Assembly (NCBI RefSeq): GCF_017464355.1
Contig: NZ_JAFUAG010000033.1
Span: forward strand, 1 to 64,000
Length of the DNA stretch: 64,000 nt
Direction: 5' to 3'
From: Ruminococcus sp.
GTDB taxonomy: Bacteria > Bacillota > Clostridia > Oscillospirales > Ruminococcaceae
Shown here piece after piece: positions 1 to 64,000 of this stretch. The notes under the pieces were generated by a model. That model did no database searches, was not told where the DNA came from, and saw only the letters and a list, made by a program, of their open reading frames with translations. Position numbers and translations under genes: made by a program. Position 1 is the first letter of the stretch. Each line of letters opens with the position of its first letter.

Positions 1-30
1 AAACCGTGCTTCTTGTGCTATACTATTCAT
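1..30 (-). CDS. 5' end of a possible transposase/HTH protein (partial)
   Basis: An ATG at 30-28 on the minus strand opens a frame reading MNSIAQEARF that leaves the window after ten codons. The start resembles the N-terminus of small helix-turn-helix transposase subunits, recalled from memory and too short to prove. A TATAAT hexamer lies upstream on the same strand near position 90. The sequence between carries an inverted repeat (GAACAACTCTC near 32-42 and GAGAGTTGTT near 91-100) that could be an operator or element end. Identity uncertain. Confidence 0.3.
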   Translation of the reverse strand, partial: MNSIAQEARF

Positions 31-284
31 GGAACAACTCTCTTTTCATGATATTTTTGTTTTTGTTAGCACTTAACATTATATCATATTGAGAGTTGTT
101 TTTCTATTTTTGGTGTCTATGATCTATTGTAACATAACATTATGTAAAAAAAAGGAGGGACAGCAAAAAGTCCGTTTCTCCGCAGAACGCCCCCATACCG
201 CTGATATTTAATGGACTTCCGATATTGGACCGTATCGCTGATGATACACGATCGGATCGGGCTATCGCGGATATACTGCGCGGG

Positions 285-313
285 TTGCATTTTTCATGAC
301 TTTGTGCTATAAT
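285..313 (+). promoter_or_regulatory. sigma-A-type promoter of the permease gene
   Basis: TTGCAT at 285-290 and TATAAT at 308-313 are separated by 17 bases, about 50 bases before the permease start at 361. The stretch 110-280 holds no ORF or repeat that I can support. Confidence 0.6.
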
Positions 314-360
314 CATTTGCGGCGGTCAAAACTATACCGACTGCGGACAAGGGAAGTAAA

Positions 361-1506
361 ATGAAAAAAATAAAAGCATTTCTTAAAAAGGAGCTTATGC
401 TCACCATATCGGTGCTGGCGGCGGCAGCCTCGCTGTTCATAACGCCCCCGGGCAAACGGCTGCTGGGGGATATCGACTGGCGTACCCTGGGCACCCTGCT
501 GATGATGCTGTGCGTGCTGGAGGGTTTCAAGCAGGAGAACGTGCTGCGGCCGCTGGTGTCCCTGGCCTCACGGCTGAAAAAGATGACGGGCATATCCCTG
601 TTTCTCATATTCGGGGTGTTCTTCACCTCCATGTTCGTCACCAATGATGTTTCACTGATGATCTTCGTGCCCCTGACTATCATCATCTTCCGCGGGGCGG
701 ACAAGGAGAAATATATACTCCCCGTTATAACCATGGAGAACATAGCCGCCATAAGGGGTTCCCTGCTGACGCCCTTCGGCAGTCCCCAGAACCTGTTCCT
801 CTACGGACGTTCGGGCACCACGGCAGAAAACTTCATGCTGCATATGCTGCCCCTGTGCGCCATGTCGGCGGTGCTGCTGGTCATATTCGTGCTGGTGCTT
901 TACCGCAAAGATCTCAGCGAGCCCATAAACGCAGACCCCTCGGCCTCATCACAGCAGTGGCTCCCCGAGAACAGGGTGAAGCGCATAGCATACCTGCTGC
1001 TCTTCGGGGTCATAATCTTCACCATCGTCAGCCGCACGGCCTACTGGTACATCGCCCTGATACTTGTGCTTGGGGTGATAGCCGCAGTGGACAGGGGGCT
1101 TTTCGCCAAGGTGGACTATGTGCTTATCTTCACCTTTCTCTGCTTTTTCATATTCTCCTCCTCGGTAGCGGCCAACAAGGATATCTCCCTGCTGCTGGAC
1201 AAGGCTGTGGCAGGTCACGAATACTGGTGGGCTATCGGCCTCAGCCAGATAATTTCCAACGTGCCCGCCTCCATAGTGCTTTACCCCTTTACGGATAACT
1301 TTGCAGGTCTCATCTACGGTGCTGATACCGCAGGGCTCTGCTCCCTCATCGGGTCACTGGCCTCAGTGATAAACTACCGCATATACGTCCGCGAATACCC
1401 CGGCTGCGGCGGAAAGTTCATACGCACCTTTACCCTGATAAGCTGGGCATTCTTCCTCATAGTGGTCATACCGGGGTACTTTCTCAGCAAATGGAGCTTT
1501 TTCTGA
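361..1506 (+). CDS. SLC13/ArsB-NhaD-like anion permease
   Basis: A 381-residue, highly hydrophobic protein with about ten predicted membrane spans. The motif TSMFVTNDVSLMIFVPL (about residues 84-100) and the later segment SQIISNVPASIVLYPF are the paired intramembrane hairpins of the SLC13/CitM/ArsB superfamily, where an N-D/N-P dipeptide is typical. It probably moves an organic or inorganic anion across the cytoplasmic membrane. The substrate (dicarboxylate, sulfate, arsenite) cannot be told from sequence alone. It is monocistronic, has its own promoter, and is followed by a strong hairpin. No accessory ATPase or arsenic gene lies nearby, which argues against a dedicated ars role. Confidence 0.75.
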   Translation: MKKIKAFLKKELMLTISVLAAAASLFITPPGKRLLGDIDWRTLGTLLMMLCVLEGFKQENVLRPLVSLASRLKKMTGISLFLIFGVFFTSMFVTNDVSLMIFVPLTIIIFRGADKEKYILPVITMENIAAIRGSLLTPFGSPQNLFLYGRSGTTAENFMLHMLPLCAMSAVLLVIFVLVLYRKDLSEPINADPSASSQQWLPENRVKRIAYLLLFGVIIFTIVSRTAYWYIALILVLGVIAAVDRGLFAKVDYVLIFTFLCFFIFSSSVAANKDISLLLDKAVAGHEYWWAIGLSQIISNVPASIVLYPFTDNFAGLIYGADTAGLCSLIGSLASVINYRIYVREYPGCGGKFIRTFTLISWAFFLIVVIPGYFLSKWSFF

Positions 1507-1575
1507 CGGAGAGCATATAAATGTCCAAATCCGATATTGCTGTGTATCCCTGACGATGTACAGTAACGAAAATGC

Positions 1576-1610
1576 CAAAGACCCCGAAGCGCTTTGCTTC
1601 GGGGTCTTTG
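1576..1610. terminator. Bidirectional intrinsic terminator
   Basis: A 15-bp perfect stem (CAAAGACCCCGAAGC and its complement) with a 5-base loop lies between the plus-strand permease and the converging minus-strand SGNH hydrolase. The minus side continues into CATTTTCG, giving a short U tract. It probably ends transcripts from both sides. Confidence 0.75.
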
Positions 1611-1668
1611 TGGTATATTGTGGTATATTTATAGGGGGTGTCGGAATATCACATCAAGCAAGGCCTGC

Positions 1669-3519
1669 TTACTGAGGAAGAGGTCTTATGCTCTTAACAT
1701 GGGCTGCGATAGCCACCAGGTCGGTAACATTTATCTCGTCGTTGCCGTCTATGTCAGCATACTTCTGATCCTCGTCCTTTATAGCCCTTATGCTCTTTAC
1801 ATGAGCCGCAGTGATAACAACGTCGGTAACATTTACAATGCCGTCGCCGTTTACATCGCCAAGAACTCTGTCATCTTCTTCGGTGGTAGTTTCCTCGGCA
1901 TCGGTGGGTGTTTCGTCGGAGGTAGTGATCTCATCATCGTCAGTGGTGATATCTTCCTCATCGGTGACTACCTCGTCATCGCCCATTCTCTCGCCTGCCA
2001 TGTCAGCCAGTTTGCTGAACATGATGTCAGCTATCTCCTTGTGGCCGTTGGCATCGGGGTGGGGGTCAAAGTCAGTTTCAGGGGAAATACCGTATACGTC
2101 AACAAAGGTAGCACCTGTTTCCTCAGCGATGACTTCCAGCTTCTCGTTCAGGGACTTTATCTGGGGGTCAACGTTCTTGCCTGCCATCTGCATAGCTATA
2201 GGGCCAGCTACCTGCTGTGCCATCCGCTTTGCTGCTGCATAGGCTGCGGAGTTGCGCATTTCCTCCAGGGCTGCTGCAAAGTCGGGAAGTTCGCTGATGT
2301 TCTCGCCGCTGCCCAGTATGTTCAGTATGCCCTTAAGGTCTTCGATACTGCCGAACTTTGCAAAGGCCTCTCTCAGTGCAGCCTCATCGGGCAGTGCCTG
2401 GGTGTCCTTCATTACAGAGATAAGGTGAGCCAGTTCCTCGTTGGTGTCATACTGTTCCAGCTGACCCATTATGTAATCAAGCTTTGCATTATTGCTGAAC
2501 TGATCCATAGCGTCCTTCAGTTCCTCTGCCTGCTCAACCTTTTCGTTTACGGTCTCTATGTATTCCTCGGTAGGCTGACCCTCAGCGTCTACCTGGTCTT
2601 CGTTCTCTGCGGCAGTGTTGGAAGCCTCTGTGAACAGGGGGCCGACTACAGAGAATATATCCTGCTCAACTTCCTTAGACTCGCTCTCGGTGCGGTAGGG
2701 GTTGAACATACCCAGCAGTGCGATGTCGGTCTCGCCGTTCACCTCCTGAACTGCCTCAACAACGCCCTTTACATTGTTTGCGGACTCTGTTACCAGCTCA
2801 TCAGCCCTTTCGCCTACGTTCTTCATGTAGTTTGCAGCCTCAAGGAAGGTCTCAGTGGTTATGCTGTCCTTGTTCTCGCTGAGTATCTGCAGGCCTGCGC
2901 CCATGCAAAGCTCAGTATCAGCGCCGAACAGGGTCAGTGTCAGGGACATACCCACCGCCCTGATAACGGGGTTCTCATGGCTCTGCATTTCGGGCAGTAT
3001 GCTCATGACGATGTCGTTTCCGCCCAGCTGTATGCTCACAAGGTCAGCCTCGCTGAGGTACTTGTTGTAGTAATCGTGGTAAGGTATCAGCACATCGCTG
3101 GTGCCGGGTGCCAGGAAAGTATCCAGTATGTAGGCAGCGAACTCGCCCTTGTAGCCCTCCTGCTTGATAACCTTCTCGATATCCTGAGCGCGGAAAGCTG
3201 TGGAAGCCAGGTTAGTGCCCTGCACCTCGCAGCCCTTTTCCAGGCCAAGCTCTTTCAGGTAGCTTGTGAATATAGCAGGATAAGCGCCCTGCACAGGGTT
3301 TTCCAGCAGCTGGTCGGTTATGATGAGGGCGGGGTCGTTTTGAAGTCCCCCTGCCTTGTTCAGGCCGTAGCCCGCAGCGATACTGTCGCCCAGTGCCACA
3401 TAGTTGTAGGTCTTCTTTGCGGCGCCCTCATCCTTTTCCTCGGCAAAGGCTGCCACACCTGCGGTGCTGGCCAGCATTGCTGCTGCCACCAGAGCCGCCA
3501 AAGCTTTTGTTGCTCTCAT
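1669..3519 (-). CDS. Secreted SGNH/GDSL hydrolase with C-terminal dockerin
   Basis: A 616-residue exported protein. The start at 3519 is chosen because GAGGAGG lies nine bases upstream, and the next residues form a signal peptide ending near AFAEE. GDSI (residues 44-47) is block I with the nucleophilic Ser; QLGGND is block III; a DPHPDANGH segment supplies the Asp/His of block V. This is an SGNH lipase/esterase with a long insertion. Acidic Thr-rich linkers of the T-T-D-D-D/E-E-T-T-T-E-E type lead into two calcium-loop repeats, GDVNGDGIVNVTDVV and ADIDGNDEINVTDLV, each followed by AAHVKSIR. That is a type I dockerin, so the enzyme should attach to a cohesin scaffold outside the cell. It begins one base after the stop of the upstream CoA-ligase gene, which implies translational coupling. 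Confidence 0.88.
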   Translation of the reverse strand: MRATKALAALVAAAMLASTAGVAAFAEEKDEGAAKKTYNYVALGDSIAAGYGLNKAGGLQNDPALIITDQLLENPVQGAYPAIFTSYLKELGLEKGCEVQGTNLASTAFRAQDIEKVIKQEGYKGEFAAYILDTFLAPGTSDVLIPYHDYYNKYLSEADLVSIQLGGNDIVMSILPEMQSHENPVIRAVGMSLTLTLFGADTELCMGAGLQILSENKDSITTETFLEAANYMKNVGERADELVTESANNVKGVVEAVQEVNGETDIALLGMFNPYRTESESKEVEQDIFSVVGPLFTEASNTAAENEDQVDAEGQPTEEYIETVNEKVEQAEELKDAMDQFSNNAKLDYIMGQLEQYDTNEELAHLISVMKDTQALPDEAALREAFAKFGSIEDLKGILNILGSGENISELPDFAAALEEMRNSAAYAAAKRMAQQVAGPIAMQMAGKNVDPQIKSLNEKLEVIAEETGATFVDVYGISPETDFDPHPDANGHKEIADIMFSKLADMAGERMGDDEVVTDEEDITTDDDEITTSDETPTDAEETTTEEDDRVLGDVNGDGIVNVTDVVITAAHVKSIRAIKDEDQKYADIDGNDEINVTDLVAIAAHVKSIRPLPQ

Positions 3520-3520
3520 T

Positions 3521-5428
3521 TTACTTTTCCTCCTCTTTCTCTTTCTTTTCATTTACTTCGATCTTGTGATCTTTTCTTATCCTTATCCTTACGGTCTCGC
3601 CGGTTTCGGAATAATCCACCAGCATCATGTGGTTGCGGCTGAGAGGTGCATAGTAGCCGTCGTAATCGTGGGTCAGCAGTATGTAATCTCTCTTGGCGGT
3701 TATCTCGCCTATCTCGAACTCCTTGTAGAACTTCACAGCGCTCAGGTGATACTTGGCGCAGATATATTCCACCAGCTCGGGGCTGGGCTCAGCCTGCTCG
3801 GGGTCGAGTATGATCTGGCCTACCACATCATAGCCGCCGCGCTCGTTCTTGAAAGCGCTTATCTCCCACTCGTTTATGGGGTCGTTCTCATCCAGGGAGC
3901 TTTCTATCATGAACAGGTATACGCGCTTGCCGTTCTCGTCAACGTAGGAGTCTGAAGCTCTGCCCATGATAGTGTAGGAGCCGTCAGCGTGCCTTACAGC
4001 GATATCGCCTGTAACGCCCCACTTGGTACCCTCTTCATCATAGTACCAGCGCTCGGCAGTAGCCTCGGGGTTATCCAGGTAACGGTCAGCCGATGCGGGG
4101 CTGGTAGCGTGCAGGTTTGCCAGAACTTCGTTCTCTGTCACAAGGTTGCCCTCGTCGTCCACCAGCTTTACATGAACGTGGGGCTCCAGGGGCTTGCCTG
4201 TTTCGTTGGTCTTGGTCTCTTCGTCCATGAAATATGTTACCAGTGTTACGCCGCCCTCTTCGCTGGCGCCGCCGCCCAGTGAATATCTCACGCTGCAGCC
4301 GTTATCTCTCAGCCACTTGTCTATCTTGCGCACTGCGCTGACATTTACAGCCTCGCCGCCCGATGCGGGACGCTTCAGGCATTCCAGGGCATCAGGTGCC
4401 AGCACGCCCTGTCTTACGCTCATCAGGTAGAAGCTTGCAGTAGCCACCACGCAGTTGCACTGGGTCTCGGAGAGGTCTCTTGCAAAGGTATACTTGTTAT
4501 ATATAGGTCTGGGTACCAGCGTGCCGCCTCTTGCCAGGGGCATTACAGCGCACACTCTCTCGCCTGTCATATGGGTCAGGGGTATGCACTGGAAGTTTCT
4601 CTCGCCCACATAGTTCTGGGTGTCGAGGCCTGCGTGCATCTCAACGTATGCATTCAGCGAATACTCCTTGTAGACCACGCACTTGGGTCTGCTGGTAGTG
4701 CCGCTGGTGTAGAAATAGCTTATATCACGGTCAAGGTCAGTGGGACCCAGGTCCAGGGGGATATCGCTTTCCTCTCCTGCCTTTCTCAGGTCTTCCAGCT
4801 TGATGAACTCAACGCCCTTTACCTTATCCAGGTTCTGCAGGCATTCCATTATCTGCTGTATATCGAAGACCTCCTGCATCTGCTCGGGCATTTCGGAGGT
4901 ATCAAGGAACATACCCTTTTTATCCTCGGGCAGGAAGTCATCAAGGTTCATGACGATGACCTTCTTTATGCCGCCGTCATTCAGGTGGTCAACAAAGTAG
5001 GGCAGGAAAGCGTCCAGTGTAACTATGACCTCAGAGTGCTTATCCTTTGTATAAAGCTCAAAGTCATTCTTAAGGAAGAGGAAGTTCACGTTATTGCTGA
5101 TAGCCTTTACCAGGTTGCAGGCGAACAGCAGCATAAGGTTCTCAATGCTTACGGGCATACACAGGGTAACAACGTCGCCCTCCTTGACACCTGCCAGCTT
5201 AAGGCCTCTCGCATAAGCTTCACGGAGGGCAGGCAGCTCGCCGTAGGTTATGATCCTGCCGAAGTAGTCAAAGGCAGCGCCGTCAAGGTTGTCCTGGTTG
5301 AAGGTCATGATATTGTCAAAAATATTCATGTTGTAGATATCCACGCCGTTTATGGTGCGGTCTACCTTTGCCCACTCGGGGAATTTTCTTTCGATCGTAC
5401 TTGTGTTGATCTGTGTTGTTGTCTTCAT
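3521..5428 (-). CDS. AMP-binding acyl-CoA ligase/adenylate-forming enzyme
   Basis: A protein of about 635 residues in the ANL adenylating superfamily. YFYTSGTTSRPK is the P-loop-like A3 motif, and later the YSLGGGASEEGG and WGVTGDIAVRHADG segments fit the A5 and A7 (TGD) regions. It would activate a carboxylate as acyl-AMP and probably pass it to CoA. The start at 5428 is preferred over the one at 5446 because AAAGGA sits nine bases upstream. A TATAAT hexamer at 5543-5548 (minus strand) is the likely -10 box. The charged C-terminus K-E-K-E-E-E-K is encoded by bases that also form the ribosome binding site of the downstream SGNH hydrolase. An esterase released outside and a CoA ligase inside could act on the same acid (acetate, ferulate or a fatty acid), but this is inference. 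Confidence 0.8.
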   Translation of the reverse strand: MKTTTQINTSTIERKFPEWAKVDRTINGVDIYNMNIFDNIMTFNQDNLDGAAFDYFGRIITYGELPALREAYARGLKLAGVKEGDVVTLCMPVSIENLMLLFACNLVKAISNNVNFLFLKNDFELYTKDKHSEVIVTLDAFLPYFVDHLNDGGIKKVIVMNLDDFLPEDKKGMFLDTSEMPEQMQEVFDIQQIMECLQNLDKVKGVEFIKLEDLRKAGEESDIPLDLGPTDLDRDISYFYTSGTTSRPKCVVYKEYSLNAYVEMHAGLDTQNYVGERNFQCIPLTHMTGERVCAVMPLARGGTLVPRPIYNKYTFARDLSETQCNCVVATASFYLMSVRQGVLAPDALECLKRPASGGEAVNVSAVRKIDKWLRDNGCSVRYSLGGGASEEGGVTLVTYFMDEETKTNETGKPLEPHVHVKLVDDEGNLVTENEVLANLHATSPASADRYLDNPEATAERWYYDEEGTKWGVTGDIAVRHADGSYTIMGRASDSYVDENGKRVYLFMIESSLDENDPINEWEISAFKNERGGYDVVGQIILDPEQAEPSPELVEYICAKYHLSAVKFYKEFEIGEITAKRDYILLTHDYDGYYAPLSRNHMMLVDYSETGETVRIRIRKDHKIEVNEKKEKEEEK

Positions 5429-5785
5429 TCTGATTATCCTTTCCATTTTCTGGTTCGGGCTCGATCTTGTTTATCTGCCCATGTTGTTTTTCCTTCTCCC
5501 ATTCGGGATATCGGAAGGCGCTCTTTCCCTCCGACGTGTTATATTATAACATACAAATCATTAAATAATCCTTAATTACAGAGCCGATTTTATTATTTTC
5601 TCTTAATGTTAATCTTAAGATTTCTTAAGGTTCAAAAAATTCAATAATTAGTCATTATTTTGCCGTTTTGCCTTTGTGAAGTTTTTACAAACCCGTTTTT
5701 CGCAGTTGCGACGTCACAACTCGTTCCGGGGTAATATCTCAATTTGTCGGCGGGGGACTGTCTCACTTTGTCGGTGCGGCGTACT

Positions 5786-6319
5786 CCCCCTCCTCGGGAG
5801 GGGGGGTGAGGGTGTCTCCGCAGTTCTGCGCTGATATGCACCTGTTTCTCTGCGTGGGTTCCCTCTCACATATTGGTGGGGGCAAGCCCCCACCCTACCT
5901 GGCGGGCGGTTCGTCTTGTTCCCGCAGGATTTGCGCTTTCCCCTTTTCACGGACGTTTGCTGTTCTATCTATAGGTACTCTGCCGCGACCGCCGAAAACG
6001 CTTCGCTGTTCGGCTGGGTCATAGCGGGCGGTCGTTATACGCACATAAAACGAGCGTGGTCTGTTCTCAGTCCACGCTCGTTAGTTGGCGGCCGCCCGCT
6101 TTTTGTCATGGCGGGAAGTCGCTGTTCTTATCGCCTTTTTTGACGTTTGTCTCGCTCTTATTGTTTGTTTTGCATTTTGGTTTTGCTCCTTGGTGATTGA
6201 GGGCTCTGCCCTCAAACTCCCGCAAGCCTGCTGGCGCGAGGCTTGACCGCGCGCTTTATTTCCTTGGCATTCTTATCTCGAACTGCAAATCTTTCGCCCC
6301 TGCCAATAATTATGAATTA
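5786..6319. repeat. Mosaic intergenic repeat, copy A
   Basis: It fills the gap between the CoA ligase and the SDR gene. Part one (about 5786-5904) has a G-tract hairpin and a GGTGGGGGCAAGCCCCCACC stem. Part two (about 5925-6319) starts near CCCGCAGGATTTGCG, contains the nested stems GCGGGCGGTCG/CGGCCGCCCGC and ACGAGCGTGG/CCACGCTCGT, then GAGGGCTCTGCCCTC, and ends in CCAATAATTATGAATTA. Part two recurs nearly identically at 9631-9984 and 11091-11487. The terminal bases supply the stop codon of the SDR gene. The stretch 5550-5785 contains only AT-rich sequence and imperfect short repeats. Confidence 0.85.
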
Positions 6320-7078
6320 AAAAGCGACCGATCCCGTGTATACAGGGAAATCACTCTCGGCTTTCTTTACAGCTTCTTCTAAGGTCATGCCGTAAAAGTG
6401 TCCCGCTGATAAATTCCTCCCCGAACGCTTATCGTCCACAAAGGCACCTACCACTACCCCCGGCAGCGAGCTTTCGGGCGCATTGGGCGCATGGGCGCCC
6501 CCAAGGTCTGTTCTGCACCAGCCCGGGTCGGTGATGTTTATGCAGATGTCCGTACCCTCATATTTTGAAGCTAAGTCCATGGTGACTTTATCCAGCGCCG
6601 CCTTGCTGGCGGAATACCCTGCCTGCTCAGGCTCAAGCCTTATGCCGCTGGTGGTGTTGACTATCCTGCCAAAGCCCCGCTCCTGCATTTTGGGCAGAAA
6701 ATGGTACATTATCATCATGGGAGCTATGGTGTTTATACGGAAACTCATCTCGTAATCCTCGGGGGGCGTTTTGAGATAGTCGGTGCGGTAGGCTATCTGT
6801 ATGCCTGCATTGTTGAGGACGATGTCAACAGGTGTACCCTTTTCGTCTATCTCCGCCAGCATAGCCTCCACCTGGGCGATATCGGAAAACTCTGCGCCTA
6901 CGGCATAGGCTTCCACCCCCAGGGCTTTTACCTCTTCAAGCACACCCTCGCAGTGTTCCTTAGTTCTGCCATGGAGGATAAGGTTGCAGCCCTGCTTTGC
7001 CATGAAAACTGCTGCTCCCCTGCCTATGCCCCTTGCGGCGCCTGTTACCAGCGCCCAGCGGCCTTTTACATCTACCAT
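6317..7078 (-). CDS. Short-chain dehydrogenase/reductase (SDR)
   Basis: A 253-residue classical SDR with TGAARGIGRG (nucleotide-binding glycine motif, residues 13-22), LNNAG, a catalytic Ser in NTTSG, and YSASK (Tyr-x3-Lys). It uses NAD(P)H to reduce or oxidise a carbonyl or alcohol; the closest general type is the FabG-like 3-oxoacyl reductase group, but the substrate is unknown. The ATG shares its A with the TAA stop of the upstream epimerase gene (TAATG), so the two are translationally coupled. The stop codon lies within the last bases of repeat copy A. Confidence 0.85.
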   Translation of the reverse strand: MVDVKGRWALVTGAARGIGRGAAVFMAKQGCNLILHGRTKEHCEGVLEEVKALGVEAYAVGAEFSDIAQVEAMLAEIDEKGTPVDIVLNNAGIQIAYRTDYLKTPPEDYEMSFRINTIAPMMIMYHFLPKMQERGFGRIVNTTSGIRLEPEQAGYSASKAALDKVTMDLASKYEGTDICINITDPGWCRTDLGGAHAPNAPESSLPGVVVGAFVDDKRSGRNLSAGHFYGMTLEEAVKKAESDFPVYTGSVAF

Positions 7079-8088
7079 TAAAAGCCCTCCTTCATTTTTT
7101 CCATTGCTTCGATCACCTTATCGCACCAAGCATCGAATTCGGGGTCATCGTTCTGGTATTCCGGGTGGTCAAGGATATATTCCACCGTTCTGCGAATGCC
7201 CTCTCTTGCGGTGACGGTGCATTCAAAGTCGGGCACCAGCGCCTTGACCTTTGAGTTATCGAAGACCACCGAGTTGGACTTATCGCCTATAAGGCTGCCT
7301 GTGAAGTCGTAGTCGCTCAGGTCGGCCAGGGTCTGCGAAGCCACATAGTAAGGTTTGAGTTCCTTGCCCAGGGCATCTGCCACGGCCTTGTATATCTCAT
7401 TCCAGCTGACGCTTTCGTCTGAGGTTATGTGGAAGACCTCACCGATAGCTTTTGGGTTGCCTATAAGTCCCACATAGGCCTTGGCAAAGTCGCTGTTATG
7501 GGTTATGGTCCAGAGTGAACTGCCGTCACCGTGGATCATGACAGGCTTGCCTTCTTTTATGCGCTTTACCACCTGCCAGCTGCCACCGTTGCCGTGTACG
7601 CCCATAGGCACGCTGCGCTCATCGTAGGTATGGGAGGGTCTGACTACTGTCACAGGGAAGCCCTCATTCTTATACAGCCCGAAAAGGTACTCCTCACAGG
7701 CTTTCTTGTTGCGGGAATATTCCCAGTAGGGATTTTCAAGGGGTGTCTCCTCGGTGATGACATAGCCCTCAGGGGGCTTTTTGTAGGCCGAGGCCGAGCT
7801 TATGTAGATAAACTGCTTTGTCTTGCCCTTGAACAGGCGGTAATCTCTTTCGAGCTGTGCAGGCACGAAACCGATGAACTCGCCCACGCAGTCAAACTCC
7901 ATGCCTTCAAGCAGCTTTGCGGTCTTCTCCTCGTCGTTTATATCGGTGGTGATGAACTTTATCCCCTCGGGCAGACCCTCGTTCCTGCTGCCGCGGTTGA
8001 GCAGGTAAAGCTCATGTCCCTGTTCTGCCAGCAGCTTTGTGATAGCCATGCTGATAGTTCCTGTTCCGCCTATGAAAAGTATCTTCAT
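7078..8088 (-). CDS. NAD-dependent epimerase/dehydratase family (extended SDR)
   Basis: A 336-residue protein with FIGGTGTISMAI (Rossmann glycine motif near the N-terminus), ISSASAYK, and YSRNK as the Tyr-x3-Lys pair. It belongs to the extended SDR group that acts on nucleotide sugars or related substrates. The ATG at 8088 is preferred because AAGGAG lies eight bases upstream; an in-frame GTG at 8097 would overlap that site. The gene is first of a coupled pair with the SDR enzyme and follows the alcohol dehydrogenase on the same strand with a gap of about 50 bases, so the three may form one operon. Confidence 0.85.
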   Translation of the reverse strand: MKILFIGGTGTISMAITKLLAEQGHELYLLNRGSRNEGLPEGIKFITTDINDEEKTAKLLEGMEFDCVGEFIGFVPAQLERDYRLFKGKTKQFIYISSASAYKKPPEGYVITEETPLENPYWEYSRNKKACEEYLFGLYKNEGFPVTVVRPSHTYDERSVPMGVHGNGGSWQVVKRIKEGKPVMIHGDGSSLWTITHNSDFAKAYVGLIGNPKAIGEVFHITSDESVSWNEIYKAVADALGKELKPYYVASQTLADLSDYDFTGSLIGDKSNSVVFDNSKVKALVPDFECTVTAREGIRRTVEYILDHPEYQNDDPEFDAWCDKVIEAMEKMKEGF

Positions 8089-8139
8089 GTTATTCACTCC
8101 TTTATATAATGTGTCTGTCGCTGTATTCCCGCAGACGGG

Positions 8140-9327
8140 TCACAATTCAGCCTTAGCCGCTATGCGGTATATCTCAGCTATATCCTCGCTTGAAAGGCTC
8201 ACAAAGCCCCCTGTTCTTCCGTCGCCCAGGCCGAACTTTTCCACCAGCACGGGTATATCTTCTTCCTTTGCGCCCAGTTCGTCGAAGTTTATAGGCATAC
8301 CTATGCTCTTAAGGAATTTCCTGAAACAGCGTATGCCCGCCTTTGCTGTTACCTTCGGGTCTTCAAAATCCATCTCGCAGCCGAACACCCTTGTAGCCAT
8401 CTGGCACAGGCGCATAACGTTGCCGTCGTGGTGTTCGCAGACAAATTCCATCCATGCGGGCATGATGACCGCAAGACCTGCACCGTGGGCGCAGTCATAA
8501 AGCGCAGAAAGCTCGTGTTCGATACCATGGCTGTTCCAGTCCTGATCTCTGCCGACGCCTACGATGTTGGTGTGTGCCACAGTACCCGCCCACATGATAT
8601 TAGCCCTTGCCTGGTAGTTATCGGGGTCTTCGATAACTCTGGGAGTTTCCTTTATCATTGTCAGCAGCAGTGCTTCGCAAAGTCTGTCAGTGACCTCGAC
8701 TTCTGTAGTGTTTGTAAAATAGCGTTCAAATACATGAGCCATGATGTCGGTGGCTCCGCAAGCCGTCTGATAAGCAGGAAGAGTCTGGGTAAGCGCAGGA
8801 TCCATCACAGAAAATCTGGGGCGGATAACATCTGAGCCTGAGCCGCGTTTGAGCATACCATCTACTTTAGTGATGACCGAATCGCCCGAGCCTTCGCTGC
8901 CTGCGGCTGCGATAGTCAGCACTGTACCGACAGGGAGCGCCCGTGTCGCCCGCTTTCCGCTGTAAAAATCCCAGAAATCTCCGTCATAGGGTACACCCAT
9001 AGCTATCGCTTTGGCAGAATCTATTACAGAACCTCCGCCCACTGCCAGTATAAAATCTATATTCTCCCTGCGGGCAAGTTCGATACCCTCATATACCAGT
9101 GTATCACGGGGATTAGGCTGAACGCCGCCCAGCTCGCAGTAGCCGATACCCTGTTCATCGAGGGACTTCTTGACGATATCCACCAGACCCGAGCGCACAG
9201 CCGAGCCGCCGCCGTAGTGTATCAGCACCTTGGTCCCGCCGAACTCTTTCACATAAGTGCCGACCTCGTTTTCTCTTCCCTCACCGAAGACGAACTTAGT
9301 GGGGCTATAAAAATCAAAGTTATTCAT
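8140..9327 (-). CDS. Iron-containing alcohol dehydrogenase, butanol dehydrogenase type
   Basis: A 395-residue group III alcohol dehydrogenase. It begins FYSPTKFVFGEGRENEVG, as the butanol dehydrogenase branch does, and has GGGSVIDSAKAIA for NAD(P) binding. Metal ligands are expected in ATDIMAHVFE (Asp and His), in SHGIEHELSALYDCAHG and around DQDWNSHG. It should interconvert aldehydes and alcohols in fermentation, fitting an ethanol-producing ruminococcus. The start at 9327 has AGGAGG seven bases upstream; longer upstream reading frames have no ribosome site. Confidence 0.88.
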   Translation of the reverse strand: MNNFDFYSPTKFVFGEGRENEVGTYVKEFGGTKVLIHYGGGSAVRSGLVDIVKKSLDEQGIGYCELGGVQPNPRDTLVYEGIELARRENIDFILAVGGGSVIDSAKAIAMGVPYDGDFWDFYSGKRATRALPVGTVLTIAAAGSEGSGDSVITKVDGMLKRGSGSDVIRPRFSVMDPALTQTLPAYQTACGATDIMAHVFERYFTNTTEVEVTDRLCEALLLTMIKETPRVIEDPDNYQARANIMWAGTVAHTNIVGVGRDQDWNSHGIEHELSALYDCAHGAGLAVIMPAWMEFVCEHHDGNVMRLCQMATRVFGCEMDFEDPKVTAKAGIRCFRKFLKSIGMPINFDELGAKEEDIPVLVEKFGLGDGRTGGFVSLSSEDIAEIYRIAAKAEL

Positions 9328-9480
9328 GTTTATACCTCCTGCTTGGTCATAAGATTTTTGTTGCATTATCATGATACCATATTTTCTCTTATCCCGCAAC
9401 ATTTTTATTATATTTAAGAGATTTTTACAATTTTTGCGGATTTTAGGACTACTCACAAATTGCGGCCTGCCAATTATTGC

Positions 9481-9984
9481 GGTAATGCCCGTCCACGAAG
9501 TATCAGCGCCTGCCCTCGATGGTGGGGTGTCCCAGCAGTGCCTGCGTTTCCCCCTCCACGGACATTTGCAGTTTTACTTAGAACTGCGCTCCCCCTCCCT
9601 AGGGTGGGGGGTGGGGGGGGGGGGTGTCCCCGCAGGATTTGCGTTTACCCTTTTCACGAATGTTTGCTGTTCTATCTATAGGTACTCTGCCACGACCGCC
9701 GAAAACGCTTCGCTGTTCGGCTGGGTCATAGCGGGCGGTCGTTATACGCTCATAAAACGAGCGTGGTCTGTTCTCAGTCCACGCTCGGAAGTCACTGTTC
9801 TTATCGCTTTTCGTTTGTTTCGCTTTTTCCTTTTGCTTGTGATTTTGGTTTTGCTCCTTGGTGATTGAGGGCTCTGCCCTCAAACTCCCGCAAGCCTTTC
9901 GCGAAAGGCTTGACCCAAAGCTCGCCTCCTTGGCATTCTCCGATAGAACTGCTATTTTTCGCCCCTGCCAATAATTATGAATTA
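9481..9984. repeat. Mosaic intergenic repeat, copy B
   Basis: Second copy of the element. A variable G-rich leading part (9481-9630, with a run of more than ten G) precedes the conserved part at 9631-9984. Relative to copies A and C this copy lacks about 35 bases after the ACGAGCGTGG/CCACGCTCG hairpin, so one arm of the outer GCGGGCGGTCG stem is missing. It ends CCAATAATTATGAATTA, and those bases include the stop codon of the AraC gene. Confidence 0.85.
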
Positions 9985-10838
9985 TTATCCCTGTATTGCT
10001 TGGGCGTCATGCCCCGAAGTTTCCTGAAGCTTTTGATGAAGTGGCTCTGATCCGAAAACCCTGTCTTCCTGCTTATCTCTCCCAGACCCAGCTCAGTGAA
10101 TAACAGGTATTCCTCCGCCTTGAATATCCTCATGCGCTCTATATATTCTTTGCAGGTCATGCCGTAAAGCTCCTTGAAACGCAATGCAAAGTTTGAATAA
10201 CTCATGTGGCACCTCGCCGCTATCTCCGTGACTTTTATATTCTCTCCAAGTCTGCTGTCTATATATTCGGTTATGTTCTCTATACCGTAGCTGTCGCCCC
10301 CGTGGGGCACCTCGCTGATGTTCAGCCCTGCCGCCGTCCATTTTCTTATTATGTAGTACAGCAGCCTGTATATCTCCGCCCTCAGCACCATATCACGGCC
10401 GAAAAGGTGGTCATTCATCTCCGCTGCGCATTCGCTGAATATCTCCCCGCAGCGCATTTCCTCTGCGGCGGATCTATCAAAGTGTATCTGCATACCCCTG
10501 CCCCTTGCTGCCCTGAATATCTCCGCAGGCGCAGGCGAATATGAGCTGTGGCTGCGGAATTTCACAAGATCGAACTTAAGCACTGCATACACGGGAAGTT
10601 CCTCGTTCTCGGGAAATATCGAATGCACAGCCGACGGGTGCAGCAGCATGAATTCGCCCTCGTTCACGGTATAGCTCTCCCCCTCCGCAGTGATCACAGC
10701 GGAGCCTTTTTGCATATAAATGAATTCAGCAAAATAATGCCAGTGGGGCTTTACGGGGAACACCTCCCGTGACGAATCAAAGATGAAGCATTCCACAGGC
10801 ATATTCAGGCTGTCCTGCTTTTCAAACAAATTCTGCAC
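9975..10838 (-). CDS. AraC-family transcriptional regulator with cupin N-domain
   Basis: A 287-residue protein: N-terminal AraC-type cupin (KPHWHYFAEFIYMQKG, then an LLHPSAVHSI strand) and two C-terminal helix-turn-helix motifs (VTEIAARCHMSYSNFALRFK, and GEISRKTGFSDQSHFIKSFR followed by GMTPKQYR). It binds DNA and responds to a small ligand, often a sugar. The GTG at 10838 is the best start: GGGAGG is seven bases upstream, whereas a longer frame would run into repeat copy C. The protein ends Arg-Asp-Asn-Asn-Ser, encoded partly by the end of repeat copy B. Confidence 0.85.
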   Translation of the reverse strand: MQNLFEKQDSLNMPVECFIFDSSREVFPVKPHWHYFAEFIYMQKGSAVITAEGESYTVNEGEFMLLHPSAVHSIFPENEELPVYAVLKFDLVKFRSHSSYSPAPAEIFRAARGRGMQIHFDRSAAEEMRCGEIFSECAAEMNDHLFGRDMVLRAEIYRLLYYIIRKWTAAGLNISEVPHGGDSYGIENITEYIDSRLGENIKVTEIAARCHMSYSNFALRFKELYGMTCKEYIERMRIFKAEEYLLFTELGLGEISRKTGFSDQSHFIKSFRKLRGMTPKQYRDNNS

Positions 10839-10916
10839 CCTAAGACCTCCCTTATGTTTTTTACCAGTATACCACAGTTCTTCCCGTTTTTCCAGTATCC
10901 CCCGCAAAAAAAGCAT

Positions 10917-11487
10917 GGCGGTTTGTCTTATCCCCGCAAGACTTGCGCTCTCCCCCTCCCTCGGGAGGGGGCAGGGGGGTGTCCCCACAGTACCTGCGCT
11001 GATATGCAACTGTTTTTCTGCGTGGGTTTCTCACATATTGGTGGGGGCAAGCCCCCACCCTACCCGACTCCCCCTCGGTGGTGTGGGGTGTCCCCGCAGG
11101 ATTTGCGTTTCCCCTTTTCACGAATGTTTGCTGTTCAATCTCTGGTTACTCTGCCACGACCGCCGAAAACGCTTCGCTGTTCGGCTGGGTCATAGCGGGC
11201 GGTCGTTATACGCACATAAAACGAGCGTGGTCTGTTCTCAGTCCACGCTCGTTAGTTGGCGACCGCCCGCTTTTTGTCATGGGCGGGAAGTCGCTGTTCT
11301 TATCGCTTTTCGTTTGTTTCGCTTTTTCCTTTTGCTTGTGATTTTGGATCGCTCCTTGGTGATTGAGGGCTCTGCCCTCAAACTCCCGCAAGCCTGCTGG
11401 CGCGAGGCTTGACCGCGCGCTTTATTTCCTTGGCATTCTCTTCTCGAACTGCTATTTTTTCGCCCCTGCCAATAATTATGAATTATG
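10917..11487. repeat. Mosaic intergenic repeat, copy C
   Basis: Full-length third copy: leading part about 10917-11065 with the GGTGGGGGCAAGCCCCCACC hairpin, and conserved part 11091-11487 with all nested stems, ending AATTATGAATTATGG eight bases before the stop codon of the CapA-like gene. It separates the AraC gene from that gene. Confidence 0.85.
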
Positions 11488-11495
11488 GATTAACC

Positions 11496-12812
11496 CTATT
11501 CGTAGGCTAAAAATTCCTCGGGGATATAGTTGATGTAGTTCTGTAATACATTGCGGTTCACTCCTGCACGCTGATACATCATGTGACGGGAGAACATCTC
11601 GTCACTGTAGTCACCATAAGGGTATACCGCACAGTTATACCACATGGATTCCCAACTCTCACCCTCATAATGAGATATGACAGGTATGGCCTTTACGTTC
11701 TCAAAGCTGATCTCCCCGCCGTTGTCATAGTCTTTTACTATGTCAAGCTTGCCGAATATGCCTATAATGGCACGGCCGTACTGTCCGTCAGGATTATCTG
11801 CGTCATACATGGTATTCAGGAAATTTCCCAGGCCATAATATACAAAGGCCTTGCCCCCATCGGGCTTATCCAGAAATTCACAGGTGGACAATGCGTGTGC
11901 CTGGGTGCCGATGATGAGGTCTGCTCCCCATTCTACCAGCTGGGGCGTGAATTCAAGCTGCATACTGTTCAGGTCATTCAGCACCTCGGTGCCGTAGTGG
12001 CAGGATACCACCACCACATCAGCCAGCTCATTGGCAGCACGCACCTGCTGTTCTATCCTGTCACGCTCCTCGATATACACTACCTCACCCGGTTCATCAT
12101 CTGAAAGGAAGATACCGTTGGTATGCTCCATATATCCCAGAAAGGCAAAGGTCACACCGTTGACCTCCATGGTCCTGATGTTCTCGGCATCGGCTTCATC
12201 ACGGTATGCGCCGTAATGCACCACGTCCTTGCTGTCCCAGTAGTCCAGGGAAGAAATTAGCCCCTCCGACCCCTTGTCAAGCACATGGTTATTTGACATG
12301 GATATGACATTGAAACCGAAGTCCACCACTGCATCGCCCACCTCTGTGGGGGTGGAGAACATGGGGAAGGTCGAAGGCTCAAAGGCATCGTTGACCAGCG
12401 TTTCCTGGTTCAGCACCGCCACGTCCGTGCCCTCGATGAGCTTCTTGCAGGGGGCATAGCATTTGCTGAAATCGTAGCTGCCGTCCTCCTGCTGAGCCTC
12501 AACGTAGATGTTATCGTGTATCAGGTTATCCCCTGCGCAGGCGAAATGCACCACGGTCTTGCCCGTTTTCTTTTCCTGCTCGGGCTGCTCCTCTGCGGGC
12601 TTTTCGCTCTCGTCAGGAGCTTCCGCTGCCTTGCCCTCATCGTTATCCCCCTGAGTTTCCGCCGCTGCCTTTTCTGCCGCATTATCCTCCTCCGCCGTTA
12701 CGGAAGCTTCATTCTTGCCCGCCCCCGGCTCATCATTTACCCCTACGGCATTCCCGCAGCCCGCCAGCATGACCATAGCTGTCAGTGCAGGCAGTATAGC
12801 TTTTATCCTCAT
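11496..12812 (-). CDS. CapA/PgsA-family lipoprotein (metallophosphatase fold)
   Basis: A 438-residue lipoprotein: signal peptide with lipobox LAGC (about residues 15-18), an acidic Ala/Glu-rich linker to about residue 85, then a CapA domain. ACAGDNLIHD, VLNQETL, SMSNNHVLDKG, VVSCHYGTE and IIGTQAHALS are the metal-binding segments of this calcineurin-like family, known from poly-gamma-glutamate and capsule loci. No pgsB/pgsC genes are nearby, so a role in that polymer is not implied. The start at 12812 has AAAGGGG upstream. Confidence 0.82.
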   Translation of the reverse strand: MRIKAILPALTAMVMLAGCGNAVGVNDEPGAGKNEASVTAEEDNAAEKAAAETQGDNDEGKAAEAPDESEKPAEEQPEQEKKTGKTVVHFACAGDNLIHDNIYVEAQQEDGSYDFSKCYAPCKKLIEGTDVAVLNQETLVNDAFEPSTFPMFSTPTEVGDAVVDFGFNVISMSNNHVLDKGSEGLISSLDYWDSKDVVHYGAYRDEADAENIRTMEVNGVTFAFLGYMEHTNGIFLSDDEPGEVVYIEERDRIEQQVRAANELADVVVVSCHYGTEVLNDLNSMQLEFTPQLVEWGADLIIGTQAHALSTCEFLDKPDGGKAFVYYGLGNFLNTMYDADNPDGQYGRAIIGIFGKLDIVKDYDNGGEISFENVKAIPVISHYEGESWESMWYNCAVYPYGDYSDEMFSRHMMYQRAGVNRNVLQNYINYIPEEFLAYE

Positions 12813-12960
12813 AAAAAGTACCCCTTTCGCAAACGTTGATATAGAAATAATTATACCACCGTCAGCGGATTTTGTCACCCGCCGCAGGGGGCAGATAAAA
12901 AAACTTTGTGAAAATGCACAATTCTCCCCCGCAGTTGGTGCGTCCTCATGTCAAATTGCA

Positions 12961-13178
12961 AAGCGGCGCGTTCCCGCCTCCCCTCCCTCGGGAGGGGCAA
13001 GGGGGTGGGGTGTTCCCGCAGTTCCTGCGCTTGACCCTCCACGAACATTTGCAGTTTTATTTAGATACTGCGCCCTCTCCCTCGGCGGTAGAGTGGTAAT
13101 GCACTTTCTGCGCTGATATGCACCTGCTTCTCCGCGTAGGGTTCTTCACATATTGGCGGGGGCAAGCCCCCTACCCAA
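12961..13178. repeat. Mosaic intergenic repeat, partial copy D
   Basis: Only the leading part of the element is present: CCCTCCCTCGGGAGGGGC, a segment beginning CGAACATTTGCAGTTTTA that resembles copy B, the TGCGCTGATATGCACCTG segment, and a ATTGGCGGGGGCAAGCCCCC hairpin. The conserved 390-base part with the TAATTATGAATTA end is missing. It sits directly downstream of spoVT (minus strand). Confidence 0.7.
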
Positions 13179-13192
13179 CAAGCCTGCTCATC

Positions 13193-13732
13193 TCACTGTT
13201 CCACCTGCTTGCCGAGAAACATGGCTGCCGCCTTGCAAAGCATAGCCTGGTCATCGGTCACATGGCGCTCATCGTTCCCCCCGAGAAAGGCCACCGCCCC
13301 CGTGATATCGCCCCCCGAGATTATGGGCGACACAGCCAGGGCATGGGCATTGAGTCCCTCCACAGGCCTGAATTCTTCGGTGCCGCTGCGGAACTCGTAA
13401 CTGCCCCGTGACTCCAGCATTTCCTCCAGCGCCCGTGATAGCCTGCGCTGGGAATATTCCTTTTTGGAGACCCCCGATACCGCCACCACATGGTCCTTAT
13501 CAAATATTACCGCAGGCGCCCCGCCCAGCTTCGCAATGACCTCCGCCGCCTGCAAAGCCCCGTCGGAAAACTCGTTTATAGGCGAGTATTTCTTGAAGAT
13601 CACCTCACCGTCGGGGTTGGTGTATATCTCTAACGGGTCGCCCTCCCGTATCCTCATGGTGCGGCGTATCTCCTTGGGTATCACCACCCTGCCGAGGTCA
13701 TCTATGCGTCTGACTATTCCTGTTGCTTTCAT
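13193..13732 (-). CDS. spoVT: Stage V sporulation protein T
   Basis: A 179-residue protein with an N-terminal AbrB swapped-hairpin DNA-binding domain (MKATGIVRRIDDLGRVVIPK, then EIRRTMRIREGDPLEIY) and a C-terminal GAF-like domain (about residues 55-178), the size and layout of SpoVT. In Bacillus it modulates sigma-G-dependent forespore genes. The ATG has GGAGG upstream, and a sigma-G-like promoter lies at 13763-13791. It implies the organism carries the sporulation programme, together with yabP and yabQ at 22.4 kb. Confidence 0.9.
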   Translation of the reverse strand: MKATGIVRRIDDLGRVVIPKEIRRTMRIREGDPLEIYTNPDGEVIFKKYSPINEFSDGALQAAEVIAKLGGAPAVIFDKDHVVAVSGVSKKEYSQRRLSRALEEMLESRGSYEFRSGTEEFRPVEGLNAHALAVSPIISGGDITGAVAFLGGNDERHVTDDQAMLCKAAAMFLGKQVEQ

Positions 13733-13762
13733 GTTTTTTCCTCCTGTTCTGGTTTGTGGGAA

Positions 13763-13791
13763 TAGTTTGTGCGGAGAATGGCAGATTATTC
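13763..13791 (-). promoter_or_regulatory. Sigma-G-like promoter of spoVT
   Basis: On the minus strand GAATA (13791-13787) and CAAACTA (13769-13763) are 17 bases apart. The sigma-G/F pattern recalled from Bacillus is roughly GHATR, 17-18 bases, CATXCTA, so the match is 5/5 and 6/7. It sits about 30 bases before the spoVT start. Confidence 0.5.
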
Positions 13792-13900
13792 ATGCTGAGC
13801 GAAAATATAGACCGATAGGTTTTGGGAGCGATATGCAAAGCTTTTTTGTGAGTATAATAATGTCACAAAACGCAACACTATATTGAGCTAAAGCTCACCT

Positions 13901-13944
13901 ATGCTATACAACGCACTGAATAAAGTGGGTATAGCATCTTTTTT
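13901..13944 (+). terminator. Terminator-like hairpin, plus orientation
   Basis: ATGCTATAC and GTATAGCAT form a 9-bp stem around a 19-base loop, followed by CTTTTTTG on the plus strand. No plus-strand gene feeding it was found. On the minus strand it follows the tRNA array without a U tract and may simply be a 3' stem of that transcript. Confidence 0.4.
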
Positions 13945-13958
13945 GAAGTTTATTTCAG

Positions 13959-14043
13959 CGCCGTGTGAGGGGATCGAACCCTCGTACCGTTTTACGGTAT
14001 GCTGTTTTCAGGACAGTTTGTTGAGCCAGCCAACATACACGGC
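13959..14043 (-). tRNA. tRNA-Ser (UGA anticodon), C33 variant
   Basis: Last gene of the third cassette. Acceptor GCCGTGT/ACACGGC, T arm GAGGG-TTCGATC-CCCTC, and a long variable arm (TACCGT/ACGGTA) give a class II serine shape with discriminator G and no encoded CCA. The anticodon stem has one A-C mismatch (27-43), and the loop reads CCTGAAA, so base 33 is C instead of the near-universal U. It would read UCA. Confidence 0.75.
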
Positions 14044-14049
14044 ATATAG

Positions 14050-14141
14050 CGGCCACACCGAGACTTGAACTCGGACATCGGGAATACCCGATCACTCACG
14101 GTTTAGCAAACCGCTGCCTTACCGATTAGGCTTATGTGACC
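14050..14141 (-). tRNA. tRNA-Ser (GCU anticodon)
   Basis: Acceptor GGTCACA/TGTGGCC, anticodon loop TTGCTAA, long variable arm with a ATCGGG/CCCGAT stem, T arm CCGAG-TTCAAGT-CTCGG, discriminator G, no CCA. It reads AGC/AGU. Third tRNA of the Tyr-Tyr-Ser-Ser cassette. Confidence 0.85.
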
Positions 14142-14149
14142 GTATAATA

Positions 14150-14235
14150 TGGTGGGCAGGGTGGGTGCCGACCCCACTACGCATAAAGCAACGGTTTTAC
14201 AGACCGCCGAGTTTGCCGATTCTCTGTACCTGCCC
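14150..14235 (-). tRNA. tRNA-Tyr (GUA anticodon)
   Basis: Acceptor GGGCAGG/CCTGCCC, anticodon loop CTGTAAA with normal U33, an extended variable region, and an encoded ACCA end. The T loop reads GTCGGCA instead of the usual TTCGANN, which is atypical. It reads UAU/UAC. Confidence 0.8.
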
Positions 14236-14239
14236 TTAA

Positions 14240-14325
14240 TGGTGGGAGAGGAAGGACTCGAACCTTCGGTGTTTCAGATGTCACGGTTTTACGGACCGCT
14301 GCCCTCGCCGCTGGGTGACTCTCCC
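14240..14325 (-). tRNA. tRNA-Tyr (GUA anticodon), C33 variant
   Basis: Acceptor GGGAGAG/CTCTCCC, T arm GAAGG-TTCGAGT-CCTTC, encoded ACCA end. The anticodon stem GCGGT/ACCGT is the same as in the neighbouring tRNA-Tyr, but the loop is CCGTAAA, with C at position 33. It begins directly after the U tract of the cassette-3 terminator. Confidence 0.75.
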
Positions 14326-14364
14326 TAATAAAAAATACCGCCTGACCCGAAAGCCAAACGGTAT
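14326..14364 (-). terminator. Cassette 3 attenuator terminator
   Basis: On the minus strand ATACCGTTTGGC pairs with GTCAGGCGGTAT (12 bp with three G-U) around TTTCGG, followed by TTTTTTATTA. The U tract ends at the first base of tRNA-Tyr. It separates the Ser/Tyr leader ORF from its tRNAs. Confidence 0.85.
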
Positions 14365-14388
14365 ATGCTGAAAACTCTGAAAACAGTA

Positions 14389-14481
14389 TCAACATTCACG
14401 CACAGCTGAACGAGCCTTATCCTTCTGAACAACGCTTGAATAACTATATGAATATGAGGATGTAAATACTGTGTTTTTCAT
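14389..14481 (-). CDS. Cassette 3 leader peptide (Ser/Tyr-rich, 30 aa)
   Basis: ATG at 14481 with AAAGGAAG upstream. The peptide carries Ser-Ser-Tyr-Ser-Tyr-Ser-Tyr-Ser-Ser at residues 8-16 and ends Arg-Glu-Cys. Codons in the run are TCC, TCA, TAT, TCA, TAT, AGT, TAT, TCA and AGC, which are those read by the downstream tRNA-Tyr (GUA), tRNA-Ser (GCU) and tRNA-Ser (UGA), apart from TCC. A consensus-like promoter precedes it and a terminator follows. Bases 14389-14399 around the stop can pair with 14361-14371 at the foot of the terminator (10 of 11 positions), a possible antiterminator. I infer a leader peptide sensing Ser/Tyr charging; no known family is recognised. Confidence 0.75.
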   Translation of the reverse strand: MKNTVFTSSYSYSYSSVVQKDKARSAVREC

Positions 14482-14513
14482 GGTGAACTTCCTTTCTTGA
14501 ATTCTTTAATGAT

Positions 14514-14542
14514 ATTATAACATGACCTGATACAGATTTCAA
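14514..14542 (-). promoter_or_regulatory. Cassette 3 promoter
   Basis: TTGAAA (14542-14537) and TATAAT (14519-14514) with a 17-base spacer, 33 bases before the leader peptide start. Confidence 0.8.
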
Positions 14543-14559
14543 TAAACCTGCGGTATAGA

Positions 14560-14630
14560 CAGGAGAACTCAGAGTCGAACTGAGATCGGCGGTTTTGGAG
14601 ACCGTTATTCTGCCATTGAACTATTCTCCT
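14560..14630 (-). tRNA. tRNA-Trp (CCA anticodon)
   Basis: Acceptor AGGAGAA/TTCTCCT, anticodon loop CTCCAAA, T arm TCAG-TTCGACT-CTGA, discriminator G, no CCA. The anticodon stem has an A-C mismatch at 27-43, as in the tRNA-Ser (UGA). Last tRNA of cassette 2. Confidence 0.88.
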
Positions 14631-14634
14631 ATAG

Positions 14635-14706
14635 CTTCCGCTGAGAGGGTCGAACTCCCACTTACAGAGTCAAAGTCTGTTGTCCTGCCTGTTAGACGAA
14701 ACGGAA
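14635..14706 (-). tRNA. tRNA-Gln (UUG anticodon)
   Basis: Acceptor TTCCGTT/AGCGGAA, anticodon stem ACAGA/TCTGT with loop CTTTGAC, T arm GGGAG-TTCGACC-CTCTC, discriminator G. It reads CAA/CAG. Confidence 0.88.
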
Positions 14707-14712
14707 TCATAG

Positions 14713-14785
14713 TGCCTCCGGCAAGGATCGAACTTGCGACGCTATGCTCTTCAGGCATACGCTCTACCAACTGAGCTACAAAGGC
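14713..14785 (-). tRNA. tRNA-Phe (GAA anticodon), first copy
   Basis: Acceptor GCCTTTG/CGGAGGC with two G-U pairs, anticodon stem TATGC/GCATA with loop CTGAAGA, T arm GCAAG-TTCGATC-CTTGC, discriminator A. Confidence 0.88.
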
Positions 14786-14795
14786 ATTTAGCAAA

Positions 14796-14866
14796 AGACT
14801 GTGATAGGGGTCGAACCTACGCTCGTCGGGTTGCAGCCGACTGCCTTTCCGCTTGGCTACACAGTC
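14796..14866 (-). tRNA. tRNA-Cys (GCA anticodon)
   Basis: Acceptor GACTGTG/CACAGTC, anticodon stem GTCGG/CCGAC with loop CTGCAAC, and discriminator U, the identity base for cysteine. No CCA encoded. Confidence 0.9.
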
Positions 14867-14869
14867 ATA

Positions 14870-14940
14870 TTTCCGCTGAGAGATTTGAACTCCCCTTTTC
14901 GGTGTCAGAAACCGATGTCCTACCACTAGACGAAACGGAA
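14870..14940 (-). tRNA. tRNA-Gln (CUG anticodon)
   Basis: Acceptor TTCCGTT/AGCGGAA identical to the other tRNA-Gln, anticodon stem TCGGT/ACCGA with loop TTCTGAC, discriminator A. It reads CAG. Confidence 0.88.
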
Positions 14941-14946
14941 TCATAA

Positions 14947-15019
14947 TGCCCTCGGCAAGGATCGAACTTGCGGCGCCGGGTTCTTCAGACCTGCGCTCTA
15001 CCAGCTGAGCTACAAGGGC
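14947..15019 (-). tRNA. tRNA-Phe (GAA anticodon), second copy
   Basis: Acceptor GCCCTTG/CGAGGGC, loop CTGAAGA, discriminator A. The anticodon stem CAGGT/ACCCG has an internal A-C mismatch. Upstream of its 5' end a TGTCCCGA/TCGGGACA hairpin (15023-15042) without a U tract may guide processing between the HTH gene and the tRNAs. Confidence 0.86.
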
Positions 15020-15043
15020 ATGTGTCCCGATATTTCGGGACAT

Positions 15044-15274
15044 TCAGTTCAGGATTATTATCTCATCAATGGTGACATTTAAAATATGAGCCAGTATCAC
15101 CAGATTGTCGATGGAGGGCATTGACTCCCCTCTCATCCACTTGAATATGGACTGAGGTGTGTTGAATCCCAGAATGTTCTGAATTTCAGCCACTTTCAGA
15201 CCTTTTTCTTTTATAAGAGCTTTTATGTTAGAGCCTGTCGCTGTCATATCAATGACCGGCATTTCCGAAGTCAT
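15044..15274 (-). CDS. Small XRE-type helix-turn-helix protein inside the tRNA array
   Basis: A 76-residue protein with a single HTH_XRE fold (IKALIKEKGLKVAEIQNILG, then SIFKWMRGESMPSIDNLVIL). GGAAGGTGG precedes the ATG at 15274. It lies between the cassette 2 terminator and six tRNA genes, so it would be expressed only with read-through of that terminator. A palindrome next to the cassette promoter (15589-15609) is a candidate operator, which would make the cassette autoregulated; that link is inference. Confidence 0.75.
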   Translation of the reverse strand: MTSEMPVIDMTATGSNIKALIKEKGLKVAEIQNILGFNTPQSIFKWMRGESMPSIDNLVILAHILNVTIDEIIILN

Positions 15275-15294
15275 AATAATACCACCTTCCGATA

Positions 15295-15337
15295 GAAATA
15301 AAAAACGTCCGTATGAGTTCGCACTACATACAGACGT
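15295..15337 (-). terminator. Cassette 2 attenuator terminator
   Basis: On the minus strand ACGTCTGTATG pairs with CATACGGACGT (11 bp, one G-U), followed by TTTTTTATTT. It lies between the leader ORF and the HTH gene plus tRNAs. The 5' arm with its loop (15320-15331) can alternatively pair over 12 bases with 15399-15410 in the leader ORF. Confidence 0.85.
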
Positions 15338-15367
15338 AATGTTCTATCAGAAGATGGCAAATAAACT

Positions 15368-15505
15368 CTATCTTGAACCTGAAAGATCATCGGGTTTAGT
15401 ATGCAGTACAACAAAGCCTTGACCACACTGGTCAAAACTAAAGCTAAAGCTATACTGATACTCAAACCATCTGATAACAGAAATGTTCTTAGCAGAGTTC
15501 ATCAT
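15368..15505 (-). CDS. Cassette 2 leader peptide (Trp/Phe/Gln/Cys-rich, 45 aa)
   Basis: ATG at 15505 after AAAGGGTGAGA. Residues 13-31 include Trp, five Phe, three Gln and one Cys (segments WFEYQYSFSFSF and DQCGQGF). The tRNAs behind it are Phe, Gln (CUG), Cys, Phe, Gln (UUG) and Trp, and codons TTT, CAG, CAA, TGT and TGG all occur in the run. It then reads FVVLHT, a motif shared with the cassette 1 peptide. Its Val-Leu-His-Thr codons contain TGTACTGCATAC, complementary to the 5' terminator arm. This is the geometry of an attenuation leader: ribosome stalling in the Phe/Gln/Cys run would leave the antiterminator strand free. Confidence 0.8.
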   Translation of the reverse strand: MMNSAKNISVIRWFEYQYSFSFSFDQCGQGFVVLHTKPDDLSGSR

Positions 15506-15561
15506 TCTCACCCTTTCGTAAAGTAATTCGGGAGTTTATTGCTCCCCTGTTGTTGTAACTG

Positions 15562-15590
15562 ATTATATCACCGATACAGTGAAATGTCAA
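15562..15590 (-). promoter_or_regulatory. Cassette 2 promoter, full consensus
   Basis: TTGACA (15590-15585) and TATAAT (15567-15562) with 17 bases between them on the minus strand, an exact sigma-A consensus, between tRNA-Glu and the leader ORF. It shows that cassette 2 is transcribed independently of cassette 1. Confidence 0.9.
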
Positions 15591-15609
15591 GTAGCTTTGT
15601 AAGCTACTT
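15589..15609. promoter_or_regulatory. 9-bp palindrome abutting the cassette 2 promoter
   Basis: AAGTAGCTT and AAGCTACTT flank a 3-base centre, ending inside the -35 box and starting one base after tRNA-Glu. It lacks a U tract, so it is either an operator for the array's HTH protein or a 3' processing stem of cassette 1. Confidence 0.5.
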
Positions 15610-15610
15610 A

Positions 15611-15683
15611 TGACGGATACGGGGCTCGAACCCATATCCGGAGATCGAAAGTCTCCTGCCCTGTCCAATTAGACGGATCCGCC
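15611..15683 (-). tRNA. tRNA-Glu (UUC anticodon)
   Basis: Acceptor GGCGGAT/ATCCGTC, anticodon stem GGAGA/TCTCC with loop CTTTCGA, T arm ATGGG-TTCGAGC-CCCGT, discriminator A. It reads GAA/GAG. Second tRNA of cassette 1. Confidence 0.82.
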
Positions 15684-15686
15684 GTA

Positions 15687-15760
15687 TATCCGTGGGGAGA
15701 TTTGAACTCCCAAGACCTCGGTTCTTAGCCGAGGTTGTATGCCAATTTCAACACACGGGC
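15687..15760 (-). tRNA. tRNA-Leu (AAG anticodon) with class I shape
   Basis: Anticodon stem CTCGG/CCGAG with loop CTAAGAA gives anticodon AAG (CUU/CUC). The variable region is only GTCTT, whereas bacterial tRNA-Leu normally has a long arm. The acceptor GCCCGTG/CACGGAT has a C-A mismatch at 2-71 and G-U at 1-72. T arm GGGAG-TTCAAAT-CTCCC. A divergent or functionally altered tRNA. Confidence 0.7.
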
Positions 15761-15798
15761 ATAATAAAAACACCGTCTGCTGCAAACAGACGGTGTTT
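15761..15798 (-). terminator. Cassette 1 attenuator terminator
   Basis: On the minus strand AAACACCGTCTG pairs with CAGACGGTGTTT (12 bp perfect) around TTTGCAG, followed by TTTTTATTAT, which runs into the first base of tRNA-Leu. The arm plus loop (15778-15791) can pair with 15856-15869 in the leader ORF at 13 of 14 positions. Confidence 0.9.
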
Positions 15799-15819
15799 CA
15801 CTTACAAGGATCAATATAC

Positions 15820-15948
15820 TCAGAAACAGGAGATCCCGAAATGTTCAGCCGCTTTATCTGTATGCAGCACAAAATAAGTCTCTTCCGATTCGAGGACGAG
15901 GCTCCGTAAGGATCCGCTATACAGATATGAAACAGTGAACTTTTTCAT
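15820..15948 (-). CDS. Cassette 1 leader peptide (Leu/Glu-rich, 42 aa)
   Basis: ATG at 15948 with AAAGGAG upstream. Residues 14-23 read LRSLVLESEE with codons TTA, CTC, CTC, GAA, GAA and GAG among them; the tRNAs behind it are Leu (AAG, reading CUC/CUU) and Glu (UUC, reading GAA/GAG). It then has YFVLHT, as in the cassette 2 peptide. The Leu-His-Thr codons contain TGCTGCATACAGA, which matches the terminator arm TCTGTTTGCAGCA in antisense with one mismatch. No known family recognised. I infer a regulatory leader peptide. Confidence 0.78.
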   Translation of the reverse strand: MKKFTVSYLYSGSLRSLVLESEETYFVLHTDKAAEHFGISCF

Positions 15949-15980
15949 TTCGGTTTTCTCCTTTCTTTGATGTTGTGGTC

Positions 15981-16009
15981 ATTATAACATGACACCGCCG
16001 AAAAGTAAA
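15981..16009 (-). promoter_or_regulatory. Cassette 1 promoter
   Basis: TTTACT (16009-16004) and TATAAT (15986-15981) with a 17-base spacer on the minus strand. The -35 box overlaps the U tract of the upstream gene's terminator. Confidence 0.7.
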
Positions 16010-16050
16010 AAAGTCATAGTATCCCTGAACTGCATCAGAGATACTATGAC
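16007..16050 (-). terminator. Intrinsic terminator of the internal-dockerin protein gene
   Basis: GTCATAGTATC and GATACTATGAC form an 11-bp stem followed by TTTTTTACTTTT on the minus strand, 60 bases past the stop at 16111. It insulates the tRNA cassettes from the upstream gene. Confidence 0.85.
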
Positions 16051-16110
16051 GAAAGATGCTATATCAGCGCCCTGACATGAAAGCGCCTGTATCAGCGATT
16101 TTTGTATGGC

Positions 16111-18351
16111 TTAGCCCTTTGTCAGACCCTCGATAGTGAAGGTCACAGACAGTTCCTTGCTGAACTTGAGGTTAGCAAAGTCGATGCCGGGATCTTCCTT
16201 GGTGTTGCCGTATTCGTTGTAGATCTCGATACGGTAGCAGTTGTTGCTGTCCTCGATATTGCCGTAAACAAACTTGGACTCATCGAACTCGATCTCAACG
16301 CCGTCAGCCTTGATTGAAGTTACCTTTACCTTCAGTTCCTGGCCTGTGTATCTGCCCTTGCCCAGCATATCGGTGGTGGGGTCAGCATCGGTGAACTTCT
16401 TCTGGGTGCCCTTCTTGGTCTCTTCGCCGTCAAATGTCGTAGTGCCGTCGCAGATACCTATGATATCCACGCAGAATACTGTAGCGCCTTCGCTGGGAAT
16501 TATCTCGCCTGTAGCCTCATCACGGTAGATGCCTGCATCGTGGATACCCAGTTCAGCATCAGCCTCACAAACAGGGTCAGCTTTTTCCAGTGACTCGGGG
16601 GTTATGGAAACGGTGTACTCGCCGTCGCCGTCCAGTATAGCGTCGATACCGTAAGCGCCCTTGTCAGCAGCAGAGGTGCTGTGACCGTTCCAGTTGCTCC
16701 AGCCCCAGGAGGAGTTGGTGAACATGAGGAATGCGTCGTAAGGCAGGTTCTCAACCTCTGCGGGCTCTTCAGCTTCCTTGGCAGTGAGAGGTCTGATATT
16801 CTTAACATGAGCAGCCAGTGCTGTGAGGTCGGTAACGTTGACATCGTCATCGCCGTTAACGTCAGCGGCCTTGAAGCCCTTGGTGTCCAGCGCTCTTATG
16901 CTCTTTACATGAGCAGCAGTGATAACAACGTCGGTAACGTTGATATCGCCGTCGCCGTTTACATCGCCCAGTTCATAATCTGCACCTGTGGTGTCCTGAT
17001 CGCCGGTGGTATCCTGGTCGCCTGTGGTATCATCATCGGGCTCGTCAACGGGCTCGTTGAAATCTTCCCACTTGGGAGCAGTATAGGTCTGCTTTTCAAC
17101 AGTGCCGTCCATCTTTACCTTATCATTGAGGTAAACATTCTCCTCAGCGGGGTTGAGAACGATGTGATCGAGTTCGATAACAGCTGCATTGCCGTCAGCG
17201 TCCTTGGTCCAGTTCTGCATCCACATATGTGCATAGGTATCGAACTGGCCGTAGAAGCCCTCGGGGTCAACTATAGTAACTGCATACAGCTCATCGGTGA
17301 TCTTTACAGGTGTAGCGGCCTGAGGATTGCTCTTATCGCTGTTGGTATCAACGTAGCCGTCACCATTGGTGTCAACGTAGTTGCCTTCATCGTCCTTTAC
17401 AAGACCTTCGGTGGTGAAGGGGAAGGAGTACCAGCCGTTCTTGTTGCCGTTGGTGCCTACTGCACCGCAGAAATAGCCTATCTCTTCAAACTGCTTGGGG
17501 TCTGCCTTGAAGAAGAAGGTGATACCTGTGATAGTGGAAGAATCCCAGCAGGACGTAAACATTGCAGGATACTCCTCGGGGCTGTTGGAGCCGCACAGAG
17601 CAGTTTCTCTGTTAGCATCGTTATAGTTGGTCTGGGTAGTGGGAACGGAGTAGTTCTCAAAAACGTCCTTTTCAGCCTTTGTATCGTCCCATACGTTGAA
17701 GGTAACATCTATGTAGTCATACTCCATAGCGTCCATGCCCTTTACGAAAGGATTATCATTCTTGGTAGAGCCGTACTCGTTATAGATCTCTGCTCTCCAG
17801 TTACCCTTTCCTTCGATATCGCCGTATACGATCTTGGAGTAATCCAGGGTGGTATCAGCGTCCTTCTCGGGCTTTTCAAGGTTAGGTGCCTTCAGTGCGA
17901 CAGACTTCAGCTTAGGCTCGGTCTTCTTCTCACCTGTTTCCTTGTCGGTAACTTCCTTGGTGATGAGCTCGCCGTTCTCGTCATACTGCTTGGACAGAAG
18001 AGTTACCTTGGTAACTTCTATCATCATGTTGGGGTACTGCTCGTAGATACCCTCCAGGTCAAGGCAGAATACGGTAGCGCCGCTGGCCTTGATCTCCTGG
18101 CCTGCACCGTCCTGATCTCTCGGGGTGATACGGATCTTGTTTTCACCTCTTACTACCTCAGTGGTAGAGCTCCAGTCCTGGCCTGCCCAGCCTGCGGAAG
18201 CAAATGCTGCCTTAGCGGTAACAGCGGTACCATCGGCCTTCTTCAGTGCCTCACCGTTGGGCATATCCACTGCAGCTGCAGGAAGCATGGAGATCATGCC
18301 TGCTGTCAGAGCTGCTGCTGTCATACCTGCAAACAACTTCTTGAATCTCAT
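16111..18351 (-). CDS. Secreted two-domain protein with internal dockerin
   Basis: A 746-residue exported protein; signal peptide ends near SMLPAAAVD. Two related domains flank a dockerin. The N-domain (about 45-460) has ATVFCLDLEGI, KIVYGDIEGKGNWRAEIYNEYG and YIDVTFNVW. The C-domain (about 570-746) has ATVFCVDIIGI, KFVYGNIEDSNNCYRIEIYN and LSVTFTI. Between them lie three D-x2-T-T-G-D-Q-type linker repeats and the dockerin (about 490-560) with GDVNGDGDINVTDVV and ADVNGDDDVNVTDLT. The W-rich segment SSWGWSNWNGH suggests carbohydrate-binding modules, but I do not recognise the family and see no catalytic motif. Dockerins are usually terminal. SD GGAGG and ATG at 18351. Confidence 0.75.
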   Translation of the reverse strand: MRFKKLFAGMTAAALTAGMISMLPAAAVDMPNGEALKKADGTAVTAKAAFASAGWAGQDWSSTTEVVRGENKIRITPRDQDGAGQEIKASGATVFCLDLEGIYEQYPNMMIEVTKVTLLSKQYDENGELITKEVTDKETGEKKTEPKLKSVALKAPNLEKPEKDADTTLDYSKIVYGDIEGKGNWRAEIYNEYGSTKNDNPFVKGMDAMEYDYIDVTFNVWDDTKAEKDVFENYSVPTTQTNYNDANRETALCGSNSPEEYPAMFTSCWDSSTITGITFFFKADPKQFEEIGYFCGAVGTNGNKNGWYSFPFTTEGLVKDDEGNYVDTNGDGYVDTNSDKSNPQAATPVKITDELYAVTIVDPEGFYGQFDTYAHMWMQNWTKDADGNAAVIELDHIVLNPAEENVYLNDKVKMDGTVEKQTYTAPKWEDFNEPVDEPDDDTTGDQDTTGDQDTTGADYELGDVNGDGDINVTDVVITAAHVKSIRALDTKGFKAADVNGDDDVNVTDLTALAAHVKNIRPLTAKEAEEPAEVENLPYDAFLMFTNSSWGWSNWNGHSTSAADKGAYGIDAILDGDGEYTVSITPESLEKADPVCEADAELGIHDAGIYRDEATGEIIPSEGATVFCVDIIGICDGTTTFDGEETKKGTQKKFTDADPTTDMLGKGRYTGQELKVKVTSIKADGVEIEFDESKFVYGNIEDSNNCYRIEIYNEYGNTKEDPGIDFANLKFSKELSVTFTIEGLTKG

Positions 18352-18554
18352 TTCAGAATTCCTCCTTAAAAAATTTCATATCCATATTCTCTCAGTTCAG
18401 AATTTTGCATTTCTCCAAAACTCCGATAGCCTCATTATACATCATATCTTCTGAAATGTCAAGAGTTTTCGGTAATTTTTAAAAAATTCTATACAAGTTG
18501 CATTAAATGTCAAATAAATTTGAAATGTGAATATTTTTACATTCTTGCTGAAAC

Positions 18555-18599
18555 GCAAAAATATCCCCCATTCCCGTTTTTGCAGGGAATGGGGGATAT
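18555..18599 (-). terminator. Intrinsic terminator of the LRR-dockerin gene
   Basis: A 15-bp perfect stem (ATATCCCCCATTCCC and complement) around a 9-base loop, followed by TTTTTGCG on the minus strand, 30 bases past the stop at 18627. Confidence 0.9.
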
Positions 18600-18626
18600 T
18601 GAATATATTAGCAAATACCGTGATAT

Positions 18627-21600
18627 TTACTTAGCAGGCAGAGCTCTTATACCCTTAACGTGAGCAGCCAGTGCAGCAAGGTCAGTTACATTGACATCGC
18701 CGTCACCGTTGATATCGCCTGCCTTAAGGCCTTCATCGCTCAGTGCCCTTATGCTCTTTACATGGGCAGCAGTAAGAACAACGTCGGTAACGTTGACATC
18801 GCCGTCGCCGTTTACATCGCCCAGAGTAACAGCTGCGGGGCCTTCCTCGTTGATAGTTATCTTAACGGAGGTGCTTGCGGTCTTGTTAGCATTTCTGATA
18901 GAAACAGTAACTTCGCCCATAGCCTTTACTGAAAGCACGCCCTTATCGTTGATAGTAGCTATCTCGGGATCATCAACGCTCCATACCAGAGTATCGGCAG
19001 CTTCATCGCCGCTTGCAGTGGTCTGCTTAACAGTGAACTGGTAACTCTTGGACTTGAATGCAAGTATCATCTCGCCGTCGATAACGTTGCCGTCCTTATC
19101 GCAGATAGCCAGCTCAGCGGCTGTCTTAGCGTTGTCAACGAAATCTACCTTTGAGGAGTTCTTCTCAGCATATGCCTGTGCGGTAGAATTAGCTGTACCA
19201 TAGAACACGGTCTTGCCCTTGGCCTTCTTGATAACGTCCTTGCCGATCTCAACTGTGCCGTTGGAGCCGAAGTCAACGCTCTCCAGGTTATGGCAGTCAT
19301 TGAAGGCATGGTCGCCCAGGCTCTTCAGGTTCTCATTCAGGGTAACGTTTGTCAGGAAGGAGTTAGCTGCCAGGCCGTATTCTCCGATATTCTCAACAAC
19401 ATCGGGCACGGTGAAGCTGTCGCCCTGCATATAAACGGGACGATACATCAGTGTAGTCATATCCTTGCTGTAGAGGATACCGTCAACGCTCTTGTAGTTG
19501 GGGTTGTTCTCGTCAACATTTACCCATTCCAGAGGAGTATAGCCGTACTTCTCAACGTCCTCTTCCTTATAGTAGATGTTCAGCATGGAGAGGCTGAGCC
19601 ATGTGGATCTCTCGGGGATATTCAGCACCTGCATGGAGAAGTTATCCTCAAAGGCCTTGGAGCCTATGAAGGACAGGGTATCGGGTATGGTATACTCGCC
19701 TGCCTTGTCGCTCTTCTTGCCCAGAGTATGCAGGAAGTGGCACTGATAGAATGCGCTGTTGCCTATCTTAACGAGAGTTTCCTCGGGAACATAGACTGTC
19801 TTCAGGTTCTCGCACTTGGAGCAGCAGCCCTCGGGTATCTCGACTATGTTTGACTCGGAAAGATCCAGAGTATCCAGCTGCTTGCTGTCAGCCAGGATAT
19901 TCTTGCCGAGGTAGATAACAGAACCGTCAGAAGGAGTGCCTATCTTTACATTCAGCAGACCTGTCTTGGAGAAGGCATTATCGTAGATATTCTTCAGTGA
20001 GCCGGGGAACTCGGTAACGTCGCCGCCGTCAGCATAGGAGAACCTTGTCATGCTCTCGCAGCCTTCAAAGGCGCTGGCGCCGATGACCTTGAGTGCAGAG
20101 CCTTCCTCCCAGGTAACATCGGTCATAGAAGTACACTTTTTGAAAGCGTTGCTGTCTATGGTAGAAACGTTCTTGGGAATGAATGCATTTTCCAGAGATG
20201 TGCAGTTCTCAAAGGTCGATGTATTCAGTATCTCTACCTGAGAGAATGCAGGCTTGCCCTCGGGAGTTCTGGGCATCTGCTTGAGTGCGGTACAGCCCTT
20301 GAATGCGCTGCCGCCTATCTGCTTGATGGTATCGTTCATCTCGACATCTTCAAGCTTTACGCAGTCTTCAAATGCGTTGGCATTTATACTTGTTACGTTG
20401 CCCAGGAACTGGATCCTCTCCAGAGAAGCAGCGCCCTTGAAAGCACCCTCCTGGATAACTGTAACGCCTACGGGCATCTCTATAGTATGGTTAGCGTTGC
20501 CGCCTACGTTGGAACCTAGCAGGCCCTTGCAGCCCTCGAATGCATTTGCGCCCAGTACGGAGAACTTGGCATCGTCAGTAAAGTTTATGTATTTAATGTT
20601 TTCGCAATCCTTGAAAGCCTTCTTCTGCACACCACCGAGAGAAGCGGGGAACTGGAGAGTACCGTCAAGCTTGCTCATATCGGAAGGTGTCAGGCTATCC
20701 AGAACAGTACAGCCTTCAAAAGCACTCTCGTCCAGGGTACCGAGCACACTGGAAACTGTTACATCCTTAAGAGATACGCAGCCCTGGAAGCACTTCTTGG
20801 GTATAGTCTTGACAGCTTCGGGAAGAACTACATCGGGAAGATCCACGCAGTTCATGAATGCTTCCTCGTCTATACTGGTAGCGGGGCTGAGATCAAGGTG
20901 AGTAAGGCCTACGCAGTGCTTGAAGCAAGCCTTGGATATGCTCTGCCATGTATCGGGCAGTATCACTGTATTGTTCTTGGGAACATCAGCTGTAGATCTG
21001 GGATACAGATTGAGTACCCAGCAATCCTGGAACGCATATGCACCGACCAGGGCGAGGGTATCGGAAACTACCACATTCTCAAGCTTTGTACAGCCATTGA
21101 AAGCGTATCCGCCGATCTCAAAGTTCGCATCGGGAAGCTCGATAGAGAGCAGTGCAGTACAGCCTTCAAAAGCGTACGCTCCGATCTGGCCGCACTGAGA
21201 GACATCGACACCTGAACCGAAATTGAAGTCATTCAGTGAAGTACAGCTCTGGAAACATTTATCGGGAATGAGTACCCACTCATCAGGCCATGTGAAGTTC
21301 TGCAGAGTAGCGCAGCCGGAAAATATACCTGAACCGCCGATGAGATCCTCAGTGCCGTTAGGCAGTGTGTTATAGTTGAGGCCGTTAAGTGTAACGGTCT
21401 TCAGCAGGGCGCAGGACTGGAACGCATTTACACCGATATAACTCAGCGTATTATCATCATTGAAGATGACGGTGTGCAGCTGTGAACACTTGGTGAATGC
21501 CTTGTCGCCTATAGTTGCCACTGAAGCAGGTAAATTCAGGTTTGTGATATTGCTGGCACTTTCAAAAGCAGAGGCGTCGATAGTTGCCAGGTTCTCGCCG

Positions 21601-22190
21601 AAAGCCAGCTCTTCAAGGATCGAGCAGCCCTTGAAAGCAGAGTTGCCGATAGTAACGATGTTGGGCATCTCCAGCACGTTGCTGTTAGTACCTACCAGGT
21701 GAGTACAGCCCTGGAACGCGCTCTGACCTATCTCGGTAATGTGATCGCCGAAGTCTACATTTTCAAGGTTTACACAATCCTTCGCGAAGTTCTTGCCGAC
21801 ACAGGTAACTACGTCGTCAACGAATTTTATCTTAGCGATGTTTGCGTAGGTCTTCAGTGGCTTTTTGTTGTCTGTGGGGGCTGAAAGAGTTACCTTTCTT
21901 CCCTCAAGTGAACCTACAGCCTCCTCAATGTCTGCCTTTACTCCGCTCAGGTCAACGACAACATCTGTTTCATGCTCATCAAAGCCCAGATAACTCATCA
22001 GGTCGGAGACTGAAAGAGATACGTTGTTTTCCTTGTCTACCGTGACCTGGAGATCACCTATATCGATAGTGCTGTCGGCCGCAGAAGCTGTGATAGTCGC
22101 TGCAGGCGCAAAGTTGAATGCTGTATTGGCAGGCACGCAGGAAGCGACCATGAGCAATGCAGCTACGCCCGCAATTACTTTCTTTTTCAT
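18627..22190 (-). CDS. Large secreted BspA-type leucine-rich repeat protein with Ig-like domain and dockerin
   Basis: A 1187-residue exported protein; signal peptide MKKKVIAGVAALLMVASC to about Ala-38. Residues about 110-1000 consist of LRR_5/BspA-type repeats with the recurring pattern I-G-x-x-A-F-x-G-C-x-x-L (for example IGQSAFQGCTHL and IGASAFEGCESM). Residues about 1040-1110 look like a Big_2 bacterial Ig-like domain (WSVDDPEIATINDKGVLSVK). The C-terminus is a dockerin (GDVNGDGDVNVTDVVLTAAH, then GDINGDGDVNVTDLAALAAH). No catalytic domain is visible, so it is probably a binding or adhesion component displayed through the cellulosome. SD AAGGAGG; -10 TATAAT at 22222-22217. Confidence 0.88.
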   Translation of the reverse strand: MKKKVIAGVAALLMVASCVPANTAFNFAPAATITASAADSTIDIGDLQVTVDKENNVSLSVSDLMSYLGFDEHETDVVVDLSGVKADIEEAVGSLEGRKVTLSAPTDNKKPLKTYANIAKIKFVDDVVTCVGKNFAKDCVNLENVDFGDHITEIGQSAFQGCTHLVGTNSNVLEMPNIVTIGNSAFKGCSILEELAFGENLATIDASAFESASNITNLNLPASVATIGDKAFTKCSQLHTVIFNDDNTLSYIGVNAFQSCALLKTVTLNGLNYNTLPNGTEDLIGGSGIFSGCATLQNFTWPDEWVLIPDKCFQSCTSLNDFNFGSGVDVSQCGQIGAYAFEGCTALLSIELPDANFEIGGYAFNGCTKLENVVVSDTLALVGAYAFQDCWVLNLYPRSTADVPKNNTVILPDTWQSISKACFKHCVGLTHLDLSPATSIDEEAFMNCVDLPDVVLPEAVKTIPKKCFQGCVSLKDVTVSSVLGTLDESAFEGCTVLDSLTPSDMSKLDGTLQFPASLGGVQKKAFKDCENIKYINFTDDAKFSVLGANAFEGCKGLLGSNVGGNANHTIEMPVGVTVIQEGAFKGAASLERIQFLGNVTSINANAFEDCVKLEDVEMNDTIKQIGGSAFKGCTALKQMPRTPEGKPAFSQVEILNTSTFENCTSLENAFIPKNVSTIDSNAFKKCTSMTDVTWEEGSALKVIGASAFEGCESMTRFSYADGGDVTEFPGSLKNIYDNAFSKTGLLNVKIGTPSDGSVIYLGKNILADSKQLDTLDLSESNIVEIPEGCCSKCENLKTVYVPEETLVKIGNSAFYQCHFLHTLGKKSDKAGEYTIPDTLSFIGSKAFEDNFSMQVLNIPERSTWLSLSMLNIYYKEEDVEKYGYTPLEWVNVDENNPNYKSVDGILYSKDMTTLMYRPVYMQGDSFTVPDVVENIGEYGLAANSFLTNVTLNENLKSLGDHAFNDCHNLESVDFGSNGTVEIGKDVIKKAKGKTVFYGTANSTAQAYAEKNSSKVDFVDNAKTAAELAICDKDGNVIDGEMILAFKSKSYQFTVKQTTASGDEAADTLVWSVDDPEIATINDKGVLSVKAMGEVTVSIRNANKTASTSVKITINEEGPAAVTLGDVNGDGDVNVTDVVLTAAHVKSIRALSDEGLKAGDINGDGDVNVTDLAALAAHVKGIRALPAK

Positions 22191-22401
22191 TTGTTTTTCC
22201 TCCTTCGGGATCGTTCATTATAATTTATTGTCTTTCCTCCGAAATACTATTCGGGTACAAATTTACAGAGTAATTATAACACATATTTTACAGTTTTGCA
22301 ATAGGCTGTACCCATTTTTTTTAAAGACAGCAATTTTAAGCGCCGCAAGTAATAAAATTCTGTGAAAACGCATAATTTTAGTAAAGAAAGGAGGGTTCTG
22401 C

Positions 22402-22674
22402 ATGACGGAGATACAGGGCAGGCACAATGCTATTATGGAGGACCGCAGCAAGCTTATGCTGACGGGGGTGAACGATGTGGAGCGCTTTGACGAGAACACG
22501 GTGGTGCTGTACACCCAGCTGGGGGAGCTTACCATGAAGGGCGAAAAGCTGCACATCAGCGAGATGAGCGTAGAGAACGGCGAGATGAACATAGACGGCG
22601 AGGTCACTGCGCTGATATACGGCCAGCGGGATGCAGTGAGCAGGCTGGGCTTTTTCGGGAAGCTGTTCAGATGA
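22402..22674 (+). CDS. yabP: Sporulation protein YabP
   Basis: A 90-residue protein matching YabP: RSKLMLTGVNDVERFDENTV near the N-terminus, then LGELTMKGEKLHISEMSVENG-type strands and LSRLGFFGKLF-like end. Its stop overlaps the yabQ start by four bases (ATGA). YabP is a sigma-E-regulated protein needed for spore coat assembly or spore formation in Bacillus. A weak sigma-E-like pair (GTAATAAA and CATAATTT with 14 bases between) lies about 25 bases upstream. SD AAAGGAGGG. Confidence 0.88.
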   Translation: MTEIQGRHNAIMEDRSKLMLTGVNDVERFDENTVVLYTQLGELTMKGEKLHISEMSVENGEMNIDGEVTALIYGQRDAVSRLGFFGKLFR

Positions 22675-22949
22675 GCATATTTGAAGCGGCCGCGGAGTTC
22701 GGGGCGCTGCCCTCGGGGGTGGTGCTGGGGCTGATACTGGGGGTGCTTTCCCTGATATACGGGGCATTCCGCAGGCACATACGCTTTCGGGCGGCAGGTT
22801 TTCTCGGGGATATGCTCTGGGTGATATCCTGCGCCTTCTGCGTTTTCGTCCTTGGTGTAGGCATGGAGGGTCAGCTGCGCTACCCCACCCTCTTCGGCTC
22901 CCTCCTCGGCACAACCTCGCTTTTTTTGATTCATAATTATTGGCATTAG
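22671..22949 (+). CDS. yabQ: Sporulation protein YabQ (short form)
   Basis: A 92-residue membrane protein with three predicted spans, in the yabP-yabQ order seen across spore-formers. It is shorter than Bacillus YabQ. The last residues Leu-Ile-His-Asn-Tyr-Trp-His are encoded by ATTCATAATTATTGGCAT, the end sequence of the dispersed repeat found elsewhere in this window, so the native C-terminus may have been replaced by insertion. Confidence 0.78.
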   Translation: MSIFEAAAEFGALPSGVVLGLILGVLSLIYGAFRRHIRFRAAGFLGDMLWVISCAFCVFVLGVGMEGQLRYPTLFGSLLGTTSLFLIHNYWH

Positions 22950-23193
22950 CGAGGGTTTGCTGTTTTTGGCGGTCTGGTCGTTTGTGATTTTAGAATTGTT
23001 GGCATGGGGAAAACTTTCTTCTATACACAAAAAAGCGTGGGCGAAATGGTCGCTCACGCTCATTCTTTTGAAAAAATTAAGTTTATCTGTACACTACACT
23101 CTATGAAATAAAACGTCAAAAACAAACTTCCGCCCGCGGAAACAAAGCAAATGCCGCAGCCATGTATTCCGCGCAATTATGAATTATGAATTA
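22929..23193. repeat. Short dispersed repeat between converging genes
   Basis: The gap between yabQ and the radical SAM gene is bounded by ATTCATAATTATTGGCAT on the left and the inverted AATTATGAATTATGAATTA on the right. Inside is a AGCGTG.../CACGCT hairpin with T-rich flank (23031-23066). The ends match those of copies A-C, and each end provides the last codons or stop of the gene it touches. Confidence 0.65.
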
Positions 23194-24124
23194 AACAAAG
23201 CCCTTGTTGGGAGGAACGGCGGGCAAGCTCCATGTCGATACCGTTGAGGACGCGGCGCTTGTCACGGCTCCAGAGGGGGGCTATCAGCTCTTCCCTGTCG
23301 CCGTCGCCTGTCAGGCGCTCTATGATGATGTGCGGGGGCAGCAGTTCAAGCTGGTCGCAGATGATGTTTATGTACTCTTCCATTTCCAGCGCACGGAACT
23401 GTCCCTGCTCGTACATTGCGGCAAGCTGAGTGTTCTTCAGTATATGCAGCAGGTGCAGCTTTACTGCATGGATATCCAGCTGACCTACCCTGCGGGCGCT
23501 CTCGCACATCATGTCGGGGGGCTCCCCCGGCAGGCCGTTTATCAGGTGTACGCAGACGTTCACCCCGTTTTTCCGCAGAAGTTCATATCCATGGAGAAAA
23601 TCTGCGTAGGTGTGGCAGCGGTTCATGGCAAGGGCGGTCTTATCGAAGACGGTTTGCAGGCCAAGCTCGACGGTGAGGTATGTCCGCTTGGCAAATTCGC
23701 CCAGCATAGCGGCTTTTTCCTCGTCGATACAATCTGCACGGGTGGCTATGCTGAGCCCCACTGCGTTTTCAAGTCCCAGGGCGCACTCGTACATCTCACG
23801 GAGCTTTTCCGTGGGGGCATAGGTGTTGCTGCCCGCCTGAAAATAGGGTATGCACAGGCCGTCCGCCCACTTTTTCTCCATAACGGTACGGACATTCGCA
23901 TACTGCTCCTCAATGGTGGTGCGGGGGTCCCCTGCGAAATCTCCGCTGAGTTTAGCAGAGCAGAACGCACAGCCCCCCACCCCCTTGCTGCCGTCACGGT
24001 TGGGGCAGCCAAGATCGGTGTTGAGAGGGACTTTGTAGACCTTCCTGCCGAAGCGCTTTTTGAGATAGTAGCTGTAGCTGTGATAGCGCTTGTTATCGTC
24101 CGAATAGGGGAAGCTGTTCATCAT
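23177..24124 (-). CDS. Radical SAM protein of the YtqA (TIGR01212) type
   Basis: A 315-residue enzyme. KVPLNTDLGCPNRDGSKG followed by GGCAFC supplies the cluster cysteines with the wide first spacing of the YtqA/YhcC family, in place of the common CxxxCxxC. FQAGSNTYAP and ELGLQTVFD are further family segments. It likely binds a 4Fe-4S cluster and SAM; the physiological reaction is not firmly known. Its ATG overlaps the stop of the upstream gene (ATGA). The C-terminal Leu-Ile-His-Asn-Ser and stop are encoded by a dispersed repeat end. Confidence 0.85.
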   Translation of the reverse strand: MMNSFPYSDDNKRYHSYSYYLKKRFGRKVYKVPLNTDLGCPNRDGSKGVGGCAFCSAKLSGDFAGDPRTTIEEQYANVRTVMEKKWADGLCIPYFQAGSNTYAPTEKLREMYECALGLENAVGLSIATRADCIDEEKAAMLGEFAKRTYLTVELGLQTVFDKTALAMNRCHTYADFLHGYELLRKNGVNVCVHLINGLPGEPPDMMCESARRVGQLDIHAVKLHLLHILKNTQLAAMYEQGQFRALEMEEYINIICDQLELLPPHIIIERLTGDGDREELIAPLWSRDKRRVLNGIDMELARRSSQQGLCLIHNS

Positions 24125-24969
24125 TCTGCAGGTGCCTCGGAGCTAACGGGCTCGGAGGGCTGGGTATCGGGCGCACCGGTGTCCGTATCGCTGGGTTCGG
24201 TGACAGGCGGCTCAGTATCGCTGGTCTGGGTATCGGTAGGAGGTTCAGCTGTGCTGACAGTTTCTGAACTCGTTTCCGTTTTCTGGGTGACGACGGTGGT
24301 GGTGGTAGTTACCACGGGCGCCTCGTTATTGGTGGTGGTGGTCTCCTCCTCATCGGTGCCTGTAGTAGTGGTGGTGCTGAGGGTCGATAAGGGGCGTGAA
24401 ACTGCGGTGGTACCGCCGCCCGGGGCAGTTTCGGCAGCTGCGTCCTCGGTGACGGTGTTGCCGTCCTTATCGGTCACAACGGCGGTGGTGGTAACAGCAT
24501 TCTCGCTGAGCTTGTCCTTGTCGTCATCACGGTCAAAGGGGTTGGTGTCGGTATCTCCGTAGTTCTCCTCGGAGGCTGAGGTATAGTTGCCGCTGGTCTT
24601 CTCGGAAAGCTTATTTCCAAAGCCGTAAAGCAGAGCAATATGCTCCCTGGCCGACTTCATCTCCTCGGGCAGGGGCAGGTCACGGAGATAGCGTTCTTCA
24701 AGGTTCTTGGTGAACTCCCCCGTCATCAGGGTCTCCTTGCTGAAGGTCAGCTCTTCGTCATCGGTGTTTATCTTTCCGCCGTTTACCGCCAGAAAGGCCA
24801 CCGAGATGAATATGAACAGCACTGCCAGCACCAGCAGGTTCAGATTATCGAAATGCCCCACACCTGTTTCCAGGGCGAGAAATCTGACGGCGCGGTCGTT
24901 TTCCTCGCACTCATCGGGGAGGGGGTACTTCTCTCCTTCTATCTTCATTTTGGTAAAATCTATATCCAT
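24121..24969 (-). CDS. Single-span membrane protein with long Thr-rich extracellular tail
   Basis: 282 residues. About 45 N-terminal cytoplasmic residues lead to one membrane span (LNLLVLAVLFIFISVAFLAV); the rest, from about residue 130, is Thr/Glu/Pro-rich low complexity (T-T-T-T-T, P-P-T-D-T-Q-T-S type). The segment GEFTKNLEERYLRDLPLPEE resembles the start of AlgX/DltD-like partners found beside MBOAT enzymes, but no catalytic GDS or DHHW motif is present. The ATG at 24969 is chosen because TGGAGG lies five bases upstream. Downstream of the MBOAT gene on the same strand, so a partner role is inferred. Confidence 0.6.
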   Translation of the reverse strand: MDIDFTKMKIEGEKYPLPDECEENDRAVRFLALETGVGHFDNLNLLVLAVLFIFISVAFLAVNGGKINTDDEELTFSKETLMTGEFTKNLEERYLRDLPLPEEMKSAREHIALLYGFGNKLSEKTSGNYTSASEENYGDTDTNPFDRDDDKDKLSENAVTTTAVVTDKDGNTVTEDAAAETAPGGGTTAVSRPLSTLSTTTTTGTDEEETTTTNNEAPVVTTTTTVVTQKTETSSETVSTAEPPTDTQTSDTEPPVTEPSDTDTGAPDTQPSEPVSSEAPAE

Positions 24970-25023
24970 TTTATCCTCCAAAAAAAATCATGTCAAAGCA
25001 CGGCATACCTTTATAAAGGGGCA

Positions 25024-26403
25024 TCATACGACGGAAGCCGAAGCCGCCAGCGTAATGGCACTTATCACCAGCACTGCGGCGGTAGCAAGGGTCTTCACTG
25101 CCCTGACAGCGCTGTAGGCCCGCCTGTTTTTGGCAGAAAGCTTGTCTGCGCCGCCTGTTATCAGCCTGCGGACAGGTGCGCACACCACGCAGAATGCTAT
25201 GAGTATCAGCACATAATTGTTCATGACTGCATTCTTCACGGCCACGCTGAGGGTGTACTTTGTACCTACCCCCACAAGTCCCAGCAGCCACTTGCGGTAG
25301 CCGTAAAAGCTCTTGAATTCCAGGCCGCCGAAGATGATCATGGCTGTCAGCACAAGGTAGATATATTTTACTGCTGCGGGCAGTTTTGCCAGTATATCCT
25401 TAAGGAAAAGCTGTTCCGCTGCCACCAGGGCACCTGCTGCCAGACCGATCACCAGGCAGCCCAGACTTACGTGGTACCAAAGCCCCATAAGTCCCCCGCA
25501 GATAACAGCACCCACTGCGGTGCGCACCTTTGACTTGCTCTCGGGAAGACCCAGCAGATCGGCAAAAAAGCCTACAACTGTAGTGTTATAGCTTTTCACC
25601 ATGCCCGTGAAAAGCTCATCGGGCTCGATGTCACGGTAGTTCAGGGGAAGCACGAAGCCCCCCACCAGGCTGAGTCCCCTGCTCATATCGCAGAGACCTG
25701 TGAACAGGAAGTAATACCTGGCAAAGAATGCCAGCATACCCAGCCAGCAGCCCAGGGTGGTTATCTCATTGCCGTTAAGGCCTGCCGCCATTATCTTGGC
25801 GAAGACCTCGGAGAGCAGCACTATCTTGCCAAGCCCCCAGACCATGCGGTTAAGGCCTGCGTTCAGCTTGTCGGTGTTCACCTCGCGGGAGCGTATCTGG
25901 CTTTCCATGTCGCCGTAGCGCACCACGGGGCCTGCGCACATCAGGTGGAAGGACACCATGTAGGTCATCAGGCAGAAGACGTTCCTCTCAGGCCGTATCT
26001 TGCCGCGGAAAACGTCCTGCACATAGGAGAAGCCCCTTAGTGAATAGTACCCCATGCCCACGGGCAGCATCACTTCCTCCAGCCCCGGGGACCTGCCCTC
26101 GAAGAGGTAGTTATGGCCGAAAACGAGCATGAGCCCCAGGTTCATGGCGGCATCTATGACCGTCATTGCCAGGGCGGCAGGACGGCTCTTCGCCCTCAGG
26201 CTGCCCACTGCCAGGCCTATGCCCCAGTCCACGAACAGTGACAGGAAGATAAGGCACACCGCAAAGGGTCTGCCCCAGCTGAAAAACAGCAGCGAGGTCA
26301 GTATGAGTATGAGATTTTTATACTCGGAGCTTCTGTCCAGCAGCGACAGCACCGTCGCCGCAGGGAACATACCGAACAGGAATATCAGATCTGTATAGGT
26401 CAA
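25024..26403 (-). CDS. MBOAT family membrane O-acyltransferase (AlgI-like)
   Basis: 459 residues with about eleven spans. PVGMGYYSLRGFSYVQDVFRGKI (given here in part: YYSLRGFSYVQDVF) and SFHLMCAGPVVRYGDM match AlgI/DltB family blocks. The active-site region reads GLWYH where AlgI has GLWHG, so the histidine is present but displaced by one residue. It would transfer acyl groups to a cell-surface glycan. The start is a TTG at 26403 with AAGGAG eight bases upstream. A Thr-rich membrane partner gene and the radical SAM gene follow on the same strand. Confidence 0.78.
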   Translation of the reverse strand: MTYTDLIFLFGMFPAATVLSLLDRSSEYKNLILILTSLLFFSWGRPFAVCLIFLSLFVDWGIGLAVGSLRAKSRPAALAMTVIDAAMNLGLMLVFGHNYLFEGRSPGLEEVMLPVGMGYYSLRGFSYVQDVFRGKIRPERNVFCLMTYMVSFHLMCAGPVVRYGDMESQIRSREVNTDKLNAGLNRMVWGLGKIVLLSEVFAKIMAAGLNGNEITTLGCWLGMLAFFARYYFLFTGLCDMSRGLSLVGGFVLPLNYRDIEPDELFTGMVKSYNTTVVGFFADLLGLPESKSKVRTAVGAVICGGLMGLWYHVSLGCLVIGLAAGALVAAEQLFLKDILAKLPAAVKYIYLVLTAMIIFGGLEFKSFYGYRKWLLGLVGVGTKYTLSVAVKNAVMNNYVLILIAFCVVCAPVRRLITGGADKLSAKNRRAYSAVRAVKTLATAAVLVISAITLAASASVV

Positions 26404-26659
26404 TGTAAATTCTCCTTATGCGAATGGTTCAGTTTTACTAAACCGAGGATTTTTGATGATTTTTTGTTCCGCAGACCCTCTCGCAGAGGTGCGGCAGAGG
26501 GTATCGGCCGAGGCATTAATATTGCCGATTTTACGTGATTTTTTGACGTTTTCTTTAACAGTTCAGCCTCTGTTACCTTTAATTTTAGCACACTTCACAA
26601 AATTAAGCAAGCAAAATTATAAAGAAAATCTAAATTTTTATCTTTTTATCAAAAAGTAT
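26404..26659. other. AT-rich intergenic stretch without a gene
   Basis: Between the divergent MBOAT gene and the next promoter. It contains an imperfect hairpin (ACCCTCT/AGAGGGT with an inner CGCAGAGGTGCGG, 26475-26502) and otherwise AT-rich sequence. No ORF that I can support. Confidence 0.5.
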
Positions 26660-26687
26660 TTGCAAAAACCGAAAAGTGTGCTATAAT
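26660..26687 (+). promoter_or_regulatory. Promoter of the structured leader and epimerase
   Basis: TTGCAA (26660-26665) and TATAAT (26682-26687) with a 16-base spacer. Transcription would begin near 26694. Confidence 0.7.
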
Positions 26688-26693
26688 AGTAGC

Positions 26694-26808
26694 AGGAAGA
26701 AAGGTGATAGTGCGCCTATCAGTCCGTGATGGCACGGACATATGAAAGCCCCGGGCTTTCTTTTCGTGGTAACGTTTGCAGAGGCGCATTCTGGAAGGAG
26801 TGACAGGG
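26694..26808 (+). ncRNA. Structured 5' leader of unknown class (possible riboswitch or attenuator)
   Basis: Three hairpins follow one another: GATAG/CTATC (26706-26720), GTCCGTG/CACGGAC around ATGG (26722-26739), and GAAAGCC/GGCTTTC (26744-26760) followed by TTTTCG, which looks like an intrinsic terminator. The epimerase ribosome site comes 30 bases later. The architecture (aptamer-like stems, terminator, gene) suggests regulated read-through. I compared it from memory with common riboswitch classes and could not assign it. Confidence 0.5.
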
Positions 26809-27747
26809 ATGTCATCAAACATTATGATCACAGGTGCCAGCGGCATGATAGGTCAGTACCTGACCTCAAGCCTGCTGCACAAAAAGCACCGTGTTTACGC
26901 GGTAGACTCAAAGTCCAACGACTTTGTGGGCACTGATGACAATTACACGTTCGTACAGTGTGACATTACAGACAAGAACACTGTGAGCGCGATAATCGAG
27001 AGCAACCACATAGATGTGGTCGTACACCTTGCGAATTCGGTAGACAATGACATCGACCCGCTTATAACCGATTCGGAGATAAAGCGGAGCAAGGTCACTG
27101 ACAAATATATTTATTCATCGGCAGTAAAGGCAGGGGTAAGGGCCTTCATACTGCTTAGCACCACTGATGTTTACGGCATACAGAAAGGCCGTGAGCCCAT
27201 CAGAGAAACTATTGCAGAAAAAGGCATAACCAACTATGCCGAGATGAAGATGACCAGCGAAAAGCTCATGGCAAAGGCTTTCAAGAAGGCTGATAGCATA
27301 CCTGTCATAGCGAGAGTTTCGCCTGTATATGATGCTGAGCATACCGACAATCTCCATGCACACGTTTACGACGCCAAGGACAATGTGGGCTACGTTTTTG
27401 GTGACGGTGACTACGGATACACTTTCTGCTGCGTATTCAACCTGATAGATTTCATCAACGGTATAATCAACATACCTCAGGGCAGATACGAGGGCATATA
27501 TAATGTATGCGACTCAAGGCTGACCACCGCCAAGGAGATAATCGAGTACGAGAAAGAGCGCCACCGCATAGGTGCTGTTATACAGAGGTCCCCCGGAAGT
27601 GAGAAGGCTATGCTTTTCAACAAGGGCAAGATGAAGAACGACTACCGTTACTTCGACCCGACCCTGACCTACAACAACTGGACCTTTGACAACACCAGGG
27701 CAAAGCGTATCGCGCCCATGAGGTGGAACCTTGGAAACTCAAAGTAG
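26809..27747 (+). CDS. NAD-dependent epimerase/dehydratase
   Basis: 312 residues. MITGASGMIGQYLTSSLL is the Rossmann glycine motif at the N-terminus, LLSTTDVYG holds the catalytic Ser/Thr region, and YAEMK is the Tyr-x3-Lys pair. It is an extended SDR that probably acts on a nucleotide-activated sugar. The ATG at 26809 is preferred (AAGGAG eight bases upstream). Monocistronic behind a structured leader with a terminator-like hairpin, and followed by a G/C hairpin with T tract. Confidence 0.82.
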   Translation: MSSNIMITGASGMIGQYLTSSLLHKKHRVYAVDSKSNDFVGTDDNYTFVQCDITDKNTVSAIIESNHIDVVVHLANSVDNDIDPLITDSEIKRSKVTDKYIYSSAVKAGVRAFILLSTTDVYGIQKGREPIRETIAEKGITNYAEMKMTSEKLMAKAFKKADSIPVIARVSPVYDAEHTDNLHAHVYDAKDNVGYVFGDGDYGYTFCCVFNLIDFINGIINIPQGRYEGIYNVCDSRLTTAKEIIEYEKERHRIGAVIQRSPGSEKAMLFNKGKMKNDYRYFDPTLTYNNWTFDNTRAKRIAPMRWNLGNSK

Positions 27748-27753
27748 TTTTAC

Positions 27754-27785
27754 CGCCCCCCGGGGGAGTACCTCGGGGGATTTTT
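27754..27785 (+). terminator. Intrinsic terminator after the epimerase
   Basis: CCCCC...CGGGGG stem around AGTACCT-containing loop, then ATTTTTATG, starting six bases after the stop. Confidence 0.75.
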
Positions 27786-27883
27786 ATGCCCGCGGCCATA
27801 TGTCTGCAAACATGGCTGTGCAAGCATACTTTGTTATTATAATACACTTTTTTGATAAATATATGAAAGCCGGGGGAAAATCT

Positions 27884-29056
27884 GTGACATATAAAAACAC
27901 TGTGCGTTCCTGCTTTGTGGGATATATAGTCCAGGCCATAGTCAACAATTTTCTGCCGCTGCTGTTCATAAGGCTGCAGGGGCAGTACGGGCTGAAGCTT
28001 TCGGAAGTCACCATGCTCATCACGGTGAATTTCGGCATACAGCTGACCGTTGACCTGCTGAGCGCATTTTTCGTGGACAGGATAGGCTATCGGGCGAGCA
28101 TAGTTTCAGCCCATGTTCTGGCGGCGGCGGGGTTCGTGCTGCTGACGATACTGCCCGAGATAATGCCGCCCTACGCAGGCATAATGACGGCTGTGGCGGT
28201 GTACGCAGTGGGGGGCGGCCTGCTGGAGGTGCTTGTGAGCCCCATAATGGAAAGCTGTCCCACGGACAACAAGGAGACCGCCATGAGCCTGCTGCATTCA
28301 TTTTACTGCTGGGGGCAGGTGGGAGTAGTGCTGTTATCCACCGTATTTTTCAGCATATGGGGGATCTCCCGCTGGAAGATACTGGCTGTGCTGTGGGCTG
28401 TGATACCAGCGGTGAACGGGGTGCTGTTTGCAAAAGCGCCCATCTCTCACCCCGTACCCGAGGACGAAAAGGCCATGGGTCTTGGCGAACTGCTGAAAAG
28501 CCGTATTTTCTGGGTATTGTTTGCCATGATGACCTGTGCGGGCGCCTGCGAGCTGGCCGTCAGCCAATGGGCAAGCTTTTTCGCGGAGGAAGGTCTGGGT
28601 GTCAGCAAAGCGGCGGGCGACCTGGCGGGCCCCATGATGTTCGCGGTGCTTATGGGTTCGGCGAGGGCATTTTACGGCAAGAAAGGCGAGGGTCTTGACC
28701 TTGACAAATTCATGACCGTCAGCGGTGTGCTGTGTGTCATATCATACCTTACTATAAGCCTGGTGAAAAGCCCTGTCATCGACCTGATAGGCTGCGGCAT
28801 ATGCGGGCTTTCGGTGGGCATAATGTGGCCGGGGACTTTCAGCAAGGCTTCGGCGGCCATGCGGCGGGGCGGGACGCTCATGTTCTCGCTGCTGGCGCTG
28901 GCGGGGGACATAGGCTGTGCAGGGGGACCCACGCTGGTAGGTCTTGTGGCGGAGGGCTCCACCATGAAGACAGGCATACTGGCAGCGGCGGCCTTCCCGA
29001 TACTGATAGTTCTGCTCACACGATGCGTTTCTAAATTCATAATGCATAATTCATAA
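27884..29056 (+). CDS. MFS transporter
   Basis: About 390 residues with twelve predicted spans. The GTG at 27884 (GGGGG seven bases before) gives the usual N-terminus TYKNTVRSCFVGYIVQAIVN (cytoplasmic residues, then span 1); an ATG at 27863 without a ribosome site is the alternative. DLLSAFFVDRIGYR is the loop 2-3 signature. The substrate is unknown. The C-terminal Phe-Ile-Met-His-Asn-Ser and stop are encoded by a dispersed repeat end (ATTCATAATGCATAATTC). Confidence 0.8.
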   Translation: MTYKNTVRSCFVGYIVQAIVNNFLPLLFIRLQGQYGLKLSEVTMLITVNFGIQLTVDLLSAFFVDRIGYRASIVSAHVLAAAGFVLLTILPEIMPPYAGIMTAVAVYAVGGGLLEVLVSPIMESCPTDNKETAMSLLHSFYCWGQVGVVLLSTVFFSIWGISRWKILAVLWAVIPAVNGVLFAKAPISHPVPEDEKAMGLGELLKSRIFWVLFAMMTCAGACELAVSQWASFFAEEGLGVSKAAGDLAGPMMFAVLMGSARAFYGKKGEGLDLDKFMTVSGVLCVISYLTISLVKSPVIDLIGCGICGLSVGIMWPGTFSKASAAMRRGGTLMFSLLALAGDIGCAGGPTLVGLVAEGSTMKTGILAAAAFPILIVLLTRCVSKFIMHNS

Positions 29057-29084
29057 TTATGGTAGCTCGCTGCCCCCGCCGTTT
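29034..29084. repeat. Dispersed repeat end downstream of the MFS gene
   Basis: ATTCATAATGCATAATTC followed by ATAATTATGG and a CTGCCCCCGCC segment. Same end sequence as in copies A-C and at 30187. It overlaps the last codons and stop of the MFS gene. Confidence 0.6.
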
Positions 29085-29140
29085 GTTGCAGGCAAAGCAT
29101 TATAAGAACCACAGCAAGCCCCCGTCCTGCAATCGAACAG

Positions 29141-29183
29141 AAAAAATGCGGACATCGCTGTTTTGCGGTGTCCGCTTTTTTTT
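29141..29183. terminator. Bidirectional terminator between MFS and XRE genes
   Basis: GCGGACATCGC and GCGGTGTCCGC pair around a 6-base loop, with TTTTTTTT after it on the plus strand and ATTTTTTC after it on the minus strand. Confidence 0.88.
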
Positions 29184-29389
29184 CAGAAGTAGAACAGTTC
29201 TTCAAACTTTTTATCGAGGGCTATGCAGAGTATCAGCGCTAGCTTGGCGGTGGGGTTGAACTGGCCTGTCTCAATGGAGCTTATGGTGTTTCTGGAAACA
29301 CCTACCATTTTCGCAAGGTCGCCCTGGGAAAGTCTTTTTTCAGCACGGGCTTCTTTCAGGCGGTTTTTCAGGATAAGTGAGTCGTTCAC
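29183..29389 (-). CDS. XRE-family regulator (YozG/Cro type)
   Basis: 68 residues forming one HTH_XRE domain: RLKEARAEKRLSQGDLAKMV and GVSRNTISSIETGQFNPTAK. Residues near the end (KKFEELFYF) are typical of this small regulator group, which usually sits with small membrane proteins. GTG start at 29389 overlaps the stop of the upstream gene (GTGA). Probably represses its own operon by binding the AAGT-containing palindromes at 30096-30164. Confidence 0.85.
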   Translation of the reverse strand: MNDSLILKNRLKEARAEKRLSQGDLAKMVGVSRNTISSIETGQFNPTAKLALILCIALDKKFEELFYF

Positions 29390-29724
29390 GACAGCGCCCC
29401 GCTTCCTTTTACCGGCTGCACGATATACATTGCCAGCGACAGCAGCGCAGCAAAGCTCCACACGACGGCGAATACCTTATACTTACGCTCTTTCAGCTTT
29501 ACCGCCCGATAGACAAAGCTTGCTGCCAGATACGAAGTGAAGATACAATAGTACCCGAAGCAGGGTCTGTCAAAAAACACCTGTTCCACCGCCCTGAAAA
29601 TGATACACAGCAGTATGGCTGCACCGCCCGCAATATCAGCCGCCCTGACCTCTGTCTCCTTGCGGACAAGGTCGGTATTTTTATTTTCTCTGCGGCTCAT
29701 TTCAAGTATTTTCTCTTTATCCAC
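29386..29724 (-). CDS. Small membrane protein, DUF6442-like (second paralogue)
   Basis: 112 residues. N-terminus MDKEKILEMSRRENKNTDLV matches that of the preceding gene product, and three to four membrane spans follow. The family assignment (DUF6442) is from memory; function unknown. It lies in the middle of a three-gene operon with a paralogue and an XRE regulator, four bases downstream of the first gene and overlapping the third. Confidence 0.7.
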   Translation of the reverse strand: MDKEKILEMSRRENKNTDLVRKETEVRAADIAGGAAILLCIIFRAVEQVFFDRPCFGYYCIFTSYLAASFVYRAVKLKERKYKVFAVVWSFAALLSLAMYIVQPVKGSGALS

Positions 29725-29728
29725 GGTG

Positions 29729-30052
29729 TCACCCCTTGATTATCTTATACATTCCCACAAAAAAGCTGAGTACGAATATGACGCACCAGGCTGCACCGAG
29801 AATGACAAAATATTTTTGCCTGAGCTTTATGCCGCTGTACAGGTACCTTACGGCGGAGGCTGCGGCCATGATCGACCATATGCCCCAATCAAGCTCGCCC
29901 CTGAAAATAAAGCTTGAGATATACAATATAAACACCACTACGGCCATAGCCAGCCCGCCATAGCGCCCTGCCCTGGAGGCGACCTCCAGCCCGTAGGGGT
30001 CCTTATTCTCGTTCTCTTTACGGCTCATGGCCAGTATATCTTCTTTATTCAT
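29729..30052 (-). CDS. Small membrane protein, DUF6442-like (first paralogue)
   Basis: 107 residues starting MNKEDILAMSRKENENKD, with four predicted spans after it. The ATG at 30052 has AGAGGG upstream; a longer frame has no ribosome site and would start inside the operator region. First gene of the operon driven by the consensus promoter at 30117-30145. Function unknown; such pairs may form a sensor or transporter controlled by the adjacent XRE protein (inference). Confidence 0.72.
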   Translation of the reverse strand: MNKEDILAMSRKENENKDPYGLEVASRAGRYGGLAMAVVVFILYISSFIFRGELDWGIWSIMAAASAVRYLYSGIKLRQKYFVILGAAWCVIFVLSFFVGMYKIIKG

Positions 30053-30095
30053 AGTATCCCTCTCCTTTTCTGCACAGTTTTGTTGTACTTCTGCC

Positions 30096-30164
30096 AAGTT
30101 TACTTTGCATGGACACATTATAGCACTGCCAAGTGTACTTGTCAAGCCCCTGCACAGTTTACTT
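30096..30164 (-). promoter_or_regulatory. Consensus promoter with three palindromic operator-like sites
   Basis: TTGACA (30145-30140) and TATAAT (30122-30117) with 17 bases between. On the minus strand, sites reading AAGTAAACTT (30105-30096), AAGTACACTT (30140-30131) and AAGTAAACTG (30164-30155) are placed downstream of the -10 box, in the spacer against the -35 box, and upstream. Two carry TTGGCAG on one side and the third CTGCC on the other. This is the layout of a repressor-controlled promoter, probably bound by the operon's XRE protein. Confidence 0.75.
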
Positions 30165-30186
30165 GGCAGATTTGTACATCAGCACA

Positions 30187-30345
30187 AAATCACAAATTGT
30201 AATTCATAAATCACAATGCATAATGCATAATTATGGCGGCTCACTGCGCTCGCGATTTTTTGCAGGGAAAGGGTACGAGGATATGGTGGGGATACGGTGG
30301 GGATACTGTAGGGCGGGGGCTTGCCCCCGCCGTTGCATCTGCCCC
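30187..30345. repeat. Dispersed repeat copy upstream of ppdK
   Basis: ATTCATAAATCACAATGCAT then AATGCATAATTATGGCGG, CTCACTGCGCTCGCG, and a GGCGGGGGCTTGCCCCCGCC hairpin near 30312-30335. It combines the end sequence and the G/C hairpin of the mosaic element. The remaining gap to ppdK contains AT-rich promoter sequence; TATAAT at 30518-30523 is the likely -10 box. Confidence 0.65.
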
Positions 30346-30598
30346 CGACCTGCGATAGAATTCAGGGTACGGGAGCGTGCTGACAGATGTTACACATCGC
30401 AAATGTCCATAAACAAGACCAATTTGTGAAAAATGCATAGAAATGCCGCCAAAATATTGTGGAATATTTTTCGGCTGAAATTGGGCTGAAACTATGGTAA
30501 TTTTAGCGAAAATCTGTTATAATATATTTACGACCGTAATTGTCGGCGGCGTGCCGTGCAATAAAACGGAATTCAAAATTTTTGGAGGTAGATAACCT

Positions 30599-33226
30599 AT
30601 GGCAACTAAGTATTGCTATCTCTTCTCTGAGGGTAATGCCAACATGAGAGAGCTGCTCGGCGGTAAGGGCGCTAACCTGGCTGAGATGACCAACATCGGT
30701 CTTCCTGTTCCCCAGGGTTTCACTATCACTACCGAGGCTTGCACACAGTATTATGAGGACGGCGGTATCTCTGAGGAGATCCAGAAGGAGATCAACGAGT
30801 ATATCGTTAAGATGGAAGGCATCACAGGCAAGAAGTTCGGCGACAAGGAGAACCCCCTGCTCGTATCTGTACGTTCAGGCGCAAGAGCTTCCATGCCCGG
30901 CATGATGGATACTATACTTAACCTCGGCCTGAACGAGACCGTTGTTAACACCATCGCTGAGAAGTCCAATAACCCCAGATGGGCTTGGGACTGCTACAGA
31001 AGATTTATCCAGATGTATTCTGACGTTGTTATGGAGGTCGGCAAGAAGTACTTTGAAGAGCTGATCGACAAGATGAAGGAAGAAAAGGGCGTTACTCAGG
31101 ACGTTGAGCTGACAGCTGAGGATCTGAAGGTACTGGCAGGCCAGTTCAAGGCTGAATACAAGTCTAAGATCGGCGTTGACTTCCCCGACGATCCCAAGGA
31201 GCAGCTGATGGGCGCTATCAAGGCTGTATTCCGTTCCTGGGACAACCCCAGAGCTAACGTTTACAGACGTGACAACGATATTCCTTTCAGCTGGGGTACC
31301 GCTGTTAACGTACAGTCCATGGCTTTCGGTAACATGGGTGATGACTGCGGCACAGGTGTTGCATTCACAAGAGATCCTGCTACCGGCGAAAAGAAGCTGA
31401 TGGGCGAATTCCTGACCAATGCACAGGGTGAGGACGTTGTTGCAGGCGTTCGTACTCCTATGCCTATCCAGCAGATGGCTGAGACCTTCCCTGAGGCTTT
31501 TGCTCAGTTCAAGGAAGTTTGCCAGACTCTGGAGAACCACTACCACGATATGCAGGACATGGAGTTCACTGTTGAGAACAAGAAGCTCTATATGCTGCAG
31601 ACAAGAAACGGTAAGAGAACTGCTCAGGCTGCTCTGAAGATCGCTTGCGACCTGGTTGACGAGGGCATGAAGACCGAGCAGGAAGCTGTTGCTATGATCG
31701 ACCCCAGAAACCTGGATACTCTGCTGCACCCTCAGTTCGATGCTAAGGCACTGAAGGCTGCTGAGCCTGTTGGCAAGGGTCTGGGCGCTTCTCCCGGAGC
31801 TGCCTGCGGTAAGATCGTATTCACAGCTGACGACGCTGTTGAGTGGGCTGAAAGAGGCGAGAAGGTAGTTCTGGTAAGACTGGAAACTTCTCCTGAAGAC
31901 ATCACCGGCATGAAGGCTGCTCAGGGTATCCTGACAGTCAGAGGCGGTATGACTTCTCACGCTGCCGTTGTTGCAAGAGGTATGGGCGAGTGCTGCGTAT
32001 CCGGCTGCGGCGACATCAAGATGGACGAAGCTAACAAGAAGTTCGACCTGGGCGGCAAGACCTTCGTTGAAGGCGACTACATCTCTATCGATGGTACTAC
32101 AGGTAACATCTATGATGGTATCATTCCTACTGTTGATGCTCAGATCGCCGGTGAGTTCGGCCGTATCATGGCTTGGGCTGACAAGTACAGAACTCTGAAG
32201 GTAAGGACCAACGCTGATACTCCTGCTGACGCTAAGAAGGCAAGAGAGCTGGGCGCTGAGGGTATCGGTCTGTGCCGTACCGAGCATATGTTCTTCGAGG
32301 CTGACAGAATTGCAGCATTCAGAGAGATGATCTGCGCTGACACTGTTGAAGAGAGAGAAGCTGCTCTGGCTAAGATCGAGCCTATGCAGCAGGCTGACTT
32401 CGAGGCTCTGTACGAGGCTCTGGAAGGCTGCCCTGTTACTATCAGATTCCTGGATCCTCCTCTCCACGAGTTCGTTCCTACTGAGGAAGCTGATATCAAG
32501 GCACTGGCTGACGCTCAGGGCAAGTCTGTTGAGGACATCAAGGCTCTGATCGCTGGTCTGCACGAGTTCAACCCCATGATGGGTCACCGTGGCTGCCGTC
32601 TGGCTGTTACTTATCCTGAGATCGCCAAGATGCAGACTGCTGCTGTTATCAAGGCTGCTATCAACGTTCAGAAGAAGCACTCCGACTGGAACGTTAAGCC
32701 TGAGATCATGATCCCTCTGGTTGGCGACGTTAAGGAGCTGAAGTACGTTAAGAAGGTTGTAGTTGAGACCGCTGACGCTGTTATTGCAGAAGCAGGTTCC
32801 GATCTGAAGTACGAAGTTGGTACCATGATCGAGATACCCAGAGCTGCTCTGACCGCTGATGAGATCGCTGCTAACGCTGACTTCTTCTGCTTCGGTACTA
32901 ACGACCTGACTCAGATGACCTACGGCTTCTCCAGAGATGACGCAGGCAAGTTCCTGGGCGCTTACTACGACAAGAAGATCTTCGAGAACGATCCTTTCGC
33001 TAAGCTGGACCAGACAGGTGTCGGCAAGCTGATGGAAATGGCTATCAAGCTTGGCAAGCCTGTTAATCCTTCTCTCCACTGCGGTATCTGCGGTGAGCAC
33101 GGCGGCGATCCTACATCTGTAGAGTTCTGCCACAAGATCGGTCTGGATTACGTTTCTTGCTCTCCTTTCAGAGTGCCGATCGCAAGACTGGCTGCTGCTC
33201 AGGCTGCAATCAACGAAAAGAAGTAA
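30599..33226 (+). CDS. ppdK: Pyruvate, phosphate dikinase
   Basis: 875 residues, the standard length. N-terminal ATP-grasp domain (LGGKGANLAEMTNIGLPVPQ), phosphohistidine domain with GGMTSHAAVVARGMG (catalytic His at about residue 454), and C-terminal TIM barrel with GLCRTEHMFF and the HCGICGEHGGD segment bearing the catalytic Cys near residue 830. It interconverts pyruvate, ATP and phosphate with PEP, AMP and pyrophosphate; in cellulolytic clostridia it can carry glycolytic flux in place of pyruvate kinase. Strongly biased codon use (GCT, GTT, AAG) points to high expression. SD GGAGG. Confidence 0.97.
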   Translation: MATKYCYLFSEGNANMRELLGGKGANLAEMTNIGLPVPQGFTITTEACTQYYEDGGISEEIQKEINEYIVKMEGITGKKFGDKENPLLVSVRSGARASMPGMMDTILNLGLNETVVNTIAEKSNNPRWAWDCYRRFIQMYSDVVMEVGKKYFEELIDKMKEEKGVTQDVELTAEDLKVLAGQFKAEYKSKIGVDFPDDPKEQLMGAIKAVFRSWDNPRANVYRRDNDIPFSWGTAVNVQSMAFGNMGDDCGTGVAFTRDPATGEKKLMGEFLTNAQGEDVVAGVRTPMPIQQMAETFPEAFAQFKEVCQTLENHYHDMQDMEFTVENKKLYMLQTRNGKRTAQAALKIACDLVDEGMKTEQEAVAMIDPRNLDTLLHPQFDAKALKAAEPVGKGLGASPGAACGKIVFTADDAVEWAERGEKVVLVRLETSPEDITGMKAAQGILTVRGGMTSHAAVVARGMGECCVSGCGDIKMDEANKKFDLGGKTFVEGDYISIDGTTGNIYDGIIPTVDAQIAGEFGRIMAWADKYRTLKVRTNADTPADAKKARELGAEGIGLCRTEHMFFEADRIAAFREMICADTVEEREAALAKIEPMQQADFEALYEALEGCPVTIRFLDPPLHEFVPTEEADIKALADAQGKSVEDIKALIAGLHEFNPMMGHRGCRLAVTYPEIAKMQTAAVIKAAINVQKKHSDWNVKPEIMIPLVGDVKELKYVKKVVVETADAVIAEAGSDLKYEVGTMIEIPRAALTADEIAANADFFCFGTNDLTQMTYGFSRDDAGKFLGAYYDKKIFENDPFAKLDQTGVGKLMEMAIKLGKPVNPSLHCGICGEHGGDPTSVEFCHKIGLDYVSCSPFRVPIARLAAAQAAINEKK

Positions 33227-33231
33227 TTCAC

Positions 33232-33354
33232 GACTATCTCAAAATCGGCGATTTTACGCTGTTTCAGGGCGATGTGGAGATGTATTTCAAAGCTAAGTCC
33301 GTGAAGCGTGAATTCCATAATTGGCGTGACATCCGTGTGAACGTGTATGTCTGA
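33232..33354 (+). pseudogene. Possible 3' remnant of a gene downstream of ppdK
   Basis: A frame without its own start reads DYLKIGDFTLFQGDVEMYFK then SVKREFHNWRDIRVNVYV and a stop. The composition looks protein-like, but I recognise no family. It may be a truncated 3' end of a deleted gene, or chance. Confidence 0.3.
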
Positions 33355-33378
33355 GCCGATAGAATAGTTAATGATAAG

Positions 33379-33411
33379 GCTCTCACAGTTTCGGCTGTGA
33401 GAGCTTTTTTT
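33379..33411 (+). terminator. Intrinsic terminator of ppdK
   Basis: GCTCTCACAG and CTGTGAGAGC around TTTCGG, followed by TTTTTTTGTG. Confidence 0.92.
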
Positions 33412-33562
33412 GTGGGGTGAAATATGGGTGTTTTATGTAAATGTGCGTTTTTTCTTTACGCTTGTCTTTTTCGCTTTCATATTACTTGAGCACCATAAAA
33501 CTGCACATAAAATACCGCCGTTCAAGTGCTGATATGAACGGCGGTCAATTATTTGGCGGCTT

Positions 33563-34141
33563 TTATCTTGCTTTGAAAAACTGCACTTTTCTGATCTGCT
33601 CTGCTTTTAGTTCCCAGAACGTTGCCTGAACAGATCTTCCTTTTTTGAACCATTCGGTATCAACAGGTTCGATATCGAATATGGTCTGCCAGGATCTGAC
33701 TTTCTCAGCTTGTTTTTTCGACTCCGGAAGAGCCTCGAACTGCCGCATATCATTATTGTAGTCTGTTTCATTTTCTGCCCTGCTCAGATACGAATTATTC
33801 AGGACAAAATGCCATAATTCTTCATCTGACAAAACGACTTGCTCATCGGGGATATCTATCTCCATGCAGACCATTTTCTCGCTTTTTCGGCCATATTCAG
33901 CCCTGCGCAAGTCGGGCTTTTTATGTTCGGAATAATGTTTATACCATGCCCAGACCGGGTATTTCACGCCTGTCGGAGGATCACCTATCTTCTTTTTCAT
34001 TTCACCCGCGAGCCAATTATAAGCAACCTGACAGCAATAGAACCAGGCATTCTTTGATATCCTGCTTTCGTCAAACCTGTAAAAACCGTCCCTCATTATC
34101 TGCTCATATAAATACACAGGCTGAATTGTCCACAAAGTCAT
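33563..34141 (-). CDS. DUF3841-like protein
   Basis: 192 residues beginning MTLWTIQPVYLYEQIMRDGF, with YPVWAWYKHY and LSDEELWHFVLNNSYL further on. This fits the DUF3841 family as I remember it (function unknown; the shape suggests an enzyme or toxin-like fold). AGAGG five bases before the ATG. Lone gene at the left edge of an island with remnants and plasmid-type genes. Confidence 0.7.
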   Translation of the reverse strand: MTLWTIQPVYLYEQIMRDGFYRFDESRISKNAWFYCCQVAYNWLAGEMKKKIGDPPTGVKYPVWAWYKHYSEHKKPDLRRAEYGRKSEKMVCMEIDIPDEQVVLSDEELWHFVLNNSYLSRAENETDYNNDMRQFEALPESKKQAEKVRSWQTIFDIEPVDTEWFKKGRSVQATFWELKAEQIRKVQFFKAR

Positions 34142-34273
34142 ATAAACCTCTTTTTCAGATAGATATCCTCTTGTTGTATGATTTCAGATTTTCCACAGAT
34201 CTGCAGAAAATCAGCGTTCTGCCGAGAATGCACCTATTATAGCACAGCAGGGAGAAAAAGTCAATCAGAAAGG

Positions 34274-34570
34274 GTCAAAAGTAAGCACAGACCGCCAAAA
34301 TATGCTGCCAAAGAAGCAGACTCATTTCGCAGGTGGCTGTTTGAAGATCAAGTATTGAATGGCAAGCTGAAATACAAGATGTTCCCGATCGAAGTCAAGT
34401 CGGGGAAGAAGTATTCGATAGAGTCGCTCAAACGTTTCAAGGAGAAGTACAAAGCTCGTATAGGCGAGTGCTATGTGATACACCCACGTAATCTCAGTTT
34501 CAAAGATGATATTATCTGTATACCGCCTTACACGGCCCAGCAGACCGACAGAAGCCAGACTGAGGTTTGA
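34274..34570 (+). pseudogene. 3' remnant of an AAA/DUF4143 ATPase gene
   Basis: Only the C-terminal nuclease-like tail is left: FPIEVKSGKKYSIESLKRFK, then GECYVIHPRN and a DDIICIPPYTA-like end. In full genes this tail follows an AAA_14 ATPase domain, which is absent here. No ribosome site. The end of the frame overlaps, in antisense, the replication-protein remnant. Confidence 0.55.
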
Positions 34571-34672
34571 TGACCGCAGGAACGAATTACTCAGCAGAGT
34601 AAAGTTTTTCGATTTATGTACACGGCAGACCGATGATGAAACGGTCTTGCTCTTTTTTATTTTCTTGCCCAT
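34553..34672 (-). pseudogene. 5' remnant of a replication-initiator/HTH protein
   Basis: ATG at 34672 after GACAGGGTGATACAA. The frame starts MGKKIKKSKTVSSSVCRV and then NFTLLSNSFLRSSNLSLASV-GLLG, which matches the opening of plasmid/phage replisome-organiser HTH proteins (usually NYTVI-NxxLRDxxLSLKAKGLL). After about residue 38 similarity stops at the junction with the DUF4143 remnant, so the gene was truncated by a rearrangement. Confidence 0.5.
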
Positions 34673-34689
34673 TTGTATCACCCTGTCAG

Positions 34690-34950
34690 TTATCTCAGCT
34701 TCATGTTCGGTATACGCAGCTTGTTCACTGCATAGGTGTTGCCGTGAATGATGATAACGTACTTTTCGTCTTTAAGCTCCGTCAGAGCATTTCTGACCGT
34801 TGACGGCTCGTCCTTCGGAAAGAAAGAACACATTTCCTCAAACGTGCGGTAGTCCCTCTCGGGAACATTAAGCATATTGTCGAGGATCGCATAAGCCGGC
34901 AGGGTGAGTACACCGTGGTCGTTCACAACTATTCTCATAGGTTTCTGCAT
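34690..34950 (-). CDS. Small hypothetical protein in the plasmid-like island
   Basis: 86 residues (ALDNMLNVPERDYRTFEEMC-like middle: AILDNMLNVPERDYRTFEEM). The body, STVRNALTELKDEKYVIIIH, looks like a winged-helix recognition helix and wing, so it may be a small DNA-binding protein. SD AGGAGG-like (GGAGGTC) before the ATG. It ends a few bases before the replication-protein remnant, with which it probably formed an operon. Confidence 0.55.
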   Translation of the reverse strand: MQKPMRIVVNDHGVLTLPAYAILDNMLNVPERDYRTFEEMCSFFPKDEPSTVRNALTELKDEKYVIIIHGNTYAVNKLRIPNMKLR

Positions 34951-35032
34951 AGAAAGACCTCCTTGACTTCATTCTGAAAAAGAAAAACGCTCCTCATTTC
35001 TGAGAAACGTAGTACGATATTCAATTTTGGGC

Positions 35033-35080
35033 ATAAAAATAGCGGACAGCGCTTCACTTGTATGAAACACCGTCCGCTGT
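35033..35080 (-). terminator. Terminator-like hairpin, minus orientation
   Basis: AGCGGAC and GTCCGCT pair over a long loop, followed by ATTTTTATG on the minus strand. It precedes the small gene at 34690-34950 and would end the transcript coming from the SSB-like region. Confidence 0.55.
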
Positions 35081-35112
35081 TACCCATTATTCAGTTTTTT
35101 GTCAACAGGCAT

Positions 35113-35260
35113 TCTACCGTTTTTAGGCTGTATTTTGGTTTTCTACCAAGTTTCTACCAACTTTTGAGCCGTTGGCTGTCTACCAAGTTTCTACCAAAAA
35201 ACTTCAAATTTGCGATTTTTCCGATTTTACGATATAGCGCCATTTTGAGGTTTTCTACCA
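35113..35260. repeat. Iteron-like cluster of TCTACCA repeats
   Basis: Six same-orientation copies of TCTACC(A/G) lie at 35113, 35142, 35153, 35179, 35190 and 35254; four are in two identical pairs TCTACCAAGTTTCTACCA. The region is AT-rich. Such arrays bind Rep proteins at plasmid origins, and a Rep-like remnant lies 450 bases away. A second small repeat, TAATGAACAC twice in tandem, follows at 35298-35317. Confidence 0.6.
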
Positions 35261-35409
35261 CAAAAAATGCCGTAAAATAGGGTTCTAAATGCTCCTTAAT
35301 GAACACTAATGAACACTAATTACAAATAGGGGCAATAATACCACAAAAATATGGCAAAAGCAATAGAAAAAACGCTTTTTGATGATACGTTATTCTTTTT
35401 TTGAAACAT

Positions 35410-35457
35410 AGAATAAAAACAAGCGATAAGGCTCCCAGAACCACTCTGAGAGCCTTG
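35410..35457 (-). terminator. Terminator of the SSB-like gene
   Basis: AAGGCTC...GAGCCTT hairpin (35426-35457) followed by CGCTTGTTTTTATTC on the minus strand, about 90 bases past the SSB-like stop. Confidence 0.65.
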
Positions 35458-35546
35458 TTACATTCTTATAAATAACGGAACGAATGCCGTCACCGAAAGC
35501 TGCTATAAACCATTTCCGTTCGCCTGAGAGCATACCGCCGTCGCCA

Positions 35547-35876
35547 TCAGAAAAGTTGTCCCGAATCAACGTCCACTTTAACAGCAAACCTATTCTGGAA
35601 GTGCAGTTCCTCCACGATAATAACTGCTGTCTTGTCGTGAGCGTTTCTGAGCGAACCGACAAATGTTATCTGTCCGCCTTTTGAGTAGAGGAAACTCACG
35701 GATTTAGCATTATCATCAAAAGCAAGGCAGGTGAACGTGTCTGTCTCAACGGTATCACTGCCGTTGCGTTTTGGCTGGTCTACTGCGATGCTGAATTTGC
35801 AGTAGCTGTAATTATCCTCGGTTATAACGGTCAGATCGGTGGTGATGCGTCCTGTCATCATGATCTTATTCAACAT
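35547..35876 (-). CDS. SSB-like OB-fold single-strand DNA-binding protein
   Basis: 109 residues. MLNKIMMTGRITTDLTV and YCKFSIAVDQP are the opening strands of SSB, followed by TDTFTCLAFDDNAKSV and GGQITFVGSL. It lacks the long acidic C-terminal tail of chromosomal SSB, as mobile-element versions often do. GAAAGGAG precedes the ATG. It follows the small gene at 35889-36098, 12 bases apart. Confidence 0.72.
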   Translation of the reverse strand: MLNKIMMTGRITTDLTVITEDNYSYCKFSIAVDQPKRNGSDTVETDTFTCLAFDDNAKSVSFLYSKGGQITFVGSLRNAHDKTAVIIVEELHFQNRFAVKVDVDSGQLF

Positions 35877-35888
35877 GGTCTACTCCTT

Positions 35889-36098
35889 TCAGTCCTCGTC
35901 GCTGCACTCGTCAAGCCCGTGCATAAGCTGAATGTATACGCACTCTGCTCGGTCGTGTTCCTCACCGTCGGTGGACATCATAAGTTCAAGAAAATATGCT
36001 TTTGCTTCCTCATAGTCTGTCCAGACCTCACGCTTACCGTTGCATACGGTAGTGACTTTGTTTGATCTCGGCATTGCCAATTCGGGTGTTTTCAACAT
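35889..36098 (-). CDS. Small acidic protein upstream of the SSB-like gene
   Basis: 69 residues: MPRSNKVTTVCNGKREVWTD, then YEEAKAYFLELMMSTDGEEH and an acidic end. I recall similar small proteins in Firmicute conjugative elements and plasmids, but not a function. GGAGG eight bases before the ATG at 36098. Confidence 0.65.
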   Translation of the reverse strand: MLKTPELAMPRSNKVTTVCNGKREVWTDYEEAKAYFLELMMSTDGEEHDRAECVYIQLMHGLDECSDED

Positions 36099-36243
36099 AA
36101 TCGTTACCTCCAAAAGTTTTATCGTGAATCCATTATATCCGATAAAACTACCGGAGTCCAGCTCTGTGGAAGGATTGTAATAATTCTTATGAAAAGCGCA
36201 GCAAATAGTTGATTTTGCCCGGTACATTGCGCTATGACTCTGA

Positions 36244-36272
36244 TTGACTTTTTAGGTGGTATGTGCTATGAT
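36244..36272 (+). promoter_or_regulatory. Promoter of the Cys-rich hypothetical gene
   Basis: TTGACT (36244-36249) and TATGAT (36267-36272) with 17 bases between. The sequence TTGACTTTTT is shared with the promoter at 37633. Confidence 0.7.
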
Positions 36273-36299
36273 AGAATGAAACAGGAGGGGGCGAAAATT

Positions 36300-36971
36300 A
36301 TGTCAGTCTTGAAATTCAAATGTAGGTGCTGTAACAGCTATCACGATATAAAACGAACTGTTCCTACAGGGTTCTCGGGGTGGAGTTATCCTGGTATGGA
36401 ATGGTCTGACTTCACTGATGAAGTTCCGCCTTTGACGCAGGAGCGATGGCGTATCACCGAAGAAGTTAAAAAGATAGGGAGCAATAATATACCTAAGGTC
36501 GGTGATGAACGCACGGTTAGAGTGATGCTGCCCTTTGAGGAAGAGATCGGCAGCGAGTTCTACATGGACTATATGCCTGTATCTGCTTATCTTGACAGTT
36601 TTGAAACAGCAGATCAGTTTGAAAATTCGGCTATCGTAAAATGCAGGTTTACTGAAATAATATCTGCTGATGATTACAATGCGTGGATAAAAGTCAAAGT
36701 GCTTGATGTTATAATGTTCCCACAGCTGGCAGAAGCATTTCCCGCATACAAAACAGAGGAGTCTTTGGAAGATTTCGGGACTATATGCAGCTGTAATGAT
36801 ATTGATGCAGACGATGCGCCGTGGAAACTTATTTCATGGGATGCTCAGGGAGATGTTTACGAGGGCAAAGTTATATTTACAGACGCAGGCGGTATAGCCC
36901 ATATTATTTGGCTGAACATTGAAGATTTCTTCACTCACATATCTTATTTCGGAAATATCATCAAGACATGA
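36300..36971 (+). CDS. Hypothetical protein with N-terminal CxCC motif
   Basis: 223 residues, family not recognised. MSVLKFKCRCCNSYHDIKRT suggests a metal-binding N-terminus; DAQGDVYEGKVIFTDAGGIA and other acidic/aromatic segments follow. CAGGAGGGGG upstream supports the ATG at 36300. It has its own promoter and lower G+C than its surroundings. It resembles in size and composition small cytoplasmic proteins of polymorphic toxin immunity loci, without a motif to prove that. Confidence 0.55.
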   Translation: MSVLKFKCRCCNSYHDIKRTVPTGFSGWSYPGMEWSDFTDEVPPLTQERWRITEEVKKIGSNNIPKVGDERTVRVMLPFEEEIGSEFYMDYMPVSAYLDSFETADQFENSAIVKCRFTEIISADDYNAWIKVKVLDVIMFPQLAEAFPAYKTEESLEDFGTICSCNDIDADDAPWKLISWDAQGDVYEGKVIFTDAGGIAHIIWLNIEDFFTHISYFGNIIKT

Positions 36972-37632
36972 TAAATTATAATAATTGCATATATAGTGAC
37001 AGGACAAGGTGTTTATCCATGTCCTGTATTTTTATAATTCTCTGTTGCAGATTTCCGCATACACATCTTCCGGTATCATCGGAGAGTATATCTCTGTCAA
37101 TTTTACATTTTATTCTGCCTGTTTTACAAGCCAAAGTCTAATGCCTGACTACTCTTTGCAGTGTGGAGCATTTCAATACTATTTCTGTACTCCAATTGAG
37201 GTAGCTTGACAGCACTTACCGCACATTGATTTTACAGGTTTCTGTATTACAATGTGCAGAGCTTGCTGGGTGTGATTTTTTACCTTGTAGGCATCATATT
37301 TTTTCTGACTGATCGTTTCAGTTTTTTGCTCTTGTTTACTCAGGGGTATGGGGAAGTTTCCCTCAGCAAGCATCGTGTATTGTTTGCACAGTTCTTGTGG
37401 ACACAATACACCGAGCTTGCTGGGTGTGAATCTGAGCTTTAATTATTGTTTTTTTTCGAGCTGTTTAGCTCGGTTTATTTTTCCTTTTTGATGTTCGGGG
37501 TTCAAGGGGTGGAAACCTCTTGCAAGCTATGTATCGAAGCATTCAATTTTGAAAAATTGTAATGCGGGGATACCGTGCTTGCTGCTTTTGAAATGTCATT
37601 GCTTAGATGTACTTACGTTTTCACTCTTTTGG
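36972..37632. other. Low-complexity intergenic stretch with degenerate repeats
   Basis: AT-rich, no supported gene. GAGCTTGCTGGGTGTGA occurs twice (37258 and 37413), about 155 bases apart. A hairpin CGAGCT/AGCTCG with TTTATTTTT at 37457-37482 looks like a plus-strand terminator. Probably decayed mobile DNA. Confidence 0.5.
37457..37482 (+). terminator. Terminator-like hairpin
   Basis: CGAGCT-GTTT-AGCTCG followed by GTTTATTTTTCC on the plus strand. No gene directly upstream is supported, so it may belong to deleted DNA. Confidence 0.5.
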
Positions 37633-37661
37633 TTGACTTTTTCAAGGCAATGCTTTATAAT
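37633..37661 (+). promoter_or_regulatory. Promoter of the second island hypothetical gene
   Basis: TTGACT (37633-37638) and TATAAT (37656-37661), spacer 17. Confidence 0.8.
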
Positions 37662-37692
37662 ACTTACAAAGATATCACAACGGAGGTGTATG

Positions 37693-38355
37693 ATGAATAC
37701 TCTTGAAATAAAGATGATACCTGTATCTGATAATTATAAGAACGAATGCTTTGTTATTGACGGTATCCCACTGCAGGAGTATATGAAAAAATGGTATCGG
37801 GAAAATGGTTGGGGCGAGATACCGCAGCCGATAGCGCCAGTTGATGATCTGGCTGTCACATGGACAGGCTCGTTCGATAATGACGGCGATGCACGGTTCA
37901 TGCGGTGGCTTATGAAAAAAGACAGGCTCAATCTTCCGATATTGTCATGTCCCGAGGATATGGATCTCTCCTGCATTGTTATTGTTGCAGAGATCGAAAA
38001 GACCGATGAATTTGTCTATTGGAAACGGATAGGCAAAGTCAACCACTCGATTGAAAGTATTGAGGAAGAAAAAGAACACGGTATTGTATTTGCAGACAGC
38101 TATTCTGATGAGGACTGGATAAAATACGGAGATATGGCTTTTATGCGTGTAGGCAGCTGCGAATGGAGAGAGTGGACTTCAGCACACTGGTCGGAAGAAT
38201 TATTCCGCAGGCACATAAACTATACATACCCATGTTATCAGGACGACAGAAATATTGATTGGATATATGCGTGTAACTGGTGCTTTGACAGGAAGCGATA
38301 TGACGACCTTGCCTCAGCGTGCAGACCGAAATGGTGCATGGACAGGGATAAATGA
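37693..38355 (+). CDS. Hypothetical acidic Trp-rich protein
   Basis: 220 residues, family not recognised. Segments such as MKKWYRENGWGEIPQPIAPV and SCEWREWTSAHWSEELF, with many Trp and acidic residues, resemble small cytoplasmic immunity-type proteins, but nothing decisive is seen. GGAGG precedes tandem ATGs at 37690 and 37693; the second has the better spacing. Own promoter and terminator, so a single-gene unit. Confidence 0.55.
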   Translation: MNTLEIKMIPVSDNYKNECFVIDGIPLQEYMKKWYRENGWGEIPQPIAPVDDLAVTWTGSFDNDGDARFMRWLMKKDRLNLPILSCPEDMDLSCIVIVAEIEKTDEFVYWKRIGKVNHSIESIEEEKEHGIVFADSYSDEDWIKYGDMAFMRVGSCEWREWTSAHWSEELFRRHINYTYPCYQDDRNIDWIYACNWCFDRKRYDDLASACRPKWCMDRDK

Positions 38356-38401
38356 TCCGGGTTGCAAAACATTACAGTTCTTTCCTCGGCGGCATGGATA
38401 C

Positions 38402-38441
38402 CGGGCGGACAGCACTGCGCTGTCCGCCCGATAATTTTATA
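38402..38441 (+). terminator. Intrinsic terminator
   Basis: CGGGCGGACAGC and GCTGTCCGCCCG form a 12-bp stem, followed by ATAATTTTATATT. It ends the hypothetical gene at 37693. Confidence 0.75.
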
Positions 38442-38541
38442 TTCCAAATTCCGATCTGCAGTGCTGATGATACAGAATGGCTGTTATTTTGTAATGCCGA
38501 CAATACATGACCTTTTCGGGATATTTTACGTGGCTGAAAGT

Positions 38542-39090
38542 TCAGTCCTTCGGGATAGGTACACTGGCAAAATAGAAGCTGCTTATCTGTTCGGGGGAAT
38601 ATTCGCTGTGTTCCCTGAGCCACCAGCGCAGGGTCTCAGCGAAGCTGCTTACAGCGTGGTCAAGGCGGTAGGACCTGGGTACGGGGCTGTCTTCGGTCAG
38701 GCGGTCATCGAAGACCCGAAAGAGATATTCTTTAAGGCAGCCCATGAATATCTCGCCGCACTCACCTGTGAACAGGCCTTTTATATTCTGCTGTTTTTCC
38801 CTGATATGGTAGAGGATATGGGTTATCCTGTCACTGAAACTGCTGTGGTGTGAAAAATCGTGTTTTTCCTCAGACATTATCTCGGAGGGAAATACGTGGT
38901 CGAAGATATCCTTGCACAGGGCTTTCAGCAGTTCGTCCTTGGTCTCAAAATGGGCATAGAAGGTACTTCTGCCGATATCGGCTTCGTCGATTATATCCTG
39001 CACTGTCAGGGCTGAATAGGTCTTTTTTTCCAGCAGTGCGGTAAATGCTGTGAATATGGCGTTCCTTGTTTTCTTGCGTCGTCTGTCCAT
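38542..39090 (-). CDS. TetR-family regulator
   Basis: 182 residues. MDRRRKKTRNAIFTAFTALL, then SALTVQDIIDEADIGRSTFY AHF is the TetR HTH (written in two parts), followed by a ligand domain with AVSSFAETLRWWL, typical of the TetR_C group in gut Firmicutes. GGAGG lies five bases before the ATG at 39090. It is divergent from the methyltransferase remnant and EamA exporter and probably represses them. Confidence 0.85.
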   Translation of the reverse strand: MDRRRKKTRNAIFTAFTALLEKKTYSALTVQDIIDEADIGRSTFYAHFETKDELLKALCKDIFDHVFPSEIMSEEKHDFSHHSSFSDRITHILYHIREKQQNIKGLFTGECGEIFMGCLKEYLFRVFDDRLTEDSPVPRSYRLDHAVSSFAETLRWWLREHSEYSPEQISSFYFASVPIPKD

Positions 39091-39259
39091 GGAGGCCTCC
39101 TTATTTCTTGTACATTTTCGGGATCTTGTTCGGTATCGTACATTCACGGGAAACTGGTTATTGTGAACACCCGTGAGATATGGTATCATAGTTACAGAAC
39201 AAAGTGTCAGATAACTTATAAAGAGTACCACAATTTTCAGGAAATGTCAAGGAGGAAAC

Positions 39260-39520
39260 ATGAACGGCAGAAGAGATATAAAATTCGACAAAAAGGCTGA
39301 GAAGTATGATGAGGGCTATGTGGGCAGGCTTTACATAGCTGACCCCAGGCTTCCCCTGCCTGTGCGCAAGGCATTGAACACAGCACCGGATATCCACAGG
39401 ATAAACGGCAGAGTATATACGGCTGATGAGATAGGAGAAAATTTCTCGGAGTACGGTTTTGGCAGGGTATTTGACAAAACTGATACCTACGCGCAGCTGG
39501 TCTGCCCGAAAAAGCTATGA
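39260..39520 (+). pseudogene. Internally deleted SAM methyltransferase
   Basis: 86 residues with AAGGAGG before the ATG. The first 20 (RRDIKFDKKAEKYDEGYVGR) match the opening of class I methyltransferases, and the rest (LYIADPRLPLPVRKALNTAP ... YTADEIGENFSEYGF) matches their C-terminal part. The SAM-binding GxGxG core is missing, as if about 100 residues were deleted in frame. It overlaps the EamA gene by four bases and may persist for translational coupling. Confidence 0.5.
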
Positions 39521-40398
39521 ACGGCAGGCTGAAAGCCGCAGGCTATGCGGTGGCGGCAGCGGTATTCTACGGGCTTAACGTGCCCTGCTCAAAGCAGCTG
39601 CTGAAAGATACTGAGCCAACTTTTACAGCAGCGTTCCTGTATCTGGGGGCAGGGCTGGGGGTAGGCATTATGTACCTGTTCTTCCACAGGCAGGAGGCTG
39701 CTTCGGACAGGCTTGAAAAAAAGGATATGCCCTACACTGTGGGCATGGTGCTGCTGGATATAATAGCGCCTATACTGCTCATGTGGGGGGTAAAGCTGGG
39801 CACCTCGGCCAATGCTTCGCTGCTGGGGAACTTTGAGATAGCAGCCACCGCACTTATCGCCCTGCTGCTGTTCAGGGAGAAGGTCAGCAGGAAGCTATGG
39901 GCGGCCATAGGGTTCGTCACCCTTTCGAGCATGATACTTTCTTTCGGGGGCGAGGGAAGCTTTTCCTTTTCGGCGGGTTCACTGCTGGTGCTGGGCGCGG
40001 CAGCCTGCTGGGGACTTGAGAACAACTGCACCAGGAGCATATCGGAGAAAAGCACCTACCAGATAGTGACGATAAAAGGCTTCGGTTCGGGGACGGGCTC
40101 GCTCATCATCGGTTTTATCATCGGGGAGAAGCTTCCTGATGTCCGTCACATCATAACGGCAATGGTGCTGGGGTTCGTGGCCTACGGGCTCAGTATTTTC
40201 ACTTACATAAGGGCACAGAAGACCCTTGGGGCGGCAAAGACCAGTGCTTACTATGCTCTGGCGCCCTTTATAGGGGCATTCCTTTCCTTTGTGATACTGC
40301 ACGAAGCCCTTAGCCTTACATTTGCCGCTGCGCTGGCGGTGATGATAGTCGGAACGGCATTTGTGGTATCTGACACCATAGCACGGTCAGATACCTGA
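39517..40398 (+). CDS. EamA/DMT-family transporter
   Basis: 293 residues with ten predicted spans and two EamA repeats (VAAAVFYGLNVPCSKQLL at the start; LVLGAAACWGLENNCTRSIS opening the second half). It probably exports a small metabolite or drug. Divergently placed TetR gene suggests substrate-induced expression. Confidence 0.85.
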   Translation: MNGRLKAAGYAVAAAVFYGLNVPCSKQLLKDTEPTFTAAFLYLGAGLGVGIMYLFFHRQEAASDRLEKKDMPYTVGMVLLDIIAPILLMWGVKLGTSANASLLGNFEIAATALIALLLFREKVSRKLWAAIGFVTLSSMILSFGGEGSFSFSAGSLLVLGAAACWGLENNCTRSISEKSTYQIVTIKGFGSGTGSLIIGFIIGEKLPDVRHIITAMVLGFVAYGLSIFTYIRAQKTLGAAKTSAYYALAPFIGAFLSFVILHEALSLTFAAALAVMIVGTAFVVSDTIARSDT

Positions 40399-40740
40399 CA
40401 GGGATAAACACCTGATAAAATAATACTGCCGTCAGCGGGATAAGCCCGCAAAGACGACATAGACAAGCCCTTTATCCCTGATGACAGCAAGGTGCCGGGC
40501 GATGAAGTCATCACAGGGGCGGACAATTACACCGAAACAGGGGGCACCGACTGAGAAAATTCAATAGCTGCGACTGCGCCTGCGAGATAAAGGGATCCGG
40601 CGGCCGCGGCACTGACTATTATGTAATGACAAGGGCATAGTCTGGGCATAAAGGGCTATGATCTCAGGGCTATATGTAACTAAAGCTACACCTTCGGCTG
40701 AGGGTGTAGCTTTTGCTACGTTTTCGGGAAATACTGAATA
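40399..40740. other. Intergenic stretch with coding remnants
   Basis: Two short frames without starts look like old coding sequence: DDIDKPFIPDDSKVPGDEVI then TGADNYTETGGTD and a stop (40455-40555), and NSCDCACEIKGSGGRGTDYY then VMTRA and a stop (40560-40640). Neither is assignable. A hairpin AAAGCTACACC/GGGTGTAGCTTTT at 40682-40714 is a possible bidirectional terminator. Confidence 0.35.
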
Positions 40741-40769
40741 TTGAACAGCGCCTGTATATGTGTTATTAT
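40741..40769 (+). promoter_or_regulatory. Promoter of the repeat lipoprotein
   Basis: TTGAAC (40741-40746) and TATTAT (40764-40769) with a 17-base spacer. Confidence 0.7.
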
Positions 40770-40840
40770 ATAGACACAGCAGGGGGAACAAAAGAAAGTT
40801 CCACCGAGAAAATCAAGATCTATGAAAGAAGGAATTTACA

Positions 40841-42070
40841 ATGAAAAAGAACGTATTTAGTGTAATGGCAGCAGGTGCAGCAGTTATGGCAGCGATGATG
40901 TTCGCAAGCTGCGGAGATCTGGTAGTAAACAGCCCCGATGCAGAGACTGTGGGTACAGTAGTTTCGGCAATGAACGAGCAGGCTGCTCCCGAGATAAAGA
41001 CAGCTCCCGCCGCCAAGGCACCCGCTGCACAGAACAGCACCGTATTACCTGCCTCTCAGGCCACCACTACCACCACCTCTGCCGCTGCTGCACAGGCACC
41101 TGCTCCCGCTGTTCAGGCTCAGGCACCTGCACAGACAAGCGGATCTGCACAGGCAGCTCCCGCAGTTGTTACCGTAAGCAGCACCCAGCAGACAGCACCT
41201 GCCGAAAAGGCTGAGAGCAAGCCCGCTGAAACAAAGGCTGCCGAGAGCAAGGCTGCTACCGTAAATACCGCAGACTTCGCAGGCCACTATGTTGAGAATT
41301 CCCAGAAAGTTGCCACCATGGACGTTACCGATAACGGCAACGGTAACTACAGCGTACATATCGAGTGGGCAGTAACTGCCAACGAATACAACAGCTGGGA
41401 CTTCACAGGCGATATGGACAGCACAGGCAAGCTCAGCTACCTCAACTGCCGCAAGTCTACCGCTGCCTTTGACGACAAGGGCAACTACACTGTAGGCGTT
41501 GACGGCTTGCAGACACCTTTCACCACCTACACCGCAGGCGCAGGCTCTTTGCAGATAACAAGCTACGGTGTGGTTTGGGAGGACGGCATGGGCGATATCT
41601 ACAAGGGTACCACCTTTGTAAAGCAGGACGCTAAAGGTGCGCCTGCCCCCAAGGCTGAAAGCAGGCCCGCAGAGGTAAAGGCTCCCGAGAGCAAGGCTGC
41701 TGCTGTAAGCACTGCAAATTTCGCAGGCCACTACGTTGAGAATTCCCAGAAAGTTGCCACCATGGACGTTACCGATAACGGCAACGGTAACTACAACGTA
41801 CATATCGAGTGGGCTGTGAATGCAAATGAGTTCAACAGCTGGGACTTCACAGGAAGCATGGACAGCACAGGCAAGCTCAGCTACCTCAACTGCCGCAAGA
41901 CCACCTCTGCATTTGACGCAAACGGCAACTACACTGTAGGCGTTGACGGCTTACAGACACCTTTCACCACCTACACCGCAGGCGCAGGCTCTCTCCAGAT
42001 CACCAGCTACGGTGTGGTATGGGAAGACGGCATGGGCGATATATTCAAGGGTACCACCTTTGTAAAGTAA
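40841..42070 (+). CDS. Lipoprotein with two near-identical 120-residue repeats
   Basis: 409 residues. Lipobox FASC at about residues 24-27, then an Ala/Pro/Thr/Gln-rich linker to about 140. Two repeats follow, starting FAGHYVENSQKVATMDVTDN (about 147 and 295), each ending MGDI(Y/F)KGTTFVK. The repeats are offset by 444 bases and almost identical at the DNA level, which indicates recent duplication. The AGCTA-rich linker between them repeats A-P-K-A-E-S. Family not recognised; a small beta-barrel or binding domain is likely on the cell surface. Confidence 0.7.
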   Translation: MKKNVFSVMAAGAAVMAAMMFASCGDLVVNSPDAETVGTVVSAMNEQAAPEIKTAPAAKAPAAQNSTVLPASQATTTTTSAAAAQAPAPAVQAQAPAQTSGSAQAAPAVVTVSSTQQTAPAEKAESKPAETKAAESKAATVNTADFAGHYVENSQKVATMDVTDNGNGNYSVHIEWAVTANEYNSWDFTGDMDSTGKLSYLNCRKSTAAFDDKGNYTVGVDGLQTPFTTYTAGAGSLQITSYGVVWEDGMGDIYKGTTFVKQDAKGAPAPKAESRPAEVKAPESKAAAVSTANFAGHYVENSQKVATMDVTDNGNGNYNVHIEWAVNANEFNSWDFTGSMDSTGKLSYLNCRKTTSAFDANGNYTVGVDGLQTPFTTYTAGAGSLQITSYGVVWEDGMGDIFKGTTFVK

Positions 42071-42103
42071 GACTTATACGACCTCTTCTATAGATCTGTT
42101 TGA

Positions 42104-42140
42104 ACACCGCCCCTATGGCTCACATGGCGGGCGGTGTTTG
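42104..42140 (+). terminator. Intrinsic terminator of the lipoprotein gene
   Basis: ACACCGCCC and GGGCGGTGT form a 9-bp stem followed by TTGTGTG. Weak U tract. Confidence 0.6.
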
Positions 42141-42166
42141 TGTGCCATGCTTTTCTGAACAGGGGA

Positions 42167-42209
42167 AAGAAAAAGCTTGTGTATCGGGAAAAGCCCTGAT
42201 ACACAAGCC
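42167..42209 (-). terminator. Intrinsic terminator of polA
   Basis: CTTGTGTATC-GGG type stem (one mismatch) around CTTTT, followed on the minus strand by CTTTTTCTTTCCC, 25 bases past the polA stop. Confidence 0.8.
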
Positions 42210-42233
42210 TGTTTATTTCTGCATTTTCAGTTA

Positions 42234-44804
42234 TCAGCCTTTGGCAAGGTACCAGCTTTCGCCCTCGCCTACGGAGACCTCCATGGGGACCGCCAGCCTG
42301 ACGGCATTTTCCATTTCCTCTTTCAGCACGGCGGAAGCTTTTTCCTTGTCATCGGGGGTGACTTCGATGATGAGCTCATCGTGTACCTGAAGTATGAGCC
42401 TTGCATCGAGGTTTTCGGCTTTGAGCCTTTTATAGACCTTAACCATAGCTATCTTGATGATATCTGCGGCGGCGCCCTGTATGGGGGCATTCATGGCGGC
42501 ACGTTTGCCGAAGGCCTGCATGACCTTATTGGTGGCAGAAAGCTCGGGGATATACCTGCGGCGGCCGAATATGGTAGTAACATAGCCGTTCTTTATGCCG
42601 TCCTCAACGGTCTTGTCCATGAACTCGGAGACCTTGGGGAAGTTATCGAGGTAATTTTTGATATACTGCTTGGCCTCTGCCACGCTGACACCTATATCCT
42701 TGGAAAGTGAGAAAGCCCCAATGCCGTAGATTATGCCGAAGTTTACGGCCTTTGCGGCAGAACGCATTTCGGGCAGCACCATATCGGCGGGTATGCCGAA
42801 GACCTGGGAAGCGGTCATGGTATGGATATCGGTGCCCTCGGCAAAGGTCTTCTGCATATTCTCATCACCGCATACCGCCGCAAGCACACGAAGCTCTATC
42901 TGGCTGTAGTCGGCATCCAGGAAGGTATAGCCCTCCCCCGCTATGAAGAACTTGCGCATATTGCGGCCTATCTCCTTGCGGACAGGGATATTCTGCATAT
43001 TGGGTTCGGTGGAGCTTATGCGGCCTGTGCGGGTCTCGGTCTGTTTGAAGACACTGCGCACCCTGCCGTCGGGCTCGACCTCTTTCAGCAGGCCGTCAAC
43101 ATAGGTGGAGCTGAGCTTTGTAAGTGTTCGGTATTCCAGCACCAGCCTGACTATGGGGTGCTTGTCCGCCAGCTCCTCCAGTACCTCGGCATTGGTGGAA
43201 TAGCCTGACTTGGTCTTTTTCTTGGCGGGAAGCCCCAGCTTCTCGAACAGCACCTCGCCCAGCTGCTTGGGGGAGGCTATATTGAACTCCCCTCCTGCCA
43301 GGTCGTATATCTGTGCGGTCAGGGCTTCGATATCCTTTTTAAGCCACTTGCCGAACTCCTTTATACCGTCGGTGTCGGCGCGGACACCGTAATGCTCCAT
43401 AGAAGCCAGCACTTCGCAGAGGGGCATTTCCACATCGTTGAAGAGGGTGAGCATCTCGGTCTGCTCAAGGCGGAGGGCAAGGCTCTCGGCCAGAGGAAAC
43501 AGGGAGCAGACGTCGGCATAGTCGGCAAGGTCACTGCGGTAGGCCACCTTATAGGTAAGGCAGAGGTTCTCCACAGTATACTCCCCTGCCTGAGAATTGA
43601 GCAGGTAGCCTGCAAGGTCACAGCAGAATTTAAGTCCGCAGAGGGCGGTGCCGTTATCGAAGGCGAACTTATGGGCACGCTTGCCCTCAAAGGCTGTCTT
43701 TTCGCAGGGGCTCTCGAAAAAGCGCAGGACTATGCCGTCGAAGTCCCAGTCACCGAAGGCTATGCTGTAGGCCTTATCCTCAAAGAAGACCTGCAGCTTG
43801 TTCTCATCGAAGATAAAGGCTGCTTTGGTGCCCTCGGCCATGCGGGCGATGACCTCATCGTTCAGGGGGAGGCCGCATTCGTATTTTGGCAGGTCTTTCA
43901 GCTTAAGGGCTTTTTCCTCGCTCACTTCGGCGGAGGTGCCTGATGAACCTGTCAGCTTAAGTCTATCCATGAGCCTGAGCATTTCCAGCTCGGTGAGCAT
44001 ATCACGGGCGGCATCGGCATCGGGGGCGGTGAGCTTATAATGCTCCACCGACCTTTCCACGGGGGCTTCAAGGCATATCTCTGCCAGGAAATGGCTGTCA
44101 ACAGCGTCCTGATAGCCAGCTTCAAGCTTGGCACGGTTGCCCTTGGTGATAGTGAAGCTGTCAAGGTCGGCATAGAGTTTTTCAACGCTGCCCGCCTGCT
44201 GTATGAGGTTAAGGGCGGTCTTTTCGCCTATGCCCCTGACACCCGGGATGTTATCCGAGGTATCGCCCATGAGCGCCTTGACCTCTATCATCTGGCGGGG
44301 GGTGACACCGTATTCCTCCATGATACGGGCGGGTGTGTATATCTTGGTCTCCTTGGTGCCTGCCAGGCGGACAGTGACTTTATCGGATACCAGCTGGAAG
44401 CTGTCACGGTCACCTGTGAGGATAAAGCATTCGTTGCCGCTGTCGGCGGCGGCCTTTGAGAGGGTGCCTAAGATATCGTCGGCCTCATAGCCTTCGCACT
44501 CGACTGTCTGTATGCCCAGCAGCTTCAGCAGCTTTTTGATGAGGGGCATCTGCTGGGCAAGCTCATCGGGCATACCCTTGCGGTTGGCCTTGTAGGCGGC
44601 ACTGGCCTTGTGGCGGAAGGTGGGCGCACGCAGGTCAAAGGCCACAGCCACGCAGTCGGGCTGCACCTCTTCTATCTCCTTAAGGTATATATTCATAAAA
44701 CCCGTGAGCGCATTGGTGCATATGCCCTTGGAATTCGTCAGTATGCGTATGCCGTAGAATGCACGGTTCATTATGCTGTTACCGTCAATGCATAGCAGTC
44801 TCAT
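42234..44804 (-). CDS. polA: DNA polymerase I
   Basis: 856 residues. The 5' nuclease domain (about 1-290) is intact: CEGYEADDILG, LTGDRDSFQLV, ALMGDTSDNIPGV. The 3'-5' exonuclease-like domain (about 310-470) lacks the acidic catalytic residues, as in many Firmicutes. The polymerase domain has motif A (DADYSQIELRVLA), motif B (RSAAKAVNFGIIYG) and motif C (VHDEL). It fills gaps and removes primers. The ATG at 44804 has AGGAGG eight bases upstream. Confidence 0.96.
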   Translation of the reverse strand: MRLLCIDGNSIMNRAFYGIRILTNSKGICTNALTGFMNIYLKEIEEVQPDCVAVAFDLRAPTFRHKASAAYKANRKGMPDELAQQMPLIKKLLKLLGIQTVECEGYEADDILGTLSKAAADSGNECFILTGDRDSFQLVSDKVTVRLAGTKETKIYTPARIMEEYGVTPRQMIEVKALMGDTSDNIPGVRGIGEKTALNLIQQAGSVEKLYADLDSFTITKGNRAKLEAGYQDAVDSHFLAEICLEAPVERSVEHYKLTAPDADAARDMLTELEMLRLMDRLKLTGSSGTSAEVSEEKALKLKDLPKYECGLPLNDEVIARMAEGTKAAFIFDENKLQVFFEDKAYSIAFGDWDFDGIVLRFFESPCEKTAFEGKRAHKFAFDNGTALCGLKFCCDLAGYLLNSQAGEYTVENLCLTYKVAYRSDLADYADVCSLFPLAESLALRLEQTEMLTLFNDVEMPLCEVLASMEHYGVRADTDGIKEFGKWLKKDIEALTAQIYDLAGGEFNIASPKQLGEVLFEKLGLPAKKKTKSGYSTNAEVLEELADKHPIVRLVLEYRTLTKLSSTYVDGLLKEVEPDGRVRSVFKQTETRTGRISSTEPNMQNIPVRKEIGRNMRKFFIAGEGYTFLDADYSQIELRVLAAVCGDENMQKTFAEGTDIHTMTASQVFGIPADMVLPEMRSAAKAVNFGIIYGIGAFSLSKDIGVSVAEAKQYIKNYLDNFPKVSEFMDKTVEDGIKNGYVTTIFGRRRYIPELSATNKVMQAFGKRAAMNAPIQGAAADIIKIAMVKVYKRLKAENLDARLILQVHDELIIEVTPDDKEKASAVLKEEMENAVRLAVPMEVSVGEGESWYLAKG

Positions 44805-44884
44805 CAGCGTTACCTCCTGTGATGAAGAAATTATTCTTACAGATATTATACCACATATCCCCCCGCCATGCAAGGGAGATAACC

Positions 44885-44917
44885 AAAAAAGGTGGGAGCA
44901 AGCTCCCACCCTTTTTT
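44885..44917. terminator. Terminator hairpin with repeat-like ends downstream of pta
   Basis: GGTGGGAGC/GCTCCCACC with AAAAAA before and TTTTTT after works in both directions. It is followed by ...CCAATAATTATGG next to the pta stop, so the stretch 44885-44975 looks like a short member of the dispersed repeat family. Confidence 0.8.
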
Positions 44918-44975
44918 CATGCACAATATGTCAGCACAGAGAACGACCCTCCATGCCAATAATTATGGTTCAAAT

Positions 44976-45992
44976 TCAAGCCATGCCTGCGGTGATGATA
45001 GCCATCTTGTAGACTTCATCAGCGTTGCAGCCTCTGGAGAGGTCGTTGATAGGTGCGTTAAGACCCTGGAGGATAGGACCGTAAGCTTCATATCCGCCCA
45101 GCCTCTGTGCGATCTTGTAGCCGATGTTGCCTGCCTCGATCAGAGGGAAGATGAAGGTGTTTGCCTGGCCTGCTACCTTGCTGTCAGGACACTTGGTCTT
45201 GGCAACCTCAGCAGAAACTGCTGCATCGAACTGGAACTCGCCGTCGATGACCAGATCGGGAGCAAGCTGTCTTGCCTCGATAACTGCATCGTGGCTCAGC
45301 TGAACTGTGCCGCCCTTGCCTGAACCGTAGGTGGAGAAGCTAAGTACAGCTACCTTGGGGTCGATACCGAAGAAATCAGCTGTTCTTGCAGTTTCAACTG
45401 CTACCTCTGCCAGCTGTCTTGCAGCGGAGAGAACTACGTTGCCGTCCTTGTCAAGTCTGTCTGTGTAGCCCAGGTTGATAGCGCAGTCGCCCATTGCTAT
45501 CTTCTCTTCCTTGCCGTCCTTCTCGCGGAAGAGTATGAAGGAGGAGCTTACCAGGTTGGAGCCCTTCTTGGTCTTGATTATCTGCAGTGCAGGTCTTACT
45601 GTATCAGCAGTGGAATAAGTTGCGCCGCCCAGCAGAGCGTCTGCCTTGCCTGCCTTGACGAGCATTGTGCCGAAGTAGTTGGACTTTGCCAGTGCAGCCC
45701 TTACTTCTTCCTCGGTCATCTTACCCTTTCTCAGCTCGACCATCTGTGCTACCAGAGCGTCCATTTCGGGATAGGTAGCGGGGTCAAGTATCTCAGCGCC
45801 GTCGATATTGAAATTGCCTGCAGCGGCAGCAGCCTTTACCTCGTCAACATTGCCGCAGAGGATAACGCCCATGAGGCCTTCCTTCAGCAGTCTGTCAGCA
45901 GCGGTGAGTATGCGGGCATCACTGCCTTCGGTGAAGACGATGGTCTTCTTTTCAGCCTTAAGATTTGCTATCAGCTTATCGAACATTCCCAT
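44976..45992 (-). CDS. pta: Phosphate acetyltransferase
   Basis: 338 residues, the usual length of the short Pta form. VFTEGSDARILTAADRLL at the start, LVKAGKADALLGGATYSTADT in the middle, and AGQANTFIFPLIEAGNIGYK near the end are family signatures. It converts acetyl-CoA and phosphate to acetyl phosphate for acetate formation and ATP gain. No ackA is adjacent. GGAGG precedes the ATG. Confidence 0.95.
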   Translation of the reverse strand: MGMFDKLIANLKAEKKTIVFTEGSDARILTAADRLLKEGLMGVILCGNVDEVKAAAAAGNFNIDGAEILDPATYPEMDALVAQMVELRKGKMTEEEVRAALAKSNYFGTMLVKAGKADALLGGATYSTADTVRPALQIIKTKKGSNLVSSSFILFREKDGKEEKIAMGDCAINLGYTDRLDKDGNVVLSAARQLAEVAVETARTADFFGIDPKVAVLSFSTYGSGKGGTVQLSHDAVIEARQLAPDLVIDGEFQFDAAVSAEVAKTKCPDSKVAGQANTFIFPLIEAGNIGYKIAQRLGGYEAYGPILQGLNAPINDLSRGCNADEVYKMAIITAGMA

Positions 45993-46211
45993 AATTTTAC
46001 AACCTCCGTTATAGAAATAAAATTTACCGTATAATTATACCACACTTTTCACAGAATTTCAACCCCCGAAGAAACAATGTACGCGGGTATTGACGAGCAC
46101 ATTTTTACGGCGGCGAGTTTTTTGACTGACACAGCATTGACTTTACAGCAAAGATGTGATATGATAAATGAGGTCAGGCTCGGCTAACGGCCATGAACAC
46201 CGGAGCTCCGC

Positions 46212-46239
46212 AAAAACAGACCGTCTTTGCAGACGGTCT
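46212..46239 (-). terminator. Intrinsic terminator of the esterase gene
   Basis: AAGACCGTCT and AGACGGTCT around GCAA, followed by GTTTTTGCGG on the minus strand. Confidence 0.85.
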
Positions 46240-46257
46240 TAAGATATCCCGCTGATA

Positions 46258-47166
46258 TCACCTGCCCATTATTTTTGAGATCATGATATCGTACTCACGC
46301 TTGTTTTTCGGGCTGAGGGCATAATCGTGTATGCCTCCTTTTTTCTCGATATAGATGTGGGGGTGGGCTGCTTTTTTCAGTTTTTCAGCATATCTTCTGG
46401 CAGGGATATTGAGGGTATCGTGGGTGCCTGAGAACATGGTGATAGGCGGAAGGCCTTCAACACTGCTGCCTGAAACATTTGCCCTGTAGTCGTCCTCGGC
46501 AAGGTCTCCCCGCCAGAGGACTTTTACCTTTTCTATGGGGAAACCGCTCAGAATGAAATCCTGCTTTTCCAAATAAGCCGCCCGCTTTTTCTCGGCTTCG
46601 GTCATCTCACCTATGGAGAACCCGGGGGAGATGAGGATGATATTCTTTGGCAGAGGCAGGCCTTTGTCCCGTGCCAGCATGGAGAGGGACAGCGCCAGGG
46701 TGCCCCCTGCGGAGTCGCCCATTACGGTAAGGTCTTCGGGGGCGCATTCTTTCAGCAGCCTTTCATAGACCCGCATAAGCATATCGTTGGCTTTTTCGGC
46801 ATTGCTTTCGGGGACAAGGGGGTACTGGGGGAAGAATATCTCGCAGCCCGTATCGGCAGCAAGGCTTCTGCAAAAGGACCAGTGAATGTACATGGCCTCG
46901 GCGATAAAGCCGCCGCCGTGAATAAACAGCACCTTTTTGCTGCTGCGGACGTTCTTGTCCTTGGCTCTGTAAAATATTCCGCCGCCGACCTTGCAGGCCC
47001 TGATATCCATGGCCTTGCGTATTTTGGCAGGGGGTGCGGAAGTGCGCTTGTGTTTCTGCTTATATTTTCTAAGACCCTCCCTGAAAGCCTCTCCCTCAAG
47101 GCTGTTCAGTGCATGGACGTCTTTCAGGACAAGGTTGGCTATCATTTTTATCACAGCAGTTTTCAT
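46258..47166 (-). CDS. Alpha/beta hydrolase of the hormone-sensitive lipase type
   Basis: 302 residues. HGGGF (oxyanion hole), GDSAGG (nucleophile elbow, catalytic Ser), SGTHDTL (Asp) and GGIHDY (His) complete the triad of HSL-type carboxylesterases. No signal peptide, so probably intracellular. ATG at 47166 with AAAGGAGG upstream. Monocistronic. Confidence 0.87.
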   Translation of the reverse strand: MKTAVIKMIANLVLKDVHALNSLEGEAFREGLRKYKQKHKRTSAPPAKIRKAMDIRACKVGGGIFYRAKDKNVRSSKKVLFIHGGGFIAEAMYIHWSFCRSLAADTGCEIFFPQYPLVPESNAEKANDMLMRVYERLLKECAPEDLTVMGDSAGGTLALSLSMLARDKGLPLPKNIILISPGFSIGEMTEAEKKRAAYLEKQDFILSGFPIEKVKVLWRGDLAEDDYRANVSGSSVEGLPPITMFSGTHDTLNIPARRYAEKLKKAAHPHIYIEKKGGIHDYALSPKNKREYDIMISKIMGR

Positions 47167-47423
47167 AGTATCCTCCTTTGAAGTTATATATTGGAATGAT
47201 TTTAACATATTTATTAAGAAATTGTGTAAATAAATTGTAAAGTTTGAAACCAGGCGGAGCTATGGGCGCGGGGGAAGATATTCCATTTTCTGATAAAAAA
47301 ATCCCGGGCAATAATGCATATTATACATATGTGTGCCTGCTCTTTTATACAAAACGCTGATTTGAATTTTAAAAATTGAAATTTCGGCCGATTTTGGTGA
47401 TCTACTTAAATGGAGGTGAAATA

Positions 47424-47882
47424 ATGCAAAATACGAAAAACCTTTCCGGTGTGCGGCAATTTATCCGCTATGTCTTTGTGGGCGGCGGTGCAACTGTCGT
47501 TCAGTGGGGATTGCTCGTACTGCTTAAAGAAGTCTTCGACATGAACGCAAACCTGGCAAATGCCATAGGTTTTGTGGGCGGTCTGGTATTCAACTATGTT
47601 ATATCTACCCTGTGGGTATTCGATAATTCTACTGCCGTGGTGAAAAACAAGGCGGCTGAGTTCATGGCCTTTGCCCTCATAGGCGTTGTGGGGCTGGGTA
47701 TCAACCAGGGGCTGATATGGCTGTTTGACAAATACTTTGCAGACAGATCACTCTTCGGCGGGCTGCTGCCTGAGGACAAATATTACCTTGTAGGCCAGGT
47801 GCTGGCAACAGGTCTGGCTTTCTTCTGGAATTTCTTTGCCAGAAAATATCTGCTGTATAACAGAACGGAGGAACAAAAATGA
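47424..47882 (+). CDS. GtrA-family membrane protein
   Basis: 152 residues with four spans: [39 protein letters not shown] and two more. GtrA proteins help move lipid-linked sugars for surface glycan modification. Its stop overlaps the next gene's start by four bases. GGAGG before the ATG at 47424. First of three coupled genes. Confidence 0.87.
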
Positions 47883-49417
47883 AAAAGATAGTTATCATCG
47901 GCGGAGGCCCCGCAGGTCTTACCGCCGCTTACGAACTGCTCAAGCACGGCGATGTTGAAGTTACCCTGCTTGAAGCCGACAATACTCTGGGCGGTATCTC
48001 CCGGACCGTCCGCCACGGCGGCAACCGCATGGATATCGGCGGACACCGCTTTTTCTCCAAGGACGAGCGCATAATGAAATGGTGGTCTGACCTTATGCCC
48101 CTGCAGGGCAAGCCTGCCTTCGATGACAGGGTGCTGGGTCACGAAAAGCCCTTTGTAAAGGGCGGCGGAGACCCCGAAACGGAAGACAATGTCATGCTGA
48201 TACGTGACAGGGTATCCAGGATATACTACAAGAAAGCATTCTTCGATTACCCCGTTACCATGAACATGAACACCATTAAGAACATGGGTCTGCTGACAAC
48301 TGCAAGGGCGGGCTTCAGCTACCTGTCATCCTGCGCACACAAGCTGCCTGAGACAAATCTTGAGAACTTCTATATCAACCGCTTCGGCAAGGTGCTTTAC
48401 TCCATGTTCTTTGAGGGCTACACCGAGAAGCTCTGGGGCAGACACCCCCGTGAGATCTCTGCCGAGTGGGGAGCCCAGCGTGTAAAGGGCCTTTCTATCG
48501 TGGCCATACTTAAGGACATGGTATCAAAGGTGCTTGGCAGGAAGAACAACAAGAACACCGAGACCTCTCTGATAGAGCAGTTCTGGTATCCCAAGTACGG
48601 CCCCGGTCAGCTGTGGGAGATGGTGGGCAGCCATGTCACCGATATGGGCGGCAGGATACTCTTCGGCAAGGAAGTTACCGAGCTTGTCACCGAGGGCGGC
48701 AGGGTAACTGCTGTAAAGTGCGGCGATGAGGTATTCGAGGCTGACGAGGTCATCTCCTCCATGCCTGTGAAGGATCTGGTCAACGGCATGACCGCGCCCG
48801 ATGATATACGCCGTATCGCCAACGGACTTCCCTACCGTGATTTCGTTACCGTAGGCCTGCTGGTGGACAAGCTGAGGCTCAAAAACCTGACCAACAAGCG
48901 CACCCTTGGCAACATCGTGCCCGACTGCTGGATATACGTTCAGGACAAGGGCGTAAAGCTGGGACGCATACAGATATTCAACAACTGGTCCCCTTACATG
49001 GTAAAGGACCCCGCAGGAAGTGTCTGGATAGGCCTGGAATACTTCTGCGCTGAGGGCGACAGCTTCTGGAACATGAGTGAGGAAGAGTGCGTTTCTTTCG
49101 CTGTAAAGGAACTGCGCAAGATGGGCGTTATCGGCAGGAACGCTGTCATTGATTCTCACCGCGAGAAGGTAAAGAAGGCATATCCCGCTTATTTTGACAC
49201 CTATGAGGAATTCGACAAGGTGAAGAAATATCTGGACGGCTTTGAGAACCTGTGGTGCGTAGGCAGAAACGGTCAGCACCGTTACAACAACATGGATCAC
49301 TCGATGATGACCGCCATTGAAACTGCAAACGCTATAGCTGCGGGCAGGACCGACAAGAGCGCGGTATGGAACGTCAACACGGAGAAGGAGTACCATGAGC
49401 AGAGAAAAGCTGACTAA
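47879..49417 (+). CDS. FAD-dependent UDP-galactopyranose mutase-like oxidoreductase
   Basis: 512 residues. [16 protein letters not shown] binds [16 protein letters not shown] and [10 protein letters not shown] follow, as in UGM/protoporphyrinogen-oxidase-like proteins, and the end has [19 protein letters not shown]. It may interconvert pyranose and furanose forms of a nucleotide sugar or act on a related surface-glycan precursor. Between the GtrA gene and a membrane glycosyltransferase. Confidence 0.82.
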
Positions 49418-51083
49418 GCAGGTCATCACGGCGGCAGGAAAGCACCCGTACCTGCTAGCGCTGGTACTGTGCCTTTTCCTTGACCCCTTTTTCTTCGGCT
49501 CACTGGGAAATATCCCAAACAATGCACTTACACTTGAAAGCTTCATGGTGCTGGGCGCAGCGGCATTCTTCGGATACAGGAGATACCGCGCGGGCGCCAT
49601 GGACAAGGTGCGGCTCGGCATATTCCTTGCTGCGGCTGCGGGGGCGGACTACTTCGCCCTTAAGCTGTACTCACAGTCGGAGGTAAAGGGGCTGTGGTAC
49701 CTTGCAGGGGGCTGTGTGCTGCTGCTGATACTTTACTACTTTGCTGATGTGAAGAAATTCACAAGGCAGATGAACTCGCTGCTGATAATAGGGCTGGGCT
49801 TCATGATGAAGCTGCACTACATACTGGTAACATCGGTATACACAAGGCAGCACGACGTACATGAGTTCGGCGGAGAATCGGGGCACGCGGCTTATATGGA
49901 ATATCTGCTGTTCAACCATTCTCTCCCCGACTTTGACCCCCGCGAACGCTGGCAGTTCGTACACCCTCCCCTGCACCATGCCATAAGCGCTTTGTGGATA
50001 CATATCCACGAGGACATACTGCAGGCAGGCCACAATCAGGCAAGAGAAAGCCTGCAGATGCTGACGCTGTTCTATGCGATGTGCATAATCATCTCGGCCT
50101 ACAAGATACTGCGTCACTTCGGGCTGGAGGGCAAGGCGCTGTACATACCGCTGATGATAGTCAGCTTCCACCCTGCCTTTATAATGTTCTCGGGCAGCAT
50201 AAACAACGATGTTCTCTCGGTGGCGCTTTCCATGGGGGCTGTGGTAAGCACCCTTAAATGGAAGGAAGACCCCACCCTCAAAAACATACTCAAGATAGCC
50301 CTTTGCGTGGGTCTTGCCATGATGACAAAGGTGGCGGCGGCCACAGTTGCTCCGCCTATAGCTATGGTCTTCCTCGTTGTGTTCATAAAGAATTTCAAGG
50401 AGAAGGGCAAGGCGCTTTTCGGACAGTTCTGCGCTTTCGGTGCATTGTGCATTCCTCTGGGATTATGGTTCGGCATACGCAACCTCATCAAGTGGAAGAT
50501 ACCACTGACCTACGTTTCGGAGATGAGCAAGGATAGTCTTCAGTACATAGGCGACAAGCCCTTTACGGAGCGTGTTACGGACTTCTCGGCGAAACAGTTC
50601 GCTTCACCCTTTGAACAGTGGGCAAGGCAGGATGATGCAGGAGTAATAACGGGGTACAACGAATACAATCCCCTGGTGACACTGCTGAAAAACTCGCTTT
50701 TCGGCGAATACATCAACGAGGGACGCTTTGACCGGCCATACACGGTGGTATTTGCATATATGCTGTTCTGGCTGAATGTGGCTATCGTGGCGGCGGCTGT
50801 CATACTGATGATATACTGGTGTATCAAAAAGCATGATATGAAGCACTTTTTCATTGCGGCTTTCCACCTGTCGCTTATGGTGACTTTCTACAAGTCATCG
50901 GCGGATTACCCTTTCACCTGCACCATGAATTTCCGCTACATCACCCCCACGGTGATAACGGGAGCGCTGTTCCTCGGAATAGCCATGGCGGAGGACAAGC
51001 GGAAGATCTTCTCAAAGGCGATGACCGCCGCAGGCTCGGCATTCACGCTGCTGACGGTGCTGGTATTTGCGGCACTGCGCTGA
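49395..51083 (+). CDS. Multi-span membrane glycosyltransferase (GT-C, PMT/ArnT-like)
   Basis: 562 residues with about 12 spans and the extracytoplasmic loop [20 protein letters not shown] followed by [16 protein letters not shown], which has the acidic/His pattern of GT-C enzymes that use polyprenyl-phosphate sugars. Its ATG lies 23 bases inside the previous gene, with AAGGAG upstream. Together with GtrA and the mutase-like enzyme it should modify a surface polymer. Confidence 0.8.
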
Positions 51084-51170
51084 CTTTATAAAACATATGA
51101 CCGCTGTCGGTCCAAGTTCCGACGGCGGTCTTTTTCGGTATATGCTTGACACCTGCAAGTCGGGGAATGA

Positions 51171-51324
51171 ACATAAAAAAACACTCCTGCCCCGTGTGTA
51201 CGGTTCTAATAAAGAAGATCATATGTTCTGCTGGGGGATAACCTTTCTTCAGAAAGGTTTCCCCCAATAAAATACATGATTTTCTTTATGAGAACCGCCC
51301 ACAAGGGCAGAAGTGTCTTTTATG
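51171..51324. repeat. Palindromic MITE-like element 1
   Basis: Long imperfect inverted repeat: left ACATAAAAAAACACTCCTGC ... GGTTCTAATAAAGAAG, right CTTTATGAGAACC ... GCAGAAGTGTCTTTTATG, with a central hairpin GGGGGATAACCTTTC/GAAAGGTTTCCCCC. The centre and the CGGTTCT-TAAAGAA ends are shared with element 2 at 54334-54649. It sits between converging genes and can serve as their terminator. Confidence 0.75.
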
Positions 51325-51327
51325 CTC

Positions 51328-52317
51328 TTACGCTGCGTCAAAGCAGCCCAGGAAGCGCAGGTCGAGGTCGGTGGTATTTTCGAGGACGAGATATTTTTCG
51401 TAGGGGCAGTTTTCGCATTCTATCACGTAGTCATACTCGCCGAGCTCGGTCTTGCGGGGGCGGTCGTGGAGGGCTACCAGGGTGATATCCTGCTCCTCCA
51501 GTTCCCCGAGAAGTTTCGGGAGCGAGCCTGCGCTGCCCTCGGCGATAAAGGCTGTGCGCTCGGCGGGGGCATTGGGGGCAGGCTGTGTGGTAAGCACATA
51601 GAAGCGGGTCTTGTTGCTGTCGTTGTTCTGAATGGCGGCAGCTTCGACCTCAAGGCCGTAAACGTCGGCACAGGCCGCAGAGGCTATGGCAGCGCAGCTT
51701 TTGTCGCTGCCCTCGGCCACCATTTTTGCGCCCTCGGCGGTACTTGATACCTCTATGACCTCGGCATCGGGCAGGTTGGCTTCAAGCCATTCCTTGCCCT
51801 GGGCTATGCCCTGTTTGTGGGAATATACAGTCTTTATGTCGGAAAGTTCCGTATCGGGCAGCACCAGCAGGTTCTGGTTTATGGAAAGCTCCACCTCCCC
51901 CACCACAGATACTTCCTCGGTGGAGATGAGAATGTCCACATAATCCGTAACAGCCCCGCCTATGGTGTTCTCCTGGGGTATGACAGCAAAGCTGCTTTCA
52001 CCCTTTACCAGGGCATCTACCGCATCGCTGACAGTTTCATAGGGCACATAGCTGCCCTTGCCCCCAAAGAACACTCCGCAGGCCTCCTGGGTATAGGTGC
52101 CTTCGGGGCCTAAGTAGCTGACCTCTGCGGTGTCAGGGTCGATGTCTGCTGTCACCTCGGTGTAGTTCTCAGCAGAAGTGCTGTTTTCCTCTTTCATGGA
52201 AGAGCTTTCGGTCTTTGCAGGATCATCCACCGCCGCCCCCGAAGCTTTGCTGTTCTCAGCGCCGCAGCCTGCCAGCAGCAGCACCGCAGCTGCAATGATG
52301 ATGTATGGTCTTATCAT
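51328..52317 (-). CDS. Exported lipoprotein with prephenate dehydratase domain
   Basis: 329 residues. Signal peptide with lipobox LAGC (about residues 15-18), acidic linker to about 60, then SYLGPEGTYTQEACGVFFG, FAVIPQENTIGGAVTDYVD and NDSNKTRFYVL, the prephenate dehydratase segments including the conserved Thr-Arg-Phe. The C-terminal part (ERTAFIAEGSAGSLPKLLGE, ... TLVALHDRPRKTELGEYDYV) is an ACT regulatory domain. Such enzymes are normally cytoplasmic; an anchored extracellular form is unusual. Promoter on the minus strand at 52432-52460. Confidence 0.85.
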   Translation of the reverse strand: MIRPYIIIAAAVLLLAGCGAENSKASGAAVDDPAKTESSSMKEENSTSAENYTEVTADIDPDTAEVSYLGPEGTYTQEACGVFFGGKGSYVPYETVSDAVDALVKGESSFAVIPQENTIGGAVTDYVDILISTEEVSVVGEVELSINQNLLVLPDTELSDIKTVYSHKQGIAQGKEWLEANLPDAEVIEVSSTAEGAKMVAEGSDKSCAAIASAACADVYGLEVEAAAIQNNDSNKTRFYVLTTQPAPNAPAERTAFIAEGSAGSLPKLLGELEEQDITLVALHDRPRKTELGEYDYVIECENCPYEKYLVLENTTDLDLRFLGCFDAA

Positions 52318-52431
52318 TTAAATTACCCCCGTCTTTTTCTCCCATTTTGAAGTGTATTGCTGATGATACAGAATGGCTTTTTTTCGTATTGGGATTCTTT
52401 TTTATCTCCCGAACCGTTCGGTGTTGATATG

Positions 52432-52460
52432 ATTATACCATGTATTACCGCTTACGTCAA
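52432..52460 (-). promoter_or_regulatory. Promoter of the prephenate dehydratase lipoprotein
   Basis: TTGACG (52460-52455) and TATAAT (52437-52432), spacer 17. The leader to the start codon is about 110 bases long. Confidence 0.75.
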
Positions 52461-52559
52461 ATCAGCTTTAGCATAATGATGAAATGTCAACATTATTTTT
52501 GGTCAATTTTACACAAAAATAGCTATCCCGACGATTTTTTATTCTTTGCGTTTTTTTAC

Positions 52560-52588
52560 TTGAAATAGCGATTTTTTAGTAGTATAAT
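52560..52588 (+). promoter_or_regulatory. Promoter of the SulP transporter
   Basis: TTGAAA (52560-52565) and TATAAT (52583-52588), spacer 17. Confidence 0.8.
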
Positions 52589-52631
52589 TAAGAACGTTGT
52601 TTGCTAAATTTAAGTAAAAGAGGTAATGATA

Positions 52632-54320
52632 ATGTCATCTCAGGCAGCAAAGCCTACCGAGCAGAAGCTAAAACCAAAGCTTTTTTCAGTCATGAAGAAC
52701 TACTCAAAGTCACAGTTCTTCAATGATGTCACCGCAGGTGTCATAGTGGCGATAATCGCACTTCCCCTTTCCATAGCGCTGGCGCTGGCTTCGGGTGTGG
52801 GACCCGAGCAGGGACTTTACACCGCTATAGTCGCAGGATTTGTCGTGGCTTTCCTTGGGGGCAGCCGCGTGCAGATAGCAGGCCCCACCGCCGCCTTTGC
52901 CACCATTGTGGCAGGCATAGTGGCCTCTGAGGGCATGGAGGGTCTGGTGATATCCACTATAATGGCAGGTGTCATCATGCTCATCATGGGCTTTTGCCGT
53001 TTCGGCGCACTGATAAAATATATCCCGGGGACTATCACCAGCGGCTTCACCTTTGGCATAGCCGTGACCATACTGCTGGGGCAGATAAAAGATTTCTTCG
53101 GGCTGACTTTCAAGAATTCCCCTATAGAAACTGTTGACAAGGTCAAGGAGATAGTGCTGTGTTTCCCCACCCTGAACCCCCAGGCACTGCTGGTGGGTGT
53201 GATATCCCTGGCCATACTTGTTTTCTGGCCTAAAAAGCTGGAGAAGATACCCGCTTCCCTCATAGCTGTCATCGTGGGTTCGGCCATGGTGGCACTGCTT
53301 GACATGAAGGTCAACACCATAGGCAGCCTTTATCAGGTATCCAAGGAGCTGCCCCATTTCACACTGCCCCACTTCACCTTTGCAAAGGTGAAGGCTCTGC
53401 TGCCCAATGCATTCACTATCGCCATACTGGCAGCAGTTGAATCCCTGCTTTCCTGCGTGGTGGCTGACGGCATGATAGGCTCAAAGCACCGTTCCAACAT
53501 GGAGCTGGTGGCTCAGGGCGCTGCAAACATAGGCTCAGCCTTTTTCGGCGGAATACCCGCCACAGGCGCTATCGCCCGTACTGCTGCCAATGTCAAGAAC
53601 GGCGGCCGCACACCCGTGGCGGGCATGGTGCATTCAGTGGTTGTGCTGATAATACTCAGGCTCCTCATGGACAAGGCTTCTCTTATCCCCATGCCCACCA
53701 TAGCAGCCATACTTTTTGTGGTGGCCTACAATATGTGCGGCTGGAGAAATATCCGAAACACCATTAAAACTGCCCCCAAAAGCGACATCGCTGTGCTGCT
53801 GGTGACACTGGTCTTCACTGTGGTATTCGACCTGGTGGTGGCTATAGGTGTCGGCATGGTCATGGCAGCACTGCTATTCATGAAGCGCATGGCTGATGTT
53901 ACAGAAGCCCATGCCTGGATAGACATTGACGACGAGGACACCGACCCGGACAATATCCTGCTCAAGAAGATACCAAAGAACACAAAGGTGTTCGAGATAA
54001 ACGGCCCCATGTTCTTTGCGGCCTCGGACAAGTACAGCTTCATGCTGACAGACAGCAGCGTTGATGTGCTGTGCATACGCATGAGAAATGTGCCCGCCAT
54101 TGACGCCGCAGGTGTTGAAGCCCTCATGGGCATTGTAAAGCGCTGCGAGAAGGATAACATCAAGGTCATCTTCTCTCACGTCAACGAACAGCCCATGCAC
54201 GCCATGGAAAAGGCAGGCTTCATCGAACACGTCGGCAAGGAGAATTTCTGCGACCACATCGACACCGCACTCCTCCGTGCCGAGGAAATAGAAAACAGTA
54301 TATCCGCCGCCCGCAGCTGA
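52632..54320 (+). CDS. SulP-family anion transporter with STAS domain
   Basis: 562 residues. DVTAGVIVAIIALPLSIALA and GLYTAIVAGFVVAFLGGSRV open the membrane domain, which has about 12 spans; the C-terminal STAS domain (about 450-555) has MRNVPAIDAAGVEALMGI. Family members carry sulfate, bicarbonate or dicarboxylates. The second ATG (52632) is chosen because GAGG lies eight bases upstream; the ATG at 52626 is too close. Confidence 0.9.
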   Translation: MSSQAAKPTEQKLKPKLFSVMKNYSKSQFFNDVTAGVIVAIIALPLSIALALASGVGPEQGLYTAIVAGFVVAFLGGSRVQIAGPTAAFATIVAGIVASEGMEGLVISTIMAGVIMLIMGFCRFGALIKYIPGTITSGFTFGIAVTILLGQIKDFFGLTFKNSPIETVDKVKEIVLCFPTLNPQALLVGVISLAILVFWPKKLEKIPASLIAVIVGSAMVALLDMKVNTIGSLYQVSKELPHFTLPHFTFAKVKALLPNAFTIAILAAVESLLSCVVADGMIGSKHRSNMELVAQGAANIGSAFFGGIPATGAIARTAANVKNGGRTPVAGMVHSVVVLIILRLLMDKASLIPMPTIAAILFVVAYNMCGWRNIRNTIKTAPKSDIAVLLVTLVFTVVFDLVVAIGVGMVMAALLFMKRMADVTEAHAWIDIDDEDTDPDNILLKKIPKNTKVFEINGPMFFAASDKYSFMLTDSSVDVLCIRMRNVPAIDAAGVEALMGIVKRCEKDNIKVIFSHVNEQPMHAMEKAGFIEHVGKENFCDHIDTALLRAEEIENSISAARS

Positions 54321-54333
54321 CGGCAGGATCATA

Positions 54334-54649
54334 GAAATGCCCCGTGCTGCAGGGGTAGTTCTTATAAAGAAGTTTATGTATTTTATTGGGGGAAACCTTT
54401 CTGAAGAAAGGTTATCCCCCAACCCCCTTTCCAAAGACTTTTAGTATGGGTAGGCGAAAGGTCACTGTTCTACGATAGAACAGCGAATGTCCGTCACTTG
54501 CTATGCTATGCAAGTGCAGTGACCTTTCGCCTACCCAAAATAGAAGTTTTAGGGAGGGGGTCTGGGGGATGACCCTTTTTCAAAAGGGTCGCCCCCAGCA
54601 GAACATATAAACTTCTCTATAAGAACCGCCCTGCAGCACGGGGCATTTC
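54334..54649. repeat. Palindromic MITE-like element 2
   Basis: About 316 bases. The ends GAAATGCCCCGTGCTGCAGGG and its exact complement are inverted (only 20 bases shown as match: AAATGCCCCGTGCTGCAGGG), followed inward by TAGTTCTTATAAAGAAGTTT and its near-complement. Inside are hairpins GGGGGAAACCTTTC/GAAAGGTTATCCCCC, GTAGGCGAAAGGTCACTG/CAGTGACCTTTCGCCTAC, and GACCCTTTT/AAAAGGGTC. It exactly fills the space between the converging SulP gene and the gene at 54650. Confidence 0.8.
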
Positions 54650-54949
54650 TCAGTCCTCGCTGTCATCGAGGCCGCTGTTGAGGATAACGTTGTAGGCGGC
54701 GTTCGCCCTTTCGCTTTCCTTTTTCTCCCGCCACCTGTCTATGTCATCTCTTATGGCAAGCATTTCATCGGCAATGAGTTCGAACTTGTTCGGCCTGACA
54801 TAATTAAGGTAAGCTATCATGCGCTCCATGCCCTTGGGGCTGCCTATGTGTTTTGCTATGACATCGCCAAGCTCTGCGGGAAAGCCCAGAGAGGTCAGGG
54901 CTGCCACAAGTTCTCTGCGGGTATCGGACCATGTATTGTTATTATCCAT
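54650..54949 (-). CDS. Small conserved hypothetical protein
   Basis: 99 residues, all helical: RRELVAALTSLGFPAELGDV, then GSPKGMERMIAYLNYVRPNK and WREKKESERANAAYN. Such small proteins are seen in Ruminococcaceae and Lachnospiraceae genomes from memory, function unknown. No membrane span. The plus-strand overlap region upstream contains the start of a separate gene. Confidence 0.6.
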   Translation of the reverse strand: MDNNNTWSDTRRELVAALTSLGFPAELGDVIAKHIGSPKGMERMIAYLNYVRPNKFELIADEMLAIRDDIDRWREKKESERANAAYNVILNSGLDDSED

Positions 54950-55082
54950 ATCTCATTTTCCTGTCAGCGTAAATTCGGCATATCACCGTGAGGATATTAT
55001 ACCACAAGTTCTTCCCCTTTGCAACAGTCAGGCGGGAACTTCTGCACTGTCAACGGCATACTATATGGGGGGAGGGACAGCC

Positions 55083-55574
55083 ATGACCGAATATGCCCTT
55101 GATATAAAAGCCGAGATAGACTATGCCCGCAGGTGGGCATTTTCATTTTCGCCTGACTACTACAATTTTGAATACCTTGGGGGCGACTGCACCAACTTTG
55201 TTTCCCAGTGCCTGTTTGCAGGCGGGGCGGTGATGAACTATACTAAAGATGTGGGCTGGTACTACCTTTCGCTTAATGACCGTGCTGCGGCCTGGACGGG
55301 GGTGGAGTTCTTCTACCGATTTATGGTGAATAACCTTTCTGCGGGACCCTACGGCATGGCGGTGTCCCTCTGTGAGGTCAGGACAGGCGATGTCATTCAG
55401 CTGGGCAGAGGGGGCAGCTTTTACCACAGCCTGCTGGTAACAGGCCTGAAAGAGGGCACACCCCTTGTGGCAGCCCATACCTCGGCGGCCTTTGACCGTC
55501 CGCTGGACACATATCACTATGAAGAGCTGAGGTGCATAAGGATACTCGGGGCAAGGAAAGTTAGTTCTGTGTAA
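55083..55574 (+). CDS. Putative amidase-domain (NlpC/P60-like, Amidase_6) protein
   Basis: 163 residues: YALDIKAEIDYARRWAFSFS, then GGDCTNFVSQCLFAGGAVMN, RTGDVIQLGR and HSLLVTG. The Cys in GDCTNFVSQ and the His in YHSLLV are the Cys/His pair of the putative amidase family that cleaves amide bonds, often in cell-wall peptides. No signal peptide is seen with this start. GGGAGG seven bases before the ATG at 55083. Confidence 0.8.
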   Translation: MTEYALDIKAEIDYARRWAFSFSPDYYNFEYLGGDCTNFVSQCLFAGGAVMNYTKDVGWYYLSLNDRAAAWTGVEFFYRFMVNNLSAGPYGMAVSLCEVRTGDVIQLGRGGSFYHSLLVTGLKEGTPLVAAHTSAAFDRPLDTYHYEELRCIRILGARKVSSV

Positions 55575-55597
55575 CTTGTAAATTTTTCCTTATAATG

Positions 55598-55626
55598 TTG
55601 ACCTAAAAAGTATGATATGGTATAAT
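55598..55626 (+). promoter_or_regulatory. Promoter of the Tp47-like dockerin protein
   Basis: TTGACC (55598-55603) and TATAAT (55621-55626), spacer 17. A TTGGTTAG/CTAACCAA hairpin at 55659-55680 follows in the leader, then SD AAGGAG. Confidence 0.85.
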
Positions 55627-55713
55627 CTAAGGTATCAGAATTCTTCCGCTGCAAGATTTGGTTAGTTATATCTAACCAAAAGGAAGAAAATTTATTGTAA
55701 GGAGTAATGCATT

Positions 55714-58614
55714 ATGAGAAAAGCAAAGTCCATACTGGGACTTACCGTTTGCGCCGCCCTGGCGGCCAGCGCCCTGCCCATGAACATCATAGCTGATGCT
55801 GCCACAGGCGACCAGGTGCTGTACGGTACCATGAAGATACCCTATGCCGAATTTTATGCGGCTGAGCTGGAGGGAGTTGCAAACAGCAATAATTTAGACG
55901 CTGTTTCATCTGCCACCAACCACCATTCGCTGGAAACAGGCGCAGGCCAGATGCTGGAGGGTGTCTGGAGCGAGGAAGTCAGCGATGCAGGGGTGAACAA
56001 GGCAGGCAACGAGATCAAGAGCAAGCTCTACGGTGTGGTATACCCTGTGGCTATCACCAAGGCTGAACTTGATGCCCTGGGTGAGAACGACTACGGTTTC
56101 GCAGAGCTGACCGCCCAGCCCGCCAGCTACAAGCAGGCCACTGTAAAGGACGGCGAGATAAGCTTCTCAAAGGTCATCGACAGCACCCCCGAAAATGTGG
56201 AGGGCAGCGCAGTAGTCAGCACCTCTACCCCCTGGGGCGACTATCTCATGAACGTTACAGGCAAGCCCTCGGGCGTTATTTACGGTATCATACTCGATAC
56301 CTCCGATGGCAGCAGATATGCCCTGAGACACGAGCAGAACATCTGGAGGGGCGGCGAATTTGCATGGTCCTCGGGTATAAAGACAGTGGAGAGCCACGGC
56401 AACTACCTGGAGTATGAAAGCTTCGTTGACCTTATGGGCAAGACCGTCACCGACATACAGTACATGACCCCCGATGGCTATGTGACAGTTGATGTGGGCT
56501 CGGTATATATCCCCGTTAAATTTGAGGGCGGCGTGAGCGTGGAGAACACTGCTGTCAGCGCAGGCAGGGCTGAGATAGTGAAGACAGATGTGCCTGCTGA
56601 TTTCAGCGCTGAGTATTCAGTGGCAGGCCTTGAGGCTGAGTTTGAGGGCGAAAGCTTCACCTTTGAAAATGCTGCTGTAGGCAGCTACACGCTGACCGCT
56701 AAGGACACAAGCGGCAAGTATGCCGACCTGTCAGCGGCCTTCGAGCTGACCACTGCCGATATGCCTGCGGCTTATGATGCTGAAAAGGGCGCCCTGACCG
56801 CCGCTGAGGGCTTCACGGCGGAGGAACTGAGCCTGTTCATAAAGAACATAACCTCCGTTTCGGTGGACGGCACAGCTTATGCTGCCAGCGGAAGAAGGTC
56901 TGTAAAGATAGTGGGCGATGACGGTGTCATCATCGACAGCGCTTCTGCCTTTGCCGAGAGCAAGGACAGCTACGAGATAGAAGTAACTGCGGCAGGCTTT
57001 GAGAAGAAGCTGGCATTCAGCTACAGCAAGTTCGTTTACGGCACCATGAACATTCCCTATGCCGAGTTCTATGCGGCTGAACTGGAAGATGCACCCAACG
57101 ACAGCTGCCTTGATGCAGTAAGCTCTGCCACCGTTACCAAGACCACCAAGAACGGCAAGGGCGAGCTCTTCGAGGGCACCTACAACAACGCAGGCGAAGA
57201 GGGCAGCGACACTATCGGCAAGATATACGGTGTTACCTACCCTGTGGCTGTGACAAGGTCTGCACTGGCTGAGGCAGGCGAGGCTTACAGCTTTGTTCCC
57301 GCTGAGGAAAAGCCTGCGGCTTACAAGGAAGTCACCGTAAAGGACGGCCAGGTAAGCTTTGCAGAGGTGAACGACAGCGAGCCTGAGAGCATAGAGATAT
57401 CCCCCAAGGTAGAAACAGACACCAAGCGCGGCGACTATATGCTGACAGTAAACGAGGCTTCCGGCCTGGGCGTTATCTACGGTGTTATCATTAAGACCAC
57501 CGACGGCAACAGCTATGCCCTCCGCCACGAGCAGAACATCTGGAGGAACGAGCTTTCGTGGTCTGTAGGCTACCTTACCGATGACGGCAAGGGCAATTCG
57601 CTGGAGTACGAGTCCTTCCTGCCCACTGACGGTGCAACTGTCAGCGAGATAGTTTATATCACCGAAAACGGCGTTGTAAGCGCAAAGACAGACACCTATC
57701 TGCCTAAGAAATTCTACAAGTATCAGGAGAGCCCTGTTTCCGCAGAGGACGCTGATATAACTGCGGGCAAGACAGCTATAACAGTTGAAGAGCTTCCCGA
57801 GGGCTACGATGCGGCCTTTGAGGTAGAGGGACTTGACTGCGGCTTCAGCAGCGATGCCATATTCTTCTCCGAGGCAGAGCCAGGCAGCTACACACTGGTG
57901 ATGAGCGACAGGAATGGTGTTTACGAGTCTGCAAAGGCTGAGTTCACCCTGACCACCGCCGACCTGCCTGCGGCTTACGACAAGGAGAAGGTATCCCTTG
58001 CAGCAGCTGAGGGCTTCACCGAGGAGCAGCTGGCAAAGTACATAGCTAACATAACCACCGTTACCGTTGACGGCAACGAGTATGCTGCCAGCGGCAAGAG
58101 AGCAACTGTTCTCATTAAGGCAGACGGCGCTCTTGATACCGAGGCTGCACCCTTTGCCGAGGGCGAAGAGTTTGAGGTGACAGTCAAGGCCGCAGGCTAT
58201 ACCACCGACCTGAGCTTCACCTACAACACCAAGGCTGAGGAAGAGCAGAAGCCCGATGACGAGGAAAAGCCCGATGACACCGAGCCTACCTCCGACGAGG
58301 ACAAGACCCCCGATGAGGACAAGACCCCCGATGCCGAGAATACCCCCGATGAGGACGGTACAAAGGACGACGGCACGACCTCCGACAGCGAGACCACAGG
58401 CGATGAGACCGATACTTTCCCCAAGGGCGATATCAACGGGGACGGCGAAGTCAATGTCACTGACCTGATGAAGCTGGCTGCCCATGTCAAGAACATCAAG
58501 CCCCTGACCGCCGAGGAACAGGCAAGGGCTGACCTGAACAACGATGACGACATAAACGTAACAGACATAATGAAGCTAGCGGCTCATGTCAAGAGCATAA
58601 GGGCTCTCGACTGA
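55714..58614 (+). CDS. Secreted two-repeat Tp47-like protein with C-terminal dockerin
   Basis: 966 residues with signal peptide (LTVCAALAASALPMNIIADA). Two units of about 420 residues each start YGTM(K/N)IPYAEFYAAELE and include the YG(V/I)I... SYALRHEQNIWR segment; these resemble the Tp47 penicillin-binding lipoprotein domains recalled from Firmicute annotations. Each ends in a DUF1533-like domain (LTTAD(M/L)PAAYD, then TAAEGFT.EEL). Repeated P-D-E-D-K-T-type acidic linkers lead to the dockerin (GDINGDGEVNVTDLMKLAAH and ADLNNDDDINVTDIMKLAAH). Binding role on the cellulosome; catalytic activity not shown. Confidence 0.78.
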   Translation: MRKAKSILGLTVCAALAASALPMNIIADAATGDQVLYGTMKIPYAEFYAAELEGVANSNNLDAVSSATNHHSLETGAGQMLEGVWSEEVSDAGVNKAGNEIKSKLYGVVYPVAITKAELDALGENDYGFAELTAQPASYKQATVKDGEISFSKVIDSTPENVEGSAVVSTSTPWGDYLMNVTGKPSGVIYGIILDTSDGSRYALRHEQNIWRGGEFAWSSGIKTVESHGNYLEYESFVDLMGKTVTDIQYMTPDGYVTVDVGSVYIPVKFEGGVSVENTAVSAGRAEIVKTDVPADFSAEYSVAGLEAEFEGESFTFENAAVGSYTLTAKDTSGKYADLSAAFELTTADMPAAYDAEKGALTAAEGFTAEELSLFIKNITSVSVDGTAYAASGRRSVKIVGDDGVIIDSASAFAESKDSYEIEVTAAGFEKKLAFSYSKFVYGTMNIPYAEFYAAELEDAPNDSCLDAVSSATVTKTTKNGKGELFEGTYNNAGEEGSDTIGKIYGVTYPVAVTRSALAEAGEAYSFVPAEEKPAAYKEVTVKDGQVSFAEVNDSEPESIEISPKVETDTKRGDYMLTVNEASGLGVIYGVIIKTTDGNSYALRHEQNIWRNELSWSVGYLTDDGKGNSLEYESFLPTDGATVSEIVYITENGVVSAKTDTYLPKKFYKYQESPVSAEDADITAGKTAITVEELPEGYDAAFEVEGLDCGFSSDAIFFSEAEPGSYTLVMSDRNGVYESAKAEFTLTTADLPAAYDKEKVSLAAAEGFTEEQLAKYIANITTVTVDGNEYAASGKRATVLIKADGALDTEAAPFAEGEEFEVTVKAAGYTTDLSFTYNTKAEEEQKPDDEEKPDDTEPTSDEDKTPDEDKTPDAENTPDEDGTKDDGTTSDSETTGDETDTFPKGDINGDGEVNVTDLMKLAAHVKNIKPLTAEEQARADLNNDDDINVTDIMKLAAHVKSIRALD

Positions 58615-58640
58615 CAGAACAAAAAAGTCCATACGATAAC

Positions 58641-58682
58641 AAAGACCTCCTGCGGCTTAAAGCTGCGGGAGGTCTTTGCTTT
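58641..58682 (+). terminator. Intrinsic terminator of the Tp47-like gene
   Basis: AAAGACCTCCTGCGGC and its complement (one or two mismatches) around TTAAA, then GCTTTG. Confidence 0.75.
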
Positions 58683-58714
58683 GAAGGAAAAACAAACTTA
58701 TGCGTTGATGATAT

Positions 58715-59224
58715 CTATTTAGCTATGGCAGCTATCACCTGCACCAGCAGCCCTACCAGGGCGCAGACGGGCAGGCCTATGACAGTGCCGATAAGGGCGC
58801 CTTTAAAGTGGAAAGCATAGTCCTTGTAGGCGGCAGCGATGTCCTCGGTGCCCGGGATAATTATCTTTTTGCTGTGGCAGGCCCAGCCCCAGTCGATGAC
58901 CAGGCAGTCGAACCAGTTAATGACCAGCCAGATACCGTAGGACACCAGCGAGGCCTGCAAAAAGGTTTTTGCGCCGTTCAGGAAATACATTATCAGCGCC
59001 AGTATGACCGCTATGACCAGTGCCGCCGCCAGTTTTTTTATCTTTGTCTCCTTGCTGTCCAGTTTTTTTGTTTTATTTATCAGACCCAGTTCGTAGCAGC
59101 GGTCGATTATGGGCTGCGGCAGATCATATACGATCTTTATGGGGTCACGGCTCTCGGCCAGAGCCCCTGCGGTGAACAGCACCAGCAATACCAGTGTTTC
59201 GATGATGATGAGCGTCATATTCAT
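58715..59224 (-). CDS. Hypothetical membrane protein
   Basis: 169 residues with four predicted spans (TLIIIETLVLLVLFTAGAL; ALVIAVILALIMYFL; SYGIWLVINWFDCLVIDWGW; GALIGTVIGLPVCALVGLLV). AGAGG seven bases before the ATG. Follows the hydrolase gene on the same strand, likely the end of the TetR-controlled operon. Family not recognised. Confidence 0.65.
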   Translation of the reverse strand: MNMTLIIIETLVLLVLFTAGALAESRDPIKIVYDLPQPIIDRCYELGLINKTKKLDSKETKIKKLAAALVIAVILALIMYFLNGAKTFLQASLVSYGIWLVINWFDCLVIDWGWACHSKKIIIPGTEDIAAAYKDYAFHFKGALIGTVIGLPVCALVGLLVQVIAAIAK

Positions 59225-59281
59225 TTTGTATCCTCTTTCTTTTGTTCTATATCTTTATCGGGCTCATGGACAGGCAGCTTT

Positions 59282-60184
59282 TTAAAGCGCCTGCCTGTCC
59301 ATGAAGCTGTTTATTATATCCAGGAAGCCGTCTATGTCGAAAAGCATAGCCAGGTGCCCGCCCTTGAGTTCATGCACCACCTCGGGGTCGGGCATCATGC
59401 GGACAAGCTCCTGCTTTACGTCATCGGTGAAGGTCTTGTCGTCGTCGGGCTCGATTATCAGCACCCTGCCTTTGAGGAAATCGAAATCCTCCTTGCGGTG
59501 GGTGCCCAGATGTTCCCGCAGATCACCCAGCAGGCGGGTCATGTGGCAGAAATATTCCCTGGTCATATCGGGCTTTACCTGCTCCAGTATCTCCCTGATG
59601 ACAGCCTGTGCTGCGGGGTCGTTTTTCAGGTGCTTTTTGAAAGCCAGGTTCATGATAGGTGTCAGCAGGGACATAGGCAGTTTTTTGTAGAAGCTTATGT
59701 CCTTTTTCTCTTTCTCCTTGCCGAACATATCTACAAGGCATTTCATTCCGCTGAACTTAAGGTCATTGGACATTGAAGCGGTGGAGGTCAGTATAAGGCC
59801 TTTCACCACATCGGGGTGGCGCTTTGCTATTATCTGTGCCAGGGCGCCCCCGTAGGACTGCCCCCAGAGATACACGTTCTCAGCCCCCAGCTTTTTTATA
59901 AGCTCAGCAATGGCATCGGCGGTCTTCGCATTGTTTTTGAAGCCCATGGGGTAGTTGAAATTTATCAGTGAATATCTGTCGATGAACTTTCTTGCCAGCA
60001 CCGAAAAAGCGTCCCCCAGGCCTGTGCCCCCTGCCAGCATGACCATGGTGGCATTGACCTTCGGGTCAGGGTTTTTGTAGTAGCGGTAGGTGAACTTTTT
60101 GCCCAGCACCGCCGCCGTCTTTTTCGGGGCGACTTTATTGTAGTAGGCAAATTCCTTTTTCATATCAAGGTCTGCGATACCCAT
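59282..60184 (-). CDS. Alpha/beta hydrolase
   Basis: 300 residues. VMLAGGTGLGD is the oxyanion strand, LWGQSYGGALAQ holds the nucleophile Ser, IIEPDDDKTF the Asp, and LKGGHLAML the His. Intracellular, substrate unknown. The ATG at 60184 is preferred (AAGGAG seven bases upstream); the one at 60190 is too close to that site. It overlaps the TetR gene's end. Confidence 0.85.
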   Translation of the reverse strand: MGIADLDMKKEFAYYNKVAPKKTAAVLGKKFTYRYYKNPDPKVNATMVMLAGGTGLGDAFSVLARKFIDRYSLINFNYPMGFKNNAKTADAIAELIKKLGAENVYLWGQSYGGALAQIIAKRHPDVVKGLILTSTASMSNDLKFSGMKCLVDMFGKEKEKKDISFYKKLPMSLLTPIMNLAFKKHLKNDPAAQAVIREILEQVKPDMTREYFCHMTRLLGDLREHLGTHRKEDFDFLKGRVLIIEPDDDKTFTDDVKQELVRMMPDPEVVHELKGGHLAMLFDIDGFLDIINSFMDRQAL

Positions 60185-60186
60185 AT

Positions 60187-60753
60187 TCATTCTCCTTCTA
60201 TGATATACTCAGCCATGGCGCGGCTGAATTTTCGCACAGCTCCCTCGTAGCCCCCGGGCGACATCATGCTTCTGTTGGACTTTGCTATAGCCATGATATT
60301 GAACATGGAAACTATGACCTCGGGTCTGCCCTTGCAGCCCTTTATGTGTCGGCAGAGTTCCTCAGCGAAAGCCTCGCTGTCATTGCCGCTGTCGCCCTCG
60401 GGCAGGCGGCGGTATATCTGCTTTATCTCCTCAGCGGTGAAATAATCATAGTTCGTCTTCATGTACATATAGCGCTCGAACAGGCATTTTGCTATCTGCT
60501 CCTTGTCGGCGTTCTCGGGGAGGGCTTTCAGCGGCTCACGGTTGCGCACCTTGATGAACTGCATTACCTCGTAAAAGAAAACCTCTTTAGAACGGAAGAA
60601 GTTATAGAAGGTACCCTTTGCCACCCCCACATCGAGGGCTATATCTTCCACGGATATGCTTTTGTAGCGCTTATCCTCAAGCATGGCAGCACCTGTTTCG
60701 ATAAGTCTGCTCCTTATGAGCTCTCTGTCCTCTTCTGAAAATATTTTTGGCAT
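60187..60753 (-). CDS. TetR-family regulator (first gene of the hydrolase operon)
   Basis: 188 residues. YKSISVEDIALDVGVAKGTF then YNFFRSKEVFF is the HTH; the rest is a helical ligand domain. Its stop overlaps the ribosome binding site of the hydrolase, so it probably controls that operon and itself. AAGGAG-like (AAGGAGAGA) before the ATG. Confidence 0.85.
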   Translation of the reverse strand: MPKIFSEEDRELIRSRLIETGAAMLEDKRYKSISVEDIALDVGVAKGTFYNFFRSKEVFFYEVMQFIKVRNREPLKALPENADKEQIAKCLFERYMYMKTNYDYFTAEEIKQIYRRLPEGDSGNDSEAFAEELCRHIKGCKGRPEVIVSMFNIMAIAKSNRSMMSPGGYEGAVRKFSRAMAEYIIEGE

Positions 60754-60945
60754 TTGTTTCTCTCCTTAGTCTTAATGACTTGATTTGTTCTTTAGGTCAT
60801 TTAAAGCATACTACACTTTCTCCCCTTTGTCAACAGCCAAAGGAGAGAGTTAACATTTTCTTTACATTTATTGACACTGTTGGAAAATCCGCAGCTTAAG
60901 GAAAAGGAGTTGATCATTCAAAACTGACAAATACTTCTGTCCCTC

Positions 60946-61497
60946 TTACTTTCCTGCCAGGCGGTACAGATATCTCTCAACAGTTTCCCTGACCTTTTCG
61001 GGGTCGTCCTCCATGCCCCGATGTATCCACAGGGATATGACATTCCACACCGCACCTATGTTCAGCGCCATGAGGTATTCGGGGTCAGCGCCCTCAAAGT
61101 ATTTTGTGAAAGGGTTCAGGGCGGTGAGCTTTTCACGGCGCAGCAGGGGAAGATATTCGTTCATGCATTTAAGGGTCAGGTGGAGCATATCGTTTTTATC
61201 CAGCAGCAGGAGGAACTGCCTGTTTTCCTCTGCTGTTTCAAACACCGCAGAAAGCACGTCACTGCGGGTGCTGTCAACTATCTCAAAATATTTTCTGAGT
61301 ATGCTGCGCATGAGGGATAGCAGCACATCGTCCTTTGAGGTGAAGTTGCGGTAGAAGGTCTTGCGGGCAAGCCTTGCTTCGAGAATTATCTGCTTGACGG
61401 TTATCTCGCTGTAGGGGTGCTTTTCCATAAGGGACAGCAGGGCTTCGGTTATCTCCCTCTGGGAGCGCAGGGCTGAGGGGTTGTTTGACTCGGTCAT
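60946..61497 (-). CDS. TetR-family regulator divergent from the HXXEE genes
   Basis: 183 residues. SEITVKQIILEARLARKTFY then RNFTSKDDVL is the HTH. ATG at 61497 with GGAGG eight bases upstream. The intergenic region carries GATAC/GTATC palindromes that are candidate operators shared with the divergent plus-strand gene. Confidence 0.85.
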   Translation of the reverse strand: MTESNNPSALRSQREITEALLSLMEKHPYSEITVKQIILEARLARKTFYRNFTSKDDVLLSLMRSILRKYFEIVDSTRSDVLSAVFETAEENRQFLLLLDKNDMLHLTLKCMNEYLPLLRREKLTALNPFTKYFEGADPEYLMALNIGAVWNVISLWIHRGMEDDPEKVRETVERYLYRLAGK

Positions 61498-61502
61498 GGC
61501 AT

Positions 61503-61613
61503 TTTCCTCCAAAGTGACACACTTGTGCAAAACAGTGTATCTTTCTAAAACTCTATTGACTTGCGGACGATTTTATTATATCATAGTATCACAAAAGATA
61601 CAAGTGTATCACT
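61503..61613. promoter_or_regulatory. Divergent promoter and palindromic operator
   Basis: Plus-strand promoter TTGACT (61556-61561), 17 bases, TATCAT (61579-61584). GATACAAGTGTATC (61597-61610) is a perfect palindrome; a second GTATC-ACAAAA-GATAC pair (61586-61601) overlaps it, and AAAGATAC/GTGTCACTTT-like sequences recur toward the TetR gene. Probably the TetR binding site. Confidence 0.65.
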
Positions 61614-61632
61614 TTGAAAAGGAGGAACAAAA

Positions 61633-62139
61633 ATGAAAGAATATCTGCTGCTTTTGCCTATCATCTTCATTTTTCACGACATGGAGGAGATAATAGGGTT
61701 CGGGTGGTTTTTCAGGCGGAATCCCGAGGTGTTCGAGCGCCACCCCAAGCTCACCGCCGCCTACAGGGGGTTTACCGATGCGGGCTTTGCGATAGCGGTG
61801 TACGAGGAGTTCATACCCTTTTTCGGACTGACCCTTCTGGCGTATTATTTCCCGACCAAGGTGCTTTTCGCCATATGGTACGGTATGCTATTGTCGCTGA
61901 CGGGGCATTTCGTTTTGCATATACTTGTCTGCCTTTATGTCAAAAAGCTCGTTCCCTCCATTGTCACAAGCCTTATCTGCCTGCCCGTAGGCATACTGAT
62001 ACTGATAAAGACCGCAGGATATCTGACCTTTGACGGGCTTACGCTTACTGTGGCGGCTCTTACTGTGCCCGCGATGATGGCAAACGGAAAGCTTGCGCAC
62101 GGAGTGATGCACCTGTTCAACAGAAGAATGACCGAATAG
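61633..62139 (+). CDS. HXXEE-domain membrane protein (first paralogue)
   Basis: 168 residues with five predicted spans. FIFHDMEEIIGFGWFF near the N-terminus is the HxxEE motif, followed by FRRNPEVFERHPKLTAAYRG and a YEEFIPFFGLTLLAYYFP stretch. The family has an unknown function; the His/Glu pattern inside a membrane segment suggests metal binding or catalysis. AAAGGAGG before the ATG. First of three genes opposite a TetR regulator. Confidence 0.85.
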   Translation: MKEYLLLLPIIFIFHDMEEIIGFGWFFRRNPEVFERHPKLTAAYRGFTDAGFAIAVYEEFIPFFGLTLLAYYFPTKVLFAIWYGMLLSLTGHFVLHILVCLYVKKLVPSIVTSLICLPVGILILIKTAGYLTFDGLTLTVAALTVPAMMANGKLAHGVMHLFNRRMTE

Positions 62140-62158
62140 TATCAGAAGGAGGACAAAA

Positions 62159-62659
62159 ATGTTAGAATTAAGACCGTTCATACCCTCGGATGCAGATGAG
62201 ATAGTTTCCTGGTTGGGGGACGAAACAGCCTTCCGCAAATGGAGCGCTGATATATATGAAAGCTACCCCATATCGGGCGCTGATATGACGGCGTGGTACG
62301 GTAAGGCTTCCCGGGGCGGCAGCTTTTTTGCCTATACCACCGTTGATGACGGAGAGATAGCGGGGCACCTGATAATAAGGTTCCCGAAGGATAAAAGCAC
62401 AGCCCGATTCGGGTTTGTTATAGTAGACCCCGAAAGGCGGGGCAGGGGCATAGGCAGGCAGATGCTGGAGCTTTCCAAAAAAACGGCCGCAGAGCAGTTC
62501 GGGGCAGAGAGAGCCACTCTTGGGGTATTTGCCAACAACGAGCCTGCATACCGCTGCTATCTGGCCGCGGGGTTCCGTGAGGCAGAGGGTCAGAAGGAGG
62601 AATACTGCCATATCTTCGATGAAGACTGGCTTTGCATAGAGATGAGCGTGGACTTATGA
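62159..62659 (+). CDS. GNAT-family N-acetyltransferase
   Basis: 166 residues with the GNAT acetyl-CoA loop RRGRGIGRQM (Q/RxxGxG/A) around residue 95-105, and NEPAYRCYLAAGF further on. It acetylates a small molecule or protein amine; substrate unknown. Sits between two HXXEE paralogues and overlaps the second by four bases (ATGA). Confidence 0.88.
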   Translation: MLELRPFIPSDADEIVSWLGDETAFRKWSADIYESYPISGADMTAWYGKASRGGSFFAYTTVDDGEIAGHLIIRFPKDKSTARFGFVIVDPERRGRGIGRQMLELSKKTAAEQFGAERATLGVFANNEPAYRCYLAAGFREAEGQKEEYCHIFDEDWLCIEMSVDL

Positions 62660-63150
62660 AAGACTATATTCTTCTGCTGCCCATAATGTTCATCTTCCAT
62701 GATATGGAAGAGATAGTGGGCTTCGGGTGGTTCTTCCGCGAACACCCCGAGGTCTTCACGAAGTACCCCAGGCTCACGGCGGTATACAGGAACTCCACCA
62801 CCGAGGGCTTTGCCGCTGCGGTCTACGAGGAGTTCATACCCTTTTTCGGCCTCAGCCTGCTGGCCTATTATTTCCCCTGCGGGGTGCTTTACGGGGCATG
62901 GTTCGCCATGCTGCTGGGGCTGGGGGGACATTTCCTGGTGCATATAGGCATATGCATTTTCATCAGGAGGTATGTGCCCTCCCTCATCACCAGCCTTATC
63001 TGCCTGCCCCCTGCGGTTATGATGGCTGTTCACTGCGCCCGCCTGATGACCTTTGATGCAGCCGCTGTCATATCCGCCGCCGTTACCCTGCCCCTGCTCA
63101 TGCTGAACCTTAGGTTCGCCCACAGCATAATGCACAGGGTCAGCAAATGA
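62656..63150 (+). CDS. HXXEE-domain membrane protein (second paralogue)
   Basis: 164 residues, clearly related to the first paralogue across its length: FIFHDMEEIVGFGWFF, FREHPEVFTKYPRLTAVYRN, YEEFIPFFGLSLLAYYFP, SLITSLICLP. Same spans. The ATG overlaps the GNAT stop. The pair most likely arose by duplication, with the GNAT gene in between. Confidence 0.85.
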   Translation: MKDYILLLPIMFIFHDMEEIVGFGWFFREHPEVFTKYPRLTAVYRNSTTEGFAAAVYEEFIPFFGLSLLAYYFPCGVLYGAWFAMLLGLGGHFLVHIGICIFIRRYVPSLITSLICLPPAVMMAVHCARLMTFDAAAVISAAVTLPLLMLNLRFAHSIMHRVSK

Positions 63151-63156
63151 CAAAAC

Positions 63157-63196
63157 AAAGCCCCGTCGTTCACCATTGAACATCGGGGCTTTTATA
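63157..63196. terminator. Bidirectional intrinsic terminator
   Basis: AAAGCCCCG and CGGGGCTTT pair around an 18-base loop, with TTTTATAC on the plus side and GTTTTG on the minus side. It separates the HXXEE operon from the converging LysR gene. Confidence 0.85.
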
Positions 63197-63204
63197 CTGA
63201 AAAA

Positions 63205-64000
63205 CTATTTTTTGCTCTCGTTTATTATCTCAAAGCCGTAGCCCGCTATGACCTCTTTCAAGGTATCCACATAAAGCTTTGCGGCGCTGGAAAGCCCTGT
63301 GCGGGAGTTCTCTATCCAGCCGATGAGCATATCTTCGTCGGTCTTAAGGGGTACAGCTGTTATGCTGCTGTTGTTGATATCGCTGCCCAGAACACCGCTG
63401 GAGATAGTGTAGCCGTTAAGTCCCCCAAGCAGGTTGAACAGGGTGGCACGGTCGCTGACGTGTATCTGCTTTTTGTAGCTGTAGGTGCTGCATATCTCCT
63501 CGGAGAAATAAAACGAGTTCAGCTGTCCCTGCTCAAAGCATACAAAAGGGTAGCTGTCAAGCTGTTCAAGGGAGACTTCCTTTTCGCCTGCCAGGGGGTG
63601 GTTAACGCTGAGGAACACATGGGGGTCCGCACGGAACAGGGGGTGGAAGACCAGCCCGTTCTCGCCTAAAAGCTTGAGTATCACCTTGCGGTTGAAGTCG
63701 TTTATGTACAGCACACCGACCTCGCTGTGAAGGTTTTTGATGTCATCTATTATCTCCCCTGTGCGGGTCTCGCGGAGGGTGTATTCGTAGCTGTCACGGT
63801 CTATCTCGCTGAGCATTTTCACGAAGGCCTCCACTGCAAAGGCATAGTGCTGGGTGGAGATAGAGCAAAGCTGCTTTATCTTTTTGCCCCCCGAATAATG
63901 CTCCTCCAGCAGGTCGGCCTGCTCGACCACCTGACGGGCATAGCTCAGGAATTCCTTGCCCTCCGCCGAAAGGGTTATGCCCCTGGGGGTGCGGTGGAAT
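63205..64000 (-). CDS. LysR-family regulator (5' end outside window)
   Basis: The visible part is the C-terminal LysR substrate domain, roughly 240 residues, plus the end of the HTH linker (FHRTPRGITLSAEGKEFLSY) at the window edge. SVNHPLAGEKEVSLEQLDSY and YPFVCFEQGQ are typical of the effector domain. The start codon and the HTH itself lie beyond 64000. The gene it controls is probably upstream of it, out of sight. Confidence 0.8.
   Translation of the reverse strand, partial: FHRTPRGITLSAEGKEFLSYARQVVEQADLLEEHYSGGKKIKQLCSISTQHYAFAVEAFVKMLSEIDRDSYEYTLRETRTGEIIDDIKNLHSEVGVLYINDFNRKVILKLLGENGLVFHPLFRADPHVFLSVNHPLAGEKEVSLEQLDSYPFVCFEQGQLNSFYFSEEICSTYSYKKQIHVSDRATLFNLLGGLNGYTISSGVLGSDINNSSITAVPLKTDEDMLIGWIENSRTGLSSAAKLYVDTLKEVIAGYGFEIINESKK

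Follow-up and report, generated by a model that had tools for sequence, protein, structure and literature searches.

Three tandem cassettes lie on the minus strand at 13959-16009 of the window (the whole stretch of Ruminococcus sp. DNA analysed here, 64,000 nucleotides), each of which runs from a promoter through a short leader open reading frame (ORF) and a terminator to divergent second-copy tRNA genes. Judging from sequence, we put at about 0.82 the probability that each cassette is a ribosome-mediated (trp-type) transcription attenuator, in which scarcity of any tRNA in the set would lead to the production of replacement tRNAs and, in relatives, of RNA ligases.

Structure of the three cassettes

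The three-cassette layout had been claimed in a sequence-only reading, and its promoters, ORFs, terminators, HTH gene and tRNAs were located as follows.

15981..16009 (-): promoter of cassette 1, TTTACT-17-TATAAT, TG before -10, 10/12 to consensus (promoter scan and sequence)
15820..15948 (-): leader ORF 1, 42 codons, MKKFTVSYLYSGSLRSLVLESEETYFVLHTDKAAEHFGISCF (sequence and ORF call)
15916..15924 (-): region 1 of leader 1, CTGTATAGC, whose CTGTAT pairs with ATACAG of region 2 (sequence; no-ribosome fold)
15856..15870 (-): region 2 of leader 1, GTGCTGCATACAGAT, predicted antiterminator strand (complementarity and fold)
15771..15795 (-): intrinsic terminator 1, regions 3 and 4 (terminator scan)
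15686..15761 (-): tRNA-Leu (AAG), 76 nt, short variable region (ARAGORN and cmscan)
15611..15683 (-): tRNA-Glu (UUC) (ARAGORN and cmscan)
15562..15590 (-): promoter of cassette 2, TTGACA-17-TATAAT, TG before -10, 12/12 to consensus (promoter scan)
15368..15505 (-): leader ORF 2, 45 codons, MMNSAKNISVIRWFEYQYSFSFSFDQCGQGFVVLHTKPDDLSGSR (sequence and ORF call)
15397..15411 (-): region 2 of leader 2, TTGTACTGCATACTA (complementarity and fold)
15305..15337 (-): intrinsic terminator 2 (script with longer loops and fold; absent from terminator scan)
15044..15274 (-): gene for HTH_3 (Cro/C1-type) protein, 76 aa (ORF call and domain match)
14946..15020 (-): tRNA-Phe (GAA) (ARAGORN and cmscan)
14870..14940 (-): tRNA-Gln (CUG) (ARAGORN and cmscan)
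14796..14866 (-): tRNA-Cys (GCA) (ARAGORN and cmscan)
14712..14785 (-): second tRNA-Phe (GAA) (ARAGORN and cmscan)
14634..14706 (-): tRNA-Gln (UUG) (ARAGORN and cmscan)
14558..14631 (-): tRNA-Trp (CCA) (ARAGORN and cmscan)
14514..14542 (-): promoter of cassette 3, TTGAAA-17-TATAAT, TG before -10, 11/12 to consensus (promoter scan)
14389..14481 (-): leader ORF 3, 30 codons, MKNTVFTSSYSYSYSSVVQKDKARSAVREC (sequence and ORF call)
14335..14364 (-): intrinsic terminator 3 (terminator scan)
14240..14325 (-): tRNA-Tyr (GUA) (ARAGORN and cmscan)
14150..14235 (-): putative second tRNA-Tyr-like gene (read from sequence; ARAGORN and cmscan silent)
14049..14141 (-): tRNA-Ser (GCU) (ARAGORN and cmscan)
13959..14043 (-): putative second tRNA-Ser-like gene (UGA) (read from sequence; ARAGORN and cmscan silent)

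Purine-rich ribosome-binding sites precede all three leader ORFs. ARAGORN and cmscan returned the same set of ten tRNAs, which agrees with the original list except for the second Tyr and the second Ser, which can be made out in the sequence although neither program calls them. Terminators 1 and 3 were recovered by the terminator scan, while terminator 2 was missed there and recovered by the longer-loop script and by folding. Between 13000 and 17000 the terminator scan gave 11 sites where 3.6 were expected, and for promoters the figures were 10 and 5.3. No T-box was detected at gathering level (Rfam) in the window or in the related loci scanned. The cassettes sit amid genes that read as ordinary chromosomal ones.

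The window cassette tRNAs show 61-73% identity to the nearest housekeeping tRNA for the same amino acid. Since a housekeeping tRNA for each cassette amino acid is present elsewhere in the genome, the cassette tRNAs are second copies. Of 18 distinct cassette Phe tRNAs, 17 carry G at position 37, where their own host has A; all 10 cassette Leu tRNAs with CAG, UAG or GAG anticodons carry A there, where their own host has G. Two solo odd tRNAs, L038 Ser and L039 Val, were considered as further cassettes and rejected: each has a promoter-like site and an overlapping sORF, with no terminator seen between.

Leader composition and tRNA sets

By script we identified 86 promoter-sORF-terminator units, duplicate strains included (several under two collections). 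From these we removed the units without called tRNAs, one wrong-frame pick and L125 (a copy, kept as L201), and we included five further units manually (window cassette 3, L124, the first L219 unit, L083 and L085). The resulting 75 leader-tRNA pairs yield 28 clusters. The tRNA sets are ARAGORN calls with Met(CAU) ignored, so that some tRNAs are missed.

The leader ORFs had been described as enriched in the amino acids of their own tRNAs, and permutation places this beyond chance. Across the 28 clusters the excess was 0.096 compared with 0.001 when permuted (z 7.2; 0 of 20,000 permutations as high), and permuting only within leader types still gave z 5.4 (0/20,000). The wrong reading frames scored -0.039 and -0.004, and the true frame beat both in 24 of the 28 clusters; L218 and L237 scored at or below background. 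In 11 held-out leaders from seven plasmid, phage or predicted-viral records, which are partly eye-picked (L249b, L249c, L262, L272) and three of which come from L270, in R. albus 7 and thus closely related to the window, the match gave z 4.6 (0/20,000). Homologous leaders thus do track their tRNAs, which answers the refutation proposed in the earlier reading.

Cognate residues make up 38% of the stall-permissive segment, in which a halted ribosome would release the antiterminator, versus 17% of the remainder downstream, and cognate codons are denser in this segment in 27 of 28 leaders (Wilcoxon p 1.9e-8), the enrichment being absent in L197. Individual loci give examples. Asp occurs both in the sensor (four and four, by reading) and in the array of R. 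albus KH2T6 and R. albus 7, while the window has one Asp in its sensor and no tRNA-Asp in its array. In L219, within one genome, two leaders divide the amino acids the way its two tRNA arrays do, and arrays of up to nine amino acids are served by one leader. Window cassette 3 has the leader of purest composition (Ser/Tyr). The further claim that leader codons are those read by the cassette tRNAs held for cassette 3, where the Ser codons are TCC, TCA, AGT and AGC against anticodons UGA and GCU, and for Phe/Gln/Cys/Trp; it was weaker for Leu in cassette 1, where CTC accounts for 2 of 5 codons and the others are CTG, TTA and CTG, the tRNA being AAG.

It could be argued that the leaders are non-regulatory, that their composition reflects a shared origin with the array (e.g. 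through being carried along with a mobile tRNA array) and that the terminators do no more than separate transcription units. A dense unit on the R. albus 7 plasmid pRUMAL01 and others on phage or predicted-viral contigs suggest that units may move as blocks. Yet the matching persists within leader families (the z of 5.4), holds on average for the true frame only, lies mainly ahead of region 2 and is also seen in unlike leader families that have other terminators, and a shared origin offers no reason for the pairing between ORF and terminator described below. We consider this explanation very improbable.

Pairing between leader ORF and terminator

Complementarity of the ORF to the terminator 5' arm was scored in 43 leaders, made up of the 28 and 15 without tRNAs (L227 and L238 are near copies). 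The mean z was -2.07, with 26 of 43 leaders at p<=0.05 against letter-shuffled ORFs and 17 failing to beat them at that level; for leaders having tRNAs the proportion was 21 of 28. Own partners paired better than swapped ones (0.909 vs 0.865; 18 distinct Ruminococcus-type pairs; 0/20,000), the swap being run on ungapped terminator arms as the aligner had shifted the arm.

In the window, a competing antiterminator is predicted for leaders 1 and 2 by both complementarity and folding, while cassette 3 has no convincing one (complementarity z 0.3). In the early-transcript fold, the antiterminator probability of leaders 1 and 2 was 0.00 when no ribosome was present and rose to 0.90 and 0.96, respectively, with a ribosome stalled in the sensor; the zero probability obtained for a ribosome at the stop codon is by construction. 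As to a protector (1:2) hairpin, which would bring about termination in untranslated transcripts, the stalled state exceeded the no-ribosome state by more than 0.2 in 25 of 43 leaders, including all three window leaders. In 17 of 43 the antiterminator forms even with no ribosome present, which means that untranslated transcripts would escape termination there; L222 forms no antiterminator at all in this fold. The full-length fold of window leader 2 favours the terminator, indicating that the switch there must be kinetic.

Related loci and RNA-repair partners

Leader-terminator units of similar design occur around a small HTH gene in Ruminococcus and other Clostridia, in an Erysipelotrichaceae MAG and on phage contigs, and most of them include tRNAs. 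Among the named loci, 54 have called tRNAs, and a leader accompanies 50 of these. For the best 80 HTH loci among the matches listed, no leader was found by script in 15, and 15 of the 65 leader-bearing loci have no called tRNA. Seven loci carry tRNAs and HTH yet no leader in the counts: L126, L130, L191 (the same place as L124), L193, L199, L228 and L268. A leader was seen in L228 on separate reading, and L126 has no leader ORF. Conversely, L143 has a leader with no array or HTH seen behind it. Nine weak leader-RNA-model matches (E 1e-5 to 1e-2) were mapped; eight showed no cassette on quick reading and were discarded (L154, L156-L158, L160, L161, L164, L166), and the ninth, L155, corresponds to the G035 locus already known.

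The HTH protein is similar to repressors of phages (HTH_3; PHROG transcription regulators). It might itself be the real switch, with the leader reporting only translation capacity and the tRNAs as passengers of a phage-type repressor module. Its occurrence with leaders in many genomes would fit, but the searches were anchored on HTH, so the HTH frequency is not a result. Against it, neither window cassette 1 nor window cassette 3 carries its own HTH gene, and in cassette 2 the gene lies behind the terminator, so that the leader acts before HTH expression. We therefore hold this explanation to be unlikely.

RNA-repair genes recur in these loci: in the best 80, RtcB lies beside the HTH gene in 16 and an RNA ligase downstream in 12, the downstream genes being partly annotated, so that further recurrent outputs may exist. 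The window operon lacks RtcB, for which this genome has a gene on contig C22 with nothing cassette-like directly ahead of it. About 0.9 kb upstream of that gene lie a promoter, an ORF that starts with GTG and a terminator. The DUF protein of L223 was considered as TROVE (Ro60) and rejected, Pfam giving DUF2828/DUF7788.

Proposed mechanism and its trigger

We propose that the strong promoter starts transcription and a ribosome translates the short leader, whose middle part is packed with the cognate codons of the cassette. When tRNAs are plentiful, the ribosome would reach the leader end and keep region 2 off the terminator 5' arm, leading to termination. When any one tRNA of the set runs short, whether it is uncharged, cleaved or degraded, the ribosome would stall in the sensor segment, and region 2, near the ORF 3' end, could pair with the terminator 5' arm. 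The resulting read-through would produce the replacement tRNAs, which would have to be charged and used, in many units the small HTH protein, and in relatives RtcB or an ATP-dependent RNA ligase as well. As one leader covers several amino acids, it would act as an OR gate. The earlier proposal that tRNA genes are the output of ribosome-stall attenuation is supported, at the level of sequence, by the matching over clusters and by the competing antiterminator predicted in many leaders.

Sensor composition alone cannot separate amino-acid starvation from tRNA loss. The same attenuator might serve another purpose, responding to amino-acid starvation or to changes in codon demand so as to match tRNA supply to growth, with RNA repair incidental. 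Leader sensors classically report amino-acid shortage (trp, his, pheST), sets such as Tyr/Glu/His/Ser or Phe/Gln/Cys/Trp need not mirror nuclease targets, and L227 and L238 carry a long gene behind leader and HTH (an ABC transporter in L227). However, extra tRNA gene copies cannot relieve a missing amino acid, RtcB and RNA ligase recur by the HTH gene at the frequencies given above, and a dosage role calls for no divergence of the tRNAs, overall or at position 37. This purpose appears possible and clearly the less probable. Loss of the tRNA itself is the likelier trigger because relatives add RtcB or RNA ligase; most likely, the system counters tRNA loss, for example by anticodon nucleases, via replacement or repair.

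In its broadest form, to which we give about even odds, this would be a modular tRNA-loss response common to Clostridia and their phages, with OR-gate leaders, escape tRNAs (altered position 37, short-armed Leu), and RtcB or a DRB0094-like ligase mending the broken ones. Sensor and payload would evolve together, so that reading a leader would reveal the tRNAs under attack.

Comparison with known systems

The trp, his, leu, phe and pheST operons are controlled by ribosome-mediated transcription attenuation through a leader peptide. The cassettes share with them the leader rich in sensor codons, the terminator and, in many leaders, a predicted competing antiterminator. They differ in that the output is tRNA genes and RNA-repair ligases, the arrays cover up to nine amino acids (L219), and the sensor is matched to the tRNAs that it would release.

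In phage T4, phage RNA ligase and tRNAs undo the attack of the host anticodon nuclease PrrC. PARIS/AriB is a further case of phage tRNAs against such an attack (PMC12409363). Countering tRNA cleavage with alternative tRNAs and an RNA ligase would be common to these cases and the cassettes; unlike these cases, the cassettes also occur on bacterial chromosomes and a plasmid and have cassette-specific leader attenuators. In Salmonella rsr-yrlBA-rtcBA, tRNA 5' fragments bind the CARF domain of the activator RtcR (PMC7790460), so that RtcB, as probably in the relatives' units, is governed by a damaged-tRNA signal. In contrast to that system, the cassette signal would be a ribosome stalled on a leader, the protein is of the HTH_3 type, replacement tRNAs would be made and the window operon contains no RtcB. 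Bacterial tRNA arrays, dense clusters of extra tRNAs found especially in Firmicutes, have been described (PMC5966550); the opening of that paper's abstract mentions no regulatory leader, whereas 50 of the 54 loci above have one.

No description of an attenuator-controlled tRNA operon was found in open-licence papers, searched mostly by titles and abstracts. If our reading is true, these would be, as far as searched, the first tRNA operons under leader peptides matched to their own tRNAs, tying ribosome stalling directly to tRNA replacement and repair. Leader composition would then be a readable code from which the downstream tRNAs can be predicted, and it may indicate which nucleases these bacteria and phages face, giving a testable answer to why both keep divergent extra tRNA sets.

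Organization of the three cassettes

The sequence-only reading had described three tandem units of promoter, leader ORF, terminator and tRNA genes, and sequence reading, scans, a script and folding confirmed this arrangement. On the minus strand of 13959-16009, each unit runs from a sigma-70-like promoter through a ribosome-binding site and a short ORF to an intrinsic terminator and tRNA genes. The middle terminator (cassette 2) was missed by the terminator scan and was revealed by a longer-loop script and the fold.

Leader ORFs of the window, in reading order
Leader 1, minus strand, MKKFTVSYLYSGSLRSLVLESEETYFVLHTDKAAEHFGISCF, ahead of Leu(AAG), Glu
Leader 2, minus strand, MMNSAKNISVIRWFEYQYSFSFSFDQCGQGFVVLHTKPDDLSGSR, ahead of the HTH gene (small HTH_3, Cro/C1-type protein), then Phe, Gln, Cys, Phe, Gln, Trp
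Leader 3, minus strand, MKNTVFTSSYSYSYSSVVQKDKARSAVREC, ahead of Tyr, Tyr, Ser, Ser

Ten of the twelve tRNAs read there were called by ARAGORN and cmscan, while the second Tyr and the second Ser come from sequence reading only. A housekeeping tRNA for each cassette amino acid exists elsewhere in the window's genome, and the cassette tRNAs share 61-73% identity with the nearest housekeeping tRNA of the same amino acid. On contigs C8 and C13 of this genome, loci L038 and L039 carry solo odd tRNAs, Ser GCU without a long variable arm and Val CAC. They have in common a promoter-like site, a GTAGTTTAT element and a short ORF ending inside the tRNA, and the genes beside both are putatively LRR-like by reading.

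Homologous units in other genomes and mobile elements

Homologous units were recovered by searches with DNA (197 family genomes), the HTH protein (396) and a leader RNA model (396). The HTH family is sharply bounded: among the matches listed in the protein search, 31 places have E <= 4.4e-18 and the next match 1.4e-10. An HTH alignment scan of named genomes gave at least 592 relatives, of which the best 80 were retained; these comprise isolates of Ruminococcus flavefaciens and R. albus together with MAGs (Ruminococcus, Lachnospiraceae, Eubacterium, Mogibacterium, Erysipelotrichaceae and others). We ran a script that requires a promoter, a ribosome-binding site, an ATG ORF, a terminator and a downstream HTH gene and ignores composition; all the loci it scanned together hold 86 units, duplicate strains counted. 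Among the best 80 of at least 592 loci, 65 have a leader, 50 of these with at least one called tRNA; the other 15 are leaderless by the script, 4 of them with tRNAs.

L143 (1432-1620, genome G393) has a complete leader of Tyr/Glu/His/Ser type with its terminator as an orphan, neither tRNA array nor HTH gene being seen behind it. In L126 (3562-4568), an HTH gene and a tRNA array follow a consensus promoter; the stretch from promoter to array showed neither a leader ORF nor a terminator, and expression may be constitutive.

The units also occur on mobile elements. Plasmid pRUMAL01 of Ruminococcus albus 7 (DSM 20455) bears all three cassettes in the same order as the window. In IMG/VR and faecal phage contigs, the HTH gene lies with tRNAs, with RtcB, or with neither, and one phage or predicted-viral stretch of 8 kb contains 26 tRNAs, the last eight behind a leader. 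One predicted-viral tRNA array contains both a leader/HTH unit and a GOLLD RNA (RF02032) that encloses a tRNA (L252, 1574-2009). An HTH gene with 48% identity (L271, 3980-4252) is located on Ligilactobacillus salivarius megaplasmids, and no tRNAs were called near this type of gene in UCC118.

Leader composition follows the downstream tRNAs

That leaders are enriched in the amino acids of their own tRNAs, as proposed for the window, holds across homologous loci.

Leaders of homologous loci and the tRNAs behind them
L119, ...FFAQQFQFRFFRQWQEK..., before Trp, Phe, Gln
L127, ...LYSEHYEESFYHESEE..., before Tyr, Glu, His, Glu, Ser
L188 (R. albus KH2T6), ...NDYQCDFSFDFAWQQD..., before Asp, Gln, Phe, Cys, Trp
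L236, ...WFSLYLEEQLVIDSLCDQVFD..., before Ile, Glu, Asp, Cys, Trp, Leu, Gln
L219, first unit, MTYRLICVQNFICEQDLHIIDKENG..., before Asn, Glu, Gln, Gln, Asp, Trp, Ile, Glu, His, Cys, Phe, Ile
L219, second unit, same genome, MLYLRFASKSMNTERKPQGIDLMGR..., before Gly, Gly, Leu, Pro, Tyr, Ser, Leu, Arg, Lys

For instance, the sensor (the segment rich in cognate codons) of L188, whose array includes tRNA-Asp, contains four Asp, against one in the window, which lacks tRNA-Asp. We grouped 75 leader-tRNA pairs into 28 clusters at 55% identity; the mean cognate-residue excess is 0.096, compared with 0.001 (sd 0.013) for permuted tRNA sets, and 0 of 20,000 permutations were as high. With permutation restricted within three leader types, z is 5.4 (0 of 20,000). 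Read in the other two frames, the leaders give -0.039 and -0.004; in 24 of 28 clusters the true frame scores higher than either. Against the trend, the cognate-residue match of L218 and L237 is at or below background. Eleven further leaders, from seven plasmid, phage or predicted-viral records, follow the same rule (z 4.6, 0 of 20,000; individual ranks between 1 and 9 among 38 or 39 sets).

A predicted attenuator switch

Under trp-type attenuation, a ribosome stalled in the sensor would permit read-through into the genes behind the terminator. In Ruminococcus leaders, the stretch of the ORF that encodes V-L-H-T (CTGCATACAGA) has its complement in the terminator's 5' arm (TCTGTATGCAG); paired variants co-vary, such as CTGCACCCA with TGGGTGCAG in L119. 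For 18 distinct Ruminococcus-type pairs, own partners pair at 0.909 versus 0.865 when swapped (0 of 20,000 shuffles as high), a small difference because the arms are alike. Lachnospiraceae-type leaders have a different sequence in the same role, such as CTCATGTAAGATAAG with CTTATCTTATATGAG in L218. The complementarity of the ORF 3' part to the terminator beats letter-shuffled versions at p<=0.05 in 26 of 43 leaders (mean z over all 43, -2.07); for window leader 3 it is no better than for shuffled ORFs (z 0.3).

Transcripts up to the terminator loop were then folded with a ribosome placed at each codon, the zero at the stop codon being by construction. The predicted antiterminator probability of window leaders 1 and 2 is 0.00 without a ribosome, and 0.90 and 0.96 with one in the sensor; averaged over 43 leaders it is 0.37 without and 0.84 with a ribosome there. 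In these predicted folds the antiterminator forms even without a ribosome in 17 of 43 leaders, and L222 shows none. Cognate residues make up 38% of the permissive segment versus 17% after it, and are denser in the former in 27 of 28 leaders. When the free segment is folded at full length, the antiterminator is favoured in leader 1 and the terminator in leaders 2 and 3; leader 2 could thus switch only kinetically. The proposed control principle is the same as in known attenuators; in the literature searched, we found no description of an attenuator on tRNA genes with self-matched sensors and RNA repair.

RNA repair, tRNA features and the likely signal

Repair genes recur in the units. Among the best 80 of at least 592 loci, an RNA ligase lies downstream of the HTH gene in 12, 11 of which have a leader ahead and at least one called tRNA between. 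In L121 the protein has matches to Pfam RNA_ligase and to RNA ligases in PHROG, and L084, a partial member, has one to TIGR02306 RNA_lig_DRB0094 that scores under the curated cut-off. In genome G188 an RNA ligase replaces the tRNAs. RtcB adjoins the HTH gene in 16 of the same 80 loci, and by hand count 12 of the 16 have an ORF of 20 or more codons and a terminator ahead of RtcB.

Gene order in two RtcB loci
L237: leader, terminator, RtcB, HTH, Glu, Met(CAU), Leu, Ser, Tyr
L233: leader, terminator, Lys, RtcB, HTH

Other genes were also seen at these positions. In L227 and L238 (about 4740-7413), a Thr-rich leader, a terminator and the HTH gene are followed, in place of tRNAs, by a gene of ~700 aa (an ABC transporter in L227), perhaps another output. 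A DUF2828/DUF7788 protein, possibly a Ro60-like partner, lies downstream of the HTH gene in L223 (5490-7013), where RtcB is next, and in L225. A 152-aa HD-domain protein comes immediately after RtcB-HTH in L230 (5242-5697).

The distinct cassette tRNAs of script-found units were compared at position 37 with housekeeping tRNAs of the window's own genome only. Phe has G in 17 of 18 cassette tRNAs, whereas the housekeeping one has A; Leu CAG, UAG and GAG have A in 10 of 10, whereas the housekeeping ones have G. All cassette Tyr (25), Trp (5) and Lys (4) have A, as do their housekeeping counterparts. Of 31 distinct cassette Leu tRNAs, 30 have a length of 73-79 nt and lack the long variable arm present in the housekeeping Leu tRNAs (80-87 nt); the sole long one (89 nt) belongs to L237. 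Judged from sequence, these position-37 and short-Leu changes would be compatible with escape from a nuclease.

Rejoining of broken RNA is the established activity of RtcB and such ligases. It is because of this activity and their recurrence in the units, and because tRNA fragments switch on the Salmonella RtcB operon (PMC7790460), that we prefer tRNA loss over starvation as the probable signal to which these units respond.
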